The notes under the pieces: generated by a model | Databases searched by the model: none | Told to the model about the DNA's origin: nothing | The model's input: only the letters and a program-made list of their open reading frames with translations | Shown: piece after piece, positions 1 through 64,000 of the stretch | How the letters are laid out: each line of letters begins with the position of its first letter | How positions within the stretch are numbered: position 1 is the stretch's first letter | Assembly: GCF_009668025.1 (NCBI RefSeq) | Contig: NZ_WJXZ01000009.1 | Location: 186,001-250,000 of the forward strand | DNA length: 64,000 nt | From: Larkinella terrae | GTDB taxonomy: Bacteria; Bacteroidota; Bacteroidia; Cytophagales; Spirosomataceae | Direction of reading: 5' to 3' | Program-made: the position numbers and the translations under genes

Positions 1-1
1 C

Positions 2-1234
2 TACCTTTTTGCCGCCCTCATGGTTGGCCTGTTGTGGTTTTACGCCCTGATGACCGGTTTTTCGGCCCCGGTTCTGCGATCGGCTTTCATGTTTTCGTTG
101 CTGCTGATTGGCCAGACGTTGGGCCGATCCAATAACCCGTTAAATACGCTGGCGGCTTCGGCTTTTTTAATCCTGCTTTTTGATCCCTACGCGCTAACGA
201 CAGCCGGTTTTCAGTTGTCGTATCTGGCCGTAGGTAGCTTAATTCTCTGGCATCGTAGTCTGTATCAGAGTATGTCGTTTCGATTTCGCTGGGCCGACTG
301 GCTGTGGAAAATTACGGCGGTTTCGCTGGTGGCCCAATTGCTGACCTTTCCGCTGGGAATTTTTTATTTTCACCAGTTCCCAACTTATTTCTGGCTCGCC
401 AATCCCCTTGTCATTCCCCTTTCGTCCCTGGTTTTAATTCTGGCAATGGGATTGCTGGTCGTAGGATGGATTCCGTACGTTGGCCTTGGCGTCGGGAAAG
501 TGCTGTTCTGGACAATGTGGCTGTTGAATCAGACCATTGTATATACTGAAAAACTACCGGACTCCATTCTAAAACCGCTGACGACGACGGGTTGGGAACT
601 GCTTTTGATCTATGCGGTCATTATTTTCGGAATTTGTTTGCTGATTCGCCGGGAACGATACTACAGTTGGTTACTGGCCTGCTGTGCGGTTTTGCTGGTT
701 GTATCGGCTGGATTAACTATTGTGAAGCGAAAAAACCAGCGGTTATTAATTGTTCATTTTGTCCCGCATCAATCGGCCATCAGCTTCGTTCATGGGAAGA
801 CAGCTTTGCTGCTGACGAAGAAACCAATGTCCGACAAAAGCCGCGAAGTGACGTTTTATGTTCGAAATACCTGGGATAGTCTGGGCGTGAGTGAAATTAC
901 GTATTCCCAGCTTGCCCCCTTTGAAAGTCAACTTGCTTTCCATCAAAATCGAGATCTTTCACTGGTCCAATGGCAGGGAAAACGTATCGTGATCGTCAAT
1001 CGGTTGTCAAAAAAGGCCAATTGGCGTTTGCGAGCGATTGTTGATTACCTGATTATCAGTCAGGATGTCTTACAGAATTGGGATCAGCTAAAAGGTAGGC
1101 TCGTGGCCCGAAACATTATATTTGACGACTCGAACAAAACCCCGCTGACGGACCGGCTGCTTTTGGAAGCCCACGAACGCGGGATTCCGTGCCATTCGGT
1201 TCGTCAGCAGGGTGCTTATCTTGCCAGGTTTTGA
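2..1234 (+). CDS. comEC: ComEC/Rec2-type DNA uptake channel, 5' truncated
   Basis: This is the C-terminal part of a ComEC/Rec2 family protein, the inner-membrane channel that carries single-stranded DNA during natural transformation. The frame is open from base 2, so the real start lies outside the window. The first 220 or so residues are a series of hydrophobic helices with the competence-domain pattern (SAPVLRSAFMF, then GFQLSYLAVGSL, then LLTFPLGIFYFHQFPTYFW). The last 170 residues are soluble. I see no HxHxDH zinc motif there, so a complete metallo-beta-lactamase domain, as found in longer ComEC proteins, seems absent. It converges with the T9SS cargo gene 3 bp downstream. The family call is firm; whether this organism takes up DNA is not shown here. 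Confidence 0.88.
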   Translation, partial: YLFAALMVGLLWFYALMTGFSAPVLRSAFMFSLLLIGQTLGRSNNPLNTLAASAFLILLFDPYALTTAGFQLSYLAVGSLILWHRSLYQSMSFRFRWADWLWKITAVSLVAQLLTFPLGIFYFHQFPTYFWLANPLVIPLSSLVLILAMGLLVVGWIPYVGLGVGKVLFWTMWLLNQTIVYTEKLPDSILKPLTTTGWELLLIYAVIIFGICLLIRRERYYSWLLACCAVLLVVSAGLTIVKRKNQRLLIVHFVPHQSAISFVHGKTALLLTKKPMSDKSREVTFYVRNTWDSLGVSEITYSQLAPFESQLAFHQNRDLSLVQWQGKRIVIVNRLSKKANWRLRAIVDYLIISQDVLQNWDQLKGRLVARNIIFDDSNKTPLTDRLLLEAHERGIPCHSVRQQGAYLARF

Positions 1235-1237
1235 GAA

Positions 1238-2503
1238 TTACTTCACCACTTTCCGAATGAAAAACTGATTGCCTAACCGGATCGATACCAGGTAAATTCC
1301 GGTTGGAATCTGTTGAAAATTTATGACCTGGACTTGTTTCTTTTCCGTTTTATTCCGGCTTTCCGAAAACAGAAGTTTACCGCTGATATCTGATAATTCC
1401 GTATCGATAATCCCCATTTCGTCCGTTTCCAGGCTGACGTTCAATTGATTGACTACCGGATTTGGAAATACATGAACTACCGGATTTTGATCACCCAGAA
1501 TAACCGCAACCAGTTTCGAGTAAACATACTGTCCATCCGTATCGACTTGTTTCAGGCGGTAATAAAACGTCCCTTCCGTAATGGCATCGTCAATGTATCG
1601 ATATGATTTACTGCCGTTTTGGGTGCCAATCGGGTCGATTACCGGGCCGCTGATCGCTGTAAAATCCATCGCGTTGGTCGACCGTTCGACGATAAAATAA
1701 CCGTGATTAAGTTCATTTGAAGTTTGCCATTCCAACCGAACCCCGGTTTGCTGAGCCAGCGCCCGGAAATAAGCATAGGTAACGGGCAGGGCGGACGTGC
1801 AACCCGAGCAGTTATTGGTGACGGTGGCGGAACCCAGATTGCCCGGTGTGAAAGAACCGGGCAAACAAACCAGCACATTCGAAGAACCGGTCAGGACATT
1901 GTTGAGATTGGTTTGCCCCTGCGGATTAGAAATCGAAATACAGCCTTTCGTACTTTGGGCGGTGGTTCCGTTTTTATTGTTATTCTGGAAATATTGCGTA
2001 TGGATTTGCCCCATATTTGCCATGCAAACATTGCCATTCCCGTTGATTCTGAACAGGTTGGTGACGTTGACCGTGCCGTTGTCGACTACCAGGTCACCGT
2101 TGATATTCATATCTGTCATGTTCAGAATGCCGCCGTTTTCGACAATGACCCGCGCACCATTGAAGTTGGAATTTACGGGATTGGTCAGCGTCCCGTGCAC
2201 ACGGAGGTCGCCGGAGTTGGCATTGAAATTAGACAAAGTCCCTGAATTATAAATCAAGGTTCCGCCAACCAGGTTTGAATTAACGAGCGAGCCGGGCGCG
2301 GTGACGCAAACGACGGCTCCGGCCTGGATGTTGAGGTTGCTGACCGTTGTGGTAATGCAGTACTTTCCGGAAGACAGATTTTGATTGCTGGCGGTTAATG
2401 CGGTACAGCCCGAACACGATGGGGAGGCCGGGGCACACTGACCAAAACTGGTTTGTGCGCCCAATGACAGGGCGAAACCAATCAGGTAAACAATTTTTTT
2501 CAT
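1238..2503 (-). CDS. Secreted T9SS cargo protein with C-terminal sorting domain
   Basis: A 421-residue protein begins with a clear Sec signal peptide (MKKIVYLIGFALSLGAQTSFG, cleavage near residue 21). Residues 40-190 are rich in Asn, Gly and Thr in short, regularly spaced strands, which suggests a parallel beta-helix. Cysteines recur in CSGC and NNCSGC contexts. After a fibronectin-like stretch around residues 235-340, the last 80 residues form a type A sorting domain (VFPNPVVNQLNVSL, then IPTGIYLVSIRLG, ending in FFIRKVVK). Such domains direct export through the type IX secretion system and are restricted to Bacteroidota. The ligand or role is unknown. No neighbouring gene suggests a pathway. 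Confidence 0.85.
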   Translation of the reverse strand: MKKIVYLIGFALSLGAQTSFGQCAPASPSCSGCTALTASNQNLSSGKYCITTTVSNLNIQAGAVVCVTAPGSLVNSNLVGGTLIYNSGTLSNFNANSGDLRVHGTLTNPVNSNFNGARVIVENGGILNMTDMNINGDLVVDNGTVNVTNLFRINGNGNVCMANMGQIHTQYFQNNNKNGTTAQSTKGCISISNPQGQTNLNNVLTGSSNVLVCLPGSFTPGNLGSATVTNNCSGCTSALPVTYAYFRALAQQTGVRLEWQTSNELNHGYFIVERSTNAMDFTAISGPVIDPIGTQNGSKSYRYIDDAITEGTFYYRLKQVDTDGQYVYSKLVAVILGDQNPVVHVFPNPVVNQLNVSLETDEMGIIDTELSDISGKLLFSESRNKTEKKQVQVINFQQIPTGIYLVSIRLGNQFFIRKVVK

Positions 2504-2633
2504 GGCAGACAGATTATGCGAATTTACATCGAAAGTAAATACATTGTATATACATACAAAATTTTTATCCTTTATCTGTAAAACATACGCTGGGATTCAT
2601 AATTGTATCTTCCATTAAATACGGCCAGAAAGG

Positions 2634-2664
2634 TTGTTCGATCAATCGGATGACTCTACTTTTG
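2634..2664 (+). promoter_or_regulatory. Bacteroidota-type promoter for the YajQ gene
   Basis: TTG at 2634-2636 and TACTTTTG at 2657-2664 are separated by 20 bp, matching the Bacteroidota -33 (TTG) / -7 (TAnnTTTG) promoter. The -7 box lies downstream of the first possible in-frame start codon at 2650. Transcripts from it can therefore only use the ATG at 2716. Confidence 0.65.
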
Positions 2665-2715
2665 TATCGAAAAAAACGGTTGATTCAACTATTTTATCCG
2701 ATAATTAACTTACTC

Positions 2716-3207
2716 ATGGCTTCTTTCGATATCGTCAGCAAAGTAGATTTGCAAACGCTGGACAATGCAATCAACGTCGCAATCAAGGAGATAGCCAATC
2801 GCTATGACCTGCGGAACAGCAAGACTTCGGTTGATCTCAATAAAAAAGACCTCAATGTCAAGATCGATACGGACAATGATATGAGCCTGAAATCGGTGGA
2901 GGATATTCTGCTGGCGCGAATGGTGAAGCAGGGGGTCGATGGGCGCAGTCTGGATTTTACGGCCGAACCCCAGCAGTCGGGAAACCGCCTGCGCCGGGAG
3001 CTGAAAATCCGGCAGGGGCTGGACAAAGACCAGCAGCGGAAAATCCTGAAATTGATCAAAGACCAGTTTCCGAAAATAACCGCTCAGGCGATGGACGACC
3101 AGGTGCGGGTGACGAGTAAAAAAATTGACGATCTGCAGGCCGTCATCGGTATGTTGCGCCGGGCCGAACTGGACGTTTCTTTGCAGTTTGTGAACATGAA
3201 AAGCTAA
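2716..3207 (+). CDS. YajQ family nucleotide-binding protein
   Basis: A 163-residue protein matches the YajQ family in full length. These small cytosolic proteins have two ferredoxin-like domains; some bind cyclic di-GMP and act as regulators, others bind RNA. Family signatures are MASFDIVSKVDLQTLDNAIN at the start, EIANRYDLRNSKT, then VDGRSLDFTAEPQQSGN and the C-terminal LRRAELDVSLQFVNMKS. I use the ATG at 2716, not the in-frame one at 2650. It gives the usual family length, and the predicted promoter sits between the two. A TetR-type regulator gene follows after 31 bp on the same strand. Ligand specificity cannot be told from sequence. Confidence 0.9.
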   Translation: MASFDIVSKVDLQTLDNAINVAIKEIANRYDLRNSKTSVDLNKKDLNVKIDTDNDMSLKSVEDILLARMVKQGVDGRSLDFTAEPQQSGNRLRRELKIRQGLDKDQQRKILKLIKDQFPKITAQAMDDQVRVTSKKIDDLQAVIGMLRRAELDVSLQFVNMKS

Positions 3208-3238
3208 ACTTTTTTTCGGAACACATCGTTGGTCAGGT

Positions 3239-3907
3239 ATGGAAAAACTGGAAAAAATCCGCAAAGCCTACACCGATTACGTGCTTGAAAACGGAACCCC
3301 ACCACCGAGTGTTTTTCAATTTGCGAAAAAACTAAAAATCTCAGAGGCTGATTTCTACCAGGAGTACACCTCCTTTGAGTCAATTGAAGCCGATATCTGG
3401 CTGACTTTTTTTAAGCAGGCCCTTCAAAACATTGAAACGGACCCGATTTACCAGACGTATTCGGTCCGGGAAAAACTGCTGGCCTTTTATTATACCTGGA
3501 TTGAAGTCCTGAAATCCCAGCGCAGTTTTGCGGTTTTTAGTTATAACCGCATCCGGCAGAGCCAGGTGCAGGCGTCGCCGATGGCCAAGGCCCGAATGGG
3601 AACCCAATCGTCGCGAATTCTTCAACCATTCAAGGAGTCGTACTATGACTTCGTTCGCGATTTGCTGGCCGAGGGGCGTGAAAGCAAGGAGGTTGAACCC
3701 CGGCCGCTTCTATCCGATCGATACGCCGACGGTTTGTGGACGCAGACCCTGTTTATTCTCCACTTCTGGATCAACGACGTCAGCAAGAATTTTGAGAAAA
3801 CCGATACCGCCATCGAAAAATCGGTCAATACGGCTTTCGATCTGATTGGTCGTTCCCCGCTGGATTCGCTGTTTGATCTGGCTAAATTCATTTTTCAAAA
3901 TAAATAA
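3239..3907 (+). CDS. TetR family transcriptional regulator
   Basis: A 222-residue protein has a TetR-like arrangement. A weak N-terminal helix-turn-helix covers residues 1-50 (KIRKAYTDYVLENG, then FQFAKKLKISEADFYQEYTS). A larger all-helical domain follows, expected to bind ligand and dimerise. The DNA-binding part diverges from classic TetR, so operator sequence and ligand cannot be predicted. It lies directly upstream of an ABC1/UbiB-type kinase gene in the same direction, separated by 79 bp that contain an inverted repeat. Co-directional TetR/ABC1-kinase pairing suggests that it controls that kinase, which is inference from context. Confidence 0.7.
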   Translation: MEKLEKIRKAYTDYVLENGTPPPSVFQFAKKLKISEADFYQEYTSFESIEADIWLTFFKQALQNIETDPIYQTYSVREKLLAFYYTWIEVLKSQRSFAVFSYNRIRQSQVQASPMAKARMGTQSSRILQPFKESYYDFVRDLLAEGRESKEVEPRPLLSDRYADGLWTQTLFILHFWINDVSKNFEKTDTAIEKSVNTAFDLIGRSPLDSLFDLAKFIFQNK

Positions 3908-3912
3908 TGAAT

Positions 3913-3970
3913 AATTAACAGTGAAAAATGAACAAGACGTATTCGAGCGGTTCATTTTTCTTTGTTAATT
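3913..3970. repeat. Intergenic inverted repeat (TetR/ABC1 gap)
   Basis: Arms at 3913-3933 and 3950-3970 are complementary at 19 of 21 positions around a 16-nt loop. The flanking bases contain AATAATGAATAA (3903-3914), also found at 16404-16415 inside another gene. There is no downstream T-run typical of an intrinsic terminator, so this is better read as a dispersed repeat. Confidence 0.6.
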
Positions 3971-3986
3971 GGTCATTTTTCATAAA

Positions 3987-5330
3987 ATGAAAACGCAAAA
4001 CCATATTCCGACCACCAAAGTTGCCCGGGCCAGCCAGTTTGTGAAGGCGGGGGTAAAAGTGGGGGGCAATTACCTGAAGCATTACGGCAAAAAGTTACTC
4101 GATCCCGAACGGACGAAGGAGGAATTGCACAAGGACAATGCCACCGATATCTATAACGCCTTGAGTGAGCTGAAAGGCAGCGCGTTGAAGATGGCGCAGA
4201 TGCTGAGTATGGACCGGAATATTCTGCCACGGGCCTACGTCGATCAGTTCGCGATGTCGCAATATTCGGCACCGCCCTTGTCGGGGCCACTGGTTGTCAA
4301 GATGTTCCGGACTTATTTTGGCAAATCTCCGCAGCAGATTTACGACCGGTTTGAGATGGAAGCCGTTAATGCGGCCTCGATTGGGCAGGTGCATCAGGCG
4401 TGGAAAAATGGGAAGAAACTGGCGGTTAAAGTCCAATATCCGGGGGTGGCCGACAGCGTCAGTTCCGATTTGCGGATTGCCAAACCGCTCGCCATTCGGC
4501 TGCTGAACCTGAACGAAAAGGATATCAATCGCTACATGGGCGAGGTGGAATCCAAGTTGCTGGAGGAAACGGATTACGAACTGGAACTGAACCGGTCCAT
4601 ATATATATCGAAGCAGTGTGCCTCAATTCCGAACCTGGTTTTTCCGAATTACTACCCGGAATTGTCGAGCAAGCGGATTTTGACGATGGATTGGCTGGAC
4701 GGTTTTCACCTGAAAGATTTTTTGAAAATGAATCCGTCGCAGGAGATCCGAAACCGCATTGGTCAGGCATTGTGGGATTTCTATAACTTTCAGATTCACG
4801 ACCTTAAACAGGTTCATGCCGACCCGCATCCCGGCAATTTTCTGATGCGCACCGACGGAACGATGGGCGTCATTGATTTTGGCTGTGTGAAGGTTATCCC
4901 TGATTTCTTTTACGACAATTATTTCCGGCTCATCAACTTTGACACGCTGGACGACGATCAGACGACGCTCGGGATTTTCCGGAACCTGGAATTTATCGTC
5001 CCCGAAGATTCTCCGAAAGAACAGGCGTTTTTCGTCGATCTCTTCAAGAAGATGATTGTTTTGCTCGGAAAACCGTTCGAAACGCAAACTTTCGACTTCG
5101 GCGACAATAGTTATTTCGATACGGTTTACGCGTTTGCCGAAGAACTCGCTAATGTCGAGGAACTGAAAAATTCGAAAGTCGCCCGGGGTTCGCAACACGG
5201 TTTATATATCAACCGGACTTATTTCGGACTTTATTCGATGCTGAATGAGCTGAAAGCCAGGGTAATTACGCACAAACCGGATTGGCTGGTTTCGAATAAG
5301 CTACGGCTGGAAATGCAAAAGACAGCTTGA
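3987..5330 (+). CDS. ABC1/AarF/UbiB family atypical kinase
   Basis: A 447-residue member of the ABC1 (AarF/UbiB) family of protein-kinase-like proteins. In bacteria these are tied to isoprenoid-lipid and quinone metabolism, often as ATPases. Visible motifs are the Ala-rich nucleotide loop AASIGQVHQ (residues 129-137), KLAVKVQYPG with the ATP-binding Lys, the catalytic ADPHPGNFL and the metal-binding VIDFGCVK. The N-terminal KxGQ motif reads KMAQ (residues 68-71), with Ala in place of Gly. I start at the ATG at 3987; an in-frame TTG at 3969 would add six residues and lies within the inverted repeat. A TetR regulator is directly upstream. The substrate is unknown; a menaquinone link is plausible because menD is in the window but not adjacent. 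Confidence 0.85.
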   Translation: MKTQNHIPTTKVARASQFVKAGVKVGGNYLKHYGKKLLDPERTKEELHKDNATDIYNALSELKGSALKMAQMLSMDRNILPRAYVDQFAMSQYSAPPLSGPLVVKMFRTYFGKSPQQIYDRFEMEAVNAASIGQVHQAWKNGKKLAVKVQYPGVADSVSSDLRIAKPLAIRLLNLNEKDINRYMGEVESKLLEETDYELELNRSIYISKQCASIPNLVFPNYYPELSSKRILTMDWLDGFHLKDFLKMNPSQEIRNRIGQALWDFYNFQIHDLKQVHADPHPGNFLMRTDGTMGVIDFGCVKVIPDFFYDNYFRLINFDTLDDDQTTLGIFRNLEFIVPEDSPKEQAFFVDLFKKMIVLLGKPFETQTFDFGDNSYFDTVYAFAEELANVEELKNSKVARGSQHGLYINRTYFGLYSMLNELKARVITHKPDWLVSNKLRLEMQKTA

Positions 5331-5351
5331 GTAACAGTTAAATAGTTTTAA

Positions 5352-5406
5352 GTTTATGGTTTATAGTTTAAGGTTAGGATGATTTTTTAAGTTTTTAACC
5401 ATAAAC
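5352..5406. repeat. Intergenic inverted repeat, GTTTATGGTT family
   Basis: GTTTATGGTT at 5352-5361 is exactly complementary to AACCATAAAC at 5397-5406. The surrounding bases are low-complexity tracts of the same character (TTTATAGTTTAAGG, and AAACTAGAAACCAG). A related imperfect element lies at 13524-13584. It sits in the gap before the dCMP deaminase gene. Confidence 0.5.
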
Positions 5407-5435
5407 GACAAACTAGAAACCAGTAACTAAGTTCG

Positions 5436-5936
5436 ATGACCAAGCCCCGGTTTGACGATATTTTCATGGATCTGGCCGTCAATCTGTCCAAACGATCCCA
5501 TTGCATTAAGGCACAGGTCGGTGCGGTTTTGACCAAAGAAACCCGTATTATCTCCATCGGTTACAATGGGCCACCCTCCGGTACGCACAACTGCGACGAG
5601 GAATTTCCAGAAGTGGGCTGCCCGCGCGATTCCAAAGGAAGTTGTTCCCTGGCGCTGCACGCGGAGCAGAACGCGATTCTGTATGCCGCTAAAAACGGCG
5701 CGGTTATCGAGGGCGCGACGATTTACGTAACTCTTTCACCCTGCATCGCCTGTGCGCGGATTATCTTTAGTATGAAAATTGCAAAGGTGGTTTTTTTGCA
5801 TTCCTACGCGCAGTACAAAGGCATCCCGACGGACGAAGGTGTCGAGTTTTTGCGTAAATTCGGGATAGAAACCGTCCAATACCAGCCTACGCCGGGGTTT
5901 GAAACTGTAATTTCGCAGGGCGACCCGCATTTGTAG
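5436..5936 (+). CDS. dCMP/cytidine deaminase family protein (ComEB-like)
   Basis: A 166-residue zinc-dependent deaminase of the dCMP deaminase type, which converts dCMP to dUMP to feed thymidylate synthesis. The active-site signature is complete: H75-A-E77 in LHAEQNAI gives the zinc ligand and catalytic Glu, and C103/C106 in SPCIACA give the other two zinc ligands. Upstream, GYNGPPSGTHNCDE and the extra Cys/His residues (HNC, GCPRD) match the second zinc site typical of dCMP deaminases. The length is normal. An AcpH-like gene follows after 12 bp on the same strand, so the two are probably cotranscribed. Start at ATG 5436. Confidence 0.9.
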   Translation: MTKPRFDDIFMDLAVNLSKRSHCIKAQVGAVLTKETRIISIGYNGPPSGTHNCDEEFPEVGCPRDSKGSCSLALHAEQNAILYAAKNGAVIEGATIYVTLSPCIACARIIFSMKIAKVVFLHSYAQYKGIPTDEGVEFLRKFGIETVQYQPTPGFETVISQGDPHL

Positions 5937-5948
5937 GTGGTCTGATCG

Positions 5949-6566
5949 ATGAATATATTAGCACACGCGTATCTTTCCGGAACAGACGAGGGCCTGATCA
6001 TTGGCAATTTTATCGCTGATTTTATCAAGGGAAATCCTGCCCATCCCCGGCACGGATTATCCGCTGAGGTTCAGTTCGGAATCAGCCTGCACCGCCAGAT
6101 CGATCAGTTTACGGATCATCACCCCTTGATTGAAGAGATGCGGATTGTGGTGCGTCCGCGTTGTCATAAATACGCTGGTCCGGCCATTGATGTTTTTCTG
6201 GATCATTTTCTGGCGACCCGGTTTTACGAAATTGCCCATCAACCTCTGTCGGAATTTGTCGGCGGTTTTTACGAATTTCTGAGAAATCACCGCGATCAAC
6301 TGCCCGACCCGGCCTGGCGGATGGCTGGTTACATGATGCAGAACGATTGGCTGATGAATTACCGGTTTCTCGAAGGGATTGACCGCAGTCTGAAAGGGTT
6401 GTCGCGACGGACGGCTTTTCCGTCGAATCTGGACACTGCCGTTAACGATTTGAAAGAGAATTACACTACTTTTGGCGGTTATTTCGACCGCTTTTTTCCT
6501 GATTTGCAGCAACATGTCCGGGATTTTCTGACCGAAAACTGCCCGGATGTAACTCATTCAATTTAA
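5949..6566 (+). CDS. ACP phosphodiesterase-like protein (AcpH/DUF479)
   Basis: A 205-residue protein matches the acyl-carrier-protein phosphodiesterase (AcpH) family. These HD-like all-helical enzymes remove the 4'-phosphopantetheine arm from holo-ACP. Family marks are MNILAHAYLS at the N terminus, GNFIADFIKG, FGISLHRQIDQFTDHHP (His and Asp metal ligands), DVFLDHFLA and YMMQNDWLMNY. The spread of His/Asp residues agrees with a metal-dependent phosphohydrolase. It lies between the deaminase and holA with short gaps on the same strand. Activity on ACP is assumed from family membership. Confidence 0.82.
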   Translation: MNILAHAYLSGTDEGLIIGNFIADFIKGNPAHPRHGLSAEVQFGISLHRQIDQFTDHHPLIEEMRIVVRPRCHKYAGPAIDVFLDHFLATRFYEIAHQPLSEFVGGFYEFLRNHRDQLPDPAWRMAGYMMQNDWLMNYRFLEGIDRSLKGLSRRTAFPSNLDTAVNDLKENYTTFGGYFDRFFPDLQQHVRDFLTENCPDVTHSI

Positions 6567-6595
6567 GTATCTAGCGACGTATATACATATCCGTT

Positions 6596-7615
6596 ATGAC
6601 TCCCGCCGTTGACCAGATTTTGAAAGATGTCCGAAAGAAAAATTTTGCGCCCCTGTATTTGTTGCACGGCGACGAAACGTTTTTTACCGAACTGATTGCC
6701 GACGAAATTGAAAAAATAGCCGTTCCTGAACACGAAAGAGGGTTTAATCAATTTACGGTTTTTGGAAAAGACACCCAGGTAGGAGCGGTCATCAACATGG
6801 CCCGGCGGTATCCGTTCATGGCCGACCGCCAGTTGGTTCTGGTGAAGGAAGCGCAGCAACTGGGCGGTTTAAACGAAAAAGCCAGTCAGTCGCTGCTGGA
6901 AGAGTACGCTAAAGCCCCATTGTCGTCCACGATTCTGGTGCTTTGCCACACGGGGCCGTTCGACGAACGGAAAGCGCTGGCGAAAGCCATTGGTCAAAAA
7001 GGCGTGTTGCTCAACTCCAAAAAACTCTACGACAACAAAGTGCCGGACTGGATCGGCGACTATTGTCGGCAGCAGAACGTTAAAATCAGCCTGAAAGCGA
7101 TTCAGATGCTGTTCGATTACATTGGCAATGACCTGAAACGGCTGGCCAGCGAAATCGATAAAATCATGATCAACCTGAAAGTGGGTGAAGAAGTCAGCGC
7201 CGACACGGTGGAGCGGCTGGTGGGAATCAGCAAGGAGTACAACGTGTTTGAATTGCAGAAAGCGCTTACGATCCGGGATGTTTTGAAAGCCAACCGCATT
7301 GCCGATTATTTCAGCCGGAACCCGAAAGATAATCCGTTGCCCCCCATGCTCATCATTCTGTATCAATTCTTTACGAAAGTGCTGATGGTTCAGGCCTCGC
7401 GCGATCAGTCCGAGAAAACGCTGGCGACCCTGTTGGGCGTTCACACGTTTTTCGTCAAGGATTACCTGCAAACCGCCCGGGCGTATCCGTTGTGGAAAGT
7501 AGCCGGAATTATCCGCTCCATCCGGTATGCCGACGCACTTTCGAAAGGAATTGATTCCCCTTCTCTGAGCGAGGGCGCTATTCTAAAGCAATTGGTCTTC
7601 GATATTTTGCACTAA
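6596..7615 (+). CDS. holA: DNA polymerase III subunit delta
   Basis: A 339-residue clamp-loader delta subunit, which opens the sliding clamp during its loading on DNA. The N terminus (MTPAVDQILKDVRKK, then FAPLYLLHGDETFFTELIADEI) has the degenerate AAA+ start of HolA, with no Walker A lysine as expected for delta. The middle contains FMADRQLVLVKEAQQL and a second helical domain (DLKRLASEIDKIMINL). The C-terminal collar region ends in SEGAILKQLVFDILH. It is the last gene of a plus-strand run. A repeat cluster and a bidirectional terminator follow, then a tRNA on the other strand. Confidence 0.88.
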   Translation: MTPAVDQILKDVRKKNFAPLYLLHGDETFFTELIADEIEKIAVPEHERGFNQFTVFGKDTQVGAVINMARRYPFMADRQLVLVKEAQQLGGLNEKASQSLLEEYAKAPLSSTILVLCHTGPFDERKALAKAIGQKGVLLNSKKLYDNKVPDWIGDYCRQQNVKISLKAIQMLFDYIGNDLKRLASEIDKIMINLKVGEEVSADTVERLVGISKEYNVFELQKALTIRDVLKANRIADYFSRNPKDNPLPPMLIILYQFFTKVLMVQASRDQSEKTLATLLGVHTFFVKDYLQTARAYPLWKVAGIIRSIRYADALSKGIDSPSLSEGAILKQLVFDILH

Positions 7616-7683
7616 ACCCTGTCAGCGGTGAATTCTATCTTTGGTTTGAGCCGCTGTCAGGGTTTCCAACCGCTGACAGGGTT
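7614..7683. repeat. Triple copy of a 14-15 bp palindromic repeat after holA
   Basis: AACCCTGTCAGCGG (7615-7628) is exactly complementary to CCGCTGACAGGGTT (7670-7683). A third copy at 7651-7665 differs only at the central base. The first copy overlaps the holA stop codon. Alternative foldings are possible, because the middle copy can pair with 7614-7628 with one mismatch. Confidence 0.7.
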
Positions 7684-7689
7684 AAACAC

Positions 7690-7718
7690 AAAAACCGCCT
7701 GGAGTGAGGGCGGTTTTT
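7690..7718. terminator. Bidirectional terminator between holA and tRNA-Met
   Basis: A perfect 10-bp stem (AAAAACCGCC with GGCGGTTTTT) encloses a 9-nt loop. The A and T tracts make it work in both directions, ending holA on the plus strand and tRNA-Met on the minus strand. Confidence 0.85.
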
Positions 7719-7724
7719 CATTTG

Positions 7725-7798
7725 TAGCGGGGACGAGAGTTGAACTCGTGACCTCAGGGTTATGAATCCTGTGCTCTAACCAACTGAGCTACCCCGCC
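7725..7798 (-). tRNA. tRNA-Met (anticodon CAU), elongator type
   Basis: A 74-nt cloverleaf on the minus strand has acceptor arm GGCGGGG pairing with CCCCGCT (one G-U at 1-72), D-arm GCTC/GAGC with the AGTTGGTTA loop, anticodon loop TTCATAA and T-arm ACGAG-TTCAACT-CTCGT. The anticodon is CAU. The start of the acceptor stem is paired, unlike initiator tRNA, so an elongator Met is most likely; a lysidine-modified tRNA-Ile(CAU) cannot be excluded by eye. The anticodon stem has an A-C mismatch at 31-39. CCA is not encoded. Its promoter and terminator are both visible. Confidence 0.92.
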
Positions 7799-7811
7799 AG
7801 ATTTCGTGCCA

Positions 7812-7841
7812 CAAAAGTAGGAAAAAAAACTTGTACTCCAA
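7812..7841 (-). promoter_or_regulatory. Promoter for tRNA-Met
   Basis: On the minus strand TTG (7841-7839) and TACTTTTG (7819-7812) are 19 bp apart. This is a full match to the Bacteroidota -33/-7 promoter, 14 bp upstream of the mature tRNA 5' end. Confidence 0.65.
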
Positions 7842-7874
7842 TACACCTTTATGATTACCGTGTTAAAATTCTGC

Positions 7875-7882
7875 TAACTTTG
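7875..7882 (+). promoter_or_regulatory. -7 box (TAACTTTG) for the START-like gene
   Basis: TAACTTTG matches TAnnTTTG. No clear TTG is seen at the -33 distance. It overlaps the in-frame TTG at 7880, which argues for translation from the ATG at 7910. Confidence 0.45.
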
Positions 7883-7909
7883 CCACATTACCTATTTAAA
7901 TTCACTGAT

Positions 7910-8305
7910 ATGGAAAACTATAAATTTATTGCGGAATACGAGCTTCGAGCTTCTCCAAAGGTTCTGTTCCCCTATATCAGCACCGCTTCCGGACTATCCC
8001 AATGGTTTGCCCAAAAAGTGAATATGCGCCCGGACCACCAGTTTGATTTTTACTGGGACAATGAAAGCCACCTCGCCCGTCAGGTTTCCATTCGTCAGAA
8101 TAAAAGCGTCCGGTTCGAATTCCTGAACGGCAACGGCGCTGATTCCGAAGAACATAACTACATCGATTTCCGCGTTGATGTCAGTGAATTGACCCAGTCT
8201 ACTTTTTTGCGCATCACCGACTACTCATCGAACACCGACCCCGACGAACTTAAATCCCTCTGGAACAGTTTAATCGATAAATTAAAAGAAATTGTGGGGA
8301 GTTAG
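7910..8305 (+). CDS. START-like/SRPBCC domain protein
   Basis: A 131-residue protein of the START-like (SRPBCC fold) type common in Bacteroidota, similar in layout to AHSA1 proteins. The N terminus reads MENYKFIAEYELRASPKVLF, followed by PYISTASGLSQWFAQKV, the usual start of a helix-grip hydrophobic pocket. The acidic C terminus (DPDELKSLWNSLIDKLKEIVGS) would form the long closing helix. No ligand or catalytic residue can be named. The start codon is ATG 7910; an upstream in-frame TTG overlaps the promoter. An LptF/LptG-type gene follows 5 bp after its stop codon, so the two are cotranscribed. Confidence 0.78.
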   Translation: MENYKFIAEYELRASPKVLFPYISTASGLSQWFAQKVNMRPDHQFDFYWDNESHLARQVSIRQNKSVRFEFLNGNGADSEEHNYIDFRVDVSELTQSTFLRITDYSSNTDPDELKSLWNSLIDKLKEIVGS

Positions 8306-8310
8306 TGGGC

Positions 8311-9828
8311 ATGAAAAAAATTGACAAGCTCGTACTGAAGTCGTTCTGGGGGCCGTTCGTATTGACGCTTTGTGTCGTAGTTTTTATTTTTTTGATGCGT
8401 TTGATGATGTTTTACATCGATCAGTTTGTGTCAAAAGACATTGAGCTGCGGGTTTTTGCCAAGATTATCTTCTATTTCAGTCTCATCACCATTCCGATTG
8501 CGTTGCCGCTGGCGGTTTTGCTTTCCTCGCTGATGACCTTTGGGAATCTCGGCGAATTTTTTGAGCTGACCGCCTTGAAAAGTGCCGGTATTTCGCTGAC
8601 CCGCGCCATGCGCCCGCTGCTGATTGTTGCCACCGGAATAGCCATTTTTTCCTTCTGGTTCAATAACAAAGTGGCACCCTGGGCCAATCTGAAAGGCTAT
8701 AGTTTGTTGTGGGACATTAAATCCTCGAAAGCTACGCTGAGCATTAAAGAAGGGATTTTTTATAACGATTTGCCGGGTTACAGCATCAAAGCCGATAAGA
8801 AAGACGGGGAAACACTGCGCGGCATGGTAATTTACAAGCACCAGGAAAACGGGATGGAAACGGGAAACCGGGAAATCATTCTCGCGGATTCGGGCCGGAT
8901 GTTTACCACACCCGATAAGCAGTACCTAGTTTTTGAGTTGTATAACGGGAATGACTATACCGAATACACCGACAATACGTCCAGTGTGACGTATGCCAGC
9001 AACGGTTCGCCAAACTCCCTGGCCAAATTTCTGCGGAACGGTTTTCAGCATTACAAACTACGCATTAGCCTGGATTCGTACGGTTTAAAACGAACCGACG
9101 AACAGCAGTTTGAGTACCACGAGTACATGAAAAACCTGAAAGAGTTGTCGACCCTGACGGATTCGCTCAAAAAGGAATTGAAGAACAGCCTGATCGGTAC
9201 GGCGGCAACGTCCCGCCAGTATTACAGTTACCAGTTCAAACAGCCCGCGCCGGTCATCATTACGAATCCGTCGACGCCCGTGCCGCCGGTGGTTCGCGAA
9301 GGCAAATGGATCGACTCGCTGCTGGCGCGGCCGGTTGAACCGCGTATCAAAGGCGAAACCAACGAAATGGCACTTTCTCAGGCTAAAAACATGCTTTCCT
9401 ACGCCGAATCGAATCAGACGTACCTGAAGGAAAAAGCCAAAACTGTGAACCGCTACGAACTGGAAAGTCACCATAAATTTACCCAGGCGGTTTCCTGCTT
9501 CATTATGTTCCTGATCGGCGCACCCCTGGGGGCCATCATCAAGAAAGGCGGTTTTGGCGTACCGGTTCTGGTGTCCATTCTGTTTTTTATCCTATTATAC
9601 GTGCTGACGCTGACGGGTGATAAATACGCCAAGGATGACCTGATCTGGGTGCCGGCCGGGGCCTGGATGGCCAATGTTACCTTATTGCCGTTGGGCCTTT
9701 ATTTGATGAAACAGGCCCGAAACGACTCGCGTCTCTTCGACAAAGACGTCTATGTAATCTGGTGGGAACGGTTAAAAAAACGATATGCCAACTGGCGGGC
9801 CGGTCGCGCAGAAGCCAAAATGGCCTGA
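8311..9828 (+). CDS. LptF/LptG family permease (YjgP/YjgQ)
   Basis: A 505-residue LptF/LptG-type membrane protein, part of the ABC machine that pulls lipopolysaccharide out of the inner membrane toward the Lpt bridge. The N-terminal amphipathic start MKKIDKLVLKSFWGPFVLTL is followed by two hydrophobic helices, a long periplasmic domain (about residues 130-380) and three C-terminal helices (FTQAVSCFIMFLIGAPLGAI, then PVLVSILFFILLYVLTL, then WMANVTLLPLGLYLM). KFTQAVSCFIMFLIGAPLGAIIKKGG is the conserved coupling segment. I choose ATG 8311; a GTG at 8305 overlapping the previous stop is less likely. The periplasmic part is longer than in enterobacterial LptF because of a proline-rich insert near residues 310-350. 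Confidence 0.88.
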   Translation: MKKIDKLVLKSFWGPFVLTLCVVVFIFLMRLMMFYIDQFVSKDIELRVFAKIIFYFSLITIPIALPLAVLLSSLMTFGNLGEFFELTALKSAGISLTRAMRPLLIVATGIAIFSFWFNNKVAPWANLKGYSLLWDIKSSKATLSIKEGIFYNDLPGYSIKADKKDGETLRGMVIYKHQENGMETGNREIILADSGRMFTTPDKQYLVFELYNGNDYTEYTDNTSSVTYASNGSPNSLAKFLRNGFQHYKLRISLDSYGLKRTDEQQFEYHEYMKNLKELSTLTDSLKKELKNSLIGTAATSRQYYSYQFKQPAPVIITNPSTPVPPVVREGKWIDSLLARPVEPRIKGETNEMALSQAKNMLSYAESNQTYLKEKAKTVNRYELESHHKFTQAVSCFIMFLIGAPLGAIIKKGGFGVPVLVSILFFILLYVLTLTGDKYAKDDLIWVPAGAWMANVTLLPLGLYLMKQARNDSRLFDKDVYVIWWERLKKRYANWRAGRAEAKMA

Positions 9829-9870
9829 AAAAATCTGACCCGGTTTTTCACCATTTACGGAAAAAAATGG

Positions 9871-9878
9871 TACTTTTG
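9871..9878 (+). promoter_or_regulatory. -7 box (TACTTTTG) for rpsO
   Basis: TACTTTTG matches TAnnTTTG and lies 40 bp before the rpsO start. The -33 position holds a T-run without a clean TTG. Confidence 0.5.
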
Positions 9879-9918
9879 CGTTTCATTTTATTCATTCATT
9901 CTTTTTAGCTGTCTGACG

Positions 9919-10194
9919 ATGTATTTAAATACCGAAAAAAAGCAAGAAATCTTTGCTGCTCAGGGGTTCAACAGAACTGCGGAAGACTCTGGGTCGGCTG
10001 AATCTCAGATTGCACTGTTCACATTCCGGATTAACCACCTGACAGAGCATCTGAAAAAGCATAAACACGATTATGGCACCCGCCTGGGCCTGCTGAAACT
10101 GGTAGGAAAGCGCCGTCGGTTGCTGGACTATTTAACGAAAAAGGACATTAATCGCTACCGGGCCATTATTGCAGAATTAGGCCTTCGGAAGTAA
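9919..10194 (+). CDS. rpsO: 30S ribosomal protein S15
   Basis: A 91-residue S15 binds 16S rRNA in the platform of the small subunit early in assembly. Family residues include [51 protein letters not shown], covering all four helices and the His/Asp and Gly/Arg residues that contact rRNA (a longer stretch than can be quoted lies at residues 25-80). Length is one to two residues from the bacterial norm. pnp lies downstream, the same order as rpsO-pnp in many bacteria, but a strong terminator separates the two here. Confidence 0.97.
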
Positions 10195-10206
10195 CTCCTT
10201 CAATAC

Positions 10207-10241
10207 AATCAGGGAACCCGCAAAACAGGTTCCCTGATTTC
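10207..10241 (+). terminator. Intrinsic terminator after rpsO
   Basis: AATCAGGGAACC (10207-10218) pairs perfectly with GGTTCCCTGATT (10229-10240), with a 10-nt loop. It separates rpsO from pnp, although the T tract is short. Confidence 0.8.
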
Positions 10242-10390
10242 ATGTTTGCCTGTTGGGTAAATCTATTTTTAAATTTTTTTATAGTCGGATGGTCCGACGA
10301 AGCGGTCTGCGAGTAAGTTTTTATAGTTGCGGTCTTTTAGATGCAACAATCGGTTAAAAAGCGGCTGTCGGGTGTATTATCAAAAAAAGC

Positions 10391-12532
10391 ATGTCACAAA
10401 TCATCACACAATCCATTAATCTTCCAGACGGGCGTACCATCACGATCGAAACCGGCAAGCTGGCTCGCCAGGCTGACGGTGCGGTAGTTGTTCGGCTGGG
10501 CGACACCATGCTGCTGGCAACGGTGGTATCGAACAAGGAAGGAAAAGAAGGCGCCGATTTTCTGCCGCTTTCCGTTGACTATCAGGAAAAATTCGCATCG
10601 GCGGGTCGTATTCCGGGCAGCTTTCAGCGCCGGGAAGGCCGTTTGGGCGATCACGAAATATTAATCAGCCGTCTGGTAGACCGTGCCCTGCGCCCGATCT
10701 TCCCCGAAGACTACCATGCTGATACTCAGGTTATGATTACCCTGATTTCGGCAGATCCGGAAGTGCTGCCCGACGCCCTGGCGGCCCTGGCGGCTTCGGC
10801 AGCCCTGGCGGTTTCGGACATTCCGTTCAACGGCCCGATTTCCGAAGTACGGGTTGCCAAAATCGACGGTGAATACCAGATTAACCCCAAAACCTCCGAT
10901 CTGGAACGGGCTACGCTCGACCTGATTGTTGCCGCTACGGCGAAAGACATTTGTATGGTGGAAGGCCATATGAACGAATGCTCGGAGGAAGAAGTGGTGG
11001 AAGCTTTAAAAGCTGCCCATGAAGTGATCAAACTGCAGTGTGCCGTCCAAAAAGAACTGGAAGCTGCGGTGGGCAAACAGGAAAAACGCGTTTATAGCCA
11101 CGAGACCCACGACGAAGAACTGCGTCAACTGGTGAAACAGCAGTGTTACGATAAAGTTTATGCTGTTGCTTTGCAGGCCAACAAAAATAAAAAAGTACGC
11201 AGCGAATCATTCAAAGCGGTTTTTGAAGAATTCAGGAACACGCTTTTCCCTGATGGTGAAGTCGATTCGTTGAAACTGTCACTGGCCAAAACCTATTTTC
11301 ACGATGTGCAGTGGGAAGCGTCGCGCCGGTTGGTGCTCGATGAGCGCTACCGCCTGGACGGCCGGAAGCTGGACGAAATCCGCCAGATTACGACGGAAGT
11401 GGATTACCTGCCATCGGCCCACGGTTCGGCGGTTTTCACCCGCGGTGAAACGCAGTCATTGACGACCGTCACGCTCGGCACGAAAATGGACGAGCAGATT
11501 GTCGACCAGGCGATGTTCCAGGGATTCTCCAAGTTCCTGTTACACTATAATTTCCCCGGTTTTTCAACGGGTGAAGTAAAACCAAACCGCGGAGCGGGTC
11601 GCCGGGAAATTGGTCACGGAAATCTGGCCCACCGCGCGCTGAAAAAAGTACTGCCGCCGGAAGCCGACAATCCGTATACCATCCGGATCGTTTCCGACAT
11701 CCTGGAATCCAACGGATCATCGTCGATGGCGACGGTTTGCGCCGGAACGCTGGCGCTGATGGATGCCGGAGTGAAAATCAAAGCACCGGTAGCCGGTATC
11801 GCGATGGGATTGATTACGGATAGCGCCGGTAAATACGCCGTTCTGTCCGATATCCTGGGCGATGAAGACCACCTGGGTGACATGGACTTTAAAGTGACGG
11901 GTACCGAAGCCGGTATTACGGCCTGTCAGATGGATATCAAGGTTGATGGTCTGTCGTACGACGTCCTGACGGAAGCGTTGCACCAGGCCAAAGCCGGTCG
12001 TCTGCACATCCTGGGCGAAATGAACAAGTCGCTGGCGGCTCCCCGTCCGGATTTGAAACCGCATGCCCCCCGCGCGATCACGATCAAAATTGACCGTGAA
12101 TTTATCGGTGCCGTTATCGGACCCGGTGGTAAAGTGGTTCAGGAAATTCAGAAAGAATCCGGCACGACGATTGTTATTGAAGAAAAGGATAATGCCGGTT
12201 TTGTGAATATCTTCTCGACCAACCAGACGGGTATGGACAAGGCGGTTTCACGCATCAAAGGCATCGTGACGGTTCCGGAAGTGGGCGAAATCTACGACGG
12301 AAAAGTGAAGACGATTATGCCGTTTGGTGCGTTTGTTGAATTCCTGCCGGGGAAAGACGGATTATTGCATATTTCCGAGATCAAGTGGGATCGGCTGGAA
12401 ACCATGGATGGGGTCCTGGAAGTGGGTGAAGAGGTTCGCGTGAAGTTGATTGAAGTCGACAAAAAAACCGGAAAATACCGTCTTTCACGGAAGGTATTGC
12501 TGCCGCGGCCCGCGAACAAAAATCCAGCCTGA
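10391..12532 (+). CDS. pnp: Polynucleotide phosphorylase
   Basis: A 713-residue PNPase, the phosphorolytic 3'-5' exoribonuclease that degrades mRNA. The order is typical: a first RNase PH domain (residues 10-145), an alpha-helical linker, a second, catalytic RNase PH domain (about 310-540, with [13 protein letters not shown]-type and [10 protein letters not shown] segments), a KH domain with [16 protein letters not shown] near residue 570, and an S1 domain ([20 protein letters not shown], then [10 protein letters not shown]). A small hairpin, GTCGGA-TGG-TCCGAC (10284-10298), lies in the leader. rpoD is downstream after 117 bp on the same strand. Confidence 0.97.
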
Positions 12533-12649
12533 TTTGTTACTTTTTAGTGTATAGATTCAGTACACGATTTCGTTACCAATTGGACTTGCTTGGGCGATAA
12601 GCCGATGAAATAGTAATAAACCGGACCGCCGGAAGGCAGTATTCCGTAC

Positions 12650-13513
12650 ATGAGACAGCTAAAGATTTCAAAACAGATTACCAACCGCGAAAGCCAGTCG
12701 CTTGACAAGTATTTGCAGGAGATTGGTAAAGTGGATTTGCTCACGCCCGACGAAGAAGTACAGTTGGCGCAAAAAATTCGGGAAGGCGACCAGTTGTCAC
12801 TGGAACGTCTGACCAAAGCCAACCTGCGTTTCGTCGTTTCGGTAGCAAAACAGTACCAGAACCAGGGCTTGTCTCTGGGCGACTTGATTAACGAAGGAAA
12901 CCTGGGTCTGATCAAAGCCGCGCAGCGGTTTGACGAAACCCGGGGGTTCAAATTTATTTCGTATGCCGTTTGGTGGATTCGCCAGTCGATTCTGCAGGCC
13001 CTGGCCGAACAGTCGCGGATTGTTCGCCTGCCGCTGAACCGGGTAGGTTCGCTGAACAAGATTTCCAAAACGTTTTCCGACCTGGAGCAGAAATTCGAGC
13101 GCGAACCATCGCCCGAAGAATTGGCTGCCGTGCTGGAGATTTCGGCCGCTGAAGTGGTCGATACCCTGAAAATTTCCGGTCGGCACGTTTCGATGGATGC
13201 GCCATTCGTACAGGGTGAAGAAAACAGTTTGCTCGACGTGCTGGAAAACGACGGCGAAGACAAACCGGATTCGGGCCTGATCAACGATTCATTGCGGAAA
13301 GAAGTACAACGCGCCCTGTCGACGCTGACCCAACGGGAAGCCGATGTCATTACGCTCTACTTCGGTCTGAACGGTGAGCACGCGATGACGCTGGAAGAAA
13401 TTGGCGAAAAATTCAACCTAACGCGGGAGCGCGTCCGGCAGATTAAGGAAAAAGCCATCCGTCGCTTGCGCCACACCTCGCGTTCGAAAGCGTTGAAAAC
13501 CTATTTGGGTTAA
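12650..13513 (+). CDS. rpoD: Primary sigma factor RpoD/SigA, short Bacteroidota type
   Basis: A 287-residue housekeeping sigma-70 factor. It lacks region 1.1 and the non-conserved insert, as usual in Bacteroidota. Region 1.2 is [19 protein letters not shown]; region 2 includes [19 protein letters not shown] and [17 protein letters not shown], which melt and read the -7 element; region 3 follows [13 protein letters not shown]; region 4.2 ([20 protein letters not shown]) reads the upstream element. This sigma should recognise the TTG/TAnnTTTG promoters marked in this window. An intrinsic terminator follows at 13594. Confidence 0.95.
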
Positions 13514-13523
13514 ATCGTTTAGC

Positions 13524-13584
13524 GTTTATGGTGTAAAGTTTATTGGTGCGTCAAACCATTAACTGTAAACTAAAAACGGTAAAC
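13524..13584. repeat. Imperfect intergenic inverted repeat after rpoD
   Basis: GTTTATGGTGTAAAGTTTA (13524-13542) and TAAACTAAAAACGGTAAAC (13566-13584) are complementary at 14 of 19 positions, with perfect 5-bp ends. Composition and wording resemble the element at 5352-5406, suggesting one degenerate family. Confidence 0.4.
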
Positions 13585-13593
13585 CAGAAATAG

Positions 13594-13633
13594 AAAGCCG
13601 GGAACGCTGTCAATGTGCGTTTCCGGCTTTTCT
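13594..13633 (+). terminator. Intrinsic terminator after rpoD
   Basis: AAAGCCGGGAACGC pairs with GCGTTTCCGGCTTT (one bulge or mismatch) around a short loop, followed by TCTTTG. It ends the pnp-rpoD segment before menD. Confidence 0.7.
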
Positions 13634-13664
13634 TTGTTCCGGGGTTTTATAAATAGAAGATTTC

Positions 13665-15404
13665 GTGGCTATTCATCAGCATGTCCTGAATTTAGTTGAG
13701 TTGTGTGCCCGAAAAGGAATTCGGCAAGCGATTATTTCGCCAGGTTCCCGGAGCGCACCGATTACACTGGCCCTCGCCCGTCACCCGAACATGACCACCC
13801 GCGCAATTGCCGACGAGCGGTCCGCCGGTTTTATTGCCCTCGGAATGGCTCAGCAACTCCGCCAACCGGTTATTCTGGTTTGCACCTCCGGCAGTGCAGT
13901 CTATAATCTGGCTCCGGCGGTTGCCGAAGCATTTTTTCAGGAAATACCACTGTTGATTCTGACGGCCGACCGGCCCAAAGACTGGACGCATCAGCAGGAT
14001 GGACAAACCATTTACCAAACCGAAATTTTTGGGAAGCACGTCAAGCGCTCGTTTGAGTTGCCCGCTGATTTTGAGCATGCCGACGCCCGCTGGTTTGCCG
14101 AACGGGCGACGAACGAAGCCGTCGATCTGGCGAGGACGGAGCCGTTCGGACCGGTTCACATAAACATTCCGCTACGCGAACCACTTTACCCAACCGTCGA
14201 CGAGCGGTTGGGATACGGCCCGGTGCGGATCATCGAACAACTGAAATCCGCGTCGGCATTACCGGCGGAAACCTGGCACCAGTTGCAGAACGAATGGGAA
14301 ACCGCCGATCGGAAACTGATTGCCATCGGACAGGGTCCGCACGATCCGGCATTACTAGCGGTTTTGAAAAAAATAAGCGACGAATGGCGCATTCCGATTG
14401 TCGGCGATGTGATTTCTAATGTGCCGCGCAATCAGGAGTTTATCACGCAGTCTGATGTTTTTCTGAGTTTGTCGGATGAGAAAATAAAGGAGAAACTAAA
14501 ACCGGATTTGCTGATTACCTGCGGCCAATCGTTTATCTCGAAGCAATTCAAACTTTTCCTCAGAGCCCATCAGCCGGAATCGCATTGGCAGATTCAGCCG
14601 CACAATCGGCTGGCCGATCCGTTCCAGTCACTCACCCGATTAATTCCGTACGAACCAACGGTTTTTTTCGAAAAACTTTTTTCGGACATTGATTACCAGC
14701 GGTTTGTGAGCAACGACGAGGACGAAGCTGACACCGGCTTTCAGGAAACCTGGCAGAAACTGGATCGCCAGGCAACGCGGCTGGTGCGGCAGTTTCTGAA
14801 AGACGATGCGGTTTTCCACGAGTGGGCGGTAATTCAGCGCATCCTGGATGCTTTGCCAGTTGATAGTCAGCTCCACGTCGCCAACAGCATGCCTGTCCGG
14901 TATGTGAATCTCTGTGGCCTGGATGAAAACCAGCAGATCGAAGTTTTCGCCAATCGGGGAACGAGCGGAATCGATGGCTGTCTGAGTACGGCGGTGGGCG
15001 CAGCCTTGACCACCGAAAAACCGGTAACGGCTTTAATTGGTGACGTGGCCTTTTTCTATGACCGGAATGCGTTGTGGAATAACCTGATTCCGGCCAACCT
15101 GCGAATCATTGTGCTGAACAACCACAGCGGAAATATCTTCCGGATCATCGACGGACCTTCTCGCCAACCGGAACTCGATGCGTATTTTGAAACCGAACAA
15201 CCTTTATCGGCCGAAAATACCGCAAAAGATGCCGGACTGACCTATCGGAAAGTGACATCTTATCAGGAATTGGAAGCCGCTCTGCCCGGTTTTTTCGTGG
15301 GAGAATGGGCCGGGTTGTTGGAAATTGAAACCGACAAGATGACCAACGCTGCGCAGTTTCAGGCTTATAAAGCATTGATTCAGAAGACATTCAACGCGGA
15401 TTAG
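13665..15404 (+). CDS. menD: SEPHCHC synthase (menaquinone biosynthesis)
   Basis: A 579-residue thiamin-diphosphate enzyme that joins 2-oxoglutarate and isochorismate to give SEPHCHC in menaquinone synthesis. Visible marks are SPGSRSAPITLALAR and DERSAGFIALGMAQ with the ThDP-activating Glu at the N terminus, LTADRPKDW, and the C-terminal cofactor site GTSGIDGCLSTAVG, then GDVAFFYDRNALWN with NNHSGNIF binding Mg-ThDP. The start is the GTG at 13665, preceded by AGAAGA. It gives MAIHQHVLNLVELC, the family-like N terminus, and no better ATG exists. Its stop codon overlaps that of the convergent TPR lipoprotein gene. No other men gene is adjacent. Confidence 0.94.
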   Translation: MAIHQHVLNLVELCARKGIRQAIISPGSRSAPITLALARHPNMTTRAIADERSAGFIALGMAQQLRQPVILVCTSGSAVYNLAPAVAEAFFQEIPLLILTADRPKDWTHQQDGQTIYQTEIFGKHVKRSFELPADFEHADARWFAERATNEAVDLARTEPFGPVHINIPLREPLYPTVDERLGYGPVRIIEQLKSASALPAETWHQLQNEWETADRKLIAIGQGPHDPALLAVLKKISDEWRIPIVGDVISNVPRNQEFITQSDVFLSLSDEKIKEKLKPDLLITCGQSFISKQFKLFLRAHQPESHWQIQPHNRLADPFQSLTRLIPYEPTVFFEKLFSDIDYQRFVSNDEDEADTGFQETWQKLDRQATRLVRQFLKDDAVFHEWAVIQRILDALPVDSQLHVANSMPVRYVNLCGLDENQQIEVFANRGTSGIDGCLSTAVGAALTTEKPVTALIGDVAFFYDRNALWNNLIPANLRIIVLNNHSGNIFRIIDGPSRQPELDAYFETEQPLSAENTAKDAGLTYRKVTSYQELEAALPGFFVGEWAGLLEIETDKMTNAAQFQAYKALIQKTFNAD

Positions 15405-16447
15405 CGACAAAACCGGGCGGCTTCCTGCCTGGCGAGTTCGTCTCCGGCGGTTGCACCCCTTTTCCAGCTTTGACAGGCCAGTGCGGGATCGCCCGCTTGC
15501 TGGTAGGCTTTTCCCAAATAACCGTACACATTTTCAACGGACGGATCGAGTTGCTCGGCGGTTTTCAACGATGTAATGGCCTGAGCGGACTGATTTTTCG
15601 ACAGGTAATAAATGCCCAGATTGCGGTGCGCCCAGCCGTTCTGGTCATCCAGCTTGATCGATTGCTGAATCAATTTAAAGGCATCGTCCGGTCGGTTCGA
15701 CTGTAAGAGCAAATACCCTTTGTTGTTGAGGTAGTACGGTTGCGCCGGTTGCAGCGCCAGGGCCTTGTCCGTCAGTTGCAGCGCTTCGGCGTATTTTCCT
15801 TCCCGGCCCAGCAGTAATCCCAAATTGTTGAAGGCAAAATGCTGTTTGGGATTGAGTTGGGTCGCTCGCAGGAAGTCGGCTTTGGCCAGATCGTACTGTT
15901 TCTGATTGAAATACAAAACGCCCCGGTTAGTCAGGGCTTCGGCATTTTTCGGATCAATAGCCAGCGCTTTCTCATAATTGGCCTGAGCCGCCGACATCCG
16001 GTTTTGCTTTATCTCGATATTGCCCAGCCGGACGTAATAATAGGAGGAATCTTTGTAAACCGGTTTTATTTTTGCCAGATCGTCGGAGCTGCCCTGGAGA
16101 TCATTCAAATCCGCCCGAACTTCGGCGCGGTTGAAGTAAGCCTGCCAGAATTCGGCGTCTTTTTCAATGGCCTGGTTGTAATCCGCCAAAGCGGCCTTCG
16201 GGTTTCCTATTCGTAAATTGGCTAATCCGCGATTGTTGTACGCATCAGCCAGATCCGGATTTTTTTCAATAGCTTCGTTGTAAAACCGGATGGCCTGCCG
16301 GTATTCGCCCGCTTGGAAAGCCACGTTGGCCCGTTGAAAAAAAAGCGCAGCTTCGTCTTTGTCCGAGTTCGAACAGGAGAGAAAGAATGAACAATGAACA
16401 AGGAATAATGAATAACGAAAGATTATATGGCGGGTGGTTGAAGGCAT
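15401..16447 (-). CDS. TPR-repeat lipoprotein
   Basis: A 348-residue protein with a lipoprotein signal peptide (RYSLFLVHCSFFLSC, acylated Cys near residue 25) and about eight tetratricopeptide repeats. The repeats follow the usual AYNNRGLANLRIGNPKAALADYN and ALTNRGVLYFNQKQYDLAKADF pattern. TPR arrays mediate protein-protein contacts; the partner is unknown. I use the ATG at 16447; an in-frame ATG at 16465 would add six residues ahead of the signal sequence. The signal-peptide coding region (about 16375-16430) is AT-rich and reads like an intergenic repeat on the other strand. The gene converges with menD with a 4-bp overlap. Confidence 0.8.
   Translation of the reverse strand: MPSTTRHIIFRYSLFLVHCSFFLSCSNSDKDEAALFFQRANVAFQAGEYRQAIRFYNEAIEKNPDLADAYNNRGLANLRIGNPKAALADYNQAIEKDAEFWQAYFNRAEVRADLNDLQGSSDDLAKIKPVYKDSSYYYVRLGNIEIKQNRMSAAQANYEKALAIDPKNAEALTNRGVLYFNQKQYDLAKADFLRATQLNPKQHFAFNNLGLLLGREGKYAEALQLTDKALALQPAQPYYLNNKGYLLLQSNRPDDAFKLIQQSIKLDDQNGWAHRNLGIYYLSKNQSAQAITSLKTAEQLDPSVENVYGYLGKAYQQAGDPALACQSWKRGATAGDELARQEAARFCR
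16382..16415. repeat. Repeat-like tract inside a signal-peptide coding region
   Basis: The plus strand reads AAGAATGAACAATGAACAAG then GAATAATGAATAACG. AATAATGAATAA (16404-16415) is identical to 3903-3914 at the border of an intergenic inverted repeat. Similar wording (TTCATTTTTCATTGTGAATT) occurs at 55190-55210. Confidence 0.4.
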
Positions 16448-16501
16448 GATTGATGAATTTGGCAATTTATATGTAACCTAACACTGTTAAATGGTAACAA
16501 A

Positions 16502-16747
16502 ATGCGGTTTTTAAAAGAAATTTCGCATCCGGCTTTCCGGGTTGGTCTGTATTACTGGAATAACAAATACCTGATCAAAATTGAAGCAGGCCAGTATGAG
16601 CAGACCTACAAGATCAGTGAAATGGATGTAACCTCCGAAGAGGAAGTCATTCAATTACTGGACGAACCGTTCATGCGGCAGGTCAACGAGCGGTTTGGCC
16701 AGATGCACGAAGATTTTACGGACACCATTGAGCGTCACGAATTTTAG
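16502..16747 (+). CDS. Conserved small protein of unknown function
   Basis: An 81-residue soluble acidic protein (MRFLKEISHPAFRVGLYYWN and on to TDTIERHEF) with no signal peptide, membrane segment or cofactor motif. Aromatic residues in the first half (YYWNNKYLIKIEAGQYEQTYKI) suggest a small beta-sheet, and the second half is helical. I recall similar unnamed proteins in Cytophagales but cannot assign a function. It is transcribed divergently from the TPR lipoprotein and converges on the M61 peptidase with a 1-bp gap. The coding pattern and length support a real gene. Confidence 0.65.
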   Translation: MRFLKEISHPAFRVGLYYWNNKYLIKIEAGQYEQTYKISEMDVTSEEEVIQLLDEPFMRQVNERFGQMHEDFTDTIERHEF

Positions 16748-16748
16748 C

Positions 16749-18602
16749 TTAACTATTTTTTACGGAAAGCCATTTTCGATACAACGCCCGTTGTTCGGTC
16801 GAAGGATTGTCGACGGGCTCGATACGGTAGGCCGCCAGCGGATTTCCGGTTAGTTTGATGGCAAGCGACAAAATCTGGCCACCCCGATTGACCAGAACCG
16901 TAACGGTGTCATCGGGTTTGTAAGTCTCCAGTACTTTATCCAGATTGGTACCGATGCGCAAACTGTCGATTGACAGAACCTCGTCGTTGACGTTCAGCCC
17001 GGCGTTCCAGGCTGGCGAGTCGCGCCGAACGGCCGAAACCACTGACCGGCCATCGGCGGATTTGGTCATGGCTCCCAGGTACGCATCTCCCTTGCTGGCG
17101 CTGGCGTCCACGAGTTTGAGCCCGACCGGATTCAGAAACGCATCGTAATCGATTTTGGCTGTTCCGAACACGTAATTCTGAAAGAAATCATCCAGCTTAC
17201 GACCGGCTACGGTTTCCACGGCCTGTTGAAATTCGTCATCGGTAAAACCGCGTTTTAGTTTCTTATAATAGGTAGTATATAGCAGGCGCATCACATCGTC
17301 GAGATTTTTTTGCCCGTCTGTGTTCGATACAATCGCCAGATTCAGCAAACCGCCGAGTACGCTGCCTTTGCTGTAATACGAAACCGTGCTGTTGATCGAG
17401 TTTTCGGTCGGGCGGTAATATTTGATCCAGGCGTCAAAACTCGATTCGGCCACCGATTGCACCTCGCTGCCCGGTGCATTCTCAATACCGGTTATTTCGC
17501 TGGCGAGCGAACGCAGGTAAGATTCCGACGTCAGAAAACCGCTCCGTTTGAGAATCATCGACTGGTAAAAACTCGTGATGCCTTCCGACACCCATAGCAG
17601 GTGGGTGTAATTCTCATTTTCGTAATCGAATGGACCGAACGCTTTGGGCCGGATTCGTTTGACGTTCCAGAGGTGAAAATATTCATGGGCGACCAGACTC
17701 AGCAGATTTTGATAGAGCTGGGCATTCAGAAACGCGTTTCGCGTGATTTGCAGCGTTGCCGAATTGGCGTGTTCCAAACCGCCCCCGCCCGTAGGTGTTT
17801 GATGAATAATAAAAGTGTATTCGTTACAGGGATGCTCGCCAATGATTTTGGCGGCTTCCTCGCAAACCCGCTTCATATCCTCGGACAACCGGTTTTCATT
17901 ATAAAGCTTTTCGCCGTACATCGCCACGGTATGCGGAACACCCGCAGCCGTGAAGGTAAACGTCTGATGATTTCCGATTTCAATGGGGTTATCCACCAGC
18001 ACATCGTAATCGGCGGCTTCATACGTGTTGGCTTGATTGGGAACGGCGGCTAACCCGGTAGATATTTTTTTCCAGTCGGTAAACGGTTGAATCACCAGCC
18101 GATGCGACTGATTTCGGAACTGATCGACGTACAGAAATACGCTGGCGCCATTCAGATAACCGTGCGACGCATCAATAAAACTGGTCCGTACGCTAAGTTC
18201 GTACGCGTATACTTTATAGCGAATCGTGATGGGACCGGCGGAGGCATTGACCCGCCAGGTGTTTTTCCGGATCTTCTCGGATCGAACGGCTTGATTTCCC
18301 TGAAAGGCCCGGAAACCTTCCACATGGCGGGCATACTCCCGGATTAGGTACGAACCGGGTGTCCAAACCGGCATTTTGACGTCGATATACCCGTTCGATA
18401 AGTCGTTGGAAACCGATTTAGCACCGCTGATTCGCATTTCCACCTCAAAATAATGGGTCTGTGGCTGGGGCATCGACAGGAAATAGGTAATTGCGGGAGC
18501 GGGTGCAGCCGCTGGTGTTTCCGCGAATTTAGAGGTTGAAAAACCGCTCGTAGCAATTACCGTTAGAGAAAGGAAAAAGAAAAGCCAATGATTTTTTTTC
18601 AT
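16749..18602 (-). CDS. M61 family metallopeptidase with PDZ domain
   Basis: A 617-residue exported zinc aminopeptidase-like protein of family M61 (glycyl aminopeptidase type). A signal peptide covers residues 1-24. The N-terminal beta domain contains WTPGSYLIREYARHVEG, a family mark. The catalytic core has the GGGGLEH exopeptidase motif (272-278), the zinc motif HEYFH (306-310) followed by LWNVKRIRP, and the third ligand in WVSEGITSFY (E340). A PDZ domain spans about 510-590 (DSPAWNAGLNVNDEVLSID). All catalytic residues are present, so the enzyme should be active in the periplasm. A TACTTTTG promoter box lies upstream at 18658-18665 on the minus strand. Confidence 0.9.
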   Translation of the reverse strand: MKKNHWLFFFLSLTVIATSGFSTSKFAETPAAAPAPAITYFLSMPQPQTHYFEVEMRISGAKSVSNDLSNGYIDVKMPVWTPGSYLIREYARHVEGFRAFQGNQAVRSEKIRKNTWRVNASAGPITIRYKVYAYELSVRTSFIDASHGYLNGASVFLYVDQFRNQSHRLVIQPFTDWKKISTGLAAVPNQANTYEAADYDVLVDNPIEIGNHQTFTFTAAGVPHTVAMYGEKLYNENRLSEDMKRVCEEAAKIIGEHPCNEYTFIIHQTPTGGGGLEHANSATLQITRNAFLNAQLYQNLLSLVAHEYFHLWNVKRIRPKAFGPFDYENENYTHLLWVSEGITSFYQSMILKRSGFLTSESYLRSLASEITGIENAPGSEVQSVAESSFDAWIKYYRPTENSINSTVSYYSKGSVLGGLLNLAIVSNTDGQKNLDDVMRLLYTTYYKKLKRGFTDDEFQQAVETVAGRKLDDFFQNYVFGTAKIDYDAFLNPVGLKLVDASASKGDAYLGAMTKSADGRSVVSAVRRDSPAWNAGLNVNDEVLSIDSLRIGTNLDKVLETYKPDDTVTVLVNRGGQILSLAIKLTGNPLAAYRIEPVDNPSTEQRALYRKWLSVKNS

Positions 18603-18657
18603 ACGGAAATGCGTGTACTTTCGTTTTCACAAGGTAGAAACCCGTTTTTACGACTTA

Positions 18658-18665
18658 CAAAAGTA
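18658..18665 (-). promoter_or_regulatory. -7 box (TACTTTTG) for the M61 peptidase gene
   Basis: The minus strand reads TACTTTTG 56 bp before the M61 start codon, in the divergent gap shared with the large TPR gene. No clear TTG is seen at the -33 position. Confidence 0.45.
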
Positions 18666-18708
18666 ATAACGTAACTACGATAAATAAAATCTGTTTTAAC
18701 CCCAACGT

Positions 18709-21700
18709 ATGCGTCCGACCCAGTTTGGAAAAGCATTCCAATTATCGGTTTTATTAACCTGCTCGGTATTGTCGCTTCCGGCGACGGCCCAACGAACCCT
18801 GAGTTACACCGAACCCGATGTTCTGTTCCGGAACGGGTTGGAGTGGTTCGAAAAAAATAATTACGCGGCCGCCCGCCAGGAATTCCAGCAGTATCTGGAA
18901 CGAAAAAAACCGATCACGAACATCAGCGATCAGAACGCGGTTTCGGCTGAATACTATATTGCGCTCACGGGTCTTTACCTGGACATTCCGGAAGCGGAGG
19001 TGCAGGTCGACCGGTTTGTGAAAAACCACCGCGAACACCCCAAAGCCGGGCTTTTGTATGGCGATCTGGGGAAATATTACTTCGATAAAGGCGATTACGA
19101 CCGGGCGATTACGTTTCTGGAGAAAGCCATCAAAAATAATCAGAATGCGTACGGGCAGGCCGAAAGTAAATACCTGCTGGCGATGGCCTACTATTCGAAA
19201 CAGGATTTGCGTCAGGCCTTGCCACTGCTGAACCAGATCAAGCAGGATCCCGGACTGGAACAGGCGGCATCGGCATCGTATTATGCCGGAGTGATCAATT
19301 TCCGTCAGGGTAATTATAAGGAAGCGATTGCGGATTTCAAACGCATCGAGCAGAATCCGACCTATCAGAATGAAGTGCCGAACTGGATTGTGCAGTCGAT
19401 GTACAAAGGCGGTCGATACGACGAATTGCTGGCCTACGCCCAACCGCTGTTGCAGCGAAACCGGGGGAATGCTGCTCAACTGGCCGAAGTCGCCCTGTTT
19501 GCCGCTGAGGTGTACTACAAAAAAGGGGATTACGCGAAAGCCATACCTTATTATAAACAATACAGTAACATCAAAGGCCGGAGTGTTCCGCCCGCGATTC
19601 AGTTCCGGTATGGCGATGCGCTCTTCAAAACCGGTGATTACGCCGGTGCGATAGCGGCCCTGAAAAACGTTTCGGCCGGAAAAGACACAATCGCGCAATA
19701 TTCGGCGTATCGGCTCGGGATCAGTTACCTCCAAACCTCGAATCCGAGTTTTGCCCTGAATGCCTTCGATCAGTCGGCGCGTCTGAATTTCAATAAACCA
19801 ATTCAGGAAGAATCGGCCTTCAATCACGCCAAACTGCAGCTCGACCTGAACAACGGGGGCGAAGCCGTGCGGGAGTTCACGGAGTTTCAGAAAAAATACC
19901 CGAACAGCAAGTTTGAGAACGAATCGAACGAGCTGTTGAGTGAAGCATATTTTTCGTCCAACAACACGACTGCCGCTATTGCCTACATCGAAGGACTGAA
20001 ACGGCGTACGCCCCGGATCAATGCTTCGTACCAACGCATTACCTATAATCAGGCAGTGAATGATTTCAACGCCGAACGCTATGAACAGGCGATCGATAAC
20101 CTGGACAAGTCGCTGAAATATCCGGTCGATACCGACTTACGGAACAGTGCGCTGTTCTGGAAAGCCGAGTCCTATTCAGCCCTGCGGAAATATGACGACG
20201 CGATTCCATTCTATCAGCAGGTCATGCGCTCCGGGAATGTTTCGCCCGATCTACAGGGGAAAAGTTTGTATGCCCTCGGTTATGCTTCCTACAACAAGAA
20301 AAATTATCCGCAGGCCATCACCTACTTCCGCGACTTCATTTCCAAATCGGGCAGCGCGGATAAGCAGGCCCTAGAGGATGCGACAGTCCGGGTAGCGGAT
20401 AGTTACTTCGCAAACAAGAATTACAACGAAGCGATGCGGTATTACGACAATGCGATTGCTCAGGGCCGTATTGACCGGGATTATGCTTCGTTCCAGAAAG
20501 GGGTAATTCTGGCTTTCATGGAACGGGATGTGGAGGCCAAAGCGCAGTTTGATAAAGTCCTGACGCAATTCCCGAACTCGCGCTACGCCGATGATGCCTT
20601 GTTTCAATCCGCGAATGTGGATTTTGAAAAAGGTGCTTATCAGGCTTCGATTCGTGGCTTTACCCGTTTGATCAATGATAAGCCCAAAAGTTACCTGATT
20701 CCGGCGGCATTGCTGAAGCGGGCAACGGCTAATACCAACCTCCAGGTTTACGAACCGGCCATTCAGGATTACAAGCGGATTCTGGATCAGTACGGCGGTA
20801 GTCCGTCTGCGTCGGGGGCTTTGCTCGGCTTGCAGAATGCGTTGAGCGACGCCGGACGGTCGGAAGAATTTAGTAGCACGTTGTCAAGTTATAAGAAGAA
20901 TAATCCCGGAAGTACGGATGTACAAAAGGTTGAGTATGAAAATGCTAAAGGCTTATATTTCAATGAGAAGTACGCTCAGGCCGTAACGACGTTACAGGAA
21001 TTTATTAACGATAATCCCGGCAGTCCGCTGGTGTACGAAGCCCGGTATTACCTGGCCGATTCGTATTTCCGGTCGAATGATTTGCCCAATGCGCTGCGGT
21101 ATTATTACATGGTGATCAGCGACAACAAGTCGGATTTCGTGACGCGGGCAGCGGCCCGGGCGGCTGATGTGGAACGCCAGCAGAAGAATTATCCGCGCGC
21201 GATTCGGAATTACCGCACGGTCCTGGCGCAATCGAAAAGCAAGAATGAACAATCGCAGGCGGTTTTGGGTCTGATGGATACGTATTACGCCACCGGGAAT
21301 TACGACTCGACGCAGGTTGCGGCCCGCGAAGCCTTGTCGATGGGCAATGTGGTGCCGGGCGCGCAAAACCGGGCGCAGCTGATGCTTGGCAAAGTAGCTT
21401 ACGCCAAAGGCGATTTTAAACAGGCAACGACCGATTTTGAAAAAACCATTGCGCTGGCGAAAGACGAGCAGGGAGCGGAAGCTAATTACTGGATTGCCGA
21501 CATTCTGTTCCGGAATAAAAAATACAAGGAATCGATCGACGCCCTGTTGCGGTTTAACTCCGATTTTGCGCAGTACGATTACTGGAAAGGGAAGGGTTTT
21601 ATTCTGGTTGCCGACAATAACGTAGCCCAGAACGAAATTGCCCAGGCCAAAGCCGTATTGAATTCGATCATCGAAAATGCTGAAAATCAAGAGATTGTTG

Positions 21701-21744
21701 CCGAAGCGAAGCAGAAACTAGCCTCGATCGAAAGCAAAAACTGA
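18709..21744 (+). CDS. Large exported TPR-repeat protein
   Basis: A 1011-residue protein with a signal peptide (residues 1-27, ending ATAQ) and TPR-type helical repeats over nearly its whole length, roughly 20 or more units. Typical units are LYGDLGKYYFDKGDYDRAI and ALGYASYNKKNYPQAITYF. Nothing enzymatic is visible. A periplasmic or outer-membrane scaffold role is inferred. It is followed after 73 bp by an outer-membrane barrel gene and then a HU/SPOR protein, all on the plus strand. This suggests one envelope assembly unit. Confidence 0.85.
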   Translation: MRPTQFGKAFQLSVLLTCSVLSLPATAQRTLSYTEPDVLFRNGLEWFEKNNYAAARQEFQQYLERKKPITNISDQNAVSAEYYIALTGLYLDIPEAEVQVDRFVKNHREHPKAGLLYGDLGKYYFDKGDYDRAITFLEKAIKNNQNAYGQAESKYLLAMAYYSKQDLRQALPLLNQIKQDPGLEQAASASYYAGVINFRQGNYKEAIADFKRIEQNPTYQNEVPNWIVQSMYKGGRYDELLAYAQPLLQRNRGNAAQLAEVALFAAEVYYKKGDYAKAIPYYKQYSNIKGRSVPPAIQFRYGDALFKTGDYAGAIAALKNVSAGKDTIAQYSAYRLGISYLQTSNPSFALNAFDQSARLNFNKPIQEESAFNHAKLQLDLNNGGEAVREFTEFQKKYPNSKFENESNELLSEAYFSSNNTTAAIAYIEGLKRRTPRINASYQRITYNQAVNDFNAERYEQAIDNLDKSLKYPVDTDLRNSALFWKAESYSALRKYDDAIPFYQQVMRSGNVSPDLQGKSLYALGYASYNKKNYPQAITYFRDFISKSGSADKQALEDATVRVADSYFANKNYNEAMRYYDNAIAQGRIDRDYASFQKGVILAFMERDVEAKAQFDKVLTQFPNSRYADDALFQSANVDFEKGAYQASIRGFTRLINDKPKSYLIPAALLKRATANTNLQVYEPAIQDYKRILDQYGGSPSASGALLGLQNALSDAGRSEEFSSTLSSYKKNNPGSTDVQKVEYENAKGLYFNEKYAQAVTTLQEFINDNPGSPLVYEARYYLADSYFRSNDLPNALRYYYMVISDNKSDFVTRAAARAADVERQQKNYPRAIRNYRTVLAQSKSKNEQSQAVLGLMDTYYATGNYDSTQVAAREALSMGNVVPGAQNRAQLMLGKVAYAKGDFKQATTDFEKTIALAKDEQGAEANYWIADILFRNKKYKESIDALLRFNSDFAQYDYWKGKGFILVADNNVAQNEIAQAKAVLNSIIENAENQEIVAEAKQKLASIESKN

Positions 21745-21817
21745 GAATAGAAAGCGCATCGAATCCAGAAACTTAAATTATTCATCCGAAACCACGTCGG
21801 TCAACTCGAATATCTGC

Positions 21818-23521
21818 ATGTTCTTACCAAAATCATCCATCGACCACCTTGCGCTGATTGCGATTGTATCGGGCAGCCTTTTGCTCCAAGCGGTTGATGT
21901 AAGGGCTCAGCAACCCCAGCGTCCCACCACGCCCCCGGTTCGGGAAGGTGAGGTGGACAATCAGGAAGTGACGATTGAAAAAAACAGAAAGATCGAAATG
22001 CCGGCGGCCAACCGGCTGTTCAATAAAATACCGTCGATAAAACCGTCGAACGAGCAACGTAAACTGACCTACGAATTCAACGACCGCTCGTTGTCGGTGG
22101 GCGATCCGAAACTGAATCCGTCGGCTTTGCCGATTCCGGCCGCGCAGGCGGAGCAGCAGGAACTGTTCAACAATTACGTCAAGGTCGGAGCGGGCAATTA
22201 CGGCTCTTTTTTCGGGGAAGCGTTCGGCAGCGGGCAGGTGATGGACAACGTTTCGGTCGATGGCTCGTACAAGCATTTATCGTCGTCGGTGGGGCCGGTT
22301 GACGGCAAGAATTCGGCAACGAGCGAAAACCGCCTGAAGCTGAATGGGAATTACCAGACGGACGCATTCAAACTGTCGGCCAACCTGGGCTATGATCGGG
22401 AAGCCTTTTATTTCTATGGCTACCGCCGTCCGCAGGAAATCGACCGGGCGACGATCCGGCAGAAGCTGACCACGACGCAATTCCGCGTTGGTATTGAAAA
22501 CGTCGATCCGGATAAGAACATCGACTACTCGCTGAAAACCGGCATATTCAATCTGACGGATAATTACGAAGCTACCGAATTCGAGTGGGGAACCAACCTG
22601 AAAGGCTCGGTTGGGATCACGGATAATTTCAACGCACTCTTTGCGGCCGATGCGTATGTGACGCAGCGGACGGACGGGCCCGTCGACAACCGGAATTTGT
22701 TCCGGGTGAAGCCGACCTTCAAATATTCTAATTCATTCCTGACCGCTACTTTTGGGGTTAACGCTGTTAACGAATCGGATAAACGCCAGAGTATCAACCG
22801 GACGCGTGCTTTTCCGGTTTTAGACATTGATGTGGTTCCGGCTGGGAATATTCACTTTTTTGCAGGCGTCGATGGGGATATCAACCGCAACACGCTGCGG
22901 AGTTTGCTGAGCGAAAACCGCTGGCTGGCCCCTAAAGTCGTGCTGGCGAATACTGAGAAAACCTGGGATATCTACGGCGGAAGTAAAGGCGAACTGGGCG
23001 GAGGAATCTCTTACGAAGGAAAAGTCTCGTACGCGCGCTACCGGAATTTCTACGGCTTCAATAACACCTGGCCAGACACTTCGCAGTTCTTTGTGGTCTA
23101 CGATGGAAACCGTTCCCACGTCCTGACGGTGTCGGGGCAGGTCGGTTATACCTACAAGGAGATTTTCCGCTCAACGTTGCGGGCGGATTTTTACGACTAC
23201 ACGCTGAGCCGGATGGAAGAAGCCTGGCACCGTCCGACTATATCGGGGAACTGGTCAAATTCTTTTATCGTGAATAAAAAATTATTTATCACGGCGGATT
23301 TGTACCATTATCAGGGAATGAAGGGCAAAAATTTCGTTACCAATCAGATTGTCACGCTGAAACCGATCTGGGATGTGAACCTGAAAATTGACTATTTTCT
23401 AGGAAAACAGGTTTCAGCGTTTGTTTCGTTAAATAACATTACCGGTAGTAATTATCAGCGCTATTTGTATTATCCGCAACAAGGGCTTAACTTTCTCGGA
23501 GGATTGTCATACAGCTTCTGA
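21818..23521 (+). CDS. Outer-membrane beta-barrel protein, TonB-receptor-like
   Basis: A 567-residue protein with a signal peptide (about residues 1-30, ending VRAQ), a 90-residue polar linker and then alternating amphipathic strands from about residue 110. It ends in an aromatic C terminus (GLSYSF), the usual barrel-insertion signal. The strand layout resembles the barrel of TonB-dependent receptors, but no plug domain is seen, so transport of a siderophore or vitamin cannot be assumed. It sits between the large TPR protein and the HU/SPOR protein with a 20-bp gap to the latter. These three probably act together at the envelope. Confidence 0.78.
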   Translation: MFLPKSSIDHLALIAIVSGSLLLQAVDVRAQQPQRPTTPPVREGEVDNQEVTIEKNRKIEMPAANRLFNKIPSIKPSNEQRKLTYEFNDRSLSVGDPKLNPSALPIPAAQAEQQELFNNYVKVGAGNYGSFFGEAFGSGQVMDNVSVDGSYKHLSSSVGPVDGKNSATSENRLKLNGNYQTDAFKLSANLGYDREAFYFYGYRRPQEIDRATIRQKLTTTQFRVGIENVDPDKNIDYSLKTGIFNLTDNYEATEFEWGTNLKGSVGITDNFNALFAADAYVTQRTDGPVDNRNLFRVKPTFKYSNSFLTATFGVNAVNESDKRQSINRTRAFPVLDIDVVPAGNIHFFAGVDGDINRNTLRSLLSENRWLAPKVVLANTEKTWDIYGGSKGELGGGISYEGKVSYARYRNFYGFNNTWPDTSQFFVVYDGNRSHVLTVSGQVGYTYKEIFRSTLRADFYDYTLSRMEEAWHRPTISGNWSNSFIVNKKLFITADLYHYQGMKGKNFVTNQIVTLKPIWDVNLKIDYFLGKQVSAFVSLNNITGSNYQRYLYYPQQGLNFLGGLSYSF

Positions 23522-23541
23522 CACCACCTTAACTGAAAGCC

Positions 23542-24657
23542 ATGGTACACGTTTCGGATTATCTCAAAAAACTGTTGTTTCAATACGATTGCATCGTCAT
23601 TCCCGAGCTGGGGGGCTTCATTTTGCATTACGTTCCGGCAACATTTGTTGAAGAATCCGGTCTATATCTTCCGCCCCGGAAGAAAATCGCCTTCAACGAA
23701 GCCCTGAAGCTGGACGATGGATTGTTGACTAACTACATGATGCTTCACGACGGCCTGACGCGTGACGAAGCTTTTCAGGCGATTCGTCAATTTGTGGAGG
23801 AGCTGAAAGTGGAAGTACGTCAGGAGCGAATCTTTACGATAGAAGGATTGGGCTTATTCTCGGAAAATGAGGAGGGTAAGCTGCAATTTGATCCGGAAAT
23901 CCGGCATAATTTTCAGGGCGAATCCTACGGGTTTCAGCCGGTAACCGCTCGTTTGGTGAACACTGTGGCGGTGGCTGAAGAGAAAAAACCGGTTATGCTG
24001 GTGAAAGCGCCCGTTCAAACGCCGATCCTGGTTGAGGCCGAAGAAGTGCCCGTTGAGGGGAAAGAAGTTGAATTGCCCGTTTCCGGAAACCGCCGACAAT
24101 ACCTGGCGTGGGCCGCTGCGGTTTTGTTGATCTGTTCCCTGGGTATCGTTTTTTCCGTTAAAAAGACGCCATCGCAGGTATTGAGTAGTTTGAATCCGTT
24201 CGAGCTATTCGTTAGTGATAAAGAGGAACCGACGGCAGCTCCAGTAGAAACGGTAACTGAAAAACCGCAGGTTGTGACTGAAACTCCCAAAGCGGAACCG
24301 GTTGCCGAAACGGTCAGTGCGCCGGTTGCCCAGCCTGTCGAAACACCCGTTGTTGAACCGACTAAACCTGCAGTAACTGCTGAAGCGGTTGCTCCGGTTG
24401 TTGAACCGAAGAAAACGGAAACCTATTACCTGGCCATTGCCGGAAGTTTTGCCAGCAAAGCCAACGCCCGCCGGTTGATGCGTCGCTTGCGGAAAGGCGG
24501 TTTCGAAACGGCTTACGTGTTGCCTCAGGCTAGAACAAAAGAGCTGATTAAAGTGGCCGCCATTGGCTCACCCGATAAAAATGAGATTCTGGCATCGATC
24601 GAAGCGGTGAGTAAATTGTCTGGCGCCCGGGCGTGGGTGCATAAAATCGGACAATGA
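23542..24657 (+). CDS. HU-CCDC81 and SPOR domain protein
   Basis: A 371-residue protein with an N-terminal pair of HU-like domains of the bacterial CCDC81 type (VSDYLKKLLFQYDCIVIPEL, then FIEGLG-like and FGFQPV-like turns within residues 5-140). A transmembrane helix follows (about 185-205, YLAWAAAVLLICSLGIVF), then a Pro/Val/Glu-rich periplasmic linker and a C-terminal SPOR domain (about 295-370, YYLAIAGSFASKANARRLMR). SPOR domains bind denuded peptidoglycan glycans at division sites. The HU part would lie in the cytosol, so the protein could link a cytosolic partner or DNA to the septal wall. This architecture is characteristic of Bacteroidota. An intrinsic terminator follows. Confidence 0.87.
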   Translation: MVHVSDYLKKLLFQYDCIVIPELGGFILHYVPATFVEESGLYLPPRKKIAFNEALKLDDGLLTNYMMLHDGLTRDEAFQAIRQFVEELKVEVRQERIFTIEGLGLFSENEEGKLQFDPEIRHNFQGESYGFQPVTARLVNTVAVAEEKKPVMLVKAPVQTPILVEAEEVPVEGKEVELPVSGNRRQYLAWAAAVLLICSLGIVFSVKKTPSQVLSSLNPFELFVSDKEEPTAAPVETVTEKPQVVTETPKAEPVAETVSAPVAQPVETPVVEPTKPAVTAEAVAPVVEPKKTETYYLAIAGSFASKANARRLMRRLRKGGFETAYVLPQARTKELIKVAAIGSPDKNEILASIEAVSKLSGARAWVHKIGQ

Positions 24658-24714
24658 TTACGGTGATCTTATTGTGATGACAGTGATTTGACTGCTACGA
24701 TGATAGTAAGGATG

Positions 24715-24745
24715 AAAAGGCGGCCCTGGGTTGCCTTTTTGTTTT
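24715..24745 (+). terminator. Intrinsic terminator after the HU/SPOR gene
   Basis: AAAAGGC (24715-24721) pairs with GCCTTTT (24733-24739), followed by TGTTTTG. It ends the TPR, barrel and SPOR run. Confidence 0.7.
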
Positions 24746-24773
24746 GTGAACCGAAGAATTCAGGAATTCGTTA

Positions 24774-24781
24774 TATTTTTG
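24774..24781 (+). promoter_or_regulatory. -7 box (TATTTTTG) for the TonB-like gene
   Basis: TATTTTTG matches TAnnTTTG, 58 bp before the start of the TonB-like gene and downstream of the terminator. A TTG at the right distance is not seen. Confidence 0.4.
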
Positions 24782-24839
24782 CCGTTGGAGAACAATACAT
24801 TCTACCGGTTATTCCGTTAATTGGCTAAACAGCTATAGC

Positions 24840-25775
24840 ATGAGTCGCGTCACACTGGAAAATGAGAATGAATATCGGGTAACGGCGTTTGCCGGATCGT
24901 TCGCCGTTTGCGCCCTATTGTTCTTTCTGCTGCTTTACATCCGATTGTGGCAGTCGGTTCCCGATCCACCGCCGATTCAACTGGTCGAGGTTAATTTCGG
25001 GACGGATTTGATTGGTAGCGGATCCATTCAGACCTATAATAAAGCCAACGATTCGAAAAACAAGGAGGATGTGAAAAAGGAGGAGGATAAACCGAATCCG
25101 AAAGTAACGACGACCTCGCGGGTTGAAAAAACACCGGTTTCCCCGGTTCCTAAAATAGTTAATGCAAAAGTAAGTAAGGTTGTTACCGAAAAACCGGATA
25201 TCGCCAGCAAAATAGAAAGTCCGGTGACGGTTCCGGAAAAAGCCGAACCGAAAAAGGTTGAAGCCACTACACCAAAACCGACGCCTGCTCCTCCGAAAGC
25301 GGAGCCAGTTCCGGAACCTAAGAAGGTGGATGCCAATGCATTATATAAGAAATCAAGCTCGGCCGGGTCGAACGGAACGGTCGGGAAAGCATCCGGAATA
25401 GGAGGGAACAACAACGGCGACGATGCCTCGGGTGTGGGTGACAAAGGAAATCCGGACGGAAACATCAATGCCAAGCAATTCTACGGCACGCCGGGCGGAA
25501 CCGGTTCGGGCGTTTCTCTGAACATCGCGGGCTGGCGCCTGGGAAGCACCCGGTTGGCCACAGATAATTCCGGAGAAAGCGGCAAAATCGTTTTTGAAAT
25601 CAAGGTCGACGATAAAGGAGATGTAATATTTGTGCGAACGAAAGAATCCCGTGTTAGTCCTACAGTTACCGAATTTTATAAACAACAGGTTTATAAATTG
25701 CAATTGGTACCAAAAGGCTCTGCTGCTCCTGCATTATCGACAGGTACTTATACCATCAACATCCGCTCAAATTAG
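24840..25775 (+). CDS. TonB-like energy transducer
   Basis: A 311-residue protein with one N-terminal membrane helix (residues 18-36, FAGSFAVCALLFFLLLYI), a long Lys/Pro/Glu-rich linker (about 55-170) and a small C-terminal domain (KIVFEIKVDDKGDVIFVRTK and on) like the TonB C-terminal fold. It would pass proton-motive-force energy from ExbBD to outer-membrane receptors. No exbB or exbD is adjacent. A Gly/Asn-rich segment before the C-terminal domain (GIGGNNNGDDASGVG) is typical of Bacteroidota versions. folC follows after 6 bp, then trmB overlaps, so the three are probably one transcript. Confidence 0.75.
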   Translation: MSRVTLENENEYRVTAFAGSFAVCALLFFLLLYIRLWQSVPDPPPIQLVEVNFGTDLIGSGSIQTYNKANDSKNKEDVKKEEDKPNPKVTTTSRVEKTPVSPVPKIVNAKVSKVVTEKPDIASKIESPVTVPEKAEPKKVEATTPKPTPAPPKAEPVPEPKKVDANALYKKSSSAGSNGTVGKASGIGGNNNGDDASGVGDKGNPDGNINAKQFYGTPGGTGSGVSLNIAGWRLGSTRLATDNSGESGKIVFEIKVDDKGDVIFVRTKESRVSPTVTEFYKQQVYKLQLVPKGSAAPALSTGTYTINIRSN

Positions 25776-25781
25776 TACCGA

Positions 25782-27107
25782 ATGACGTATTCGGAAGCCA
25801 TTGATTACCTCTATGCGCAGTTACCGGTTTTTCATCGCATCGGAGCGAAGGCCATTAAACCGGGTCTAGACAATGTCATCAAACTCTGCGCGTATTTAGG
25901 AAATCCGCAGGAGAAGTTTAAAACCATTCACGTTGGCGGTACCAACGGCAAAGGCAGCTCGTCGCATTTGCTGGCAGCTGTATTGCAGTCGGCCGGTTAC
26001 AAAACCGGTTTGTATACGTCTCCCCACCTGAAATCCTTTACGGAACGAATCCGCATTAACGGTTCTCCCATTCCCGACGAGGAGGTTGCCGAGTTCGTCG
26101 ATCTTCACAAAGCGTTTATAGAGGATTTAAAGCCGTCTTTCTTTGAAGTGACCGTTGGTATGGCTTTCGACTACTTCGCGCGTCAGAACGTCGATATAGC
26201 CGTTATTGAGGTGGGTTTAGGTGGGCGGCTTGATTCTACGAACATTATCACCCCTTTGGTGTCGCTGATTACCAATATTGGCTGGGATCACAGCGATGTG
26301 CTGGGGGACTCGCTCCAGAAAATTGCCTACGAAAAAGCGGGTATCATCAAAACGGGCGTTCCGGTGGTGATCAGCGAGTACGACGATGAAACGTATCCGG
26401 TTTTTAAAAGCCGGGCTGAAGAAAGCGGAAGCGAGATTATTGTCGGCTCGGACTGGTATACGGCTACTGATCTCGGGGTGGAGGAAAACGGTCGAAAAAT
26501 TGTGCTGAATAACGAGAATGGAGTTGATTTCCCGGCTACTCTCGGTTTGTTGGGGAGTTACCAATTAAAAAATGTAGCTGGTGTCCTGGCGGTTTTAAAA
26601 ATACTGGCCCAGCCGGGCTTATTTCCGGATCCTTCCCATAGTGAGGCTTTTCACATTTCCGATACTGATGTTTTAAATGGATTGGCCAATGTTGTCACGG
26701 TAACCGGTTTACAGGGACGCTGGCAGGTTTTGCAGCAAAATCCGACAGTAATCTGCGATACGGGACACAATGAGCCTGGAATTCGGAATGTTATGGAGTC
26801 TTTACAATCGGTTTCGTACGAGCAGTTACATCTGGTAGTCGGTTTTGTGAAAGACAAGGATCTATCGAAAGTTATCCGATTGTTTCCGAAAGACGCCCGG
26901 TATTATTTTTGCGAACCTAACATCCCCCGAGCGTTGGATGCTGAAATTCTCGCGGAAGAGTTTCACACGTACGGTTTGGAGGGAGAAATTTTCAAAGACG
27001 TGAACCAGGCGCTGGAATCGGCCCTGGCCTGTGCGAAACCGGAAGATTGTATTCTGGTGACGGGGAGTACGTATGTTGTGGCAGAATTAAATCAGTTGAA
27101 GGCGTGA
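25782..27107 (+). CDS. folC: Folylpolyglutamate/dihydrofolate synthase
   Basis: A 441-residue Mur-ligase-type enzyme that adds glutamate to dihydropteroate or folates in folate metabolism. The ATP-binding loop is HVGGTNGKGSSSH (residues about 48-60). The folate site is GLYTSPHLKSFTERI, and downstream are VIEVGLGGRLDSTN, ITNIGWDHSDVLG and DTGHNEPG, all family signatures. It is 6 bp after the TonB-like gene and overlaps trmB by 4 bp (GTGA), a sign of translational coupling. Confidence 0.95.
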   Translation: MTYSEAIDYLYAQLPVFHRIGAKAIKPGLDNVIKLCAYLGNPQEKFKTIHVGGTNGKGSSSHLLAAVLQSAGYKTGLYTSPHLKSFTERIRINGSPIPDEEVAEFVDLHKAFIEDLKPSFFEVTVGMAFDYFARQNVDIAVIEVGLGGRLDSTNIITPLVSLITNIGWDHSDVLGDSLQKIAYEKAGIIKTGVPVVISEYDDETYPVFKSRAEESGSEIIVGSDWYTATDLGVEENGRKIVLNNENGVDFPATLGLLGSYQLKNVAGVLAVLKILAQPGLFPDPSHSEAFHISDTDVLNGLANVVTVTGLQGRWQVLQQNPTVICDTGHNEPGIRNVMESLQSVSYEQLHLVVGFVKDKDLSKVIRLFPKDARYYFCEPNIPRALDAEILAEEFHTYGLEGEIFKDVNQALESALACAKPEDCILVTGSTYVVAELNQLKA

Positions 27108-27766
27108 GCAGAAAAAAACTGGCTCGTTTTGAGCACAATCGTCTCAGTGAGAATGTGTTGGAGCCGGGTAAGGAATTATACGAAACCGTAAAGGGAAACT
27201 GGCGGGAACGGTATTTTAAAAATGATTATCCGATTGTGGTGGAAGTTGGGTGTGGGAGAGGAGAATATACTGTTGGACTTGCCCGGCATTATCCACATCT
27301 GAATTTTGTCGGTATCGACCGGAAAGGTGATCGGATTGCGCAGGGGAGTCAGGCTGCTCTAGGATACGGTTTAATGAATGTGGCATTTGTGCGAACCGAC
27401 GCTTACCGCATTCTGGATTTTTTTGGCAAAGACGAGGTGAATGAGTTATGGATCACATTTCCTGATCCACAACTTCGGATTAGCCAGGCGAAAAACCGCT
27501 TGACCGATCCCCGGTTTCTGAGCTTGTACCGCGAAATGTTAGTGGACGAGGGGGTTCTGCACCTGAAAACCGACCATGATGTCTTTTTCGATTTCAGCAT
27601 CGAGACTTTATCGGCGAATGGATTTCATGATTTAGTGACCACCCGCGATCTGTACTCATCCGAAATGAATAACCTGCACCTCGGGATCAAGACCAAATAC
27701 GAAGAGATTTTTACGCGAAAAGGGTTTTCAATAAAATACCTAAAATGCAAAAAGACGGCGTATTAA
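27104..27766 (+). CDS. trmB: tRNA (guanine-N7)-methyltransferase
   Basis: A 220-residue SAM-dependent methyltransferase that forms m7G46 in tRNA. Motif I is VEVGCGRGEYTVGLA, and VGIDRKGDRI and ELWITFPDPQLRISQAKNR are TrmB family marks. I start at the GTG at 27104, giving MSRKKLARFEHNRLSENVLEPGK as in relatives, overlapping the folC stop by 4 bp. A longer reading from 27047 lies wholly inside folC and is unlikely. The last codons and the stop lie inside the stem-loop of an intrinsic terminator, an economical arrangement. Confidence 0.93.
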   Translation: MSRKKLARFEHNRLSENVLEPGKELYETVKGNWRERYFKNDYPIVVEVGCGRGEYTVGLARHYPHLNFVGIDRKGDRIAQGSQAALGYGLMNVAFVRTDAYRILDFFGKDEVNELWITFPDPQLRISQAKNRLTDPRFLSLYREMLVDEGVLHLKTDHDVFFDFSIETLSANGFHDLVTTRDLYSSEMNNLHLGIKTKYEEIFTRKGFSIKYLKCKKTAY

Positions 27767-27777
27767 GCCGTCTTTTT
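27749..27777. terminator. Bidirectional terminator overlapping the trmB stop
   Basis: AAAAAGACGGC (27749-27759) pairs with GCCGTCTTTTT (27767-27777) around a 7-nt loop that holds the trmB stop codon (27764-27766). The symmetric A/T tracts also suit termination of the convergent gapA. Confidence 0.88.
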
Positions 27778-27797
27778 CGGTACCAATTCCTCAAATA

Positions 27798-29826
<2,029 letters not shown>

Positions 29827-30645
29827 ATGGAGTACAAAAAGGTGATTGAAGAGTGCTGGTCAGATCGTTCCTTATTGAAGGAATCAGCCACAATTCAAAC
29901 GATTAAAGAAGTAATTGAGGAGCTCGACGGCGGGCGGTTACGCGTCGCTGAGCCGGGCGGTGAAGGAGGGAAGTGGACGGTAAATGATTGGGTCAAAAAA
30001 GCAATCTTATTATATTTTGTTTCTCAAACTATGCAGACTGAGGAAGTCGGCATTTTTGAATTTCACGACAAAATTCCGTTAAAGAAAGATTACCAAAACA
30101 GGGGGGTGAGGGTGGTTCCGCCAGCCGTTGCCCGCTACGGTTCTTACATTGCGCCAGGGGCGATTTTAATGCCATCCTATGTTAACGTAGGGGCGTACGT
30201 CGATGAACGGACCATGGTTGATACCTGGGCTACTGTTGGAAGTTGTGCACAGATTGGAAAAGATGTGCACCTTAGTGGGGGGGTAGGTATCGGGGGCGTT
30301 CTGGAACCGCCACAGGCATCACCCGTTATTGTAGAAGACGGTGCTTTTATCGGCTCGCGTTGCATCGTTGTTGAAGGTGCTCACATTGGTCGAAGAGCAG
30401 TTTTGGGTGCAGGCGTAACCATTACCGGAAGCTCTAAAGTAATCGATGTCACCGGCTCCACGCCGGTCGAACACCGGGGTTACGTTCCTGCTAATTCCGT
30501 GGTAATTCCCGGTAGTATTGCTAAAGAATTTGCAGCAGGTGTTTTTCACGTCCCCTGCGCGTTGATCATCGGGCAGCGGAAGGAATCGACGGATTTGAAA
30601 ACTTCTTTGAACGAAGCGCTACGCGAGAATAATGTAACGGTATAA
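29827..30645 (+). CDS. dapD: Tetrahydrodipicolinate N-succinyltransferase
   Basis: A 272-residue acyltransferase that transfers succinyl from succinyl-CoA to tetrahydrodipicolinate in lysine and meso-diaminopimelate synthesis. The N-terminal helical part carries WTVNDWVKKAILLYF. A left-handed beta-helix follows with hexapeptide repeats (SYIAPGAILMPSYVNVGAYV, then MVDTWATVGSCAQIGKDVHL and GGVGIGGVLEP). The short C-terminal segment ends the trimer contact. Supply of diaminopimelate for the cell wall is the expected role. The gene stands alone after the AT-rich gap and is followed by a terminator. Confidence 0.95.
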   Translation: MEYKKVIEECWSDRSLLKESATIQTIKEVIEELDGGRLRVAEPGGEGGKWTVNDWVKKAILLYFVSQTMQTEEVGIFEFHDKIPLKKDYQNRGVRVVPPAVARYGSYIAPGAILMPSYVNVGAYVDERTMVDTWATVGSCAQIGKDVHLSGGVGIGGVLEPPQASPVIVEDGAFIGSRCIVVEGAHIGRRAVLGAGVTITGSSKVIDVTGSTPVEHRGYVPANSVVIPGSIAKEFAAGVFHVPCALIIGQRKESTDLKTSLNEALRENNVTV

Positions 30646-30683
30646 AAACGATTTGTCTCGTTAAAGTATTTACAATTCGCATT

Positions 30684-30717
30684 GAGCCATTTTACATTTG
30701 TAATCTGGCTCTTTTTT
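30684..30717 (+). terminator. Terminator after dapD
   Basis: GAGCCA (30684-30689) pairs with TGGCTC (30706-30711), followed by TTTTTT. The 16-nt loop contains TTACATTTGTAA, a possible regulator site. Confidence 0.6.
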
Positions 30718-30812
30718 GCTTTTATCTATTTACAATTGTTATTTGTTTACATCTTTATTAATAATTTACATTTATACACAATTGTGATTTGTAATATTTA
30801 TTACATTTGTAA
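30692..30812 (+). promoter_or_regulatory. Cluster of palindromes upstream of the XRE regulator
   Basis: TTACATTTGTAA occurs identically at 30692-30703 and 30801-30812. Between them lie the palindromes ACAATTGT (30732-30739) and CACAATTGTG (30777-30786) and several more TTTACA tracts. The second TTACATTTGTAA contains a TAnnTTTG -7 box (30802-30809), so a bound protein would block transcription. Autoregulation by the XRE protein encoded just downstream is a reasonable inference. Confidence 0.5.
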
Positions 30813-30826
30813 AAATGATTTGAGTT

Positions 30827-31243
30827 ATGAATGTAAATGACAAAATTAAACAGGTGTTAATCGATAAGAACCTGACTCCCTCATACTTCGCTGATGAGAT
30901 TGGTGTTCAACGTTCCAGTATCTCCCACATTCTTTCGGGCCGGAACCGCCCGAGTTTCGACATCATTCAGAAAATAATTCGACGGTTCCCGGAGTTGGGT
31001 TACGATTGGATACTGGAAGAAGATCAACAGCCCTCCACAAATGTAAATCAGCGATCGGCCGAGCCCCAACCCAGTTTACGAAAACCGGTGGTTCAGCCAG
31101 AGACGCCCGACGAAAAACCGCCTTATGTACCCCCGGTACAATCGTCTGTAGCAAAAAATAAAGACGAAAAAGTCATAGAACGAATTCTCGTCTTCTATAC
31201 GGATGGCACTTTTCGGGAATATTCGCCAGCCCATCCCAGTTAA
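30827..31243 (+). CDS. XRE family helix-turn-helix regulator
   Basis: A 138-residue regulator with an N-terminal XRE-type helix-turn-helix (residues 5-60: IKQVLIDKNLTPSYFADEIG, then VQRSSISHILSGRNRPSFD). A Pro/Gln-rich linker follows, then a short conserved tail (VIERILVFYTDGTFREYSPA). The linker and tail are typical of a Bacteroidota-specific group of unknown role. The leader holds a cluster of palindromes that overlap its probable promoter. It converges with the molybdenum hydroxylase gene with a 4-bp gap. Confidence 0.82.
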   Translation: MNVNDKIKQVLIDKNLTPSYFADEIGVQRSSISHILSGRNRPSFDIIQKIIRRFPELGYDWILEEDQQPSTNVNQRSAEPQPSLRKPVVQPETPDEKPPYVPPVQSSVAKNKDEKVIERILVFYTDGTFREYSPAHPS

Positions 31244-31247
31244 TCCC

Positions 31248-33401
31248 TTACAAATCAAGGCGTATCGGTAAGCTCCTGACCCGTTTTCCGGTAGCAGCAA
31301 AAACCGCATTGGCCACCGCAGGTGCAATGGGTGGCACGCCCGGTTCTCCGGCACCACCCATACTTTCCGAATTTTCAATCAAATGTACCTCAACAATGGG
31401 CATTTCATTTATGCGAAGCATCCGGTAATCGTGAAAATTACGTTGCTGGACCTGCCCATTCCTTAATGAAATCTCTCCATACAGGGCGGCTGTCAATCCG
31501 TAAACAATGCCGCTTTCCATCTGCGCCCGAACTCCGTCAGGATTGACCGCCAGTCCACAATCAATTACACAGACTACCCGATGAATTTGAATCCGGCGGT
31601 TTTCTATGGATAGCTCAACCACCTGCGCTACGTAACTTCCCATGGCTGCATGGACCGCAATGCCCCGAAATTTTCCGGCTGCCAGCGGTTTTTCCCAATT
31701 GGATTTTTCAACCGCCAGGTTAAGCGCACTCAGGTGTCGCGGATGGTTTTTCAATAAACTTCGGCGGAAGGCAATGGGATCTACCGAGGTCCGTGTCGCC
31801 AGCTCATCAATCAGCGTTTCCATAACGAAAGCCGTGTGGGTATTTCCAACCGATCGCCAGGGCAAAACCGGAACGCTTACCTCCGTAGTATGTAATTCTA
31901 CGGAGTGATCTGGTACGGAAATTAGATAAGGCGAACCATGAACTCCGCCAACTGTACTGTAGTCAATTCCTTTCTGAACAATTAATTCCTGTAAAGGTGT
32001 ATTCGTAAAAAGTGACTGTCCCACAATTCGGTGCTGCCATACCAACGGGAAACCTGCCGAATCAACACCAATACGTACATGATGCAAATAAACCGGTCGG
32101 TAATACCCGCCTTGAATGTCGTCTTCCCGCGTCCAGACCAGTTTGATCGGACGCCTACTGATTTTAGCAATCTGCACGGCTTCCATAATCCAGTCGGAAT
32201 TAAATGAACCGCGCCGTCCAAAACTTCCACCCAAATACGGCGTATGAAACGTAACCTGCTCGGGACTGATTCCCAGGTACGCTGCTACCTCGGCCTGGTG
32301 CAATAACGGTGACTGTGTTCCGGTCCAGACTTCACAGTGATTATTTACAATTCTAACCGTGCAATTTAGAGGCTCCATTGGTGCATGAGCCAGGTATGGA
32401 AATGAAAATTCAGCTTCAAAAGTGTGAACCGCCTTTCCGAAGGCCGTCGGTAAATCGCCTTTTTGCTGACTTACAATACCGGGCGTTTTTGCCAGCTTAC
32501 GGTACTCCTCCAGTTGTTTCGAACTGTCCAACTGGTCGTGTCCTCCTAAATCCCACTCAATTTTCAACGCATCTCGACCACGTTTTGCGGCCCAGAAATG
32601 ATCCCCCAATACCGCCAAACCCGTCGGAATCTGAACTACTGCCCGAACGCCCTGAATTGCTTTGGCTTTGGTGGCATCGAACGATTTAACCTTTCCTCCA
32701 AAAACCGGCGGATGCGCAACCAATGTCGTCAATAAACCGGGGAAATGAATATCCAGACCATACCGGGCCTGGCCATTTATCTTTTCCCGACAATCCAACC
32801 GCTTTTGTGATTTACCAATGAATTTCCAGTCCTTCGGTTTCCGAAGCTGAACGGTCGGAACGGGAAGTTTCGATGCTTCCGAGGCCACTTCACCATAACT
32901 GATTCGCTTACCACCGGCAATAACAAACCCATTTTCCGTGCGGCATTCCTCAACCGAAACCCCCAATCGGCGGGCAGCAGCGCTTACCAACATCACCCGG
33001 GCCGTGGCACCCGCCCGACGACATCGGTCAAATTCGGTGCGGGTTGTGTCCGATCCACCGGTTGACTGCACCAGAATATCCTGCCTGAAATCATTTCCTT
33101 TTCCGGAATGACCTGACTCTACTTGAATGGAGTTCCAATCGCAATCCAGTTCTTCGGCTACCAACATCGGAATCGTGGTCCAGATTCCCTGGCCCATTTC
33201 AACCTTCGGCAGCACAATATGAATCGCATTGTCGACGTCAATGCGTAGTAAGGCATTTAAAATTGCTCCGGCCGGTGGCTGTACACCAAGCTGGTCAGCC
33301 ATTGTCCGGGTCGGAATGCCAAATGAAATCAACAATCCTCCACCGGCCAGTGTACCGGTTTTCAGAAAATTTCGACGGGTTATGCGGGGATTCTTGTTCA
33401 T
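31248..33401 (-). CDS. Molybdenum hydroxylase large subunit (IorB-like), Tat-exported
   Basis: A 717-residue molybdopterin-binding subunit of the xanthine dehydrogenase/aldehyde oxidase family, closest in style to isoquinoline 1-oxidoreductase beta subunits. It begins with a Tat signal (RRNFLKTGTLAGGGLLISFG), so it should be exported folded. Inside are PKVEMGQGIWTTIPMLVAEE, GGSFGRRGSFNSDW, VSVPVLPWRSVGNTHTAF and GGAGEPGVPPIAPAVANA, the usual cofactor-contact segments including the C-terminal Glu of GEPG. I use ATG 33401, which places the Tat motif at residue 9. The [2Fe-2S] small subunit normally encoded next to it is absent here. The substrate is unknown. Confidence 0.85.
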   Translation of the reverse strand: MNKNPRITRRNFLKTGTLAGGGLLISFGIPTRTMADQLGVQPPAGAILNALLRIDVDNAIHIVLPKVEMGQGIWTTIPMLVAEELDCDWNSIQVESGHSGKGNDFRQDILVQSTGGSDTTRTEFDRCRRAGATARVMLVSAAARRLGVSVEECRTENGFVIAGGKRISYGEVASEASKLPVPTVQLRKPKDWKFIGKSQKRLDCREKINGQARYGLDIHFPGLLTTLVAHPPVFGGKVKSFDATKAKAIQGVRAVVQIPTGLAVLGDHFWAAKRGRDALKIEWDLGGHDQLDSSKQLEEYRKLAKTPGIVSQQKGDLPTAFGKAVHTFEAEFSFPYLAHAPMEPLNCTVRIVNNHCEVWTGTQSPLLHQAEVAAYLGISPEQVTFHTPYLGGSFGRRGSFNSDWIMEAVQIAKISRRPIKLVWTREDDIQGGYYRPVYLHHVRIGVDSAGFPLVWQHRIVGQSLFTNTPLQELIVQKGIDYSTVGGVHGSPYLISVPDHSVELHTTEVSVPVLPWRSVGNTHTAFVMETLIDELATRTSVDPIAFRRSLLKNHPRHLSALNLAVEKSNWEKPLAAGKFRGIAVHAAMGSYVAQVVELSIENRRIQIHRVVCVIDCGLAVNPDGVRAQMESGIVYGLTAALYGEISLRNGQVQQRNFHDYRMLRINEMPIVEVHLIENSESMGGAGEPGVPPIAPAVANAVFAATGKRVRSLPIRLDL

Positions 33402-33544
33402 TCTGAAATTTATTTTTCCCAAACTACCGGAGCTAGCAATAGCGTAAAAAAAGGAATTGGTTGGCTGGAACGAAAAAAAGATTGACAACCAGCATCCTTT
33501 GTTCGGTCAAATGCCGGTTTTGATTGACAAGCCTTCTGTCAGAA

Positions 33545-33575
33545 TTGGATAATCCTCTCCGACCAGTTACCTTTG
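33545..33575 (+). promoter_or_regulatory. Promoter of the cobalamin-riboswitch operon
   Basis: TTG (33545-33547) and TACCTTTG (33568-33575) are 20 bp apart, a full Bacteroidota -33/-7 match. Transcription would start a few bases before the riboswitch. Confidence 0.65.
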
Positions 33576-33580
33576 CCCCA

Positions 33581-33750
33581 AGAGGTGCCGCCTGATGTTT
33601 TCAGCGATGGCTTAATAGGGAAGTTGGTGAAAAACCAACGCTGTCCCCGCAACTGTAAACCCGTAGAAGCTGATTTCTTCTTCTTGCCACTGTCCGTTTT
33701 GTGTCGGATGGGAAGGCCGAAAATCAGGGGTGAGCCAGGAGACCTGCCTT
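33581..33750 (+). ncRNA. Cobalamin riboswitch
   Basis: The aptamer hallmarks are in order: AGAGGTGCCG at the 5' side, GGCTTAATAGGGAA, GCTGTCCCCGCAACTGTAA, GCCACTG (33686-33692) and the B12 box GAGCCAGGAGACCTGCC (33733-33749). It lies 120 nt upstream of the btuB start on the same strand. Binding of adenosylcobalamin should repress the btuB operon. No T-tailed terminator is seen between aptamer and gene, so control is more likely at translation initiation. Confidence 0.93.
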
Positions 33751-33808
33751 CATACATTCTAATTTGCGCTGTTTCTTTCGGGTGAAAAGGAATTGAATTG
33801 CAATGTAC

Positions 33809-33828
33809 AGACGCGATTAATCGCGTCT
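33809..33828. repeat. 20-bp perfect palindrome in the btuB leader
   Basis: AGACGCGATTAATCGCGTCT is perfectly self-complementary. It lies between the riboswitch and the btuB start and has no T-run after it. The same word is, from memory, a common dispersed intergenic repeat in some cyanobacteria and other genomes. Confidence 0.75.
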
Positions 33829-33869
33829 CTGCGTCGGCATCGGCAATCGTTTTTAATTATTGAAACACT

Positions 33870-35789
33870 ATGCGGTTTAGAGACGGGATTTTCCTGTCCT
33901 TACTGGTCTGTTCGTTTTCAGTAGCTCACGGACAAACCAGCGGTACTGATCAAACGTTACCTGCAGTGACGGTTCGCGGCACTACGCCCGAGCGGTTTTC
34001 GGTGGGGCAAAAAACCCAGCGGATCGATTCAGTAACGCTGGAACAATTCCGTTTCCAAAATTTGACGGATGTTTTAACGTATACAACGCCCATTGCTTTT
34101 AAGATTTACGGCTCCGGCCAGCTGGCAACCTCGTCGTTCCGCGGAACTTCGTCCAATCACACGGCGGTTCTCTGGAACGGCATCAATATCAACCAACCCA
34201 CCCTGGGACAAACCGATTTCTCGACACTACCCGTTGCCGGTTTCGACCAACTGGCGGTGCAATATGGTTCTTCCGCCAGTTGCGTGGGTTCCGATGCGGT
34301 GGGGGGAAGTATTTTATTGATGAGTAATCCGAAATGGCAGCAACCCGGGTTGCTGGTTTCGGCCGGGCAAAAGTTAGCCAGCTTCCGAAATTTTGCTACG
34401 CAGGGTGGTGTCCGCTTTGTTAGTCCGGCCGGAAAGACCTGGCAGATTGCCGGAAAGACATTCTTTTACACCACCAATTCCAATAACGATTTCCCATACC
34501 GCGAGCGGGGAAATTATTTTGTTGAACGCTCGATCACCAAACAGAAAGGTTTCATTCAGGATCTGTATTTCAGAAATCAGAAAAATCAGCAACTGTCCGT
34601 CAACTTCTGGCTGACGGACAACGACCTGACCGTCACACCATTCGACACGACCGTCCGGGAACGAACCCGCTCGCAATCATACCGGTTTTTGACTACTTAT
34701 GAAACCAGCACTCTGACCTTGCGGCTGGGTTGGATTCGGGATATTATTGATTACGCACGCGGAAACTTTACCAATCCCAGCCATTCGCAAACCGATCGAC
34801 TAATCAGTCGAATTGAAAATGAATTTAAATACCAATTGAAAACCAGCCAGGTATCGCTCCGGATAGGGGGCGAATGGTCGCATTACAATACGCAGGTGGA
34901 TGGCTATGGCGATCAGCTTATTCAGGAAGACCGGGCTGATCTCTTCGCCTTAGCACGACTGGATCTGAATCGCTGGCTGTTGTCGGCCAACATCCGACAG
35001 GCTTTTGTCACTCGCTTCGATCCGCCAGTTACGCCGACCGTCGGTGCGGAATACCTGATTTTAAAAACCGCTACGAGCAACCTGACTGCTAAAGGGTCTG
35101 TTGCACGCAGTTATCGGGTTCCTACGTTGAACGAACGGTATTGGAAAGTACTGGGAAATCCAAATATCCGTCCGGAAAACGGTTTCAATCTGGAAGCCGG
35201 ACTCTCGGAACGCTGGCTCCCGAATGAGCGGTTTTCGATCTCAACCGAAGCAACGGTATTCCGAAACCGCATCGACGACTGGTCGTACTGGAATCCGGAA
35301 TACGGCTACCGGGTTGAAAATCTTCAGCTGGTGGTGGCCCGTGGCCTGGAGTGGAACGGTGTACTGAATTACACGACGCCACGCTGGCAATCGGGTCTGA
35401 CGCTGGGTTATGCACTGACGCGCTCGAGCCAGGAACGGGTTTACAATGTTTACGCGCAGGACATCATCGGGAAACAACTCGTTTATGTTCCCAAACATTC
35501 AAGACGGTTTTCGGCCTATGTCGCCCACGGAAAAAACCGTTTCACGATCCTGAATCAGATCAATTCCCGGCAGTACATCACGTTCGACAACATTCAGTTT
35601 CTGCGCGGTTTTATGTTGACCAATCTGTTGCTCGAAACACAGATCAAACTCGGGTCCATCGAAACCCGGATTCAGGGGCAAGTCACTAATCTGTTCAATA
35701 CCGTCTACTTCAACGTCAAGCGCAACGCCATGCCGGGGCGCTCTTTTTCCGTTCAATTAATCTGTAATCTGAATACCACAAAACAATGA
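33870..35789 (+). CDS. btuB: TonB-dependent cobalamin receptor BtuB
   Basis: A 639-residue outer-membrane receptor with a signal peptide (residues 1-21), a plug domain (about 45-150, containing SSFRGTSSNHTAVLWNGIN and VGSDAVGGSILL) and a 22-strand-type barrel. The last strand is RSFSVQLIC, then a short NLNTTKQ tail. Assignment to cobalamin rests on the riboswitch upstream and the BtuG-like gene downstream; the barrel alone would not tell the ligand. Its stop codon overlaps the next start (ATGA), so the two are translationally coupled. Confidence 0.88.
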   Translation: MRFRDGIFLSLLVCSFSVAHGQTSGTDQTLPAVTVRGTTPERFSVGQKTQRIDSVTLEQFRFQNLTDVLTYTTPIAFKIYGSGQLATSSFRGTSSNHTAVLWNGININQPTLGQTDFSTLPVAGFDQLAVQYGSSASCVGSDAVGGSILLMSNPKWQQPGLLVSAGQKLASFRNFATQGGVRFVSPAGKTWQIAGKTFFYTTNSNNDFPYRERGNYFVERSITKQKGFIQDLYFRNQKNQQLSVNFWLTDNDLTVTPFDTTVRERTRSQSYRFLTTYETSTLTLRLGWIRDIIDYARGNFTNPSHSQTDRLISRIENEFKYQLKTSQVSLRIGGEWSHYNTQVDGYGDQLIQEDRADLFALARLDLNRWLLSANIRQAFVTRFDPPVTPTVGAEYLILKTATSNLTAKGSVARSYRVPTLNERYWKVLGNPNIRPENGFNLEAGLSERWLPNERFSISTEATVFRNRIDDWSYWNPEYGYRVENLQLVVARGLEWNGVLNYTTPRWQSGLTLGYALTRSSQERVYNVYAQDIIGKQLVYVPKHSRRFSAYVAHGKNRFTILNQINSRQYITFDNIQFLRGFMLTNLLLETQIKLGSIETRIQGQVTNLFNTVYFNVKRNAMPGRSFSVQLICNLNTTKQ

Positions 35790-36895
35790 AAAAAACGAAA
35801 ACCGCTTCGTCGGTCCGACTAAAACTGGCACTTGGTCTGCTGGTCGTTCTGAACTGGTCCTGTAATAACAACCCGGATGATCCGGCGGCCGTCCCGTACG
35901 GTTCCGGCGTTCTGGTTGTCAACTCCGGAAATTTCACCGACAACAACGGCACCATTACGTATTTTCCACCAACGGGAACCACCGCTTCCTACGATATTTT
36001 TAACCAGGTTAACCAGCGGTCATTAACCGGAAGTGTTCAGGGATATACCGAGTCGGACGGCAAGGGATTGATTCTGGTAGACAATACCACGGCTGGGCAG
36101 GACAAGGTGGAAATTGTGGATGCGAATACATTCAAATCGCTGGCAACGCTGAAATCACCGGATATTGAAAATCCGCGCTCAGCCGTTCGGGTCAGCGCCA
36201 ACAAAGTGTACGTGAGCTGCTGGGATGTGTCCGGTGATTACACCAACGGCACGTTTTATAAAGATCCGGGTTACGTAGCCGTCGTGGATTTGTCGACTAA
36301 TACCGTGACGAAAAAAATTCCGGCGGTGAAAGGAGTGGAGTCTCTCTTGCTGGTGGGCAGTGAGGTGTTTGCCGGTTCGGCGGGGGGCGTCACCAAACTG
36401 TCGGTGATCGACGTTACGACCGACCAACTCAAAACCGGCATCGAGATTGGTTCGAATCCCAATCCGGTGGCCGTTGATGCGAATGGCAAATTGTGGGTGT
36501 ATTCGGCGGGCGAACTGGTTCGGGTCAACACACAAAGTAAAGTCGTTGAAAACCGCCTGAAAATCGGAACGGATAAATCGAAGTCGCCATCGAAATTCCG
36601 ATTAAGCGCCGACAAGAAGTATTTCTATTTTGTCAGCAGTTATTACGACGCCAATTACAAGGAATTCGGAGACCTCTACCGGTTCTCGGTCAACGATTCG
36701 AGCGTCCCGGCAACGACTCCATTCATCAAGCGACTGTTCAGCGGTTTGGATGTCGATCCTAAATCGGGCATCATCTACGGAGGTGTGACTCCATCTTACA
36801 AACAGGCCGGTTACGTATTGCGCTACCAGTCGAGCGGCACCCTGATCGATTCCGTAAAAGCCGAAATCGCACCGTCAGCGTTTTATTTTAAATAA
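35786..36895 (+). CDS. BtuG-like beta-propeller surface lipoprotein
   Basis: A 369-residue lipoprotein (signal peptide ending LNWSC, acylated C26) made of repeated YVTN/YncE-like beta-propeller blades such as KVEIVDANTFKSLATLKS, VAVVDLSTNTVTKKIPAVKG and LSVIDVTTDQLKTGIEIGSN. In Bacteroides, BtuG is a propeller lipoprotein that caps BtuB on the cell surface and binds cobalamin very tightly. The position after btuB in a B12-riboswitch operon makes the same role likely here, though the sequence similarity was not measured. It overlaps btuB by 4 bp. Confidence 0.75.
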   Translation: MKKTKTASSVRLKLALGLLVVLNWSCNNNPDDPAAVPYGSGVLVVNSGNFTDNNGTITYFPPTGTTASYDIFNQVNQRSLTGSVQGYTESDGKGLILVDNTTAGQDKVEIVDANTFKSLATLKSPDIENPRSAVRVSANKVYVSCWDVSGDYTNGTFYKDPGYVAVVDLSTNTVTKKIPAVKGVESLLLVGSEVFAGSAGGVTKLSVIDVTTDQLKTGIEIGSNPNPVAVDANGKLWVYSAGELVRVNTQSKVVENRLKIGTDKSKSPSKFRLSADKKYFYFVSSYYDANYKEFGDLYRFSVNDSSVPATTPFIKRLFSGLDVDPKSGIIYGGVTPSYKQAGYVLRYQSSGTLIDSVKAEIAPSAFYFK

Positions 36896-36904
36896 ATACA
36901 ACCG

Positions 36905-37588
36905 TTGAACAAAGCAATTCTTAGTTGGAGCGGGGGCAAGGATTCGGCCCTTGCTCTCTTTTTTTGCCGGCAATTAAAACAATTCGAAATTGTTGGGTTG
37001 CTCACCAACGTCAACGCAGAATTTGGCCGGGTCAGTATGCACGGCGTACGGACGGAACTAATCGAGGCACAGGCCGACGCAATCGGTCTTCCGTTATACA
37101 AGCTGGAATTTCCGGGCGAAGTTTCCATGGACGTCTACAATTCGCTGGTTTCCCAACGCCTGACAGAGTTCAAAAATCAGGGAATTACGCACGTAATTTA
37201 CGGTGACATTTTTCTGGAAGATTTACGCCAATACCGCGAGCAACAGGTAAACGCGCTTGGCCTGCAGGCGGTTTTTCCGTTATGGAATCAAAATACCGTG
37301 GTGTTATTGGCGAAGTTTGTTCAATCCGGTTTCAAAGCCGTGCTGGTTTGCATCAATGAAAATTACCTGACCGAAAGCTGGGCGGGCCGCGAACTGGACG
37401 ATACGGTTTTAAATGATCTGCCTGCAACTGTCGATCCGTGTGGCGAAAATGGCGAGTTTCATTCGTTCGTCTACGACGGCCCAATTTTCATCAAACCGAT
37501 TAGATTTCAACTTGGGGAAACCGTCCGGCGATCGTACGCCAAAACCGGCGAATGGGACACGGCGTTTATCTTTCAGGATTTAAGTTGA
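36905..37588 (+). CDS. PP-loop ATPase, Dph6/COG2102-like
   Basis: A 227-residue adenine-nucleotide alpha-hydrolase with the PP-loop SGGKDSAL (residues 9-16). The rest matches diphthine-ammonia ligase-like proteins (MHGVRTELIEAQADAIGLPL, then YGDIFLEDLRQYREQQ, and DPCGENGEFHSFVYDGP). Eukaryotic Dph6 makes diphthamide on EF-2, which bacteria lack, so the bacterial role must differ. The gene is third in the cobalamin-riboswitch operon, 9 bp after btuG, which points to corrinoid or related small-molecule handling. The start is TTG 36905, the only codon that keeps the whole PP-loop; no ATG is nearby. Confidence 0.8.
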   Translation: MNKAILSWSGGKDSALALFFCRQLKQFEIVGLLTNVNAEFGRVSMHGVRTELIEAQADAIGLPLYKLEFPGEVSMDVYNSLVSQRLTEFKNQGITHVIYGDIFLEDLRQYREQQVNALGLQAVFPLWNQNTVVLLAKFVQSGFKAVLVCINENYLTESWAGRELDDTVLNDLPATVDPCGENGEFHSFVYDGPIFIKPIRFQLGETVRRSYAKTGEWDTAFIFQDLS

Positions 37589-37592
37589 GAAG

Positions 37593-37608
37593 TGTTCCAC
37601 GTGAATCC
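37593..37608. other. parS-like site
   Basis: TGTTCCACGTGAATCC matches the parS consensus TGTTnCACGTGnAACA at 12 of 14 defined positions, with the core CACGTG intact. It starts 5 bp after a stop codon in an AT-rich gap. A chance match in a window this size is possible. Confidence 0.35.
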
Positions 37609-37777
37609 ATAAATCGTTCATCTACAGCTTGTTATATAACACTCTATGTATCAGGATATTATGAGCTAAAATAAAGCTTTCATTTAGTTAACTTTATTTG
37701 TTGTATAATTTATATTATGTTAACTAACATTTTCAATATTCCACATCAATGCTCTTCCTAACCTCCTTTTAACGAAA

Positions 37778-37803
37778 AAGCCCCGGTTGATCAACCGGGG
37801 CTT
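37778..37803 (-). terminator. Intrinsic terminator for the TPR gene
   Basis: AAGCCCCGGTT-GATC-AACCGGGGCTT is a perfect 11-bp stem with a 4-nt loop. Read on the minus strand it is followed by TTTTC, 22 bp after the TPR gene stop. Confidence 0.9.
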
Positions 37804-37825
37804 CTCACTTACGATTTCGAACAGC

Positions 37826-39265
37826 TTATTTGCTTTCGATACAAGGAACTTTCTTTTCTTCAAACTGCTTCAGAATGTTCTGAAGGTTCGTCAGGTTTTC
37901 ATTCAGGTCGGTGTCCGTATCTTTAACCGATTTCGCTTTTTCGAAATACGGCAATGCCTGTTTGAATTTCCCGCAAACCTGACCTTCGATTTCTTTACCC
38001 TTTGCCTGGTATTCTTTCATGTCCATGGCTTCGAGTTGTTTCCGGATCACGATCGCTTCGTTAAAGTAAGCCGCACCCAGGTTGAAGTTTGCATCGAAGT
38101 TGTTGGCATCAATGGCCAGCGCCTTGGTGTAATATTCTCTGGCAGCCGCCCGATCGTCAGCCACGCTCTTGGTCAGCTCGGCAATTTTTCCGGATTGGTT
38201 TCCGGCAGCCTGCGCTTCAGCAGCCTGCGTCTGAACATCTTTTTCCAAGGTTCCAATTTTTGTCTTGGAATCCGCGATCATCTGGTTAACGCGCGTAATC
38301 TGACTTTTCACGTCGACATTTTTGGGCTCTTTTTTCGCCCGTGCTGTCAGACGAGCCAACTCCGTCTGTGATTCTTTCAGAACTACTTTCTCCTCTTCCA
38401 GTTGCTTGGCTGCGCTCGGTCCTTTCTTCGCGCTTCCTCCCAGTTTGGCCAGCTCATCCGCATTTTTATCTTTCCGGTTGTCGTACAGGCTGGCAATGGT
38501 CAGCAGGTTATTCACGTTGTTCGGATCTTTTGTCAGAGCCGCTTTCAAATCCGTGATCGCTTCGTCCACTTTTCCAGAAGTTACCAGAATACTGGTTTTC
38601 TGCGTACTCAGGTCCTTGCTGTTCGGTAAGGTTGCGATTCCCTTGTCGATCGTGGCCAGCGCCTTCTCGATTTCCTTGTCCTGGTAATACAAACTTACCA
38701 GCGTCGTGTAAACCGATACGTCTTTACCGCCATTGGCAATGTACCGCTCGAACTGCGCTTTGGCATCGCTCGGCTTGTCGGTGTTTTGCGTAAAAATACC
38801 GGCGTACAACGCTGCCGTTGTATCTTTCGGATTAATCTCCCCCGCCATCGACATCAGTCGGGCCGCATCCTTGAAATTTTTCGCCTGATACTTATAAATA
38901 CCGGAGTTCATGAAAGCCTGGAACATAGTCTGCCCTTTCATGGCCTCTTCGGCTTCTTTCGCCAGTTTACCAGGACCGCCGGTTTTTTTATCCTTATCTA
39001 ATTCAACGACTTTCTTGTAAGCATCGTAGGCAACTGTCGCAGCATTCGAATCCAGTTTTATGGCCTGCGTCGCAATATTCTCATACGTTTTAGCGCGATC
39101 CATCCAGGTTTTTGGCTTGACATTGGCTTTCTCGTCGGTGATTGCCTTGTCGCTTTTTTCTTTCTCGCTCTGGAAAGCTTTTTCCGTCAGAGCATCAGCA
39201 CCTTGAGCGTACGATGCTCCTACTGATAATAATCCCGCCAGTAGAAAGAACGAGAGACGTTTCAT
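37826..39265 (-). CDS. Exported TPR-repeat protein
   Basis: A 479-residue protein with a signal peptide (MKRLSFFLLAGLLSVGASYA) followed by TPR units such as FMNSGIYKYQAKNFKDAARL, YTTLVSLYYQDKEIEKALAT and FDANFNLGAAYFNEAIVIRK. Between about residues 285 and 370 a charged coiled-coil (QLEEEKVVLKESQTELARL, then VNQMIADSKTKIGTLEKDV) interrupts the repeats. The C terminus ends in VPCIESK. A periplasmic scaffold or chaperone-like role is inferred. It lies downstream of gyrA on the same strand, separated by 71 bp. Confidence 0.82.
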   Translation of the reverse strand: MKRLSFFLLAGLLSVGASYAQGADALTEKAFQSEKEKSDKAITDEKANVKPKTWMDRAKTYENIATQAIKLDSNAATVAYDAYKKVVELDKDKKTGGPGKLAKEAEEAMKGQTMFQAFMNSGIYKYQAKNFKDAARLMSMAGEINPKDTTAALYAGIFTQNTDKPSDAKAQFERYIANGGKDVSVYTTLVSLYYQDKEIEKALATIDKGIATLPNSKDLSTQKTSILVTSGKVDEAITDLKAALTKDPNNVNNLLTIASLYDNRKDKNADELAKLGGSAKKGPSAAKQLEEEKVVLKESQTELARLTARAKKEPKNVDVKSQITRVNQMIADSKTKIGTLEKDVQTQAAEAQAAGNQSGKIAELTKSVADDRAAAREYYTKALAIDANNFDANFNLGAAYFNEAIVIRKQLEAMDMKEYQAKGKEIEGQVCGKFKQALPYFEKAKSVKDTDTDLNENLTNLQNILKQFEEKKVPCIESK

Positions 39266-39336
39266 ATGACTAAAATTTGTGGTTAAAATTTATTTCTGAA
39301 TTAATTCTGGAAAGTACTGAATAATTTATGGGATAA

Positions 39337-41886
39337 TCAAGCCACTGAATCAGACGATGGTTCTTCTGCGCCATCAACCGGAGTTTCCGGTGTAGTGCCA
39401 TTTCCCTCAATTTCAACATCTTCCTCCCGGGCAATCCGGGTAACGGAGGCAATTTCGTCGCCATCGCGCAGGTTGATCAGCCTCACTCCCTGCGTGTTCC
39501 GGCCAATGACCCGAACCTCGTCGACGTGCATCCGAATGGCCGTTCCCGATTTCGTAATAATCATCATATCATCCGAATCGGTAACTTCCAGAATCCCGAC
39601 CAGGTTGCCAACTTTATCCGTAACCTTCAACGTACCGACCCCTTTTGCGCCCCGGTTCGTTACCCGGTATTCATCCAGCGGAGAACGCTTTCCGAATCCT
39701 TTTTCCGAAACCACCAGCAGTTGCGCATCGTCGCGACCGATACAAACCATACCGACTGCTTTGACGCCCGCATCCAGATCGATCCCCCGAACACCGGCGG
39801 CCGTACGACCCATCGGACGCACCCGGCTTTCGTTAAACCGCACCGCTTTGCCTTCGCTCGACGCGATGACGATGTCATTCTGACCGTTGGTCATACAGAC
39901 ATTCAACAGGCGGTCTCCCTCCTCTTCGTTAATCGTAATGGCAATGATTCCGTTCTGGCGCGGCCGCGAATACGCTTCGAGCAGAGTCTTCTTGATTGTT
40001 CCCTGTTCCGTACACATCACTATATAATTGTTGTTGATGTAGTCGGCATTTTTCAGGTCCTTCACATTGATTACCGCCCGCACCTTGTCGTCGGATTCAA
40101 TGTTGATGAAGTTGGCCAGCGGGCGACCTTTCGAATCGCGGGCGCCTTCGGGCAATTCATACACCGGCAACCAGTACAACCGCCCTTTCTGCGTGAAAAT
40201 CAGCAGCGTGTTGTGCATCGTCGCCATGAACAGATGCTCCGTAAAATCGTCTTCCTTCGTTTTGGCCGCGCGCGAGCCGACTCCTCCCCGACTTTGGGTC
40301 CGGTATTCGGTCAGGGGTGTCCGTTTGATGTAGCCTTCGTGCGAAATGGTAATCAGCATTTCTTCGTCGGCAATCAGCGACAGATCACTGATGTTACCAT
40401 CGCCGAGCATGTTGATCTCCGTCCGGCGAGGATCGCCGTAACGGGCTTTCAGTTCCAGCAGTTCGTCCCGGACAATCTGCAATTTCCGTTCTTCGCTCGC
40501 CAGAATGCTCCGCAAATCGGCAATCAGTCGGGCCAGTTCTTCGTATTCGGCAATAATCTTGTCGCGTTCGAGACCGGTCAACCGTTGCAGACGCAGTTCC
40601 AGAATGGCTTTGGCCTGAATTTCCGACAACTGGAACCGTTCGATCAAACCGTTCTTGGCCACTTCCGGATCGCGGGAACTCCGGATCAGTTCAATCACCG
40701 CATCCAGGTTATCCAGCGCGATCAGCAAACCTTCCAAAATATGCGCCCGCTTTTCGGCTTCCCGCAGTTCGTACTGCGTCCGGCGTGTGATCACCTCCTG
40801 ACGGTGTTCCACGTAATACCGGATCATATCTTTCAGATTCAGCAAAACCGGGCGGCCTTTCACCAGCGCGACGTTGTTGATGTTGAAAGCCGACTGTAGC
40901 TGGGTAAACTTATACAGGTTATTCAACACGACGTTCGGAACCGCGTCCCGCTTCAGGTCGTAAACCACCCGCAGACCGTCGCGATCCGACTCATCCCGAA
41001 ACGCCGAAATGCCTTCAATCTTCTTATCGTTGATCAGGTCCGCCGTCTTCTCCAGCATCACGGCTTTATTAACCATGTAGGGAATATCGGTAACAATGAT
41101 CTGGGTCTTGCCTTTGTTTTCTTCGATGGTGGCATGCGCCCGCAAAACCACCCGACCCTGTCCGGTCCGGAATGCGTTGCGCACCCCTTCCATACCATAT
41201 ATAGTAGCCCCCGTCGGAAAATCCGGAGCCGTGATGTGCTCCATCAGTTCGTCGATGGTAATTTCCTGGTTGTCGATGTAGGCAACAATCCCGTCAACGA
41301 CTTCGGTCAGGTTGTGGGGCGCCATGTTCGTGGCCATCCCGACGGCAATTCCCGACGAACCGTTCAGCAACAGGTTCGGCAGTTTGGCCGGCATAACGGT
41401 CGGCTCTTCCAGCGAATCATCGAAATTCGACTGAAAGTCGACGGTTTCCTTATAAATATCGGTAAGTAATTCCTCCGCAATCCGTTTCAGACGGGCCTCG
41501 GTGTACCGCATAGCCGCCGGAAAGTCACCATCGATCGACCCGAAATTCCCCTGACCGTCCACCAGCGGATACCGCAGCGACCAGTCCTGAGCCATCCGCA
41601 CCATCGTTCCGTAGACGGAGGAGTCGCCGTGTGGGTGGTATTTCCCCAAAACCTCCCCAACAATCCGGGCGGATTTCTTAAACGGTTTGTTATAATTGAC
41701 GCCCAACTCAGCCATTCCGAAAAGCACCCGGCGGTGTACCGGTTTCAAACCGTCACGGACATCAGGTAACGCCCGGGAGATAATAACCGACATCGAATAA
41801 TCGATGTAAGCCCCGCGCATTTCGTCTTCAATGTTGATTGGAATAATGTTGGTGGAGTTGTTGTTTTCTTCTGTCTCTTCTGCCAT
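39337..41886 (-). CDS. gyrA: DNA gyrase subunit A
   Basis: An 849-residue type IIA topoisomerase subunit that cuts and rejoins DNA during negative supercoiling. The breakage-reunion domain contains [32 protein letters not shown] and the catalytic Tyr128 in AMRYTEARL. The C-terminal beta-pinwheel carries a GyrA box ([10 protein letters not shown] near residue 530), which distinguishes it from ParC. In the quinolone-binding segment Ser83 (E. coli numbering) is conserved, Ala84 is Ser and Asp87 is Gly. The acidic tail ([20 protein letters not shown]) is normal. gyrB is not in the window. Confidence 0.96.
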
Positions 41887-42388
41887 AAGAAGTCAATTCT
41901 CTGTCCGATAATACGGACGAAGCGATGATTAAAAAGTGGAACCGCCCTACCAGGATTCCGTCGGACGGGTTATGACCTTTTCACAGGTAGGCCAATCATA
42001 CAAATATGCAAAAAAATCGCCACAAATAAAAGCATTTGCCGCATGAAGTGCAATTTCTCACCTCTTCGGGAAAGGCTAAAGCAAGGCCCCGAATATCCCT
42101 CCTCCCTGCCGGAAGGAAACCCACGTTTTTTGCCGGTTTCCAACCCATTTCGAAACGTGTAGCGCCCTAAATGAACAAACCTTAATTTGAATCAGGAAAA
42201 ATCAGTTTCAACTTTAAATAGTCCATTTTTAATCAGATGAAACAAATCTTACCAAAAAGTATGTTTTATAATAAAAGCTAGGCCATTTCCGGTTTGAAAA
42301 AGTTTGTTGGGGGTAAAAATTGTATTTGACATATATTATCTATATTTGAAAAAAACCTCAACAAACCGCGTTCAGTAACCGTATTTCA
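41887..42388. other. 500-bp gap between gyrA and response regulator
   Basis: Divergent promoter region. I see no gene. A weak GGAAACC/GGTTTCC hairpin lies near 42116-42144, and a TATATTTG box near the plus-strand gene. The gyrA side has no clean TAnnTTTG match; CATATTTG on the minus strand near 42000-42010 is one base off. Confidence 0.5.
42341..42348 (+). promoter_or_regulatory. -7 box (TATATTTG) for the response regulator
   Basis: TATATTTG matches TAnnTTTG, 41 bp before the start codon. A TTTG at 42325 is only 12 bp away, too close for a normal -33 element. Confidence 0.4.
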
Positions 42389-42808
42389 ATGGCCCAGAGA
42401 CACCGCATTATCATTGCTGATGACGACGATGACGATCGGCTTTTATTTAAGTCAATATTGGACAAAACCTGGCTGGATTGCGACGTTACTTTTGCAGGAG
42501 ACGGTGTCGAATTACTGGAGCATCTGGAAAGCATTCAGAACGTGCCTGTTTTAATCTTTCTGGATTTGAACATGCCCCGGATGGACGGTTTCACGACGCT
42601 GAACGAACTCCGCTCCAATCCGGCTTATCGCTCCATCCCGGTCATTATTTTCACGACCTCTTCCCTTCCCGACCACATTACCCGCTGCTATCAACTCGGA
42701 GCGAATTCCTATTTAACAAAACCATCTGGCTATCATCAGCTTACGGAAGTAATCAGCCAGGTTCGGGCTTTCTGGTTCGACGTTGCCCGTATTCCCGGCG
42801 GGAATTAA
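42389..42808 (+). CDS. Single-domain response regulator
   Basis: A 139-residue CheY-like receiver without an output domain. Acidic pocket residues are in IIIADDDDDD (11-16), the phospho-acceptor is D59 in LIFLDLNMPRMDG, the switch Thr is in IIFTTSS and the conserved Lys in YLTKPSG. The hydrophobic tail FWFDVARIPGG matches a receiver group common in Cytophagales. It could be the phospho-partner of the hybrid kinase encoded 218 bp downstream on the same strand, which is inference from proximity. An alternative is a shared receiver for several kinases. Confidence 0.9.
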   Translation: MAQRHRIIIADDDDDDRLLFKSILDKTWLDCDVTFAGDGVELLEHLESIQNVPVLIFLDLNMPRMDGFTTLNELRSNPAYRSIPVIIFTTSSLPDHITRCYQLGANSYLTKPSGYHQLTEVISQVRAFWFDVARIPGGN

Positions 42809-43026
42809 TTTCCAGCTATTCGCTAGTCTCATCATTCCAGATTGAGTAGTTTACTAAATGGATTGGGCAGATGTGTATAATTACGCATCCGATCTCGGTT
42901 TAAAGCCTCCGTATTGCCCGCTTTCCGGCGTAAAAGGTAATGAGTAAAATTTACGTCCCCAGCCGGCGGATTATTGTCCGATAATTAGTACGTTCGCTTA
43001 CTCAACGCAGGAATCAGTTCAGTTAC

Positions 43027-45447
43027 ATGAAAAGCCGTCTCGCTTCGGTCCATCCACTCCAACTCATTTGCCTGGGCCTGACCGCCCTGCTGGCGTATGG
43101 GTTGCTGGGTTGTGCCATCGGCTATTCCCAATCGGTGTCCGGAAATTTACCCCAGGCCCAGCGTGGCGTTCTGGATCTGCGGACCGTTCCGTTCGATCAG
43201 CAAACGGTGCCCTTAAACGGTACCTGGAAGTGGTATTGGCAAACCATGCTGAAACCCGGCGATTCGGAAACAAATGTAGACTACGCTCCTTTCCCGGAAA
43301 TCTGGAATAAACAGACCCGACAAAACCAGCCCCTGCCCGGTATGGGGTATGCCACGTATGCCTTAACGGTGTTGTTGCCGCCAGCCACTCCCCCACTCGC
43401 TCTCCGGTTACCAGACACGTTTACATCGTACCGCTTATTCCTGAACGGTCAGGAATTAGCTCACAACGGCTCACCCGGCACTTCGAAGGAAACGACCACG
43501 CCCTTCTGGTCGACGCAGGTAAAACCGATTCATCCGACCTCCGACACGCTCCATCTTTTGCTACAAGTAGCTAATTTTCAACACTATAAAGGAGGACCCT
43601 ACCAATCTATTGAATTGGGCAAGGCGGAAGATTTGCTGATCGCCAGAAACCGCGAATGCGCCCTGAGCTTTACATTGGCGGGATGTTTATTCATGGGCGG
43701 ATTGTTTTTTCTTGGCCTGTTTTTGTTTGGTCGTCACGAGATTTCGATCCTGTATTTCTCGCTCTTCTGCCTGCTCTACAGCTACCGGATCGTGGGCAGC
43801 GACCAGTACGCCCTTCACTCCTTATTTCAGGATACTGCCTGGTCCTTGACGCTCCACCTGGAATACCTGTCGCTCTACCTGAGCATAGCGGTTTTTGTTG
43901 TCTATACCGGATCGTTGTACCCGGACGATGTGAATAAAATCGTAATAAAACTTCTGGCGGGAATCTGTCTGGCGTTTGCAGCAGCGACCATTCTGTTTCC
44001 GGCCCGCATTTTTACCCAAATGATCAATCCTTTTCTGGGACTGATGTTTATTTACATTGGCTACGCCTTTTACGTTTACTGGCGGGCCGCTCAGCGCAAA
44101 CGCCCGGGCGCCCGGTATTCGCTAATGAGCACGGCGGTTTTACTGGCAGTATTTATCATCATTATTTTTAAATACTTCCAGATCGCATTTCCCGAAAATG
44201 TCATTCTTTTTGTTGGTTACATAGGCTTCTTCTTTTTGCAATCGCTCGTACTGTCGTTCCGGTTTGCTTATACACTGAAACAGGCAAAAGAACAGGCGGA
44301 AGAAGGGTTGCGGGTAAAAAATGAATTTCTGAGCACCATGAGCCACGAAATCAGAACCCCGCTGAATGCCGTGATCGGGATGAACCATCTGCTGCTCCAG
44401 GATCACCCGCGCCCGGATCAGAAACAACACCTCGACGTCATGCTGTTTTCTGCCAAAAATCTGCTCCACATCGTCAACGACATTCTGGATTTCAACCGGA
44501 TTGAAGGCGGAAAAACCGTTCTGGAAATGATTCCGATGGACCCGGCCACCATCCTGCAAAACGTCGTAAACAGCTACCAGACGGCTGCAGCGGAAAAATC
44601 CTTGCTCCTTAAGGTAACCATCGATCATCGGTTTAAAACCAGAGTAACCGGCGATCCTTCCCGACTCGCTCAGGTCGTTTCCAATCTGGTGCAGAATGCC
44701 ATTAAGTTTACCGAAAAGGGGCAGATCCTGGTGAATCTGATCGTCAATGAAGAGACCGAACACAATATCACCCTCACCCTTGCGGTTGAAGATACCGGTA
44801 TTGGGATTGCGCCCGACAAACAGGAGATGGTTTTTAACCGGTTTACGCAGGCCGATTCGTCCCTGTCCCGCAGTTACGGCGGAACGGGTTTGGGGCTGGC
44901 CATCTGCCGACGGATTCTGGAACTCCAGCATGTTGACCTGCGCCTGCAGAGCCAGCCAGGCAAAGGATCCCGGTTTTATTTCACGCAGACCTTCCCCAAA
45001 ATAACCCCACCACCCGAGTTGGAGCGGGAGCCCGCGCCGGAACCCGAACCAAAACCGATCCCGACCGATAAACCGCTAAAGGGAATTTTCGTACTGCTGG
45101 TGGAAGACAACGCCATGAATGTAATTCTGGCCAAAAACGTCCTCGACCGGCTGGGTGCAACGGTCGAAGTAGCCAGCAATGGGCAGGAAGCCGTCGAAAA
45201 GCTGGATTCGTCGCGGCACCACCTGATTCTGATGGACTTACAAATGCCGGTAATGGACGGATACGAAGCCACCCGCATTATTCGCCAGCGAAACGAAACC
45301 TTGCCCATTATCGCCCTGACGGCCAGCCTGGCCCAGGAAGTGGGTGATCAGACCCAACTGGCCGGTCTGAACGAAGTGCTGGTCAAACCGTATACACCAG
45401 CCAGTCTGATGCAGGTGATCATGCGGCATCTCAAAATTCCAAACTGA
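43027..45447 (+). CDS. 7TM hybrid sensor histidine kinase with receiver
   Basis: An 806-residue hybrid kinase. A signal-like helix (residues 12-32) leads to a periplasmic jelly-roll domain (about 45-200; LNGTWKWYWQ, YATYALTVLLP, SYRLFLNGQEL), as in 7TMR-DISM proteins. Seven membrane helices (about 215-400) follow. The cytosolic part has HisKA with H440 in STMSHEIRTPLNAVIGM, HATPase motifs QNAIKFT, DTGIGIAPDK and GGTGLGLAIC, and a C-terminal receiver with D737 in LILMDLQMPVMDG. The jelly-roll suggests sensing of a carbohydrate or other small ligand. No DNA-binding output is fused, so a separate regulator must act. Confidence 0.9.
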   Translation: MKSRLASVHPLQLICLGLTALLAYGLLGCAIGYSQSVSGNLPQAQRGVLDLRTVPFDQQTVPLNGTWKWYWQTMLKPGDSETNVDYAPFPEIWNKQTRQNQPLPGMGYATYALTVLLPPATPPLALRLPDTFTSYRLFLNGQELAHNGSPGTSKETTTPFWSTQVKPIHPTSDTLHLLLQVANFQHYKGGPYQSIELGKAEDLLIARNRECALSFTLAGCLFMGGLFFLGLFLFGRHEISILYFSLFCLLYSYRIVGSDQYALHSLFQDTAWSLTLHLEYLSLYLSIAVFVVYTGSLYPDDVNKIVIKLLAGICLAFAAATILFPARIFTQMINPFLGLMFIYIGYAFYVYWRAAQRKRPGARYSLMSTAVLLAVFIIIIFKYFQIAFPENVILFVGYIGFFFLQSLVLSFRFAYTLKQAKEQAEEGLRVKNEFLSTMSHEIRTPLNAVIGMNHLLLQDHPRPDQKQHLDVMLFSAKNLLHIVNDILDFNRIEGGKTVLEMIPMDPATILQNVVNSYQTAAAEKSLLLKVTIDHRFKTRVTGDPSRLAQVVSNLVQNAIKFTEKGQILVNLIVNEETEHNITLTLAVEDTGIGIAPDKQEMVFNRFTQADSSLSRSYGGTGLGLAICRRILELQHVDLRLQSQPGKGSRFYFTQTFPKITPPPELEREPAPEPEPKPIPTDKPLKGIFVLLVEDNAMNVILAKNVLDRLGATVEVASNGQEAVEKLDSSRHHLILMDLQMPVMDGYEATRIIRQRNETLPIIALTASLAQEVGDQTQLAGLNEVLVKPYTPASLMQVIMRHLKIPN

Positions 45448-45587
45448 TCGAAGCCGGTTGTAAAGTCTGAAAAAGCGCGCTTAGTAGACAAAAAACGCGC
45501 TTCATACGCCGTTTAATAAGTAGCCACCCCGTTGCTTCTGACTATTTATTTATATTACTTTCCAAAGTCCGGATTATCGAGGAAAGT

Positions 45588-47132
45588 ATGACGACTAAAC
45601 CCATCATCCTGGTTGCCAGTGCCAATACGTCTAATCTGACCGATCAGGGCTATCTCAGCGAATTAAAGGACGAAATCAAAAGTCTGAACAATCTATTCGA
45701 TCCGCTGGAGTTGAAAGGCGATCTCATCTACCGGACACCGCTCGAAGGGGCCGACGCCGACGATGTTTTTAAGGCCATTACGGACATTAGCGAGAACCTG
45801 ACCATTTTCCACTACAGCGGCCACGCCAGCCAGACCCATTTTGTATTGACCGACGGCAATTACAATCAGAATCAGTTAATCAAACTGCTGAGTGGTAAAA
45901 AGCCGAAACTGATTTTCCTCAACGGCTGTTCGACGTACGGTTACGTCGAAGCGCTGCTGGATAACGGAGTCGGCGCCGTTATTGCCACCTCCACGGCCGT
46001 GCCCGACGGACAGGCCAGCAAATTCGCCAAAGACTTTTACTACGCCTTTACGAAACCGCTCCGCACCCTCGAACAGGCGTTTGACGAAGCGGTTTCGACC
46101 TTACCCAAACTGGCGGGCCACCAATCGCTGTATTTACGGGGTTCGCTTTCCACCGAATCCCCGGAAACGCCCTGCGCCTGGGGTTTGTATTACCGGAACG
46201 CGGATATTTTAAGCTGGGATTTGCTCAACAAACGCCCGAAAGCTCCCGCGAAAACAACCCTGATTGACCTGCAGAAAGCCTACATCTGTGGCCGGGATGA
46301 TTACCGCACGGCTTTCGATTCGAGTTTCCGCCTGGATGTGCTGAACCGGACGGTGCAACATTACCTGATGGTTGGGGAGGATTACCAGTCTCCGCTCGGC
46401 CTGGCCCGCAAGCTGGTCTACGAAAAAATCACGAACAACACGAATACCAGTTACACTTATCCCTTTAATCCGACCGAAAACCGGACCGTTGAGCTGAATG
46501 GTTCGTACCAGGAGTCCATCAAAATCAATTTCGAAGTTTACAAAGCCCTCAAAGGGCAGAATAAAAGCGACCGGTACGCCTACGAGGACATCATTTCCAT
46601 TCCGGAAGTGCAGCACAGCCAGTTTACCATCGTCGCCCTCCAGATCAAAGCTGATGATTTGAAGGAGAAGAAAGTCGTCGATTCGATCCGGCAGTTCATG
46701 GTTGATTTTCGCCCGCCGGATGACAACGGCAATCCGACCAAACCGCCTTATCTGCTGTTTTTCTGGAACATCATTTACAAGCCCTCGGAAAGCTGGTTCT
46801 CGTCGTTTATCGCCGGAAATCCGGTGAAGAAAATTCTAAAACCGTTCCGGGAGTTCGGCCTTTTCAATCCGGAAGATCTGGAAAAGAGTCCGCTCATTAT
46901 CCTTAACGAAAACGACGAACCGCTGCTCGTGCCGGATGCGGAAGTTGATATTCAGAAGTGGTTGAAAAACAACCTGACCGGTTTTATTTCGCTGGAACGC
47001 ATGCAGTCGGAAGTGGGCAACGCCAAACAACGCGTTTGTGATACAAAAGGAAAAAAAACCGATGCCTCCAAGCTGGAAATCCTGTTCCGGGATCTGATTG
47101 ACGAGATAAACACAAAATCCCAACCTTATTGA
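45588..47132 (+). CDS. CHAT-domain caspase-like protease, putative effector
   Basis: A 514-residue protein with an N-terminal CHAT (caspase HetF-associated with TPRs) peptidase domain, about residues 1-190. The catalytic pair is visible: H79 in IFHYSGHAS and C114 in LIFLNGCSTYGYV. Around them lie typical neighbours (GVGAVIATSTAVPDGQASKF and FYYAFTKPLRTLEQAFDEAV). Residues 225-514 form a second region beginning with LNRTVQHYLMVGEDYQSPLG, which resembles a P-loop NTPase start without GKT. It ends 3 bp before a MoxR ATPase gene, and a vWA-like membrane protein gene follows, so the three form one operon. CHAT proteases act as effectors in defence and cell-death systems; the target here is unknown. 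Confidence 0.82.
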   Translation: MTTKPIILVASANTSNLTDQGYLSELKDEIKSLNNLFDPLELKGDLIYRTPLEGADADDVFKAITDISENLTIFHYSGHASQTHFVLTDGNYNQNQLIKLLSGKKPKLIFLNGCSTYGYVEALLDNGVGAVIATSTAVPDGQASKFAKDFYYAFTKPLRTLEQAFDEAVSTLPKLAGHQSLYLRGSLSTESPETPCAWGLYYRNADILSWDLLNKRPKAPAKTTLIDLQKAYICGRDDYRTAFDSSFRLDVLNRTVQHYLMVGEDYQSPLGLARKLVYEKITNNTNTSYTYPFNPTENRTVELNGSYQESIKINFEVYKALKGQNKSDRYAYEDIISIPEVQHSQFTIVALQIKADDLKEKKVVDSIRQFMVDFRPPDDNGNPTKPPYLLFFWNIIYKPSESWFSSFIAGNPVKKILKPFREFGLFNPEDLEKSPLIILNENDEPLLVPDAEVDIQKWLKNNLTGFISLERMQSEVGNAKQRVCDTKGKKTDASKLEILFRDLIDEINTKSQPY

Positions 47133-47135
47133 CGT

Positions 47136-48197
47136 ATGTCTATTGTCGAAAAATTCGAGTTTGACGAGAAAACGGAGTTGAACGCGCCCCGGATGGAGAA
47201 AAATCCGTCGGATTACATCCTCGACTCAGCGCTTTACAACGCCGTCCGGGTGGCGATTCTGCTTAAACAACCGTTGCTGCTGACCGGCGAACCCGGTACC
47301 GGAAAAACCCGCCTGGCGGAAAAACTGGCAGCCGATCTCCACGCCGAATACCCGACCGAATATTTGAGTAAACCACTGGTGTTTAACACCAAAACCGTCT
47401 CGACTTCCACCGATTTATTTTACCTCTACGACGCATTGGGTCATTTTCATTCCACTCATTTCGACGCCGTAAAACCGGCCGAAAACCCCGCCGACGTTCC
47501 GGCGGGCAAGGTGGTTTCGCTTCCGGAAAAACCGCCCGTTCCCGAGGTTGCCCGGCACATCCGGCTTCAGGCGCTCGGTCAGGCAATTGTGCTGAGTAAC
47601 CAGAGTCTGCTCGAAAAATGTCCGTACCTTCCCATGAAGGACATTGATACGTCGGTCGCCCGGAGTTCGGTGGTGCTGATCGATGAAGTCGACAAGGCTC
47701 CGCGTGATTTTGCGAATGATTTGCTCAATGAACTCGACCGGTTTCGGTTTCAGGTGCGCGAGGACGGCAACGAGGAATACGCCATCGGCACAAAAAACAT
47801 TTTCGTCATCCTGACCAGCAATTCGGAGAAAAGCCTGCCCGATGCCTTCCTGCGCCGGTGTGTTTTCTACCACATTGAGTTTCCAAAGGCCGAGCAATTG
47901 CAGGAAATTGTTCTGAATCAGATTTTTAACAAAATGCCCGAGCTTCAGAACGATGAGACGAAGAAACGGGCCGTCAAACAGACTATCACTGACTACGTTA
48001 ATTTTTTCGTGAGTGTTACCAGCCTGAGCCTGAAGAAGAAACCCGCCACGGCGGAGTTGATCAGTTGGATTTATTACCTGCGCGAAGACATTTTGAACGG
48101 GGATGCTCCGATGGCTTTGGAACCGCAAAAACGCCTGGCCAGCTACAGCATTCTGGCCAAACACGCCGAAGATCTGGAACTTTTAAAGACTCTGTAA
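47136..48197 (+). CDS. MoxR-type AAA+ ATPase
   Basis: A 353-residue AAA+ ATPase of the MoxR group, usually partnered with vWA proteins as chaperone-like remodellers. Walker A is GEPGTGKTRL (51-60), Walker B is VVLIDEVDKAP (D183, E184), sensor 1 is LTSNSEKSLP (N229) and the arginine finger region is AFLRRC (240-241). An insert of about 55 residues (roughly 105-160, with ENPADVPAGKVVSLPEKPPV) between Walker A and B is longer than in standard MoxR. The start lies 3 bp after the CHAT gene stop and the vWA gene begins 18 bp after its own stop, a tight operon. Confidence 0.9.
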   Translation: MSIVEKFEFDEKTELNAPRMEKNPSDYILDSALYNAVRVAILLKQPLLLTGEPGTGKTRLAEKLAADLHAEYPTEYLSKPLVFNTKTVSTSTDLFYLYDALGHFHSTHFDAVKPAENPADVPAGKVVSLPEKPPVPEVARHIRLQALGQAIVLSNQSLLEKCPYLPMKDIDTSVARSSVVLIDEVDKAPRDFANDLLNELDRFRFQVREDGNEEYAIGTKNIFVILTSNSEKSLPDAFLRRCVFYHIEFPKAEQLQEIVLNQIFNKMPELQNDETKKRAVKQTITDYVNFFVSVTSLSLKKKPATAELISWIYYLREDILNGDAPMALEPQKRLASYSILAKHAEDLELLKTL

Positions 48198-48215
48198 CGA
48201 CCTTTTCGGGCGGCA

Positions 48216-51200
48216 ATGATTCCTCCATCTCCCCAACGACCGTTGCCACTGGGCGAATTCCTCGAGCAGCTTCGGCTGGACGGTTTTGCCGTGACGCCCG
48301 ACGTCTACGACCGTTGTTTCCGGATTGCCGATGCCTATTTTCCAAACGGTTTGAATAAAGGAGCTGACGCGACGCAACTCCGGGAGTTGCGGGAATTACT
48401 CGGTCCGGTGGTGGCTCGCTCTGAAAATGAACAGGACCAATTCGGAACGATCTTCAACCGGTTTTTCTCCGGTCAAATTTCGGCAGCGGAGATGCCCGAA
48501 GGCAAGCCGATTTCCCCCATCACCCCAAAACTTACCAGCCGGTTGTTCCAATACCTGGGCGCGAGTTTGGCCATTGTCGCCCTCATTGTTGGGTTGTATC
48601 TGGCGAATTCTCAGCATCCTAAAAAGGACGAAGGAGGCAGGCCGGACGATTCAACTACCACTCAGCCTACGGACCAGAACTGCGTTCTCAATGTGTCGGT
48701 GCAATCCATCGCAGGAAATACCGTAACATTTATTAACCGGAGTCCGGGGCTGAAACAAGGGTATCCATATCGGTGGAATTTTGGCGACAGCACAGAGTTG
48801 GTAAACTCGACTGATTCCGTAGTTTCTCATACCTTTTCTCCCTTGAACGAGTCGAGCGTTACAACCATTGGTTTGCGGGAAAAAGGTTGTAACCAAACGG
48901 TTCGGCTGACCAACTTCTCGACCAGTCATCACCGGACTTATCCGTCTTTTCCGCTTATAAAGGCTAAACCGGTGGTGCGGACTGTGTACCTGTTAAACTA
49001 CTGGTATTTGCTGGCATTCGTGCTGCTAGGTTCGGGTGTGGTCGGGTTGATGCTGTACCGGTATTTCTTTTCCGACCAAAAAATCGAGCCCAGCAGTGGT
49101 CCGCCGTATTCCCTGACGTTTCCGGATCAGGAGAAAAACATCAAAGTGACCGACTCGATGGACGTCTGGGCGCGGCAACTGAATCAACGCGATGAAGGGC
49201 AACGGCAGATTATGGACATTTCCCGAACCATTCGGGCTACAGCGCGGATGGGCGGTTATCCCTCCATTTATTACCAGCAAATCAAGGTTCGTCCCCGCTA
49301 CCTGGTGTTGATCGACAGCCGCTCGACCTTTCACCAGCAGGCCCGGCTGTATACCTACCTCAGCAAGGTGCTGGTGGCCGATGAAGTCGAACTCGAAACG
49401 TATTTTTTCAATACCGATCCGCGCACCTGCTGGAATGAAAAATACCCAAAAGGGTTGCCCCTCGGCGATTTGTACCGGTTTCACCGCGACTCCTACCTGG
49501 TTCTGATCACCGACGGCATCCGGCTGATCGATTATTCCAATGGCACCCTCAGCGCCTGGGTGAGCAATTTGCTCGGCAACTGGGAAAACCGCGCCCTCCT
49601 GACGCCGGTTTATCCCGAAAACTGGACGTACATCGAAGCCATTCTGACCCAATTTTTCATCGTTCTTCCGGCCACACCCGACGGTCAGTTACTCCTGCGC
49701 GATTATTTTCAACTCGGCGAATTGCCCACGTTTAAAGAATTAAGGCAGCGGTTTCAGGTCAATCCCGACGCCGTGCCTGATCGTGGTTTCTTCGGAAAGT
49801 CGGCGGAACAACTGAAAGAAGTCGATATCAATTCCTTTCTGGAAAACCCGTTCGATACAGAAAAACTGTCCGAACAGGAGGTCAACCGCCTGAAACAATG
49901 GGCGTATGCAACGGCGGTTTACCCCACTCCTACCTGGGAAATGACGCTTTCGATCGGGAAAGCGATTGAACAATATTACCGAACCGATGCGCTCGTGACG
50001 ACAACGAATCTCTTGAAAATCACCGCGTTGCCGTGGTTACAACAAAGTAAAATACCGGATCAGCTTCGCCAGCAAATGCTCCAGCGTTTCCAGGAATTCC
50101 CGCCGGAACTCAAAAGCCGGATTCAGAACGAGGTGCTGGCATTGCTGGATTCGGTTAAAACAAGGCCGGGAAGTCTGGCCGAAGAAGAACGGCAATTGCA
50201 CACCTACCAGGTCATGCTAACGGACGAAAAGCAGCGGCAGGCCGGTTTGCGCAACCTGGATGCTTACCAAAAAGCCGGTTTGATTCGGGACAAGGTTACC
50301 GATGGCGCGGTGTCGACGCATCGGCGTCAGCGGAGCCTTGCTTACCTGCTCTCGCTGGGCATCGTAGCGGTTTTGCTATACCTGCTGGGGACGCAAACAC
50401 CCGCCGGAAAAGAGGGAACGCCATTGGCCGCGCTGGGCAAGCTGCTCTATTCCCGAAGCGATTCGACGGTTTCGGACAGTGCGCTGTTTTACAACAACCT
50501 GGCCGCATCGCTCCCGCTGGAAAGTCTGAAAAACCCGGACAGCCTGACGCGCATCCGCCGGATTGGTGAATCGCTTGGGTATCAGTTCCAACGCCCGCTG
50601 CCAAACCAACTGCCGACACAATCCGGTTACAGCATTCCGGTCAATCAATCCGAATTGTACAGTTTAAAATTGGTTTTTCTGCGGGCCTCCCTGCGCATCC
50701 GGAATTCTTTCGAAGCTCTCTACAACCTGCACGCGCTGCGGTACGAACGCAGCTCCATCGTCCAGAAAGGCTCGGATGAAGAATCTATTTTGGACTCCAT
50801 TGCCCGGAAAATAGTCGCTCCCACCTCCTGGTATTCCGCACCCGGTTTTTTTCCGAAAGATTCATCGGTTATCGCTTTTCTTAAACTGCTGAACCAAAAT
50901 CAGGCGCCAGATTCCCTGCTCAAACAGCTTGATTTGCTGGACAGTTACGGAGCGCACATGCGCTATGGGAATCAGTATAAGGACGGCATTGTCGGAGTCA
51001 GGACGCAGCAGGCCATCAACCGCACCAAACAGGAACTGGAAACTGCCCAAACCTCGGCCCGCTTTAATCGCGTCGTCCTGTATCTCCCTGAAGCTCCCCG
51101 CACCAAAAGTGTGCTGACGCTCCCGCTTCCCCGCCTAAATCTGTCAGCAAACCAGACCGACTCCCTCGCCCAGCTCGATGCCGCCTGGATTCGATTTGTG

Positions 51201-51983
51201 TTGGAAGGCACGACTTCCACAACCGTAACGTCGGAGCCGCCGGTTCCGGAAACGGCGGCCGGCATTCCGGGGGAGTACGGCGTTTTGGTGGGCGAACTAA
51301 CGCAATACCAGACGATTGGCAATAAACTGTATCTCCTGGTTGAAGCGGGTTCTCAATCGTACCGGGTGTTTATTGGTCAGGAATCTACGCAGTCTGAACC
51401 AAATGCCGCGATCCGGCAGGAGCCCTACAAAAAAAGTAAATCCGGTTTTTCGATGGCGAAACCCAATTCATTCGACTCACCGGTTTTTGCCTTCGCGGAA
51501 GGCCAGATTCTGTCGAAACTGGATTCGTATCAGAAGGTAAGAGGCCGAAAACCAGGCTTTTATTCGCTGACGAAAACCCCGGATGCCGGGGCGCTGGACT
51601 ACCTCCAGGCCGGTGGATTGTACCAGCAATTTAAGGTCGATCGGAACCGGAACATCGACGATGTCAGTACTTATATTACCAACGGAGGTTATTTACCAAT
51701 CCGGATTTACGTCTGGGGAGCGCGCTGGAAACCCCAAACGACGGATCCGTATTTCAAATTGGGTCGTGACTTTTACGAAATAAATTACGTCCACCAGAAT
51801 CAGGGTTCGCCGGAAACATCTTCAAACCGGAATGCGCCCTGGCAGGACGGCGGGGTGATTGTTGAAGCGAGCCCGAAAAATCCGCAAACGTTAAAAGCCG
51901 TTGCCCTGCGGTTTTCGTCGCAATCGACCAGTGTTGATAAAAAAGGCAATCCGACCAGCGGCAGCACGGGCGCTGCGTTTTAA
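48216..51983 (+). CDS. Three-TM protein with PKD, vWA-like and PG-binding-like regions
   Basis: A 1255-residue membrane protein, third gene of the CHAT-MoxR operon. Residues 1-100 are cytosolic helices (LGEFLEQLRLDGFAVTPDVY) like the N terminus of MoxR-linked vWA proteins. TM1 (113-130) leads to a periplasmic PKD-like domain (156-225; PYRWNFGDSTELVNS, VSHTFS) flanked by Cys156 and Cys225, a possible disulfide. TM2 (262-284) returns to a cytosolic vWA-like domain (360-485; YLVLIDSRSTF, YLVLITDGIRLID). Its MIDAS is degenerate: D367-S-R-S-T rather than DxSxS, though D433 is kept. TM3 (707-725) leads to a periplasmic C-terminal half that includes DGIVGVRTQQAI (923-934), like peptidoglycan-binding domain 1. 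The topology is self-consistent. Overall function is unknown. Confidence 0.75.
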   Translation: MIPPSPQRPLPLGEFLEQLRLDGFAVTPDVYDRCFRIADAYFPNGLNKGADATQLRELRELLGPVVARSENEQDQFGTIFNRFFSGQISAAEMPEGKPISPITPKLTSRLFQYLGASLAIVALIVGLYLANSQHPKKDEGGRPDDSTTTQPTDQNCVLNVSVQSIAGNTVTFINRSPGLKQGYPYRWNFGDSTELVNSTDSVVSHTFSPLNESSVTTIGLREKGCNQTVRLTNFSTSHHRTYPSFPLIKAKPVVRTVYLLNYWYLLAFVLLGSGVVGLMLYRYFFSDQKIEPSSGPPYSLTFPDQEKNIKVTDSMDVWARQLNQRDEGQRQIMDISRTIRATARMGGYPSIYYQQIKVRPRYLVLIDSRSTFHQQARLYTYLSKVLVADEVELETYFFNTDPRTCWNEKYPKGLPLGDLYRFHRDSYLVLITDGIRLIDYSNGTLSAWVSNLLGNWENRALLTPVYPENWTYIEAILTQFFIVLPATPDGQLLLRDYFQLGELPTFKELRQRFQVNPDAVPDRGFFGKSAEQLKEVDINSFLENPFDTEKLSEQEVNRLKQWAYATAVYPTPTWEMTLSIGKAIEQYYRTDALVTTTNLLKITALPWLQQSKIPDQLRQQMLQRFQEFPPELKSRIQNEVLALLDSVKTRPGSLAEEERQLHTYQVMLTDEKQRQAGLRNLDAYQKAGLIRDKVTDGAVSTHRRQRSLAYLLSLGIVAVLLYLLGTQTPAGKEGTPLAALGKLLYSRSDSTVSDSALFYNNLAASLPLESLKNPDSLTRIRRIGESLGYQFQRPLPNQLPTQSGYSIPVNQSELYSLKLVFLRASLRIRNSFEALYNLHALRYERSSIVQKGSDEESILDSIARKIVAPTSWYSAPGFFPKDSSVIAFLKLLNQNQAPDSLLKQLDLLDSYGAHMRYGNQYKDGIVGVRTQQAINRTKQELETAQTSARFNRVVLYLPEAPRTKSVLTLPLPRLNLSANQTDSLAQLDAAWIRFVLEGTTSTTVTSEPPVPETAAGIPGEYGVLVGELTQYQTIGNKLYLLVEAGSQSYRVFIGQESTQSEPNAAIRQEPYKKSKSGFSMAKPNSFDSPVFAFAEGQILSKLDSYQKVRGRKPGFYSLTKTPDAGALDYLQAGGLYQQFKVDRNRNIDDVSTYITNGGYLPIRIYVWGARWKPQTTDPYFKLGRDFYEINYVHQNQGSPETSSNRNAPWQDGGVIVEASPKNPQTLKAVALRFSSQSTSVDKKGNPTSGSTGAAF

Positions 51984-52155
51984 CGCTGATTTTCGCAAAA
52001 CGGCTTCGACCGTGTCAGCCGCGTTTCTAAGCAAAATCCGTTTCGACGAATACGAACGGGCGAGCTGGTTTGCAAACAAATCGGAAATCGCCAAGCCGCA
52101 TTTTGAAAAGCGGGGAATAAAAGCCGGTAAAACCACTTTTAATCGAGCAGATTCA

Positions 52156-52572
52156 TCATTTATCCTCCTGTAATTTGCTGAAGATTCGGCGCATGGTTGA
52201 CGGATCGACCGCATCCATATCCACTAATTTCAGTGACTTAACCATTTTAAGCGTCGAGGTTTTATACTTCTGGAAATGGGGCGTTTTTAAATGCTGCTCG
52301 TAATCCGCCCGGCTGGCGTACATTTCCAAAATTCGGATCTGAGTCGGATTTTCCTTTTGGTACATCGGAAAAATGGCAATCACTCCTTTTTCCAGTTTTA
52401 CCGATGCGGCCGATTCTTCGGTCAGGATGGCTTTGTAGTCTTTCAGGTAAACCGGATCAATTTCAATTTCTGAAAGCCGCACCATCATTCCCGGTTGCTG
52501 GGCAGAAGCCGGGTGGTAACCAGCCCAAAAAACAAAAGCGATTAAACACAAAAGGATTGGATGTTGAGCCAT
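52156..52572 (-). CDS. Exported antibiotic-biosynthesis-monooxygenase-fold protein
   Basis: A 138-residue protein with a signal peptide (MAQHPILLCLIAFVFWAGYH, cleavage near ASAQ) and a small ferredoxin-like ABM domain (MVRLSEIEIDPVYLKDYKAI, then FPMYQKENPTQIRILEMYAS and HLKTPHFQKYKTST). Relatives are heme-independent monooxygenases or YgiN-type quinol enzymes, but many members have no known activity. The start is ATG 52572; an ATG at 52602 would precede the signal peptide by ten polar residues. It stands alone and converges on the vWA gene with a 172-bp gap. Confidence 0.78.
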   Translation of the reverse strand: MAQHPILLCLIAFVFWAGYHPASAQQPGMMVRLSEIEIDPVYLKDYKAILTEESAASVKLEKGVIAIFPMYQKENPTQIRILEMYASRADYEQHLKTPHFQKYKTSTLKMVKSLKLVDMDAVDPSTMRRIFSKLQEDK

Positions 52573-52814
52573 TCTTTTCCATTCAGTATTTTGCCCGTTC
52601 ATATCTTTTCAAATAAGTTTGTGTCTGCGATTAAATGCGATGAATAGCCTTACTGGTTTTTGTTCAGTTAGTATAAGCAAAATCCGCTGAATAACATACC
52701 GGCGGTTGCAAATTGAGTTGATAAAATCATCCTTTTTTCAGATATTCGCTTACCGGTTTTTACATAATTTATCGCCCGTTGGAGAGCGTAAAAACCGTCA
52801 ACTCTTGTCAACTA

Positions 52815-53879
52815 ATGCGGTTTCGCCGGATCTTTCAACATCCTTTGCTCCAATTCTCCAAGCGACGCATCTGGATTTTTATGGCACTGGTTTCCTGGTC
52901 GGTCCCCCTGGGGTTGTACAACTGGTTTGGCGACCGTTTTTTTTCCGACTGGCGCATTTGGTTACCGACCAGCCTCTTTGCTTACCTGGTTTGCCTGCTG
53001 CTGCTGATTATTCAGGAAAATCTGATTTTTCGGATCATGAAGCGGTTTCCCGAAATCCGGCAAACCCTGATACGCATCGGTTTGGAATTTCTGGTCTTCC
53101 TGTCGATTATCGGCGCATCCACGCTGGTTCCTTTCTACACCTTTCAATTCATTCCGTTTCTGGACTTTCATCCGGCGAGTATGGCCGCCAACAATTTGTG
53201 GCTAGGCACCTGCACAATCATTCTTTTTATCGGGTTATATGAAGGACTTTACTCGCTGGAGAGGTGGAAAGAAAACAGCGTTCAGGCCGAAATTTACAAA
53301 CGCGAAGTTCTTCTGAATCAGCTGGATGTATTGAAGAACCAGATCAATCCGCACTTTCTTTTTAACAGCCTGAATGCACTTTCGTCGCTTATCAGCGAAG
53401 AGCCTCAACAGGCCGAAAAGTACGTGGACGAGATGGCGCGGGTGTACCGGTATTTATTGCAGACCAACGAAAACAACCTGACGACTCTGGAAAATGAAGT
53501 TGATTTTATCAAATCGTATTACCACCTCCTGAAGATGCGGTATCAGGCCGGAGTTTCGCTCGACATCGCCGTTTCGGCGCATTACCACGACCGGCAATTA
53601 CCACCCCTGACGCTGCAATTACTGGTGGAAAATGCCGTCAAGCACAACCGGGTGCAGGCGAATAAACCACTCCATATTCAGATCGCCCTGACGCCCGACG
53701 GCTGGCTGCAGGTGCGTAACAACCTGCAAGCCAAAAACGTACGGGTGTTGTCAAACAAGGTCGGACTCACGAATATTAACGCTAAATACCGCTTGCTGGG
53801 CGAACCGGAACCCATCATTTCCGACCAGGGCGGTTTTTTCACCGTAACCCTGCCGTTGCTGGCTCCCGCCCGCGTTTAA
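52815..53879 (+). CDS. LytS/YehU-type sensor histidine kinase
   Basis: A 354-residue kinase with four membrane helices (about 20-155) and a His_kinase domain with H180 in KNQINPHFLFNSLNALSSL, the hallmark of the LytS/AlgZ group. A C-terminal ATPase region follows (LQLLVENAVKHN, then VGLTNINAKYRLLGEPEPII). The usual partner, a LytTR response regulator, is normally encoded directly downstream; here the next gene is a convergent MFS transporter overlapping by 4 bp. The kinase is therefore an orphan in this window. I start at ATG 52815; an in-frame TTG at 52779 is less likely. Confidence 0.87.
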   Translation: MRFRRIFQHPLLQFSKRRIWIFMALVSWSVPLGLYNWFGDRFFSDWRIWLPTSLFAYLVCLLLLIIQENLIFRIMKRFPEIRQTLIRIGLEFLVFLSIIGASTLVPFYTFQFIPFLDFHPASMAANNLWLGTCTIILFIGLYEGLYSLERWKENSVQAEIYKREVLLNQLDVLKNQINPHFLFNSLNALSSLISEEPQQAEKYVDEMARVYRYLLQTNENNLTTLENEVDFIKSYYHLLKMRYQAGVSLDIAVSAHYHDRQLPPLTLQLLVENAVKHNRVQANKPLHIQIALTPDGWLQVRNNLQAKNVRVLSNKVGLTNINAKYRLLGEPEPIISDQGGFFTVTLPLLAPARV

Positions 53880-55120
53880 TCCGTTTCCAGGTAATTCAGG
53901 TCTTTTTTGAACGTTTCTTCCAGGAAGTACAGGGAAATCAGGGAAACGGCGATTGTCAGCACGCCAACCACAAGGGCGCTGTTCAGGGTGCCGATGTGTC
54001 CTTTACCGTAAACAAAGAGCGAAGTCAGCGGAATAACCGCTCCCCGGACAAAATTCGGAACGGTAGTTGCCACCGTCGCCCGCAGGTTAGTACCGAAAAG
54101 TTCGGCGGCAATCGTTACGAACAAGGCCCAGTATCCATTGAAAGCCCCGAGTAACATACAGATTACGTAAAAGACATTCAGATCTTTGATCGGAACCAGC
54201 AGGTAAACCAGGACGATCCCCAGCGAAACGACAATGAAACCGCCGATTACTTTTTTCCGACTCTGGAAATACTGACTCAGTAAACCGCTGCCAATGTCCC
54301 CAAAAACCTGTCCGGCAAAGGTTAGCATGACGGCTTTTCCGGCCACAACCGGCTCCGAAACGCCAATCGCCTGCGCAAACTCGGGTGAAAACGTGATCAG
54401 AATGCCCACGACGAACCAGATCGGCAAACCGACCAGAATGCATTGAATGTATTTGACCAGCCGCTTCCGGTTGCTAAACAGCATTTTCAGGTCACCCCGC
54501 TTCACCTGCCGTTCTTTCACCTTTTCAAAAATCTTCGATTCGAAAATGTTAACGCGCATCACCAGCAGCACCAGGCCCAAACCGCCCCCAACAAAATATG
54601 AGATGCGCCAGGCAAAAATATCGGCCACAAAATACGCCATGATGGCTCCCAAAACACCCATCGTGGCCACGATTGTCGTACCGTAGCCCCGGATTTGTTT
54701 CGGCAGGACCTCGGTTACCAGCGTTACCCCGGCCCCCAATTCGCCCGCCAGACCCAGACCGGCCACAAACCGCAACGCGGCATACTGGTCCAGACTGGTT
54801 ACAAACCCGTTGCCGATGTTGGCTAATGAATAGATAAGAATCGAACCGAAAAGGACGGAAAGTCGCCCCCGTTTGTCGCCCAGAACGCCCCAGAAAATAC
54901 CGCCGATGAGCATCCCGGCCATTTGCCAGTTCAGGAGGGCGATTCCTTCGGGCAATAGCTGGTCACCATCGACGCCAAGGGCTTTCAGGCTTGGCACGCG
55001 AACGACACTGAACAAAAACAAATCGTACATGTCCACCAAATACCCCAGCGCGGCTACAACGACCGGCAATTGAAGTAACTGGCTACTCAGGCTTTTCTCG
55101 GTTTTCGGTTGCTCAATCAT
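53876..55120 (-). CDS. MFS transporter, sugar-type
   Basis: A 414-residue major facilitator with 12 predicted helices. Signatures are GVLGDKRGRLSVLFGS after TM2 (motif A), RFVAGLGLAGELGAGVTLVTEVLP (helix 4-5 region), FPxR-like FESKIFEKVKERQV in the central loop and VPNFVRGAVIPLTSL in the C half. It is the last gene of a minus-strand sugar-catabolic cluster, so a monosaccharide or uronate substrate is likely. A long inverted repeat separates it from the upstream Gfo/Idh/MocA gene. Confidence 0.85.
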   Translation of the reverse strand: MIEQPKTEKSLSSQLLQLPVVVAALGYLVDMYDLFLFSVVRVPSLKALGVDGDQLLPEGIALLNWQMAGMLIGGIFWGVLGDKRGRLSVLFGSILIYSLANIGNGFVTSLDQYAALRFVAGLGLAGELGAGVTLVTEVLPKQIRGYGTTIVATMGVLGAIMAYFVADIFAWRISYFVGGGLGLVLLVMRVNIFESKIFEKVKERQVKRGDLKMLFSNRKRLVKYIQCILVGLPIWFVVGILITFSPEFAQAIGVSEPVVAGKAVMLTFAGQVFGDIGSGLLSQYFQSRKKVIGGFIVVSLGIVLVYLLVPIKDLNVFYVICMLLGAFNGYWALFVTIAAELFGTNLRATVATTVPNFVRGAVIPLTSLFVYGKGHIGTLNSALVVGVLTIAVSLISLYFLEETFKKDLNYLETD

Positions 55121-55141
55121 TTTTATACGGTTTTGGGTTTA

Positions 55142-55248
55142 CGGTTTTCAGTTTTCGGTGCGGTTCCCCGCCGGGACTGACGCATTCAATTCATTTTTCA
55201 TTGTGAATTGTTCATTACCTCACTTCAGCCACCGAAAACTGAAAACCG
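55142..55248. repeat. 19-bp perfect inverted repeat between two operon genes
   Basis: CGGTTTTCAGTTTTCGGTG (55142-55160) is exactly complementary to CACCGAAAACTGAAAACCG (55230-55248), with a 69-bp centre containing TTCATTTTTCATTGTG. No T-run follows. It fills most of the 138-bp gap between the MFS and Gfo/Idh/MocA genes. Confidence 0.8.
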
Positions 55249-55258
55249 AAAACCGAAA

Positions 55259-56563
55259 TTATACTTGCTTCGGCAGTGCGTAAGGGGCGCGATATTGGCG
55301 GCTCAGGTGCGCATTGGCTTCGGAGTCGCCGATGAATTCTTCTTTTTTCGGATCAAATTTTAACTGCCGCCCCAGGCGGTAGGCGATGTTGCCGAGGTGC
55401 GCCAGACCAGAGGCCAGGTGGGCGGTTTCGACCGGACCGTTCAGCTTCGATTTGTCGCGCGCCCGCACGGCTTCGATGAAGTTCAGGAAGTGGTCCCCAC
55501 CCGCGTGACCGGCCGGGCCGGGCGTACGCTCTTTGCCGAGAAAGGTCTTGTAATCATTATAGCCGTTGATGACCATGTAGCCTTTGTCGCCGTAGAACAG
55601 GTTGCCGACTTCGACGCCGTCTTCCTTGTTGGTCATCCAGGGCCGCACTTCAAACTGAATCACCTTGCCTTCTTTCGGGTAATTGTACGTAGAAGACAGC
55701 ACTTCCGGCGTTTCCTTGCAGTCTTTCCAGAGGTATTTTCCGCCCGATGAGCTAATTTCTTCCGGTAAACCCACGTCCAGGCCCCACATCGCGAGGTCGG
55801 TTTCGTGAATTCCCTGGTTACCGATATCGCCGTTGCCGTATTCCCAGAACCAGTGCCAGTTGTAGTGAACGTAGTTTTTACTGAACTCCCGGGCTTTCGC
55901 TGGTCCCTGCCACAGATCCCAGTTCAGGCCTTCGGGAACAGGCCCGTTGCCCTGATTGCCGATGTCGGGCCGCCATTTGTAAACCAGTCCCCGCGCCATG
56001 TAAACTTTCCCGATCAGCCCGTCGCGCAGGAGCTTGATGGCTTCCTGAATAGCCGTCGAACTCCGCAACTGTACGCCATGCTGCACGATGCGATTGTATT
56101 TATTGGCCGCTTCGATCAGCTTTCGCCCTTCTTTCAGGTTGTGCGTACCGGGTTTTTCGACGTACACGTCCTTTCCAGCCTGACACGCCCAGATGGCTGC
56201 CAGCGCGTGCCAGTGGTTGGGCGTTGCAATGCTCACGGCGTCGATGTTCTTGTCGTCGTACACCTTGCGCAGATCCTGCTCGGTTTTCACCTTGCGCCCA
56301 TACTTTTTCTCAAAATCAGCAGCACGTTGAGCTGCAACGACGTTATCCACATCGCAAAGCGTGACAACTTCCACGTTCGGCAGAGCGGAAAAATCGGAAA
56401 TGTGGCTTTTCCCGCGTCCGTTGACTCCGATGACCGCGACCCGGATGCGGTCGTTGGCACCAAAAGCATGCGCAGGAATGATAGTGGGTAACCCCAGCAC
56501 GGCCAGCGAACCGGTGGCTGCGGTTTTGAGGAAGGTCCTCCGGGAGTCGGATTGATTTTTCAT
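55259..56563 (-). CDS. Tat-exported Gfo/Idh/MocA family oxidoreductase
   Basis: A 434-residue NAD(P)-dependent oxidoreductase of the Gfo/Idh/MocA type with a Tat signal (RRTFLKTAATGSLAVLGLPT) that would send it folded to the periplasm. The Rossmann domain starts at IRVAVIGVNGRGKSHISDF, the family motif is VYVEKPGTHNL, and the catalytic-domain segment is GNGDIGNQGIHETDLAMWGL with the conserved His. Such exported members are frequent in Bacteroidota glycan loci; substrates are mostly unknown. It lies between the SDR and the MFS transporter in the minus-strand cluster. Confidence 0.88.
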   Translation of the reverse strand: MKNQSDSRRTFLKTAATGSLAVLGLPTIIPAHAFGANDRIRVAVIGVNGRGKSHISDFSALPNVEVVTLCDVDNVVAAQRAADFEKKYGRKVKTEQDLRKVYDDKNIDAVSIATPNHWHALAAIWACQAGKDVYVEKPGTHNLKEGRKLIEAANKYNRIVQHGVQLRSSTAIQEAIKLLRDGLIGKVYMARGLVYKWRPDIGNQGNGPVPEGLNWDLWQGPAKAREFSKNYVHYNWHWFWEYGNGDIGNQGIHETDLAMWGLDVGLPEEISSSGGKYLWKDCKETPEVLSSTYNYPKEGKVIQFEVRPWMTNKEDGVEVGNLFYGDKGYMVINGYNDYKTFLGKERTPGPAGHAGGDHFLNFIEAVRARDKSKLNGPVETAHLASGLAHLGNIAYRLGRQLKFDPKKEEFIGDSEANAHLSRQYRAPYALPKQV

Positions 56564-56594
56564 TTTAAAGGAGTTTAGGAAATTTTAAAGAGTT

Positions 56595-56689
56595 GTATCG
56601 CAGAGTTGAGCGGAGAAAAAGGGAGTTAAGCGAAGTTTTTCACTAATTTCTCTGCGTAACTCTTTTTACTCCGCTCAACTCTGCGATAC
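56595..56689. repeat. 21-bp perfect inverted repeat between two operon genes
   Basis: Arms 56595-56615 and 56669-56689 are exactly complementary (core GTATCGCAGAGTTGAG with CTCAACTCTGCGATAC). The 53-bp centre holds further related words (GGGAGTTAAGCGAAG, CTCTGCGTAACTC). Its sequence is unrelated to the neighbouring repeats. Confidence 0.85.
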
Positions 56690-56695
56690 TACTTA

Positions 56696-57466
56696 TTATA
56701 ATCTCGGTAAGGTCATGCCGCCGTCGACCATGATGACTTGTCCGGTCGAATACGGGAAATCACCCCGGGCCAGCGCGGCAACCGCCCGGCCCACGTCGTC
56801 GGGGAATCCCCAGCGCTTCTGCACGGTCAATCCCTCTTCGATCAGTTTATCGTATTTCCCGATCACCCCCGCCGTCATGTCGGTACGAATGATGCCGGGT
56901 CGAACTTCAAAAACCGGTATGTCAAATTCACCCAAGCGGGCGGCAAACAACTGCGTAGCCATGCTCAAACCGGCTTTCGCAACGCAATATTCACCCCGAT
57001 TCACCGAAATGACCGTAGCCGAAATAGAGGACACATTGACGATCGATCCCGTAAAATCCGGCGAATCCGTCTTCTGCTGCACCATCCAGTTGGCGGCAGC
57101 CTGCGTCAGAAAGTAAGCACCCTGCAAATTAGTACCCAAAACGTGCTCAAAACTCTCCTCCGTGGCCTCCAGAATATCGCGTCGCTCTTTCGGCGCTACC
57201 CCCGCATTATTTACTAATACGTTCAACCGGCCAAAATGGACCTTTATTTGGTCCATCATTCGGGCGCGGTCTTCGCGAGCGGCAATATCACCCTGGCAAT
57301 AAATCACATCGGCATCCAGTTCCCGCAAACCGGCCAATGCTTCTCCGACGGCTTCCTCCGGTCGTACACCGTTGATTGCCAGATCAAAACCGGCCTTCGC
57401 CAGGTGTTCCGCAATCCCGTACCCAATTCCCCGGCTCCCACCGGTTACAAACGCAACTTTTTTCAT
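56696..57466 (-). CDS. Short-chain dehydrogenase/reductase (FabG-like)
   Basis: A 256-residue SDR. The cofactor site is VTGGSRGIGYGIAEHL, then NNAGVAP, and the catalytic Ser and YxxxK are in NVSSISATV and GEYCVAKAG. The C terminus VIMVDGGMTLPRL is typical of sugar or oxoacyl reductases. The label FabG is a family name only; the position among Gfo/Idh/MocA, isomerase and GH88 genes suggests oxidation or reduction of a sugar acid. The 3' end of the gene abuts a 21-bp inverted repeat. Confidence 0.85.
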   Translation of the reverse strand: MKKVAFVTGGSRGIGYGIAEHLAKAGFDLAINGVRPEEAVGEALAGLRELDADVIYCQGDIAAREDRARMMDQIKVHFGRLNVLVNNAGVAPKERRDILEATEESFEHVLGTNLQGAYFLTQAAANWMVQQKTDSPDFTGSIVNVSSISATVISVNRGEYCVAKAGLSMATQLFAARLGEFDIPVFEVRPGIIRTDMTAGVIGKYDKLIEEGLTVQKRWGFPDDVGRAVAALARGDFPYSTGQVIMVDGGMTLPRL

Positions 57467-57473
57467 GGAGGAG

Positions 57474-57573
57474 AACCTGCATGGTCTTCAAGACCTTACA
57501 GGTTTGGATTAGATCTTTATATTAGCTTTAACTTACATATAAACCTGTAAGGTCTTGGAGACCTTACAGGTTT
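57474..57573. repeat. Paired palindromes with three copies of one 14-mer
   Basis: AAACCTGTAAGGTCT (57541-57555) pairs perfectly with AGACCTTACAGGTTT (57559-57573) over a 3-nt loop. AAGACCTTACAGGTTT recurs at about 57490-57505 and pairs imperfectly with AACCTGCATGGTCTT (57474-57488). The two hairpins occupy the gap between the SDR and Gfo/Idh/MocA genes. Confidence 0.8.
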
Positions 57574-57587
57574 ATAAATTAATCCTA

Positions 57588-58733
57588 TTATAGTTCAGGA
57601 ACATCGACCCAGCAGCGTTTTTCCCAGCTATCCAGTCCCAATTCGGCGAGTTGAACGCCTTTGGCACCTTCCCGCAAATCCCAGGGGAACGGCTCATCTT
57701 TCACGACGTGCTTCAAAAATAATTCCCACTGGACTTTGAACGCGTTGTCAAAAACTTCCTGCTCCGGCACTTTCGCCCAGCCTTCAAAAAACTTGATCGG
57801 CTGCTCGATATCGGGATTCCAGACCGGTTTGGGCGTGTTTCCGTAGTGCTGAATGTAACACTCCCGCAACCCCGCCACGGCCGAGCCTTTGGTGCCATCA
57901 ACGTGCAACGTCAACAGGTCGTCGCGACGAACGCGGGTGGTCCAGGACGAGTTGAATTGCGCAACTACGCCCCCTTCCAATTCAAAGGTCGCATAGGCTG
58001 CATCGTCGGCGGTGGCCACGTACGATTTTCCCTGTTCGTCGATGCGCTCGGGGATGTGCGTCGCGCCCAGACACGATACGGATTTTACTTTACCGAACAC
58101 ATTATCAAGCACATACCGCCAGTGGCAAAGCATGTCGACGATGATTCCGCCGTCGTCTTCCTTGCGGTAATTCCACGACGGGCGCTGTGCCGGAATCGTG
58201 TGGCCTTCAAAAACCCAATAGCCGAATTCGCCCCGAACGGAGAGGATTTTGCCGAAGAAATCATTCTGAATCAGGCGTTTCAGTTTCAGCAAACCGGGCA
58301 ACCAGAGTTTATCCTGAACGACGCCGTTTTTCAATCCGGCGGCTTTACAGAGTTCGTACAGTTCCAGCGCAACTTCCGTGCTGACCGCCGTCGGTTTTTC
58401 GCAGTAAACGTGTTTTCCGGCCGCAACGGCTTTCCGAACTCCTTCGGCCCGGCGACCGGTGGTCTGGGCGTCGAAATAAATGATATTGTGGGGATCGGCC
58501 AGGGCTTCATCGACGTTGGTCGTCATTTTCTGAACGCCCGAAAGCTGACAGAGTTTTTCCAGTTTATTGACATCGCGACCCACCAGGATCGGGTCCGGCA
58601 TGATCACTTCGTCTGCTCCTACCCGAACGCCCCCCTGTTTGATGATGGCGGCAATGGAGCGAAGCAGGTGCTGGTTGGTACCCATCCGGCCGGTTACGCC
58701 GTTCATGATAATACCGATTTTGTGTTCTTTCAC
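57588..58733 (-). CDS. Cytosolic Gfo/Idh/MocA family oxidoreductase
   Basis: A 381-residue oxidoreductase without a signal peptide. It begins with IGIIMNGVTGRMGTNQHL, has VYCEKPTAVSTEVAL (the EKP motif) and a catalytic-domain segment GGIIVDMLCHWRYVLDN with the conserved His. Members oxidise or reduce sugars, inositols or their acids using NAD(P). It is encoded between the TIM-barrel isomerase and the SDR, so it probably acts on the product of GH88. The start is ATG 58733. Confidence 0.85.
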   Translation of the reverse strand: MKEHKIGIIMNGVTGRMGTNQHLLRSIAAIIKQGGVRVGADEVIMPDPILVGRDVNKLEKLCQLSGVQKMTTNVDEALADPHNIIYFDAQTTGRRAEGVRKAVAAGKHVYCEKPTAVSTEVALELYELCKAAGLKNGVVQDKLWLPGLLKLKRLIQNDFFGKILSVRGEFGYWVFEGHTIPAQRPSWNYRKEDDGGIIVDMLCHWRYVLDNVFGKVKSVSCLGATHIPERIDEQGKSYVATADDAAYATFELEGGVVAQFNSSWTTRVRRDDLLTLHVDGTKGSAVAGLRECYIQHYGNTPKPVWNPDIEQPIKFFEGWAKVPEQEVFDNAFKVQWELFLKHVVKDEPFPWDLREGAKGVQLAELGLDSWEKRCWVDVPEL

Positions 58734-58885
58734 TTTTCCTTGGATGGCTTAATGGTTAAAAATGGTTGAAATGGCTGGGCGGTCTTTGGTGGTTACGCAG
58801 TTATTTGCTTATTGTTTACGGTTTCAAAATCTGCACAACTGACTTGTAATCAGTAGGTCAAGTGTAAAATCATAAACTCTAAGAA

Positions 58886-58997
58886 ACTGTCTAAAATTGC
58901 CCCCAACCCCCTAAAGGGGGCATTAATCGGCATTTCAAAGCCCCCTTTAGGGGGTTGGGGCAGACCGAAAAAAGGGGAAATCTGAATTTTAGACAGT
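58886..58997. mobile_element. MITE-like nested inverted-repeat element
   Basis: Outer 13-bp termini ACTGTCTAAAATT (58886-58898) and AATTTTAGACAGT (58985-58997) are perfectly inverted. Inside, 58901-58921 and 58940-58960 form a second, 21-bp perfect inverted repeat (core CCCCAACCCCCTAAAGGGGG). Total length is 112 bp with no coding capacity. This is the layout of a miniature inverted-repeat element; no target duplication is obvious. Confidence 0.55.
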
Positions 58998-59017
58998 CTC
59001 CAAACCTTAAACTATTT

Positions 59018-59875
59018 TTATGAATGGTATAAATAACCGTGTTTGATTTTCTCCAGAAACTCCGCCTGATCTTCAGCCCAGTACCGATTCGAAAAAATTT
59101 CGACTTCGTTAAATCCGTTAAAACCGGCAGCCTCCACCCAGCTCCGAATCTGACGGACGTTGATGCAGCCTTCGCCCATTAACCCCCGGTCATTGAGCAG
59201 GTCGAGTGTTGGCGTTTTCCAGTCACAAATGTGAAAAGCGTATAAATGGCCATTTTTACCGCATCGGGCTATTTCCTTTTCCAGATCGGGATCCCACCAC
59301 AAATGATAGACGTCCACAGCAACGCCCACAAACGGCGAATTCAACTCCTCCGCCATGTCATTGGCCTGACCTAACGTGTTGATAGCCGAGCGGTTATCCG
59401 CATACATCGGATGTAAAGGTTCAATGGCCAGCCGAACGCCACTGGCTTCGGCATGGGGCATTAAAGCCGCAATGCCATCCCGGATCTGCTTGCGGGATTC
59501 GGTCAGCGGTTGGCCCGGTACGGCCCCGCAAACCAGTACGACGTGGGGCGCTCCGAGTTCGGCGGCTTCGTCGATGGCCCGGCGGTTGTCGTCGATCGCG
59601 GCTTGCCGCCCGGCGGCTTCCAGATTCGGGAAAAAACCGCCCCGACACAGGGACACGATGCTCAGGTTATGGTCACGCAGCAGTTGTCCGATTTGGTAAA
59701 TATTGCGATTGGCGAGGGCGTCGCGCCAGACCGTGATGCCGCCGATCCCGCTCATCGCAAAGTGTTCGGCGGCTTCTTCCACCGACCAGGGTTTGGTCGT
59801 AATCGTGTGAACGCACAATTTGGAGAAGTCGCGAAATGACGGCTCCGGGGCTACGGATTGCGGGTTTCCGATCAT
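59018..59875 (-). CDS. TIM-barrel sugar phosphate isomerase/epimerase
   Basis: A 285-residue xylose-isomerase-like TIM barrel. Metal and substrate residues are in LAIEPLHPMYADN (Glu), VGVAVDVYHLWWDPD (Asp/His), AFHICDWKTPT (His) and GFNEVEIFSNRYW (Glu), so the divalent metal site is complete. Members isomerise or epimerise sugars, inositol intermediates or 2-keto acids. It overlaps the GH88 gene by 4 bp (ATGA type), showing translational coupling. A MITE-like element follows in the gap to the next gene. Confidence 0.87.
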   Translation of the reverse strand: MIGNPQSVAPEPSFRDFSKLCVHTITTKPWSVEEAAEHFAMSGIGGITVWRDALANRNIYQIGQLLRDHNLSIVSLCRGGFFPNLEAAGRQAAIDDNRRAIDEAAELGAPHVVLVCGAVPGQPLTESRKQIRDGIAALMPHAEASGVRLAIEPLHPMYADNRSAINTLGQANDMAEELNSPFVGVAVDVYHLWWDPDLEKEIARCGKNGHLYAFHICDWKTPTLDLLNDRGLMGEGCINVRQIRSWVEAAGFNGFNEVEIFSNRYWAEDQAEFLEKIKHGYLYHS

Positions 59876-61254
59876 GACAGCGCTCCGAAGAAGGTGTAAT
59901 ATTTTTCGTTATTCAGCGTCCGCTGGAGATACAGCGCCACTTCGCGGGCGTGGTAATCGCCCCACATGCTCGACTCTCCGTAGGGAATTTTGCTGCCTTC
60001 CGGCACATAATCCCAGCCGTTGGGCCGGTGATAGATCGAATGCAGAATCAATCCCTGGTGGTTGGGATCGGTGCTAAGATACGGTTCTTTAAATAACGAA
60101 TCTAACACCGTTAATCCGGCCTGCCAGTATTTCTGACCGGTTTCGGTGTCTCCTTTTTCGTTCAGGTATTTACCCAGACGAAGCAGTCCCTGCGCTCCAA
60201 TGGCAGCCGCAGAGCTGTCAACCGGTTCAAAATTGTTGTACGGATCGGCGGGCCGGTCGAGGTAATTGCCCATCAGCGCCAGACCCGGTGCACCGGTGTC
60301 CCAATAAGGAATGCCGTCGATGGGTGTATGTTCGATGTAAAAATCACAGGTGGCTTTTCCGGCCTTCAGCATATACGCTTCCACAGCTTCGCGACCGCCA
60401 AACGGTTGCAGATCCGCATCGTCCAGCACTGTCAGGTATTCGAGTTGCTCGGCAAAACCGCACATCGCCCAGGCCAGACCGCGCGTCCAGGTCGTAAAGC
60501 CGGTGTAGCCCTGCTGGGAATTAGGGCAGCGGAAATTGCCGTCTTTGGTATTGAAAACGCTTTCGTGCGCCGTGCGACCCCAGATGTCGTAGATGTCGCG
60601 CCCTTCGCCATAGAAAACGGAATAGTCGGCGGTGGCTTTCATGTGCTGCAGCGCCCGGTCCAGCAGGTTGATTTTCAGATCACCTTCGCCCTGAAAAACG
60701 TGGCCCAAACTGTAGCTCAGCACCACCGCCCGGCATGACCGGATGGTGTCGACAAAAAGCGAATGCGGACCATTAAACGAGTGAATAAAACCGCCGGTTT
60801 TGACAGCCGTCCAGCGGCTGGCCTGAACCGCGCCGGAAATTTTGAGGGCCAGTTCGTAGAAATTCTTTTCCCAATCGTCAAATTCCACTTTGCCTTCGTT
60901 CATTAGCCGCAGCAGGTTACCGTAGGTACTGACGTTGTTGAAGCCGTGGTCGTGAACACCAATGTGGCTGATGTGGGGCGCCATCGCGTTCAGCGTTTTT
61001 TCCCGGCCCATCGCCAGAAATGCCGAATCGCCGGTGGCGTCGAACTGCAGAATGGCCGAGCCATACTGAAAGCCCTGGGTCCACTCGGTCCAGCCGCGGG
61101 TAGTGTATTGGCCCTTCGCCGTAAAAACCGGTGAGCCTTTTGCGGCATCGTATTGGGCGTCGATCAGATTGATTTTTTGAGCGGATAGGTCCCAGAACTG
61201 GTTGAGACGATTTTTGAAGTCAGCCGGTTGAAGGGCGTTGTTAATTTGAATCAT
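59872..61254 (-). CDS. GH88 unsaturated glucuronyl hydrolase-like protein
   Basis: A 460-residue (alpha/alpha)6-barrel enzyme of glycoside hydrolase family 88, which removes unsaturated uronic acids left by polysaccharide lyases. Marks are GWTEWTQGFQYGSAILQFD, GVHDHGFNNVSTYGNLLRL, the GYTGFTTWTRGLAWAMCGFA segment and DGIPYWDTGAPG. I start at ATG 61254; the frame is open to 61305, but that extension reads through a terminator-like hairpin region. No signal peptide is present, so imported oligosaccharides are cleaved in the cytosol. It is the first gene of the cluster. Confidence 0.86.
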   Translation of the reverse strand: MIQINNALQPADFKNRLNQFWDLSAQKINLIDAQYDAAKGSPVFTAKGQYTTRGWTEWTQGFQYGSAILQFDATGDSAFLAMGREKTLNAMAPHISHIGVHDHGFNNVSTYGNLLRLMNEGKVEFDDWEKNFYELALKISGAVQASRWTAVKTGGFIHSFNGPHSLFVDTIRSCRAVVLSYSLGHVFQGEGDLKINLLDRALQHMKATADYSVFYGEGRDIYDIWGRTAHESVFNTKDGNFRCPNSQQGYTGFTTWTRGLAWAMCGFAEQLEYLTVLDDADLQPFGGREAVEAYMLKAGKATCDFYIEHTPIDGIPYWDTGAPGLALMGNYLDRPADPYNNFEPVDSSAAAIGAQGLLRLGKYLNEKGDTETGQKYWQAGLTVLDSLFKEPYLSTDPNHQGLILHSIYHRPNGWDYVPEGSKIPYGESSMWGDYHAREVALYLQRTLNNEKYYTFFGALS

Positions 61255-61303
61255 TGGTCGGAAACAAAAACGAAGGAAGTCGGTTGAATTACCGGTAAAA
61301 GAC

Positions 61304-61329
61304 AAAACCGGTGTTTACATACCGGTTTT
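61304..61329 (-). terminator. Terminator after the helicase gene
   Basis: AAAACCGGT (61304-61312) pairs perfectly with ACCGGTTTT (61321-61329) over an 8-nt loop. On the minus strand it lies 41 bp after the helicase stop and separates it from the sugar cluster. Confidence 0.65.
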
Positions 61330-61370
61330 TGCCAAAAATAAGTTGCTGGTTGGTAATTAACCGGCTGATC

Positions 61371-63269
61371 TCAAAGCCACTCCCAGGCGCTATGGTATGT
61401 ATTATGAGTCTCGGCGTAGGTTATAAAATCGGCGTAGAACGGCAGACTCGCCAGCGTGGCGCTGTCGCCAACCACCACCAGTTTTTTGCGGGCGCGGGTC
61501 ATGGCCACGTTCATCCGCCGAATGTCCGCCAGAAAACCGATCTCCTGCTGATCATTGCTACGGGTCATTGAAATATACACAATGTCGCGCTCCTGCCCCT
61601 GAAAACTATCGATGGTGTTGGCCGAAATTTTAGCCAGATAAGGCTGCAGGTCCGGCGCGTGGAGCAACTGTTCGTTCAACACATTTAGCTGCTGCTTATA
61701 GGGCGAAATAACCGCAATTGTCGGAAAATCCGTCGGCGCATAAAATGGTGCAAGCTCAGTAACGACCTGGGTTAAGTGTTTGATTAACAGGGCTGCTTCT
61801 TCCGGATTGGTGGAACTGGTTCCTTCAAGTTTTTCCTCAAAACCGCAGCCCGCCGTATCGATAAAAAGCAGGGCACTGTCGCCCGGAAACAATTCATGTG
61901 TCGCCACCGACGCGTGGGCTTTGAGCTGGCTGCCGTAAAATACCTTCGACGAATAACCCATGATTCGCTCGTGCATCCGGTATTGTTCGTCGAGCAAACT
62001 GACGGACTCGGGATGCAGCAACACGCATTTTTCCAGTAAAGTCGTGCTCAGTCCTTTGCGGGCCGCTTCCGCCGATTTAATGGTTGGCGGCAATTGACAG
62101 TGATCACCCGCCAAAATCAGCTTCTGCGCTTTCAGAATCGGTATCCAGCAGGCCGGTTCCAGCGCCTGCCCGGCTTCGTCAATCACCACCGTGTGAAACG
62201 TCAGATTACGAATCATGTACTGGTTCGATCCGACCAATGTAGCAGTAATCACCTGTGCCTTCGCCACCAGATCGTCGATGATGTATTGTTCGGTGTTTCC
62301 TACATCTTTCATAATCCGATGTGCCTCATCGAACAGGGCCTTGCGCTGGTCGCGTTCGGCCTTGCCAAACTGACGCTTGTATTTATGCGCCATGTTTTTG
62401 AACTCATTGGCCTGTTTTTTAAGCTTTTTAGCCTCTTTCATCAGGGGGTGATCGGCCATCTTCTGATCCAGCGTGAGTGCCGTCAGCCGTTCCGAAATGC
62501 GGGCCGGATTACCAATCCGGAGCACATTAATCCCTTCGTCGTGTAATTTTTCGCTTAGCAGATCGACGGCGGTATTGCTCGGAGCAACCACCAATATCTT
62601 CTGATGATCCTGCCGGATCAGGGTTTTAATGGCCTGCACCAGCGTGGTCGTTTTGCCGGTTCCCGGAGGTCCGTGAACGATCGCCAGTTCATTGGCCGCC
62701 CGGATTTTTTCCACCGCCCGGTTTTGGCTGTCATTCAATCGTGGATTGTTGATTTGGGGCAGATCCGGGTGAAAAGTTGGCGATTTCTGCCCCGTTAAAA
62801 TGTTCACCAAGCGGTTTTGCGAGCTTTCGGCGAGGGAATTGGCCGCTTTCAAGGCCTCCTGCATCTCGTCGTAACTCTTATCGTCAAAAAGCATTTCCAC
62901 GCCCAGCTTGCCATCGCGCGACCACTCGGGCAACTCATCGGTCAGCAAGGTGATTTTCAGGCGGTTTCCGCTCTGGTAAGTGATTGTGCCTTCAACGCGA
63001 TCCTTTTGCGGATCGTGGTTGCTGAAAAACAGCGCGGGCAATCCGGCGCGAAGCTGGTGCGGAACGTCGTGGTGAGTGGTACGCTCCACTTCTACGGTCA
63101 GGTAATCGCCCCGACTCAATTCCGAACCCCGAATGGCGATCGGGTACCACGTCAGTCCGTTGGCCCGGCGTTCGGCAATGGAAGTGGTTTCGGTGAGTTT
63201 ACGGTATTGGTTCCGGTCTTCTTCCCGTTCCGTTTTGAGTAAATCGAGCAGATTTTTAAAATAATCCAT
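61371..63269 (-). CDS. UPF1/IGHMBP2-like superfamily 1 helicase
   Basis: A 632-residue SF1B helicase like eukaryotic IGHMBP2/UPF1. After an N-terminal beta-barrel-like region (residues 40-130), motif I is VHGPPGTGKTTTLVQ and motif Ia is LVVAPSNTAVDLLSE. Motif II is VVIDEAGQALEP (DEAG), motif III is LAGDHCQLPPTIKS, motif IV-like is LLDEQYRMHERIM, and motifs V/VI are TIDSFQGQERDIVYISMTRS and RRMNVAMTRARKKLVVVGD. The nucleic acid handled (DNA or RNA) is unknown; these proteins are widespread in Bacteroidota as single genes. It has its own terminator and is divergent from the secreted protein gene at the window end. Confidence 0.92.
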   Translation of the reverse strand: MDYFKNLLDLLKTEREEDRNQYRKLTETTSIAERRANGLTWYPIAIRGSELSRGDYLTVEVERTTHHDVPHQLRAGLPALFFSNHDPQKDRVEGTITYQSGNRLKITLLTDELPEWSRDGKLGVEMLFDDKSYDEMQEALKAANSLAESSQNRLVNILTGQKSPTFHPDLPQINNPRLNDSQNRAVEKIRAANELAIVHGPPGTGKTTTLVQAIKTLIRQDHQKILVVAPSNTAVDLLSEKLHDEGINVLRIGNPARISERLTALTLDQKMADHPLMKEAKKLKKQANEFKNMAHKYKRQFGKAERDQRKALFDEAHRIMKDVGNTEQYIIDDLVAKAQVITATLVGSNQYMIRNLTFHTVVIDEAGQALEPACWIPILKAQKLILAGDHCQLPPTIKSAEAARKGLSTTLLEKCVLLHPESVSLLDEQYRMHERIMGYSSKVFYGSQLKAHASVATHELFPGDSALLFIDTAGCGFEEKLEGTSSTNPEEAALLIKHLTQVVTELAPFYAPTDFPTIAVISPYKQQLNVLNEQLLHAPDLQPYLAKISANTIDSFQGQERDIVYISMTRSNDQQEIGFLADIRRMNVAMTRARKKLVVVGDSATLASLPFYADFITYAETHNTYHSAWEWL

Positions 63270-63436
63270 TTACAAAGGTAATGGATTGAAACGGGATGGC
63301 GGTTTTTCGTGAACGGTATCGTTAACTTGGCTTAAAGATCAGAACTTGCAGCCTTAATTCATTTGAACAGAACCCGTTATCCACCACTCAACCCGTTAGA
63401 TACGGACATAAAGTCCGCGCGTACAACAAATCAACC

Positions 63437-64000
63437 ATGAACACCACGTTTTTTCTGGTCCTTCTGTTTGTTGCAGCCTACAGTTCGGCCTATTCGCAAC
63501 AGGAACCTCCGCAACAATCCCTGAATCACTACGTTGCCTTTCTGAACCAGTCGGCCGAGGTGGTTTTTGACCGGTTTCAGATTTTACAGTCCTATTATGC
63601 CGCCACGCAGCAATACCGCACCAACTCCTCGGTTTTGCTGCGGCTGCCCTCATCGGGCCCTCTCGAAGAATATTATTATAGAAAAGCCCTCGAAACCGCT
63701 CATTCCGGCCTAAATCCACAGGAAATCAAGCAATTAAATAACGAAGCTCTGGCGCTCTGGCAGTTGCTCGAAACCTTCGACCAGTCGGGGAAAGCGTTGG
63801 AAACCTACATCCGGCTGAAAGACTACCAGCGCGACGAATTGAAAAAATCGGATGCGCTGCTGGCCGATCTGCAGAAGCAGGTAGGTCAGATCAGCCGGAA
63901 ACGGGATGCGTTTTACCGCCAGATTCAGCGAATTTATCGCCAGCACCAACCTTATGACGCCAACGATCCTTACTTGAAAATGGAGCGCGCTATGGTGCAG
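63437..64000 (+). CDS. Secreted helical protein of unknown function, 3' truncated
   Basis: An open frame starts at ATG 63437 and runs 188 codons off the window edge. A signal peptide (MNTTFFLVLLFVAAYSSAYS) precedes a largely helical, charged region with heptad-like stretches (DELKKSDALLADLQKQVGQI). No domain can be named from this part. Homologues with a longer C-terminal domain may exist; the truncation prevents a call. Confidence 0.6.
   Translation, partial: MNTTFFLVLLFVAAYSSAYSQQEPPQQSLNHYVAFLNQSAEVVFDRFQILQSYYAATQQYRTNSSVLLRLPSSGPLEEYYYRKALETAHSGLNPQEIKQLNNEALALWQLLETFDQSGKALETYIRLKDYQRDELKKSDALLADLQKQVGQISRKRDAFYRQIQRIYRQHQPYDANDPYLKMERAMVQ

What the first reader, a model, noticed from the sequence alone, without database searches (positions are those of the whole stretch)
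48216..51983. Alternating-topology vWA-like protein with a degenerate MIDAS
Three hydrophobic segments place the PKD-like domain and the C-terminal half outside and the vWA-like domain inside. The MIDAS reads D-S-R-S-T instead of DxSxS, with the later Asp (TDG) kept. Two Cys residues flank the PKD domain and none of the cytosolic vWA motif is Cys-linked. DGIVGVRTQQAI near residue 923 looks like the core of a peptidoglycan-binding domain. I know no named family with this exact order.
Basis: partly seen in the sequence, partly recalled or inferred. Interest (0 to 1): 0.65.

Follow-up and report, generated by a model that had tools for sequence, protein, structure and literature searches.

The report
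Membrane-anchored bacterial defence-switch protein
This large membrane protein looks like one part of a three-gene bacterial module of a known, predicted self-defence type, with an altered metal-binding site and a tail domain of unknown activity that make it an unusual version.

Summary
The ORF is real (48216-51983 +, 1255 aa), with three hydrophobic segments. It is the last gene of an operon with a caspase-like (CHAT) + iSTAND protein (45588-47132) and a MoxR AAA+ ATPase (47136-48197): the make-up of an iSTAND-class MoxR-vWA ternary system (Kaur et al. 2020, PMC7159879), predicted to act against invaders. The vWA assignment holds: its family profile matches CoxE-type vWA proteins (hhalign 96.2% and 62.6%; control 0.4%). 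The altered MIDAS is no single-genome oddity: Arg replaces the first Ser of DxSxS in 8 of 14 homologues, one supported branch; D367 is invariant. The 'kept' later Asp is not conserved (D 3, E 7, N 3, T 1 of 14). The peptidoglycan-binding core is not supported. The cassette is in 6 of 9 genus genomes and absent between the same neighbours in 2. Likeliest function: ATP-driven, protease-linked switch at the inner membrane deploying a variable effector. Function is inferred, not tested.

The parts
45588..47132 (+). third component, 514 aa: N-terminal caspase-like CHAT domain plus iSTAND (inactive STAND) domain
   Evidence: Pfam CHAT 24.6 bits (cut-off 24) and iSTAND 31 bits (cut-off 24); H75, H79 and C114 kept in 10 of 10 aligned sequences, one of them from a second locus of G106
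47136..48197 (+). MoxR-type AAA+ ATPase, 353 aa
   Evidence: Pfam AAA_5 E 5.3e-13; Walker A, Walker B, sensor 1 and Arg-finger stretch kept in 14 of 14 homologues
48216..51983 (+). vWA component, 1255 aa, the finding
48216..48500 (+). N-terminal four-helix domain (residues 1-95)
   Evidence: AlphaFold2 helices 12-21, 28-41, 52-66, 70-84; block pLDDT 55-78 over residues 11-90
48681..48917 (+). PKD-like domain between hydrophobic segments 1 and 2 (about residues 156-234), with C156 and C225
   Evidence: sub-threshold Pfam hit in the window, over cut-off in the homologous ORF of L066; strands 160-231, block pLDDT 57-65 for 161-210 and about 40 for 211-230; not present in L063, L064, L065
49092..49715 (+). 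vWA domain with lead-in (residues 293-500); D367, R369, T371, D433, G434
   Evidence: profile-profile match to CoxE vWA proteins (control 90), genome hits, conservation
49716..50327 (+). helical region (residues 501-704), probably the vWA-L linker
   Evidence: position and predicted helices (low confidence); vWA-L named in PMC8195603; inference
50418..51257 (+). region after segment 3 (residues 735-1014), no family match; holds the DGIVGVRTQQAI stretch
51264..51965 (+). DUF2278 domain (residues 1017-1250)
   Evidence: Pfam E 2.6e-17 over residues 1087-1244, start extended by alignment to standalone copies; D1128, Y1129, H1193, N1195, Q1196, G1197, N1206, W1209, Q1210, D1211, G1212, Q1236 kept in 6 of 6 fused and 30 of 30 standalone copies
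52030..52110 (+). 27-codon remnant of the GH92 gene that borders the cassette in four relatives (outside the system)
   Evidence: tblastn 70% identity, E 3.9e-7; GH92 assignment in two relatives

Best explanation
The protein is the vWA co-chaperone/effector component of an iSTAND-class MoxR-vWA ternary system. Shown by sequence: a compact three-gene operon; a caspase-like protease with an intact His/Cys pair fused to an iSTAND domain; a MoxR ATPase with intact motifs; a CoxE-type vWA domain with Arg in place of the first MIDAS Ser; three hydrophobic segments; and a C-terminal DUF2278 domain that keeps twelve residues invariant in its family. Inferred: the vWA domain sits on the cytosolic MoxR ring at the inner membrane; the loop between segments 1 and 2 (PKD-like in some relatives, short in others) and the DUF2278 end face the periplasm; the iSTAND/caspase protein senses an invader or envelope signal; ATP-driven remodelling and proteolysis then release or reposition the DUF2278 effector, giving containment or death of the infected cell. 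The Arg probably makes the vWA contact less dependent on, or independent of, a bound metal.
For: Domain hits for CHAT, iSTAND, AAA/MoxR and DUF2278; same gene order in 6 of 6 Larkinella loci and in G213 and G106; catalytic and Walker motifs intact; vWA relation to CoxE (control 90). Swapped modules as described for this class: third component with CHAT or with DUF4062; C-terminal end with DUF2278 (6 of 14 members), TPR (3), WD40 (1) or, in L003, cut off before the DUF2278 position. Cassette in 6 of 9 genus genomes; in G133 and G135 the neighbouring histidine kinase and GH92 genes lie 71 bases apart without it. Published description of TM segments, four-helix N-terminus and variable C-terminus in this class.
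Against: PADLOC's defence models give no match at E 1 for the vWA protein or the third component, and only general ATPase matches for MoxR. I saw no experiment on this class in the passages read. A Met stands just before the domain in 30 of 30 standalone DUF2278 copies (no signal-peptide program was run), so they look cytosolic and an envelope-side DUF2278 is unexpected. The window's own charge pattern does not support segments 1 and 2 in the stated orientation. The AlphaFold2 model of the vWA part had block pLDDT 21-38. VWA_CoxE finds nothing in the window's own genome, and only 2 of the 4 strongest VWA_CoxE loci (L090-L093) were matched by my vWA profile. Pfam's iSTAND model gives no match at E 0.05 for the third components of L066, L067 and L068, which match the window's protein by BLAST (E 5e-45, 2e-27, 5e-38).
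Confidence: 0.7

Rival explanations
1. It is a housekeeping MoxR/vWA chaperone pair, like NorQ/NorD or RavA/ViaA, that matures an envelope enzyme; the adjacent protease trims the client.
For: MoxR plus a vWA protein is the make-up of such maturation pairs (PMC9976466 passages); PADLOC gives no defence match for two of the three genes.
Against: The cassette is absent from 3 of 9 genus genomes; none of the five window neighbours tested was found in the fetched loci of other genera; the C-terminal and third-component modules are swapped; a caspase-like plus iSTAND gene is not part of those pairs (recalled).
Confidence: 0.15
2. It is a signalling output of the neighbouring hybrid histidine kinase (43027-45447), a regulated envelope-stress switch rather than a defence system.
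For: The kinase gene lies directly upstream in 6 of 6 cassette-bearing Larkinella loci (window).
Against: The kinase is present in 9 of 9 genus genomes, the cassette in 6; at E 1e-20 no kinase relative appears in the fetched loci of other genera, some of which are short.
Confidence: 0.1
3. The vWA domain is a dead scaffold: the altered MIDAS is decay, and the protein only anchors the complex.
For: The second acidic position (D 3, E 7, N 3, T 1) and the last Ser/Thr position (T 6, V 3, A 2, I 2, S 1) vary.
Against: D367 and G434 are kept in 14 of 14, and the vWA region with its lead-in is the best conserved part within the genus (72-82% identity to the window, against 46-47% for DUF2278 in the four relatives that have it).
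Confidence: 0.15

Closest known systems
iSTAND MoxR-vWA ternary systems (Kaur et al. 2020, PMC7159879)
   Same: MoxR, vWA protein and iSTAND third component with N-terminal peptidase; four-helix N-terminus; TM segments; variable C-terminal effector
   Different: Arg in the MIDAS of one branch; the passage of section 8 that I saw names loss of Asp only for the FtsH and beta-propeller classes; 'DUF2278' and 'PKD' do not occur in the main text; its source data were not read
CoxE-type vWA proteins (Pfam VWA_CoxE)
   Same: homologous vWA domain, D367 in register with the Asp of DVSxS
   Different: Ser to Arg at the next MIDAS position in this branch; TM segments and effector fused
NorQ/NorD (PMC9976466, passages only)
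   Same: MoxR-vWA pairing; exchange of MIDAS residues in NorD spares binding to NorQ but abolishes activity of the target
   Different: conserved MIDAS residues in NorD; no caspase/iSTAND partner in the passages seen
DUF2278 family (Pfam PF10042; B. subtilis matches it; the name YukJ is recalled)
   Same: twelve family-invariant residues kept
   Different: standalone proteins there; a fused domain after a hydrophobic segment here, with other standalone-conserved positions changed

Membership tests
iSTAND MoxR-vWA ternary system | MoxR AAA+ ATPase with intact NTPase motifs | tested here: met
   14 of 14
iSTAND MoxR-vWA ternary system | third component with iSTAND core | tested here: met
   PF19995 31 bits against cut-off 24
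iSTAND MoxR-vWA ternary system | peptidase or nucleotide-signal domain fused N-terminally to iSTAND | tested here: met
   CHAT 24.6 bits against cut-off 24; His/Cys pair kept 10 of 10
iSTAND MoxR-vWA ternary system | vWA component with four-helix N-terminal domain related to CoxE | tested here: inconclusive
   four helices predicted; relation to the CoxE N-terminus not tested
iSTAND MoxR-vWA ternary system | variable C-terminal effector on the vWA component | tested here: met
   DUF2278 6, TPR 3, WD40 1 of 14; none in L003
iSTAND MoxR-vWA ternary system | MoxR lacks the N- and C-terminal extensions of VMAP systems | not tested
   no VMAP MoxR compared
iSTAND MoxR-vWA ternary system | anti-invader function | not testable with these tools
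   needs experiment; PADLOC models give no match for two of the three proteins
vWA domain with canonical MIDAS | vWA homology | tested here: met
   hhalign 96.2% to a CoxE-like set of 5 (two of them found with this profile), 62.6% to 3 Pfam-found members; control 0.4%
vWA domain with canonical MIDAS | DxSxS motif | tested here: not met
   DSRST
PG_binding_1 | profile match at residues 905-945 | tested here: not met
   no match at E 1 for the whole protein nor at E 0.01 for residues 735-1017; motif not conserved
PKD domain | Pfam match over cut-off | tested here: inconclusive
   14.8 bits against 27 here; 43.9 in the L066 ORF
DUF2278 | Pfam match over cut-off and invariant residues | tested here: met
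   63.9 bits against 25; twelve residues 6 of 6 and 30 of 30

The most novel reading that the evidence does not exclude
A branch of MoxR-vWA systems has replaced the MIDAS metal contact by a built-in arginine, giving a metal-free vWA switch, and uses it to pass a signal from an envelope sensor loop through a cytosolic ATPase/caspase complex back out to a DUF2278 effector in the periplasm.
Probability: 0.22. Interest if true: 0.65.

Novelty: new variant of a known kind. Interest (0 to 1): 0.38.

Why it matters
It places an apparent orphan protein in a known predicted conflict system and gives a natural series in which the same vWA position is Ser or Arg, so the need for the MIDAS metal in MoxR-vWA machines becomes directly testable. 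It also links DUF2278, a name found in no paper of the library searched (the gene name YukJ was found in 31, none opened), to such a system as a swappable C-terminal module.

Tried and rejected
Peptidoglycan-binding core at residue 923: rejected. AlphaFold2 models: the first (residues 1-790) had mean pLDDT 39.2, usable only for the four-helix and, weakly, the PKD-like part; the second (735-1255) had 32.7 and was not used. PDB sequence searches with the protein, the whole alignment, the vWA alignment and the DUF2278 alignment gave no relevant match. NCBIfam MadB (E 8.4e-21, 74.4 bits against a cut-off of 475) was read as general AAA+ similarity. The upstream histidine kinase was considered as a component and dropped. 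Promoter and terminator scans found no more than shuffles. Paper listings led to one paper opened (PMC9976466). A first DUF2278 comparison used too strict a filter and kept 2 of 30 loci; it was repeated with all 30. A first six-frame scan of L078-L103 covered one strand only and was repeated on both.
Full report
OBSERVATION. The reading frame 48216-51983 (+) is open and codes for 1255 residues. A hydropathy scan of my own gives three hydrophobic stretches, 110-128, 253-271 and 708-726 (no dedicated topology program was available). Among 14 homologue rows, 10 have three, L068, L071 and L010 two, and L066 one; L066 is split into several ORFs of which I used the vWA-bearing one, and L010 is cut by its contig. 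The charge pattern supports segment 3 well (11 of 12 rows), segment 2 fairly (10 of 12, the window being against), and segment 1 weakly (8 of 13). The MIDAS stretch reads D367-S-R-S-T.

CONTEXT. The gene is the last of three closely packed genes. The first (45588-47132) carries a CHAT (caspase-like) domain and an iSTAND domain, both over Pfam's cut-offs, CHAT only just; the second (47136-48197) is a MoxR-type AAA+ ATPase. In the other 5 Larkinella loci and in the loci of G213 and G106 the three genes stand in the same order; in G159 they are spread over two short contigs. Kaur et al. 2020 (PMC7159879; I saw the outline with abstract, the whole of section 20, part 1 of 2 of section 35, and passages found by term) define the iSTAND ternary systems by these three components and report for them a four-helix N-terminal domain on the vWA protein, N-terminal TM segments in about 28% of cases, a highly variable C-terminal effector region and TM-preceded cell-wall domains. 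PMC8195603 (passages only) names a helical linker, vWA-L, between vWA and effector. PMC12839542 (passages only) repeats the sensor role proposed for iSTAND.

IS IT A vWA DOMAIN? The window protein alone matches no vWA family, and VWA_CoxE finds nothing in its whole genome. Its family does better: VWA_CoxE is matched by 3 of 14 members, best E 1.2e-4 (this is L071, 22.1 bits, below the cut-off of 26.4). A profile of residues 293-500 from the 14 members, run over 390 genomes of the order, finds 15 with a match at E 1e-5 or better, three of which (G000, G112, G216) hold rows of the profile itself; most of the rest are short proteins of about 400 residues. One of these, G157:C32, is also found over the cut-off by the Pfam model. 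Of the four strongest VWA_CoxE loci (L090-L093) the profile matches two, L092 (E 3e-6) and L091 (E 3e-4). Profile-profile comparison gives 96.2% (E 2.1e-9) against five CoxE-like proteins, two of which had been found with this same profile, and 62.6% (E 7.2e-5) against three members found by Pfam; an unrelated control (DUF2278 against CoxE) gives 0.4%. The registers agree: D367 pairs with the Asp of DVSxS and R369 with its first Ser. The AlphaFold2 model was too poor in this part to judge.

THE MIDAS. Over 14 homologues D367 is kept in 14; the next motif position is Arg in 8 and Ser in 6; the last is T 6, V 3, A 2, I 2, S 1; the later acidic position is E 7, D 3, N 3, T 1; G434 is kept in 14. 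The eight Arg-bearing proteins form one side of one branch (support 95/96; 22 rows, rooted at the midpoint for drawing only, several long branches flagged by the program). Because the CoxE relatives carry Ser or Gly there, Arg is probably the derived state. Seven of the eight also carry Glu for the later Asp; the window is the exception. In NorD, exchange of MIDAS residues spares binding to the ATPase but abolishes activity of the target (PMC9976466, passages). I infer that in this branch the client contact is made without, or with less help from, a metal. In the passage of Kaur et al. that I saw, loss of Asp is named for the FtsH and beta-propeller classes only.

THE ENDS. The Cys-flanked PKD-like domain is seen in 4 rows (window, L002, L003, L010); Pfam's PKD matches 5 of 14 members at E 0.1, which the call does not name, and L003 has no match at E 0.05. 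L063, L064 and L065 have only 58 residues in the corresponding stretch. At the C-terminus Pfam finds DUF2278 in 6 of 14 members, TPR in 3 and WD40 in one, L068; L010 and L071 have no named C-terminal domain at E 0.05. L003 ends before the domain, with no trace of it found downstream. Residues D1128, Y1129, H1193, N1195, Q1196, G1197, N1206, W1209, Q1210, D1211, G1212 and Q1236 are kept in 6 of 6 fused and 30 of 30 standalone copies, although a good number of other positions invariant in the standalone copies differ, among them W and H at 1115-1116. The 30 were the loci returned; 67 of 395 genomes had a match. So the domain may well be functional. No paper in the library holds the word DUF2278. 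Of the DGIVGVRTQQAI stretch the first half lies in columns that are gaps in the other 13 rows, and the rest is not conserved.

THE CASSETTE. A MoxR match at E 1e-50 or better is found in 6 of 9 genus genomes, a relative of the upstream histidine kinase at 63% identity or more in 9 of 9. In G133 and G135 the kinase gene is followed 71 bases later by a GH92 gene; in L002, L063, L064 and L065 the three genes stand between these two. In L003 no GH92 gene was found after the cassette, in the window only a 27-codon remnant is left, at 52030-52110, and in G139 the kinase has other neighbours. Third components of four distant loci carry DUF4062 instead of CHAT (L069, L070, L072, L073), with iSTAND over the cut-off in two of the four (L070, L073). 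Loss of the cassette and gain of it are both possible.

HOW IT PROBABLY WORKS. Inference: MoxR ring and vWA domain form an ATP-driven switch in the cytosol, anchored by three membrane segments; the caspase/iSTAND protein senses and cuts; the envelope-side DUF2278 end is the effector. Two tensions: standalone DUF2278 copies have a conserved Met just before the domain and so look cytosolic, which makes the envelope location the weakest part of the model; and PADLOC's defence models match neither the vWA protein nor the third component.

LIMITS. Homologues come from 222 genomes of the family, 14 with a match including the window's own; all 14 were used. The Pfam iSTAND model is weak: over 395 phylum genomes it found 2, the window's own among them, and it missed third components that BLAST finds. 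Paper searches for iSTAND with vWA gave 3 papers and for MoxR, vWA, anti-phage and ATPase gave 5; among the passages read I saw no experimental test of an iSTAND system. The source data of Kaur et al. were not open to me, so DUF2278 may already be listed there.

Noticed in passing
window 52030-52110: Remnant of a GH92 glycosidase gene that stands at the same place in four relatives.
   Followed up: partly
L079, ORF on the - strand, 1-2658: A vWA relative (G767) is fused in one frame to a bacterial sugar transferase domain (Bac_transf E 4.3e-40), cut by the locus end: an unusual C-terminal module.
   Followed up: partly
L066 8634-13017: The vWA protein of G213 is split into three overlapping ORFs (N-terminal, PKD repeats, vWA onwards); could be natural splitting or frameshifts.
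   Followed up: no
L068 1-2833, - strand: A second MoxR gene (cut by the locus end) with a CHAT-like partner (17.7 bits, under cut-off) lies next to the main system in G106.
   Followed up: no
window 43027-45447: 7TMR-DISM hybrid histidine kinase with receiver domain, found in 9 of 9 genus genomes, directly upstream of the cassette.
   Followed up: partly
L069-L073: Four of these five loci carry DUF4062, with or without a detected iSTAND domain, as third component; in L071 no ORF over 200 aa was found within 2.5 kb upstream on the same strand.
   Followed up: partly
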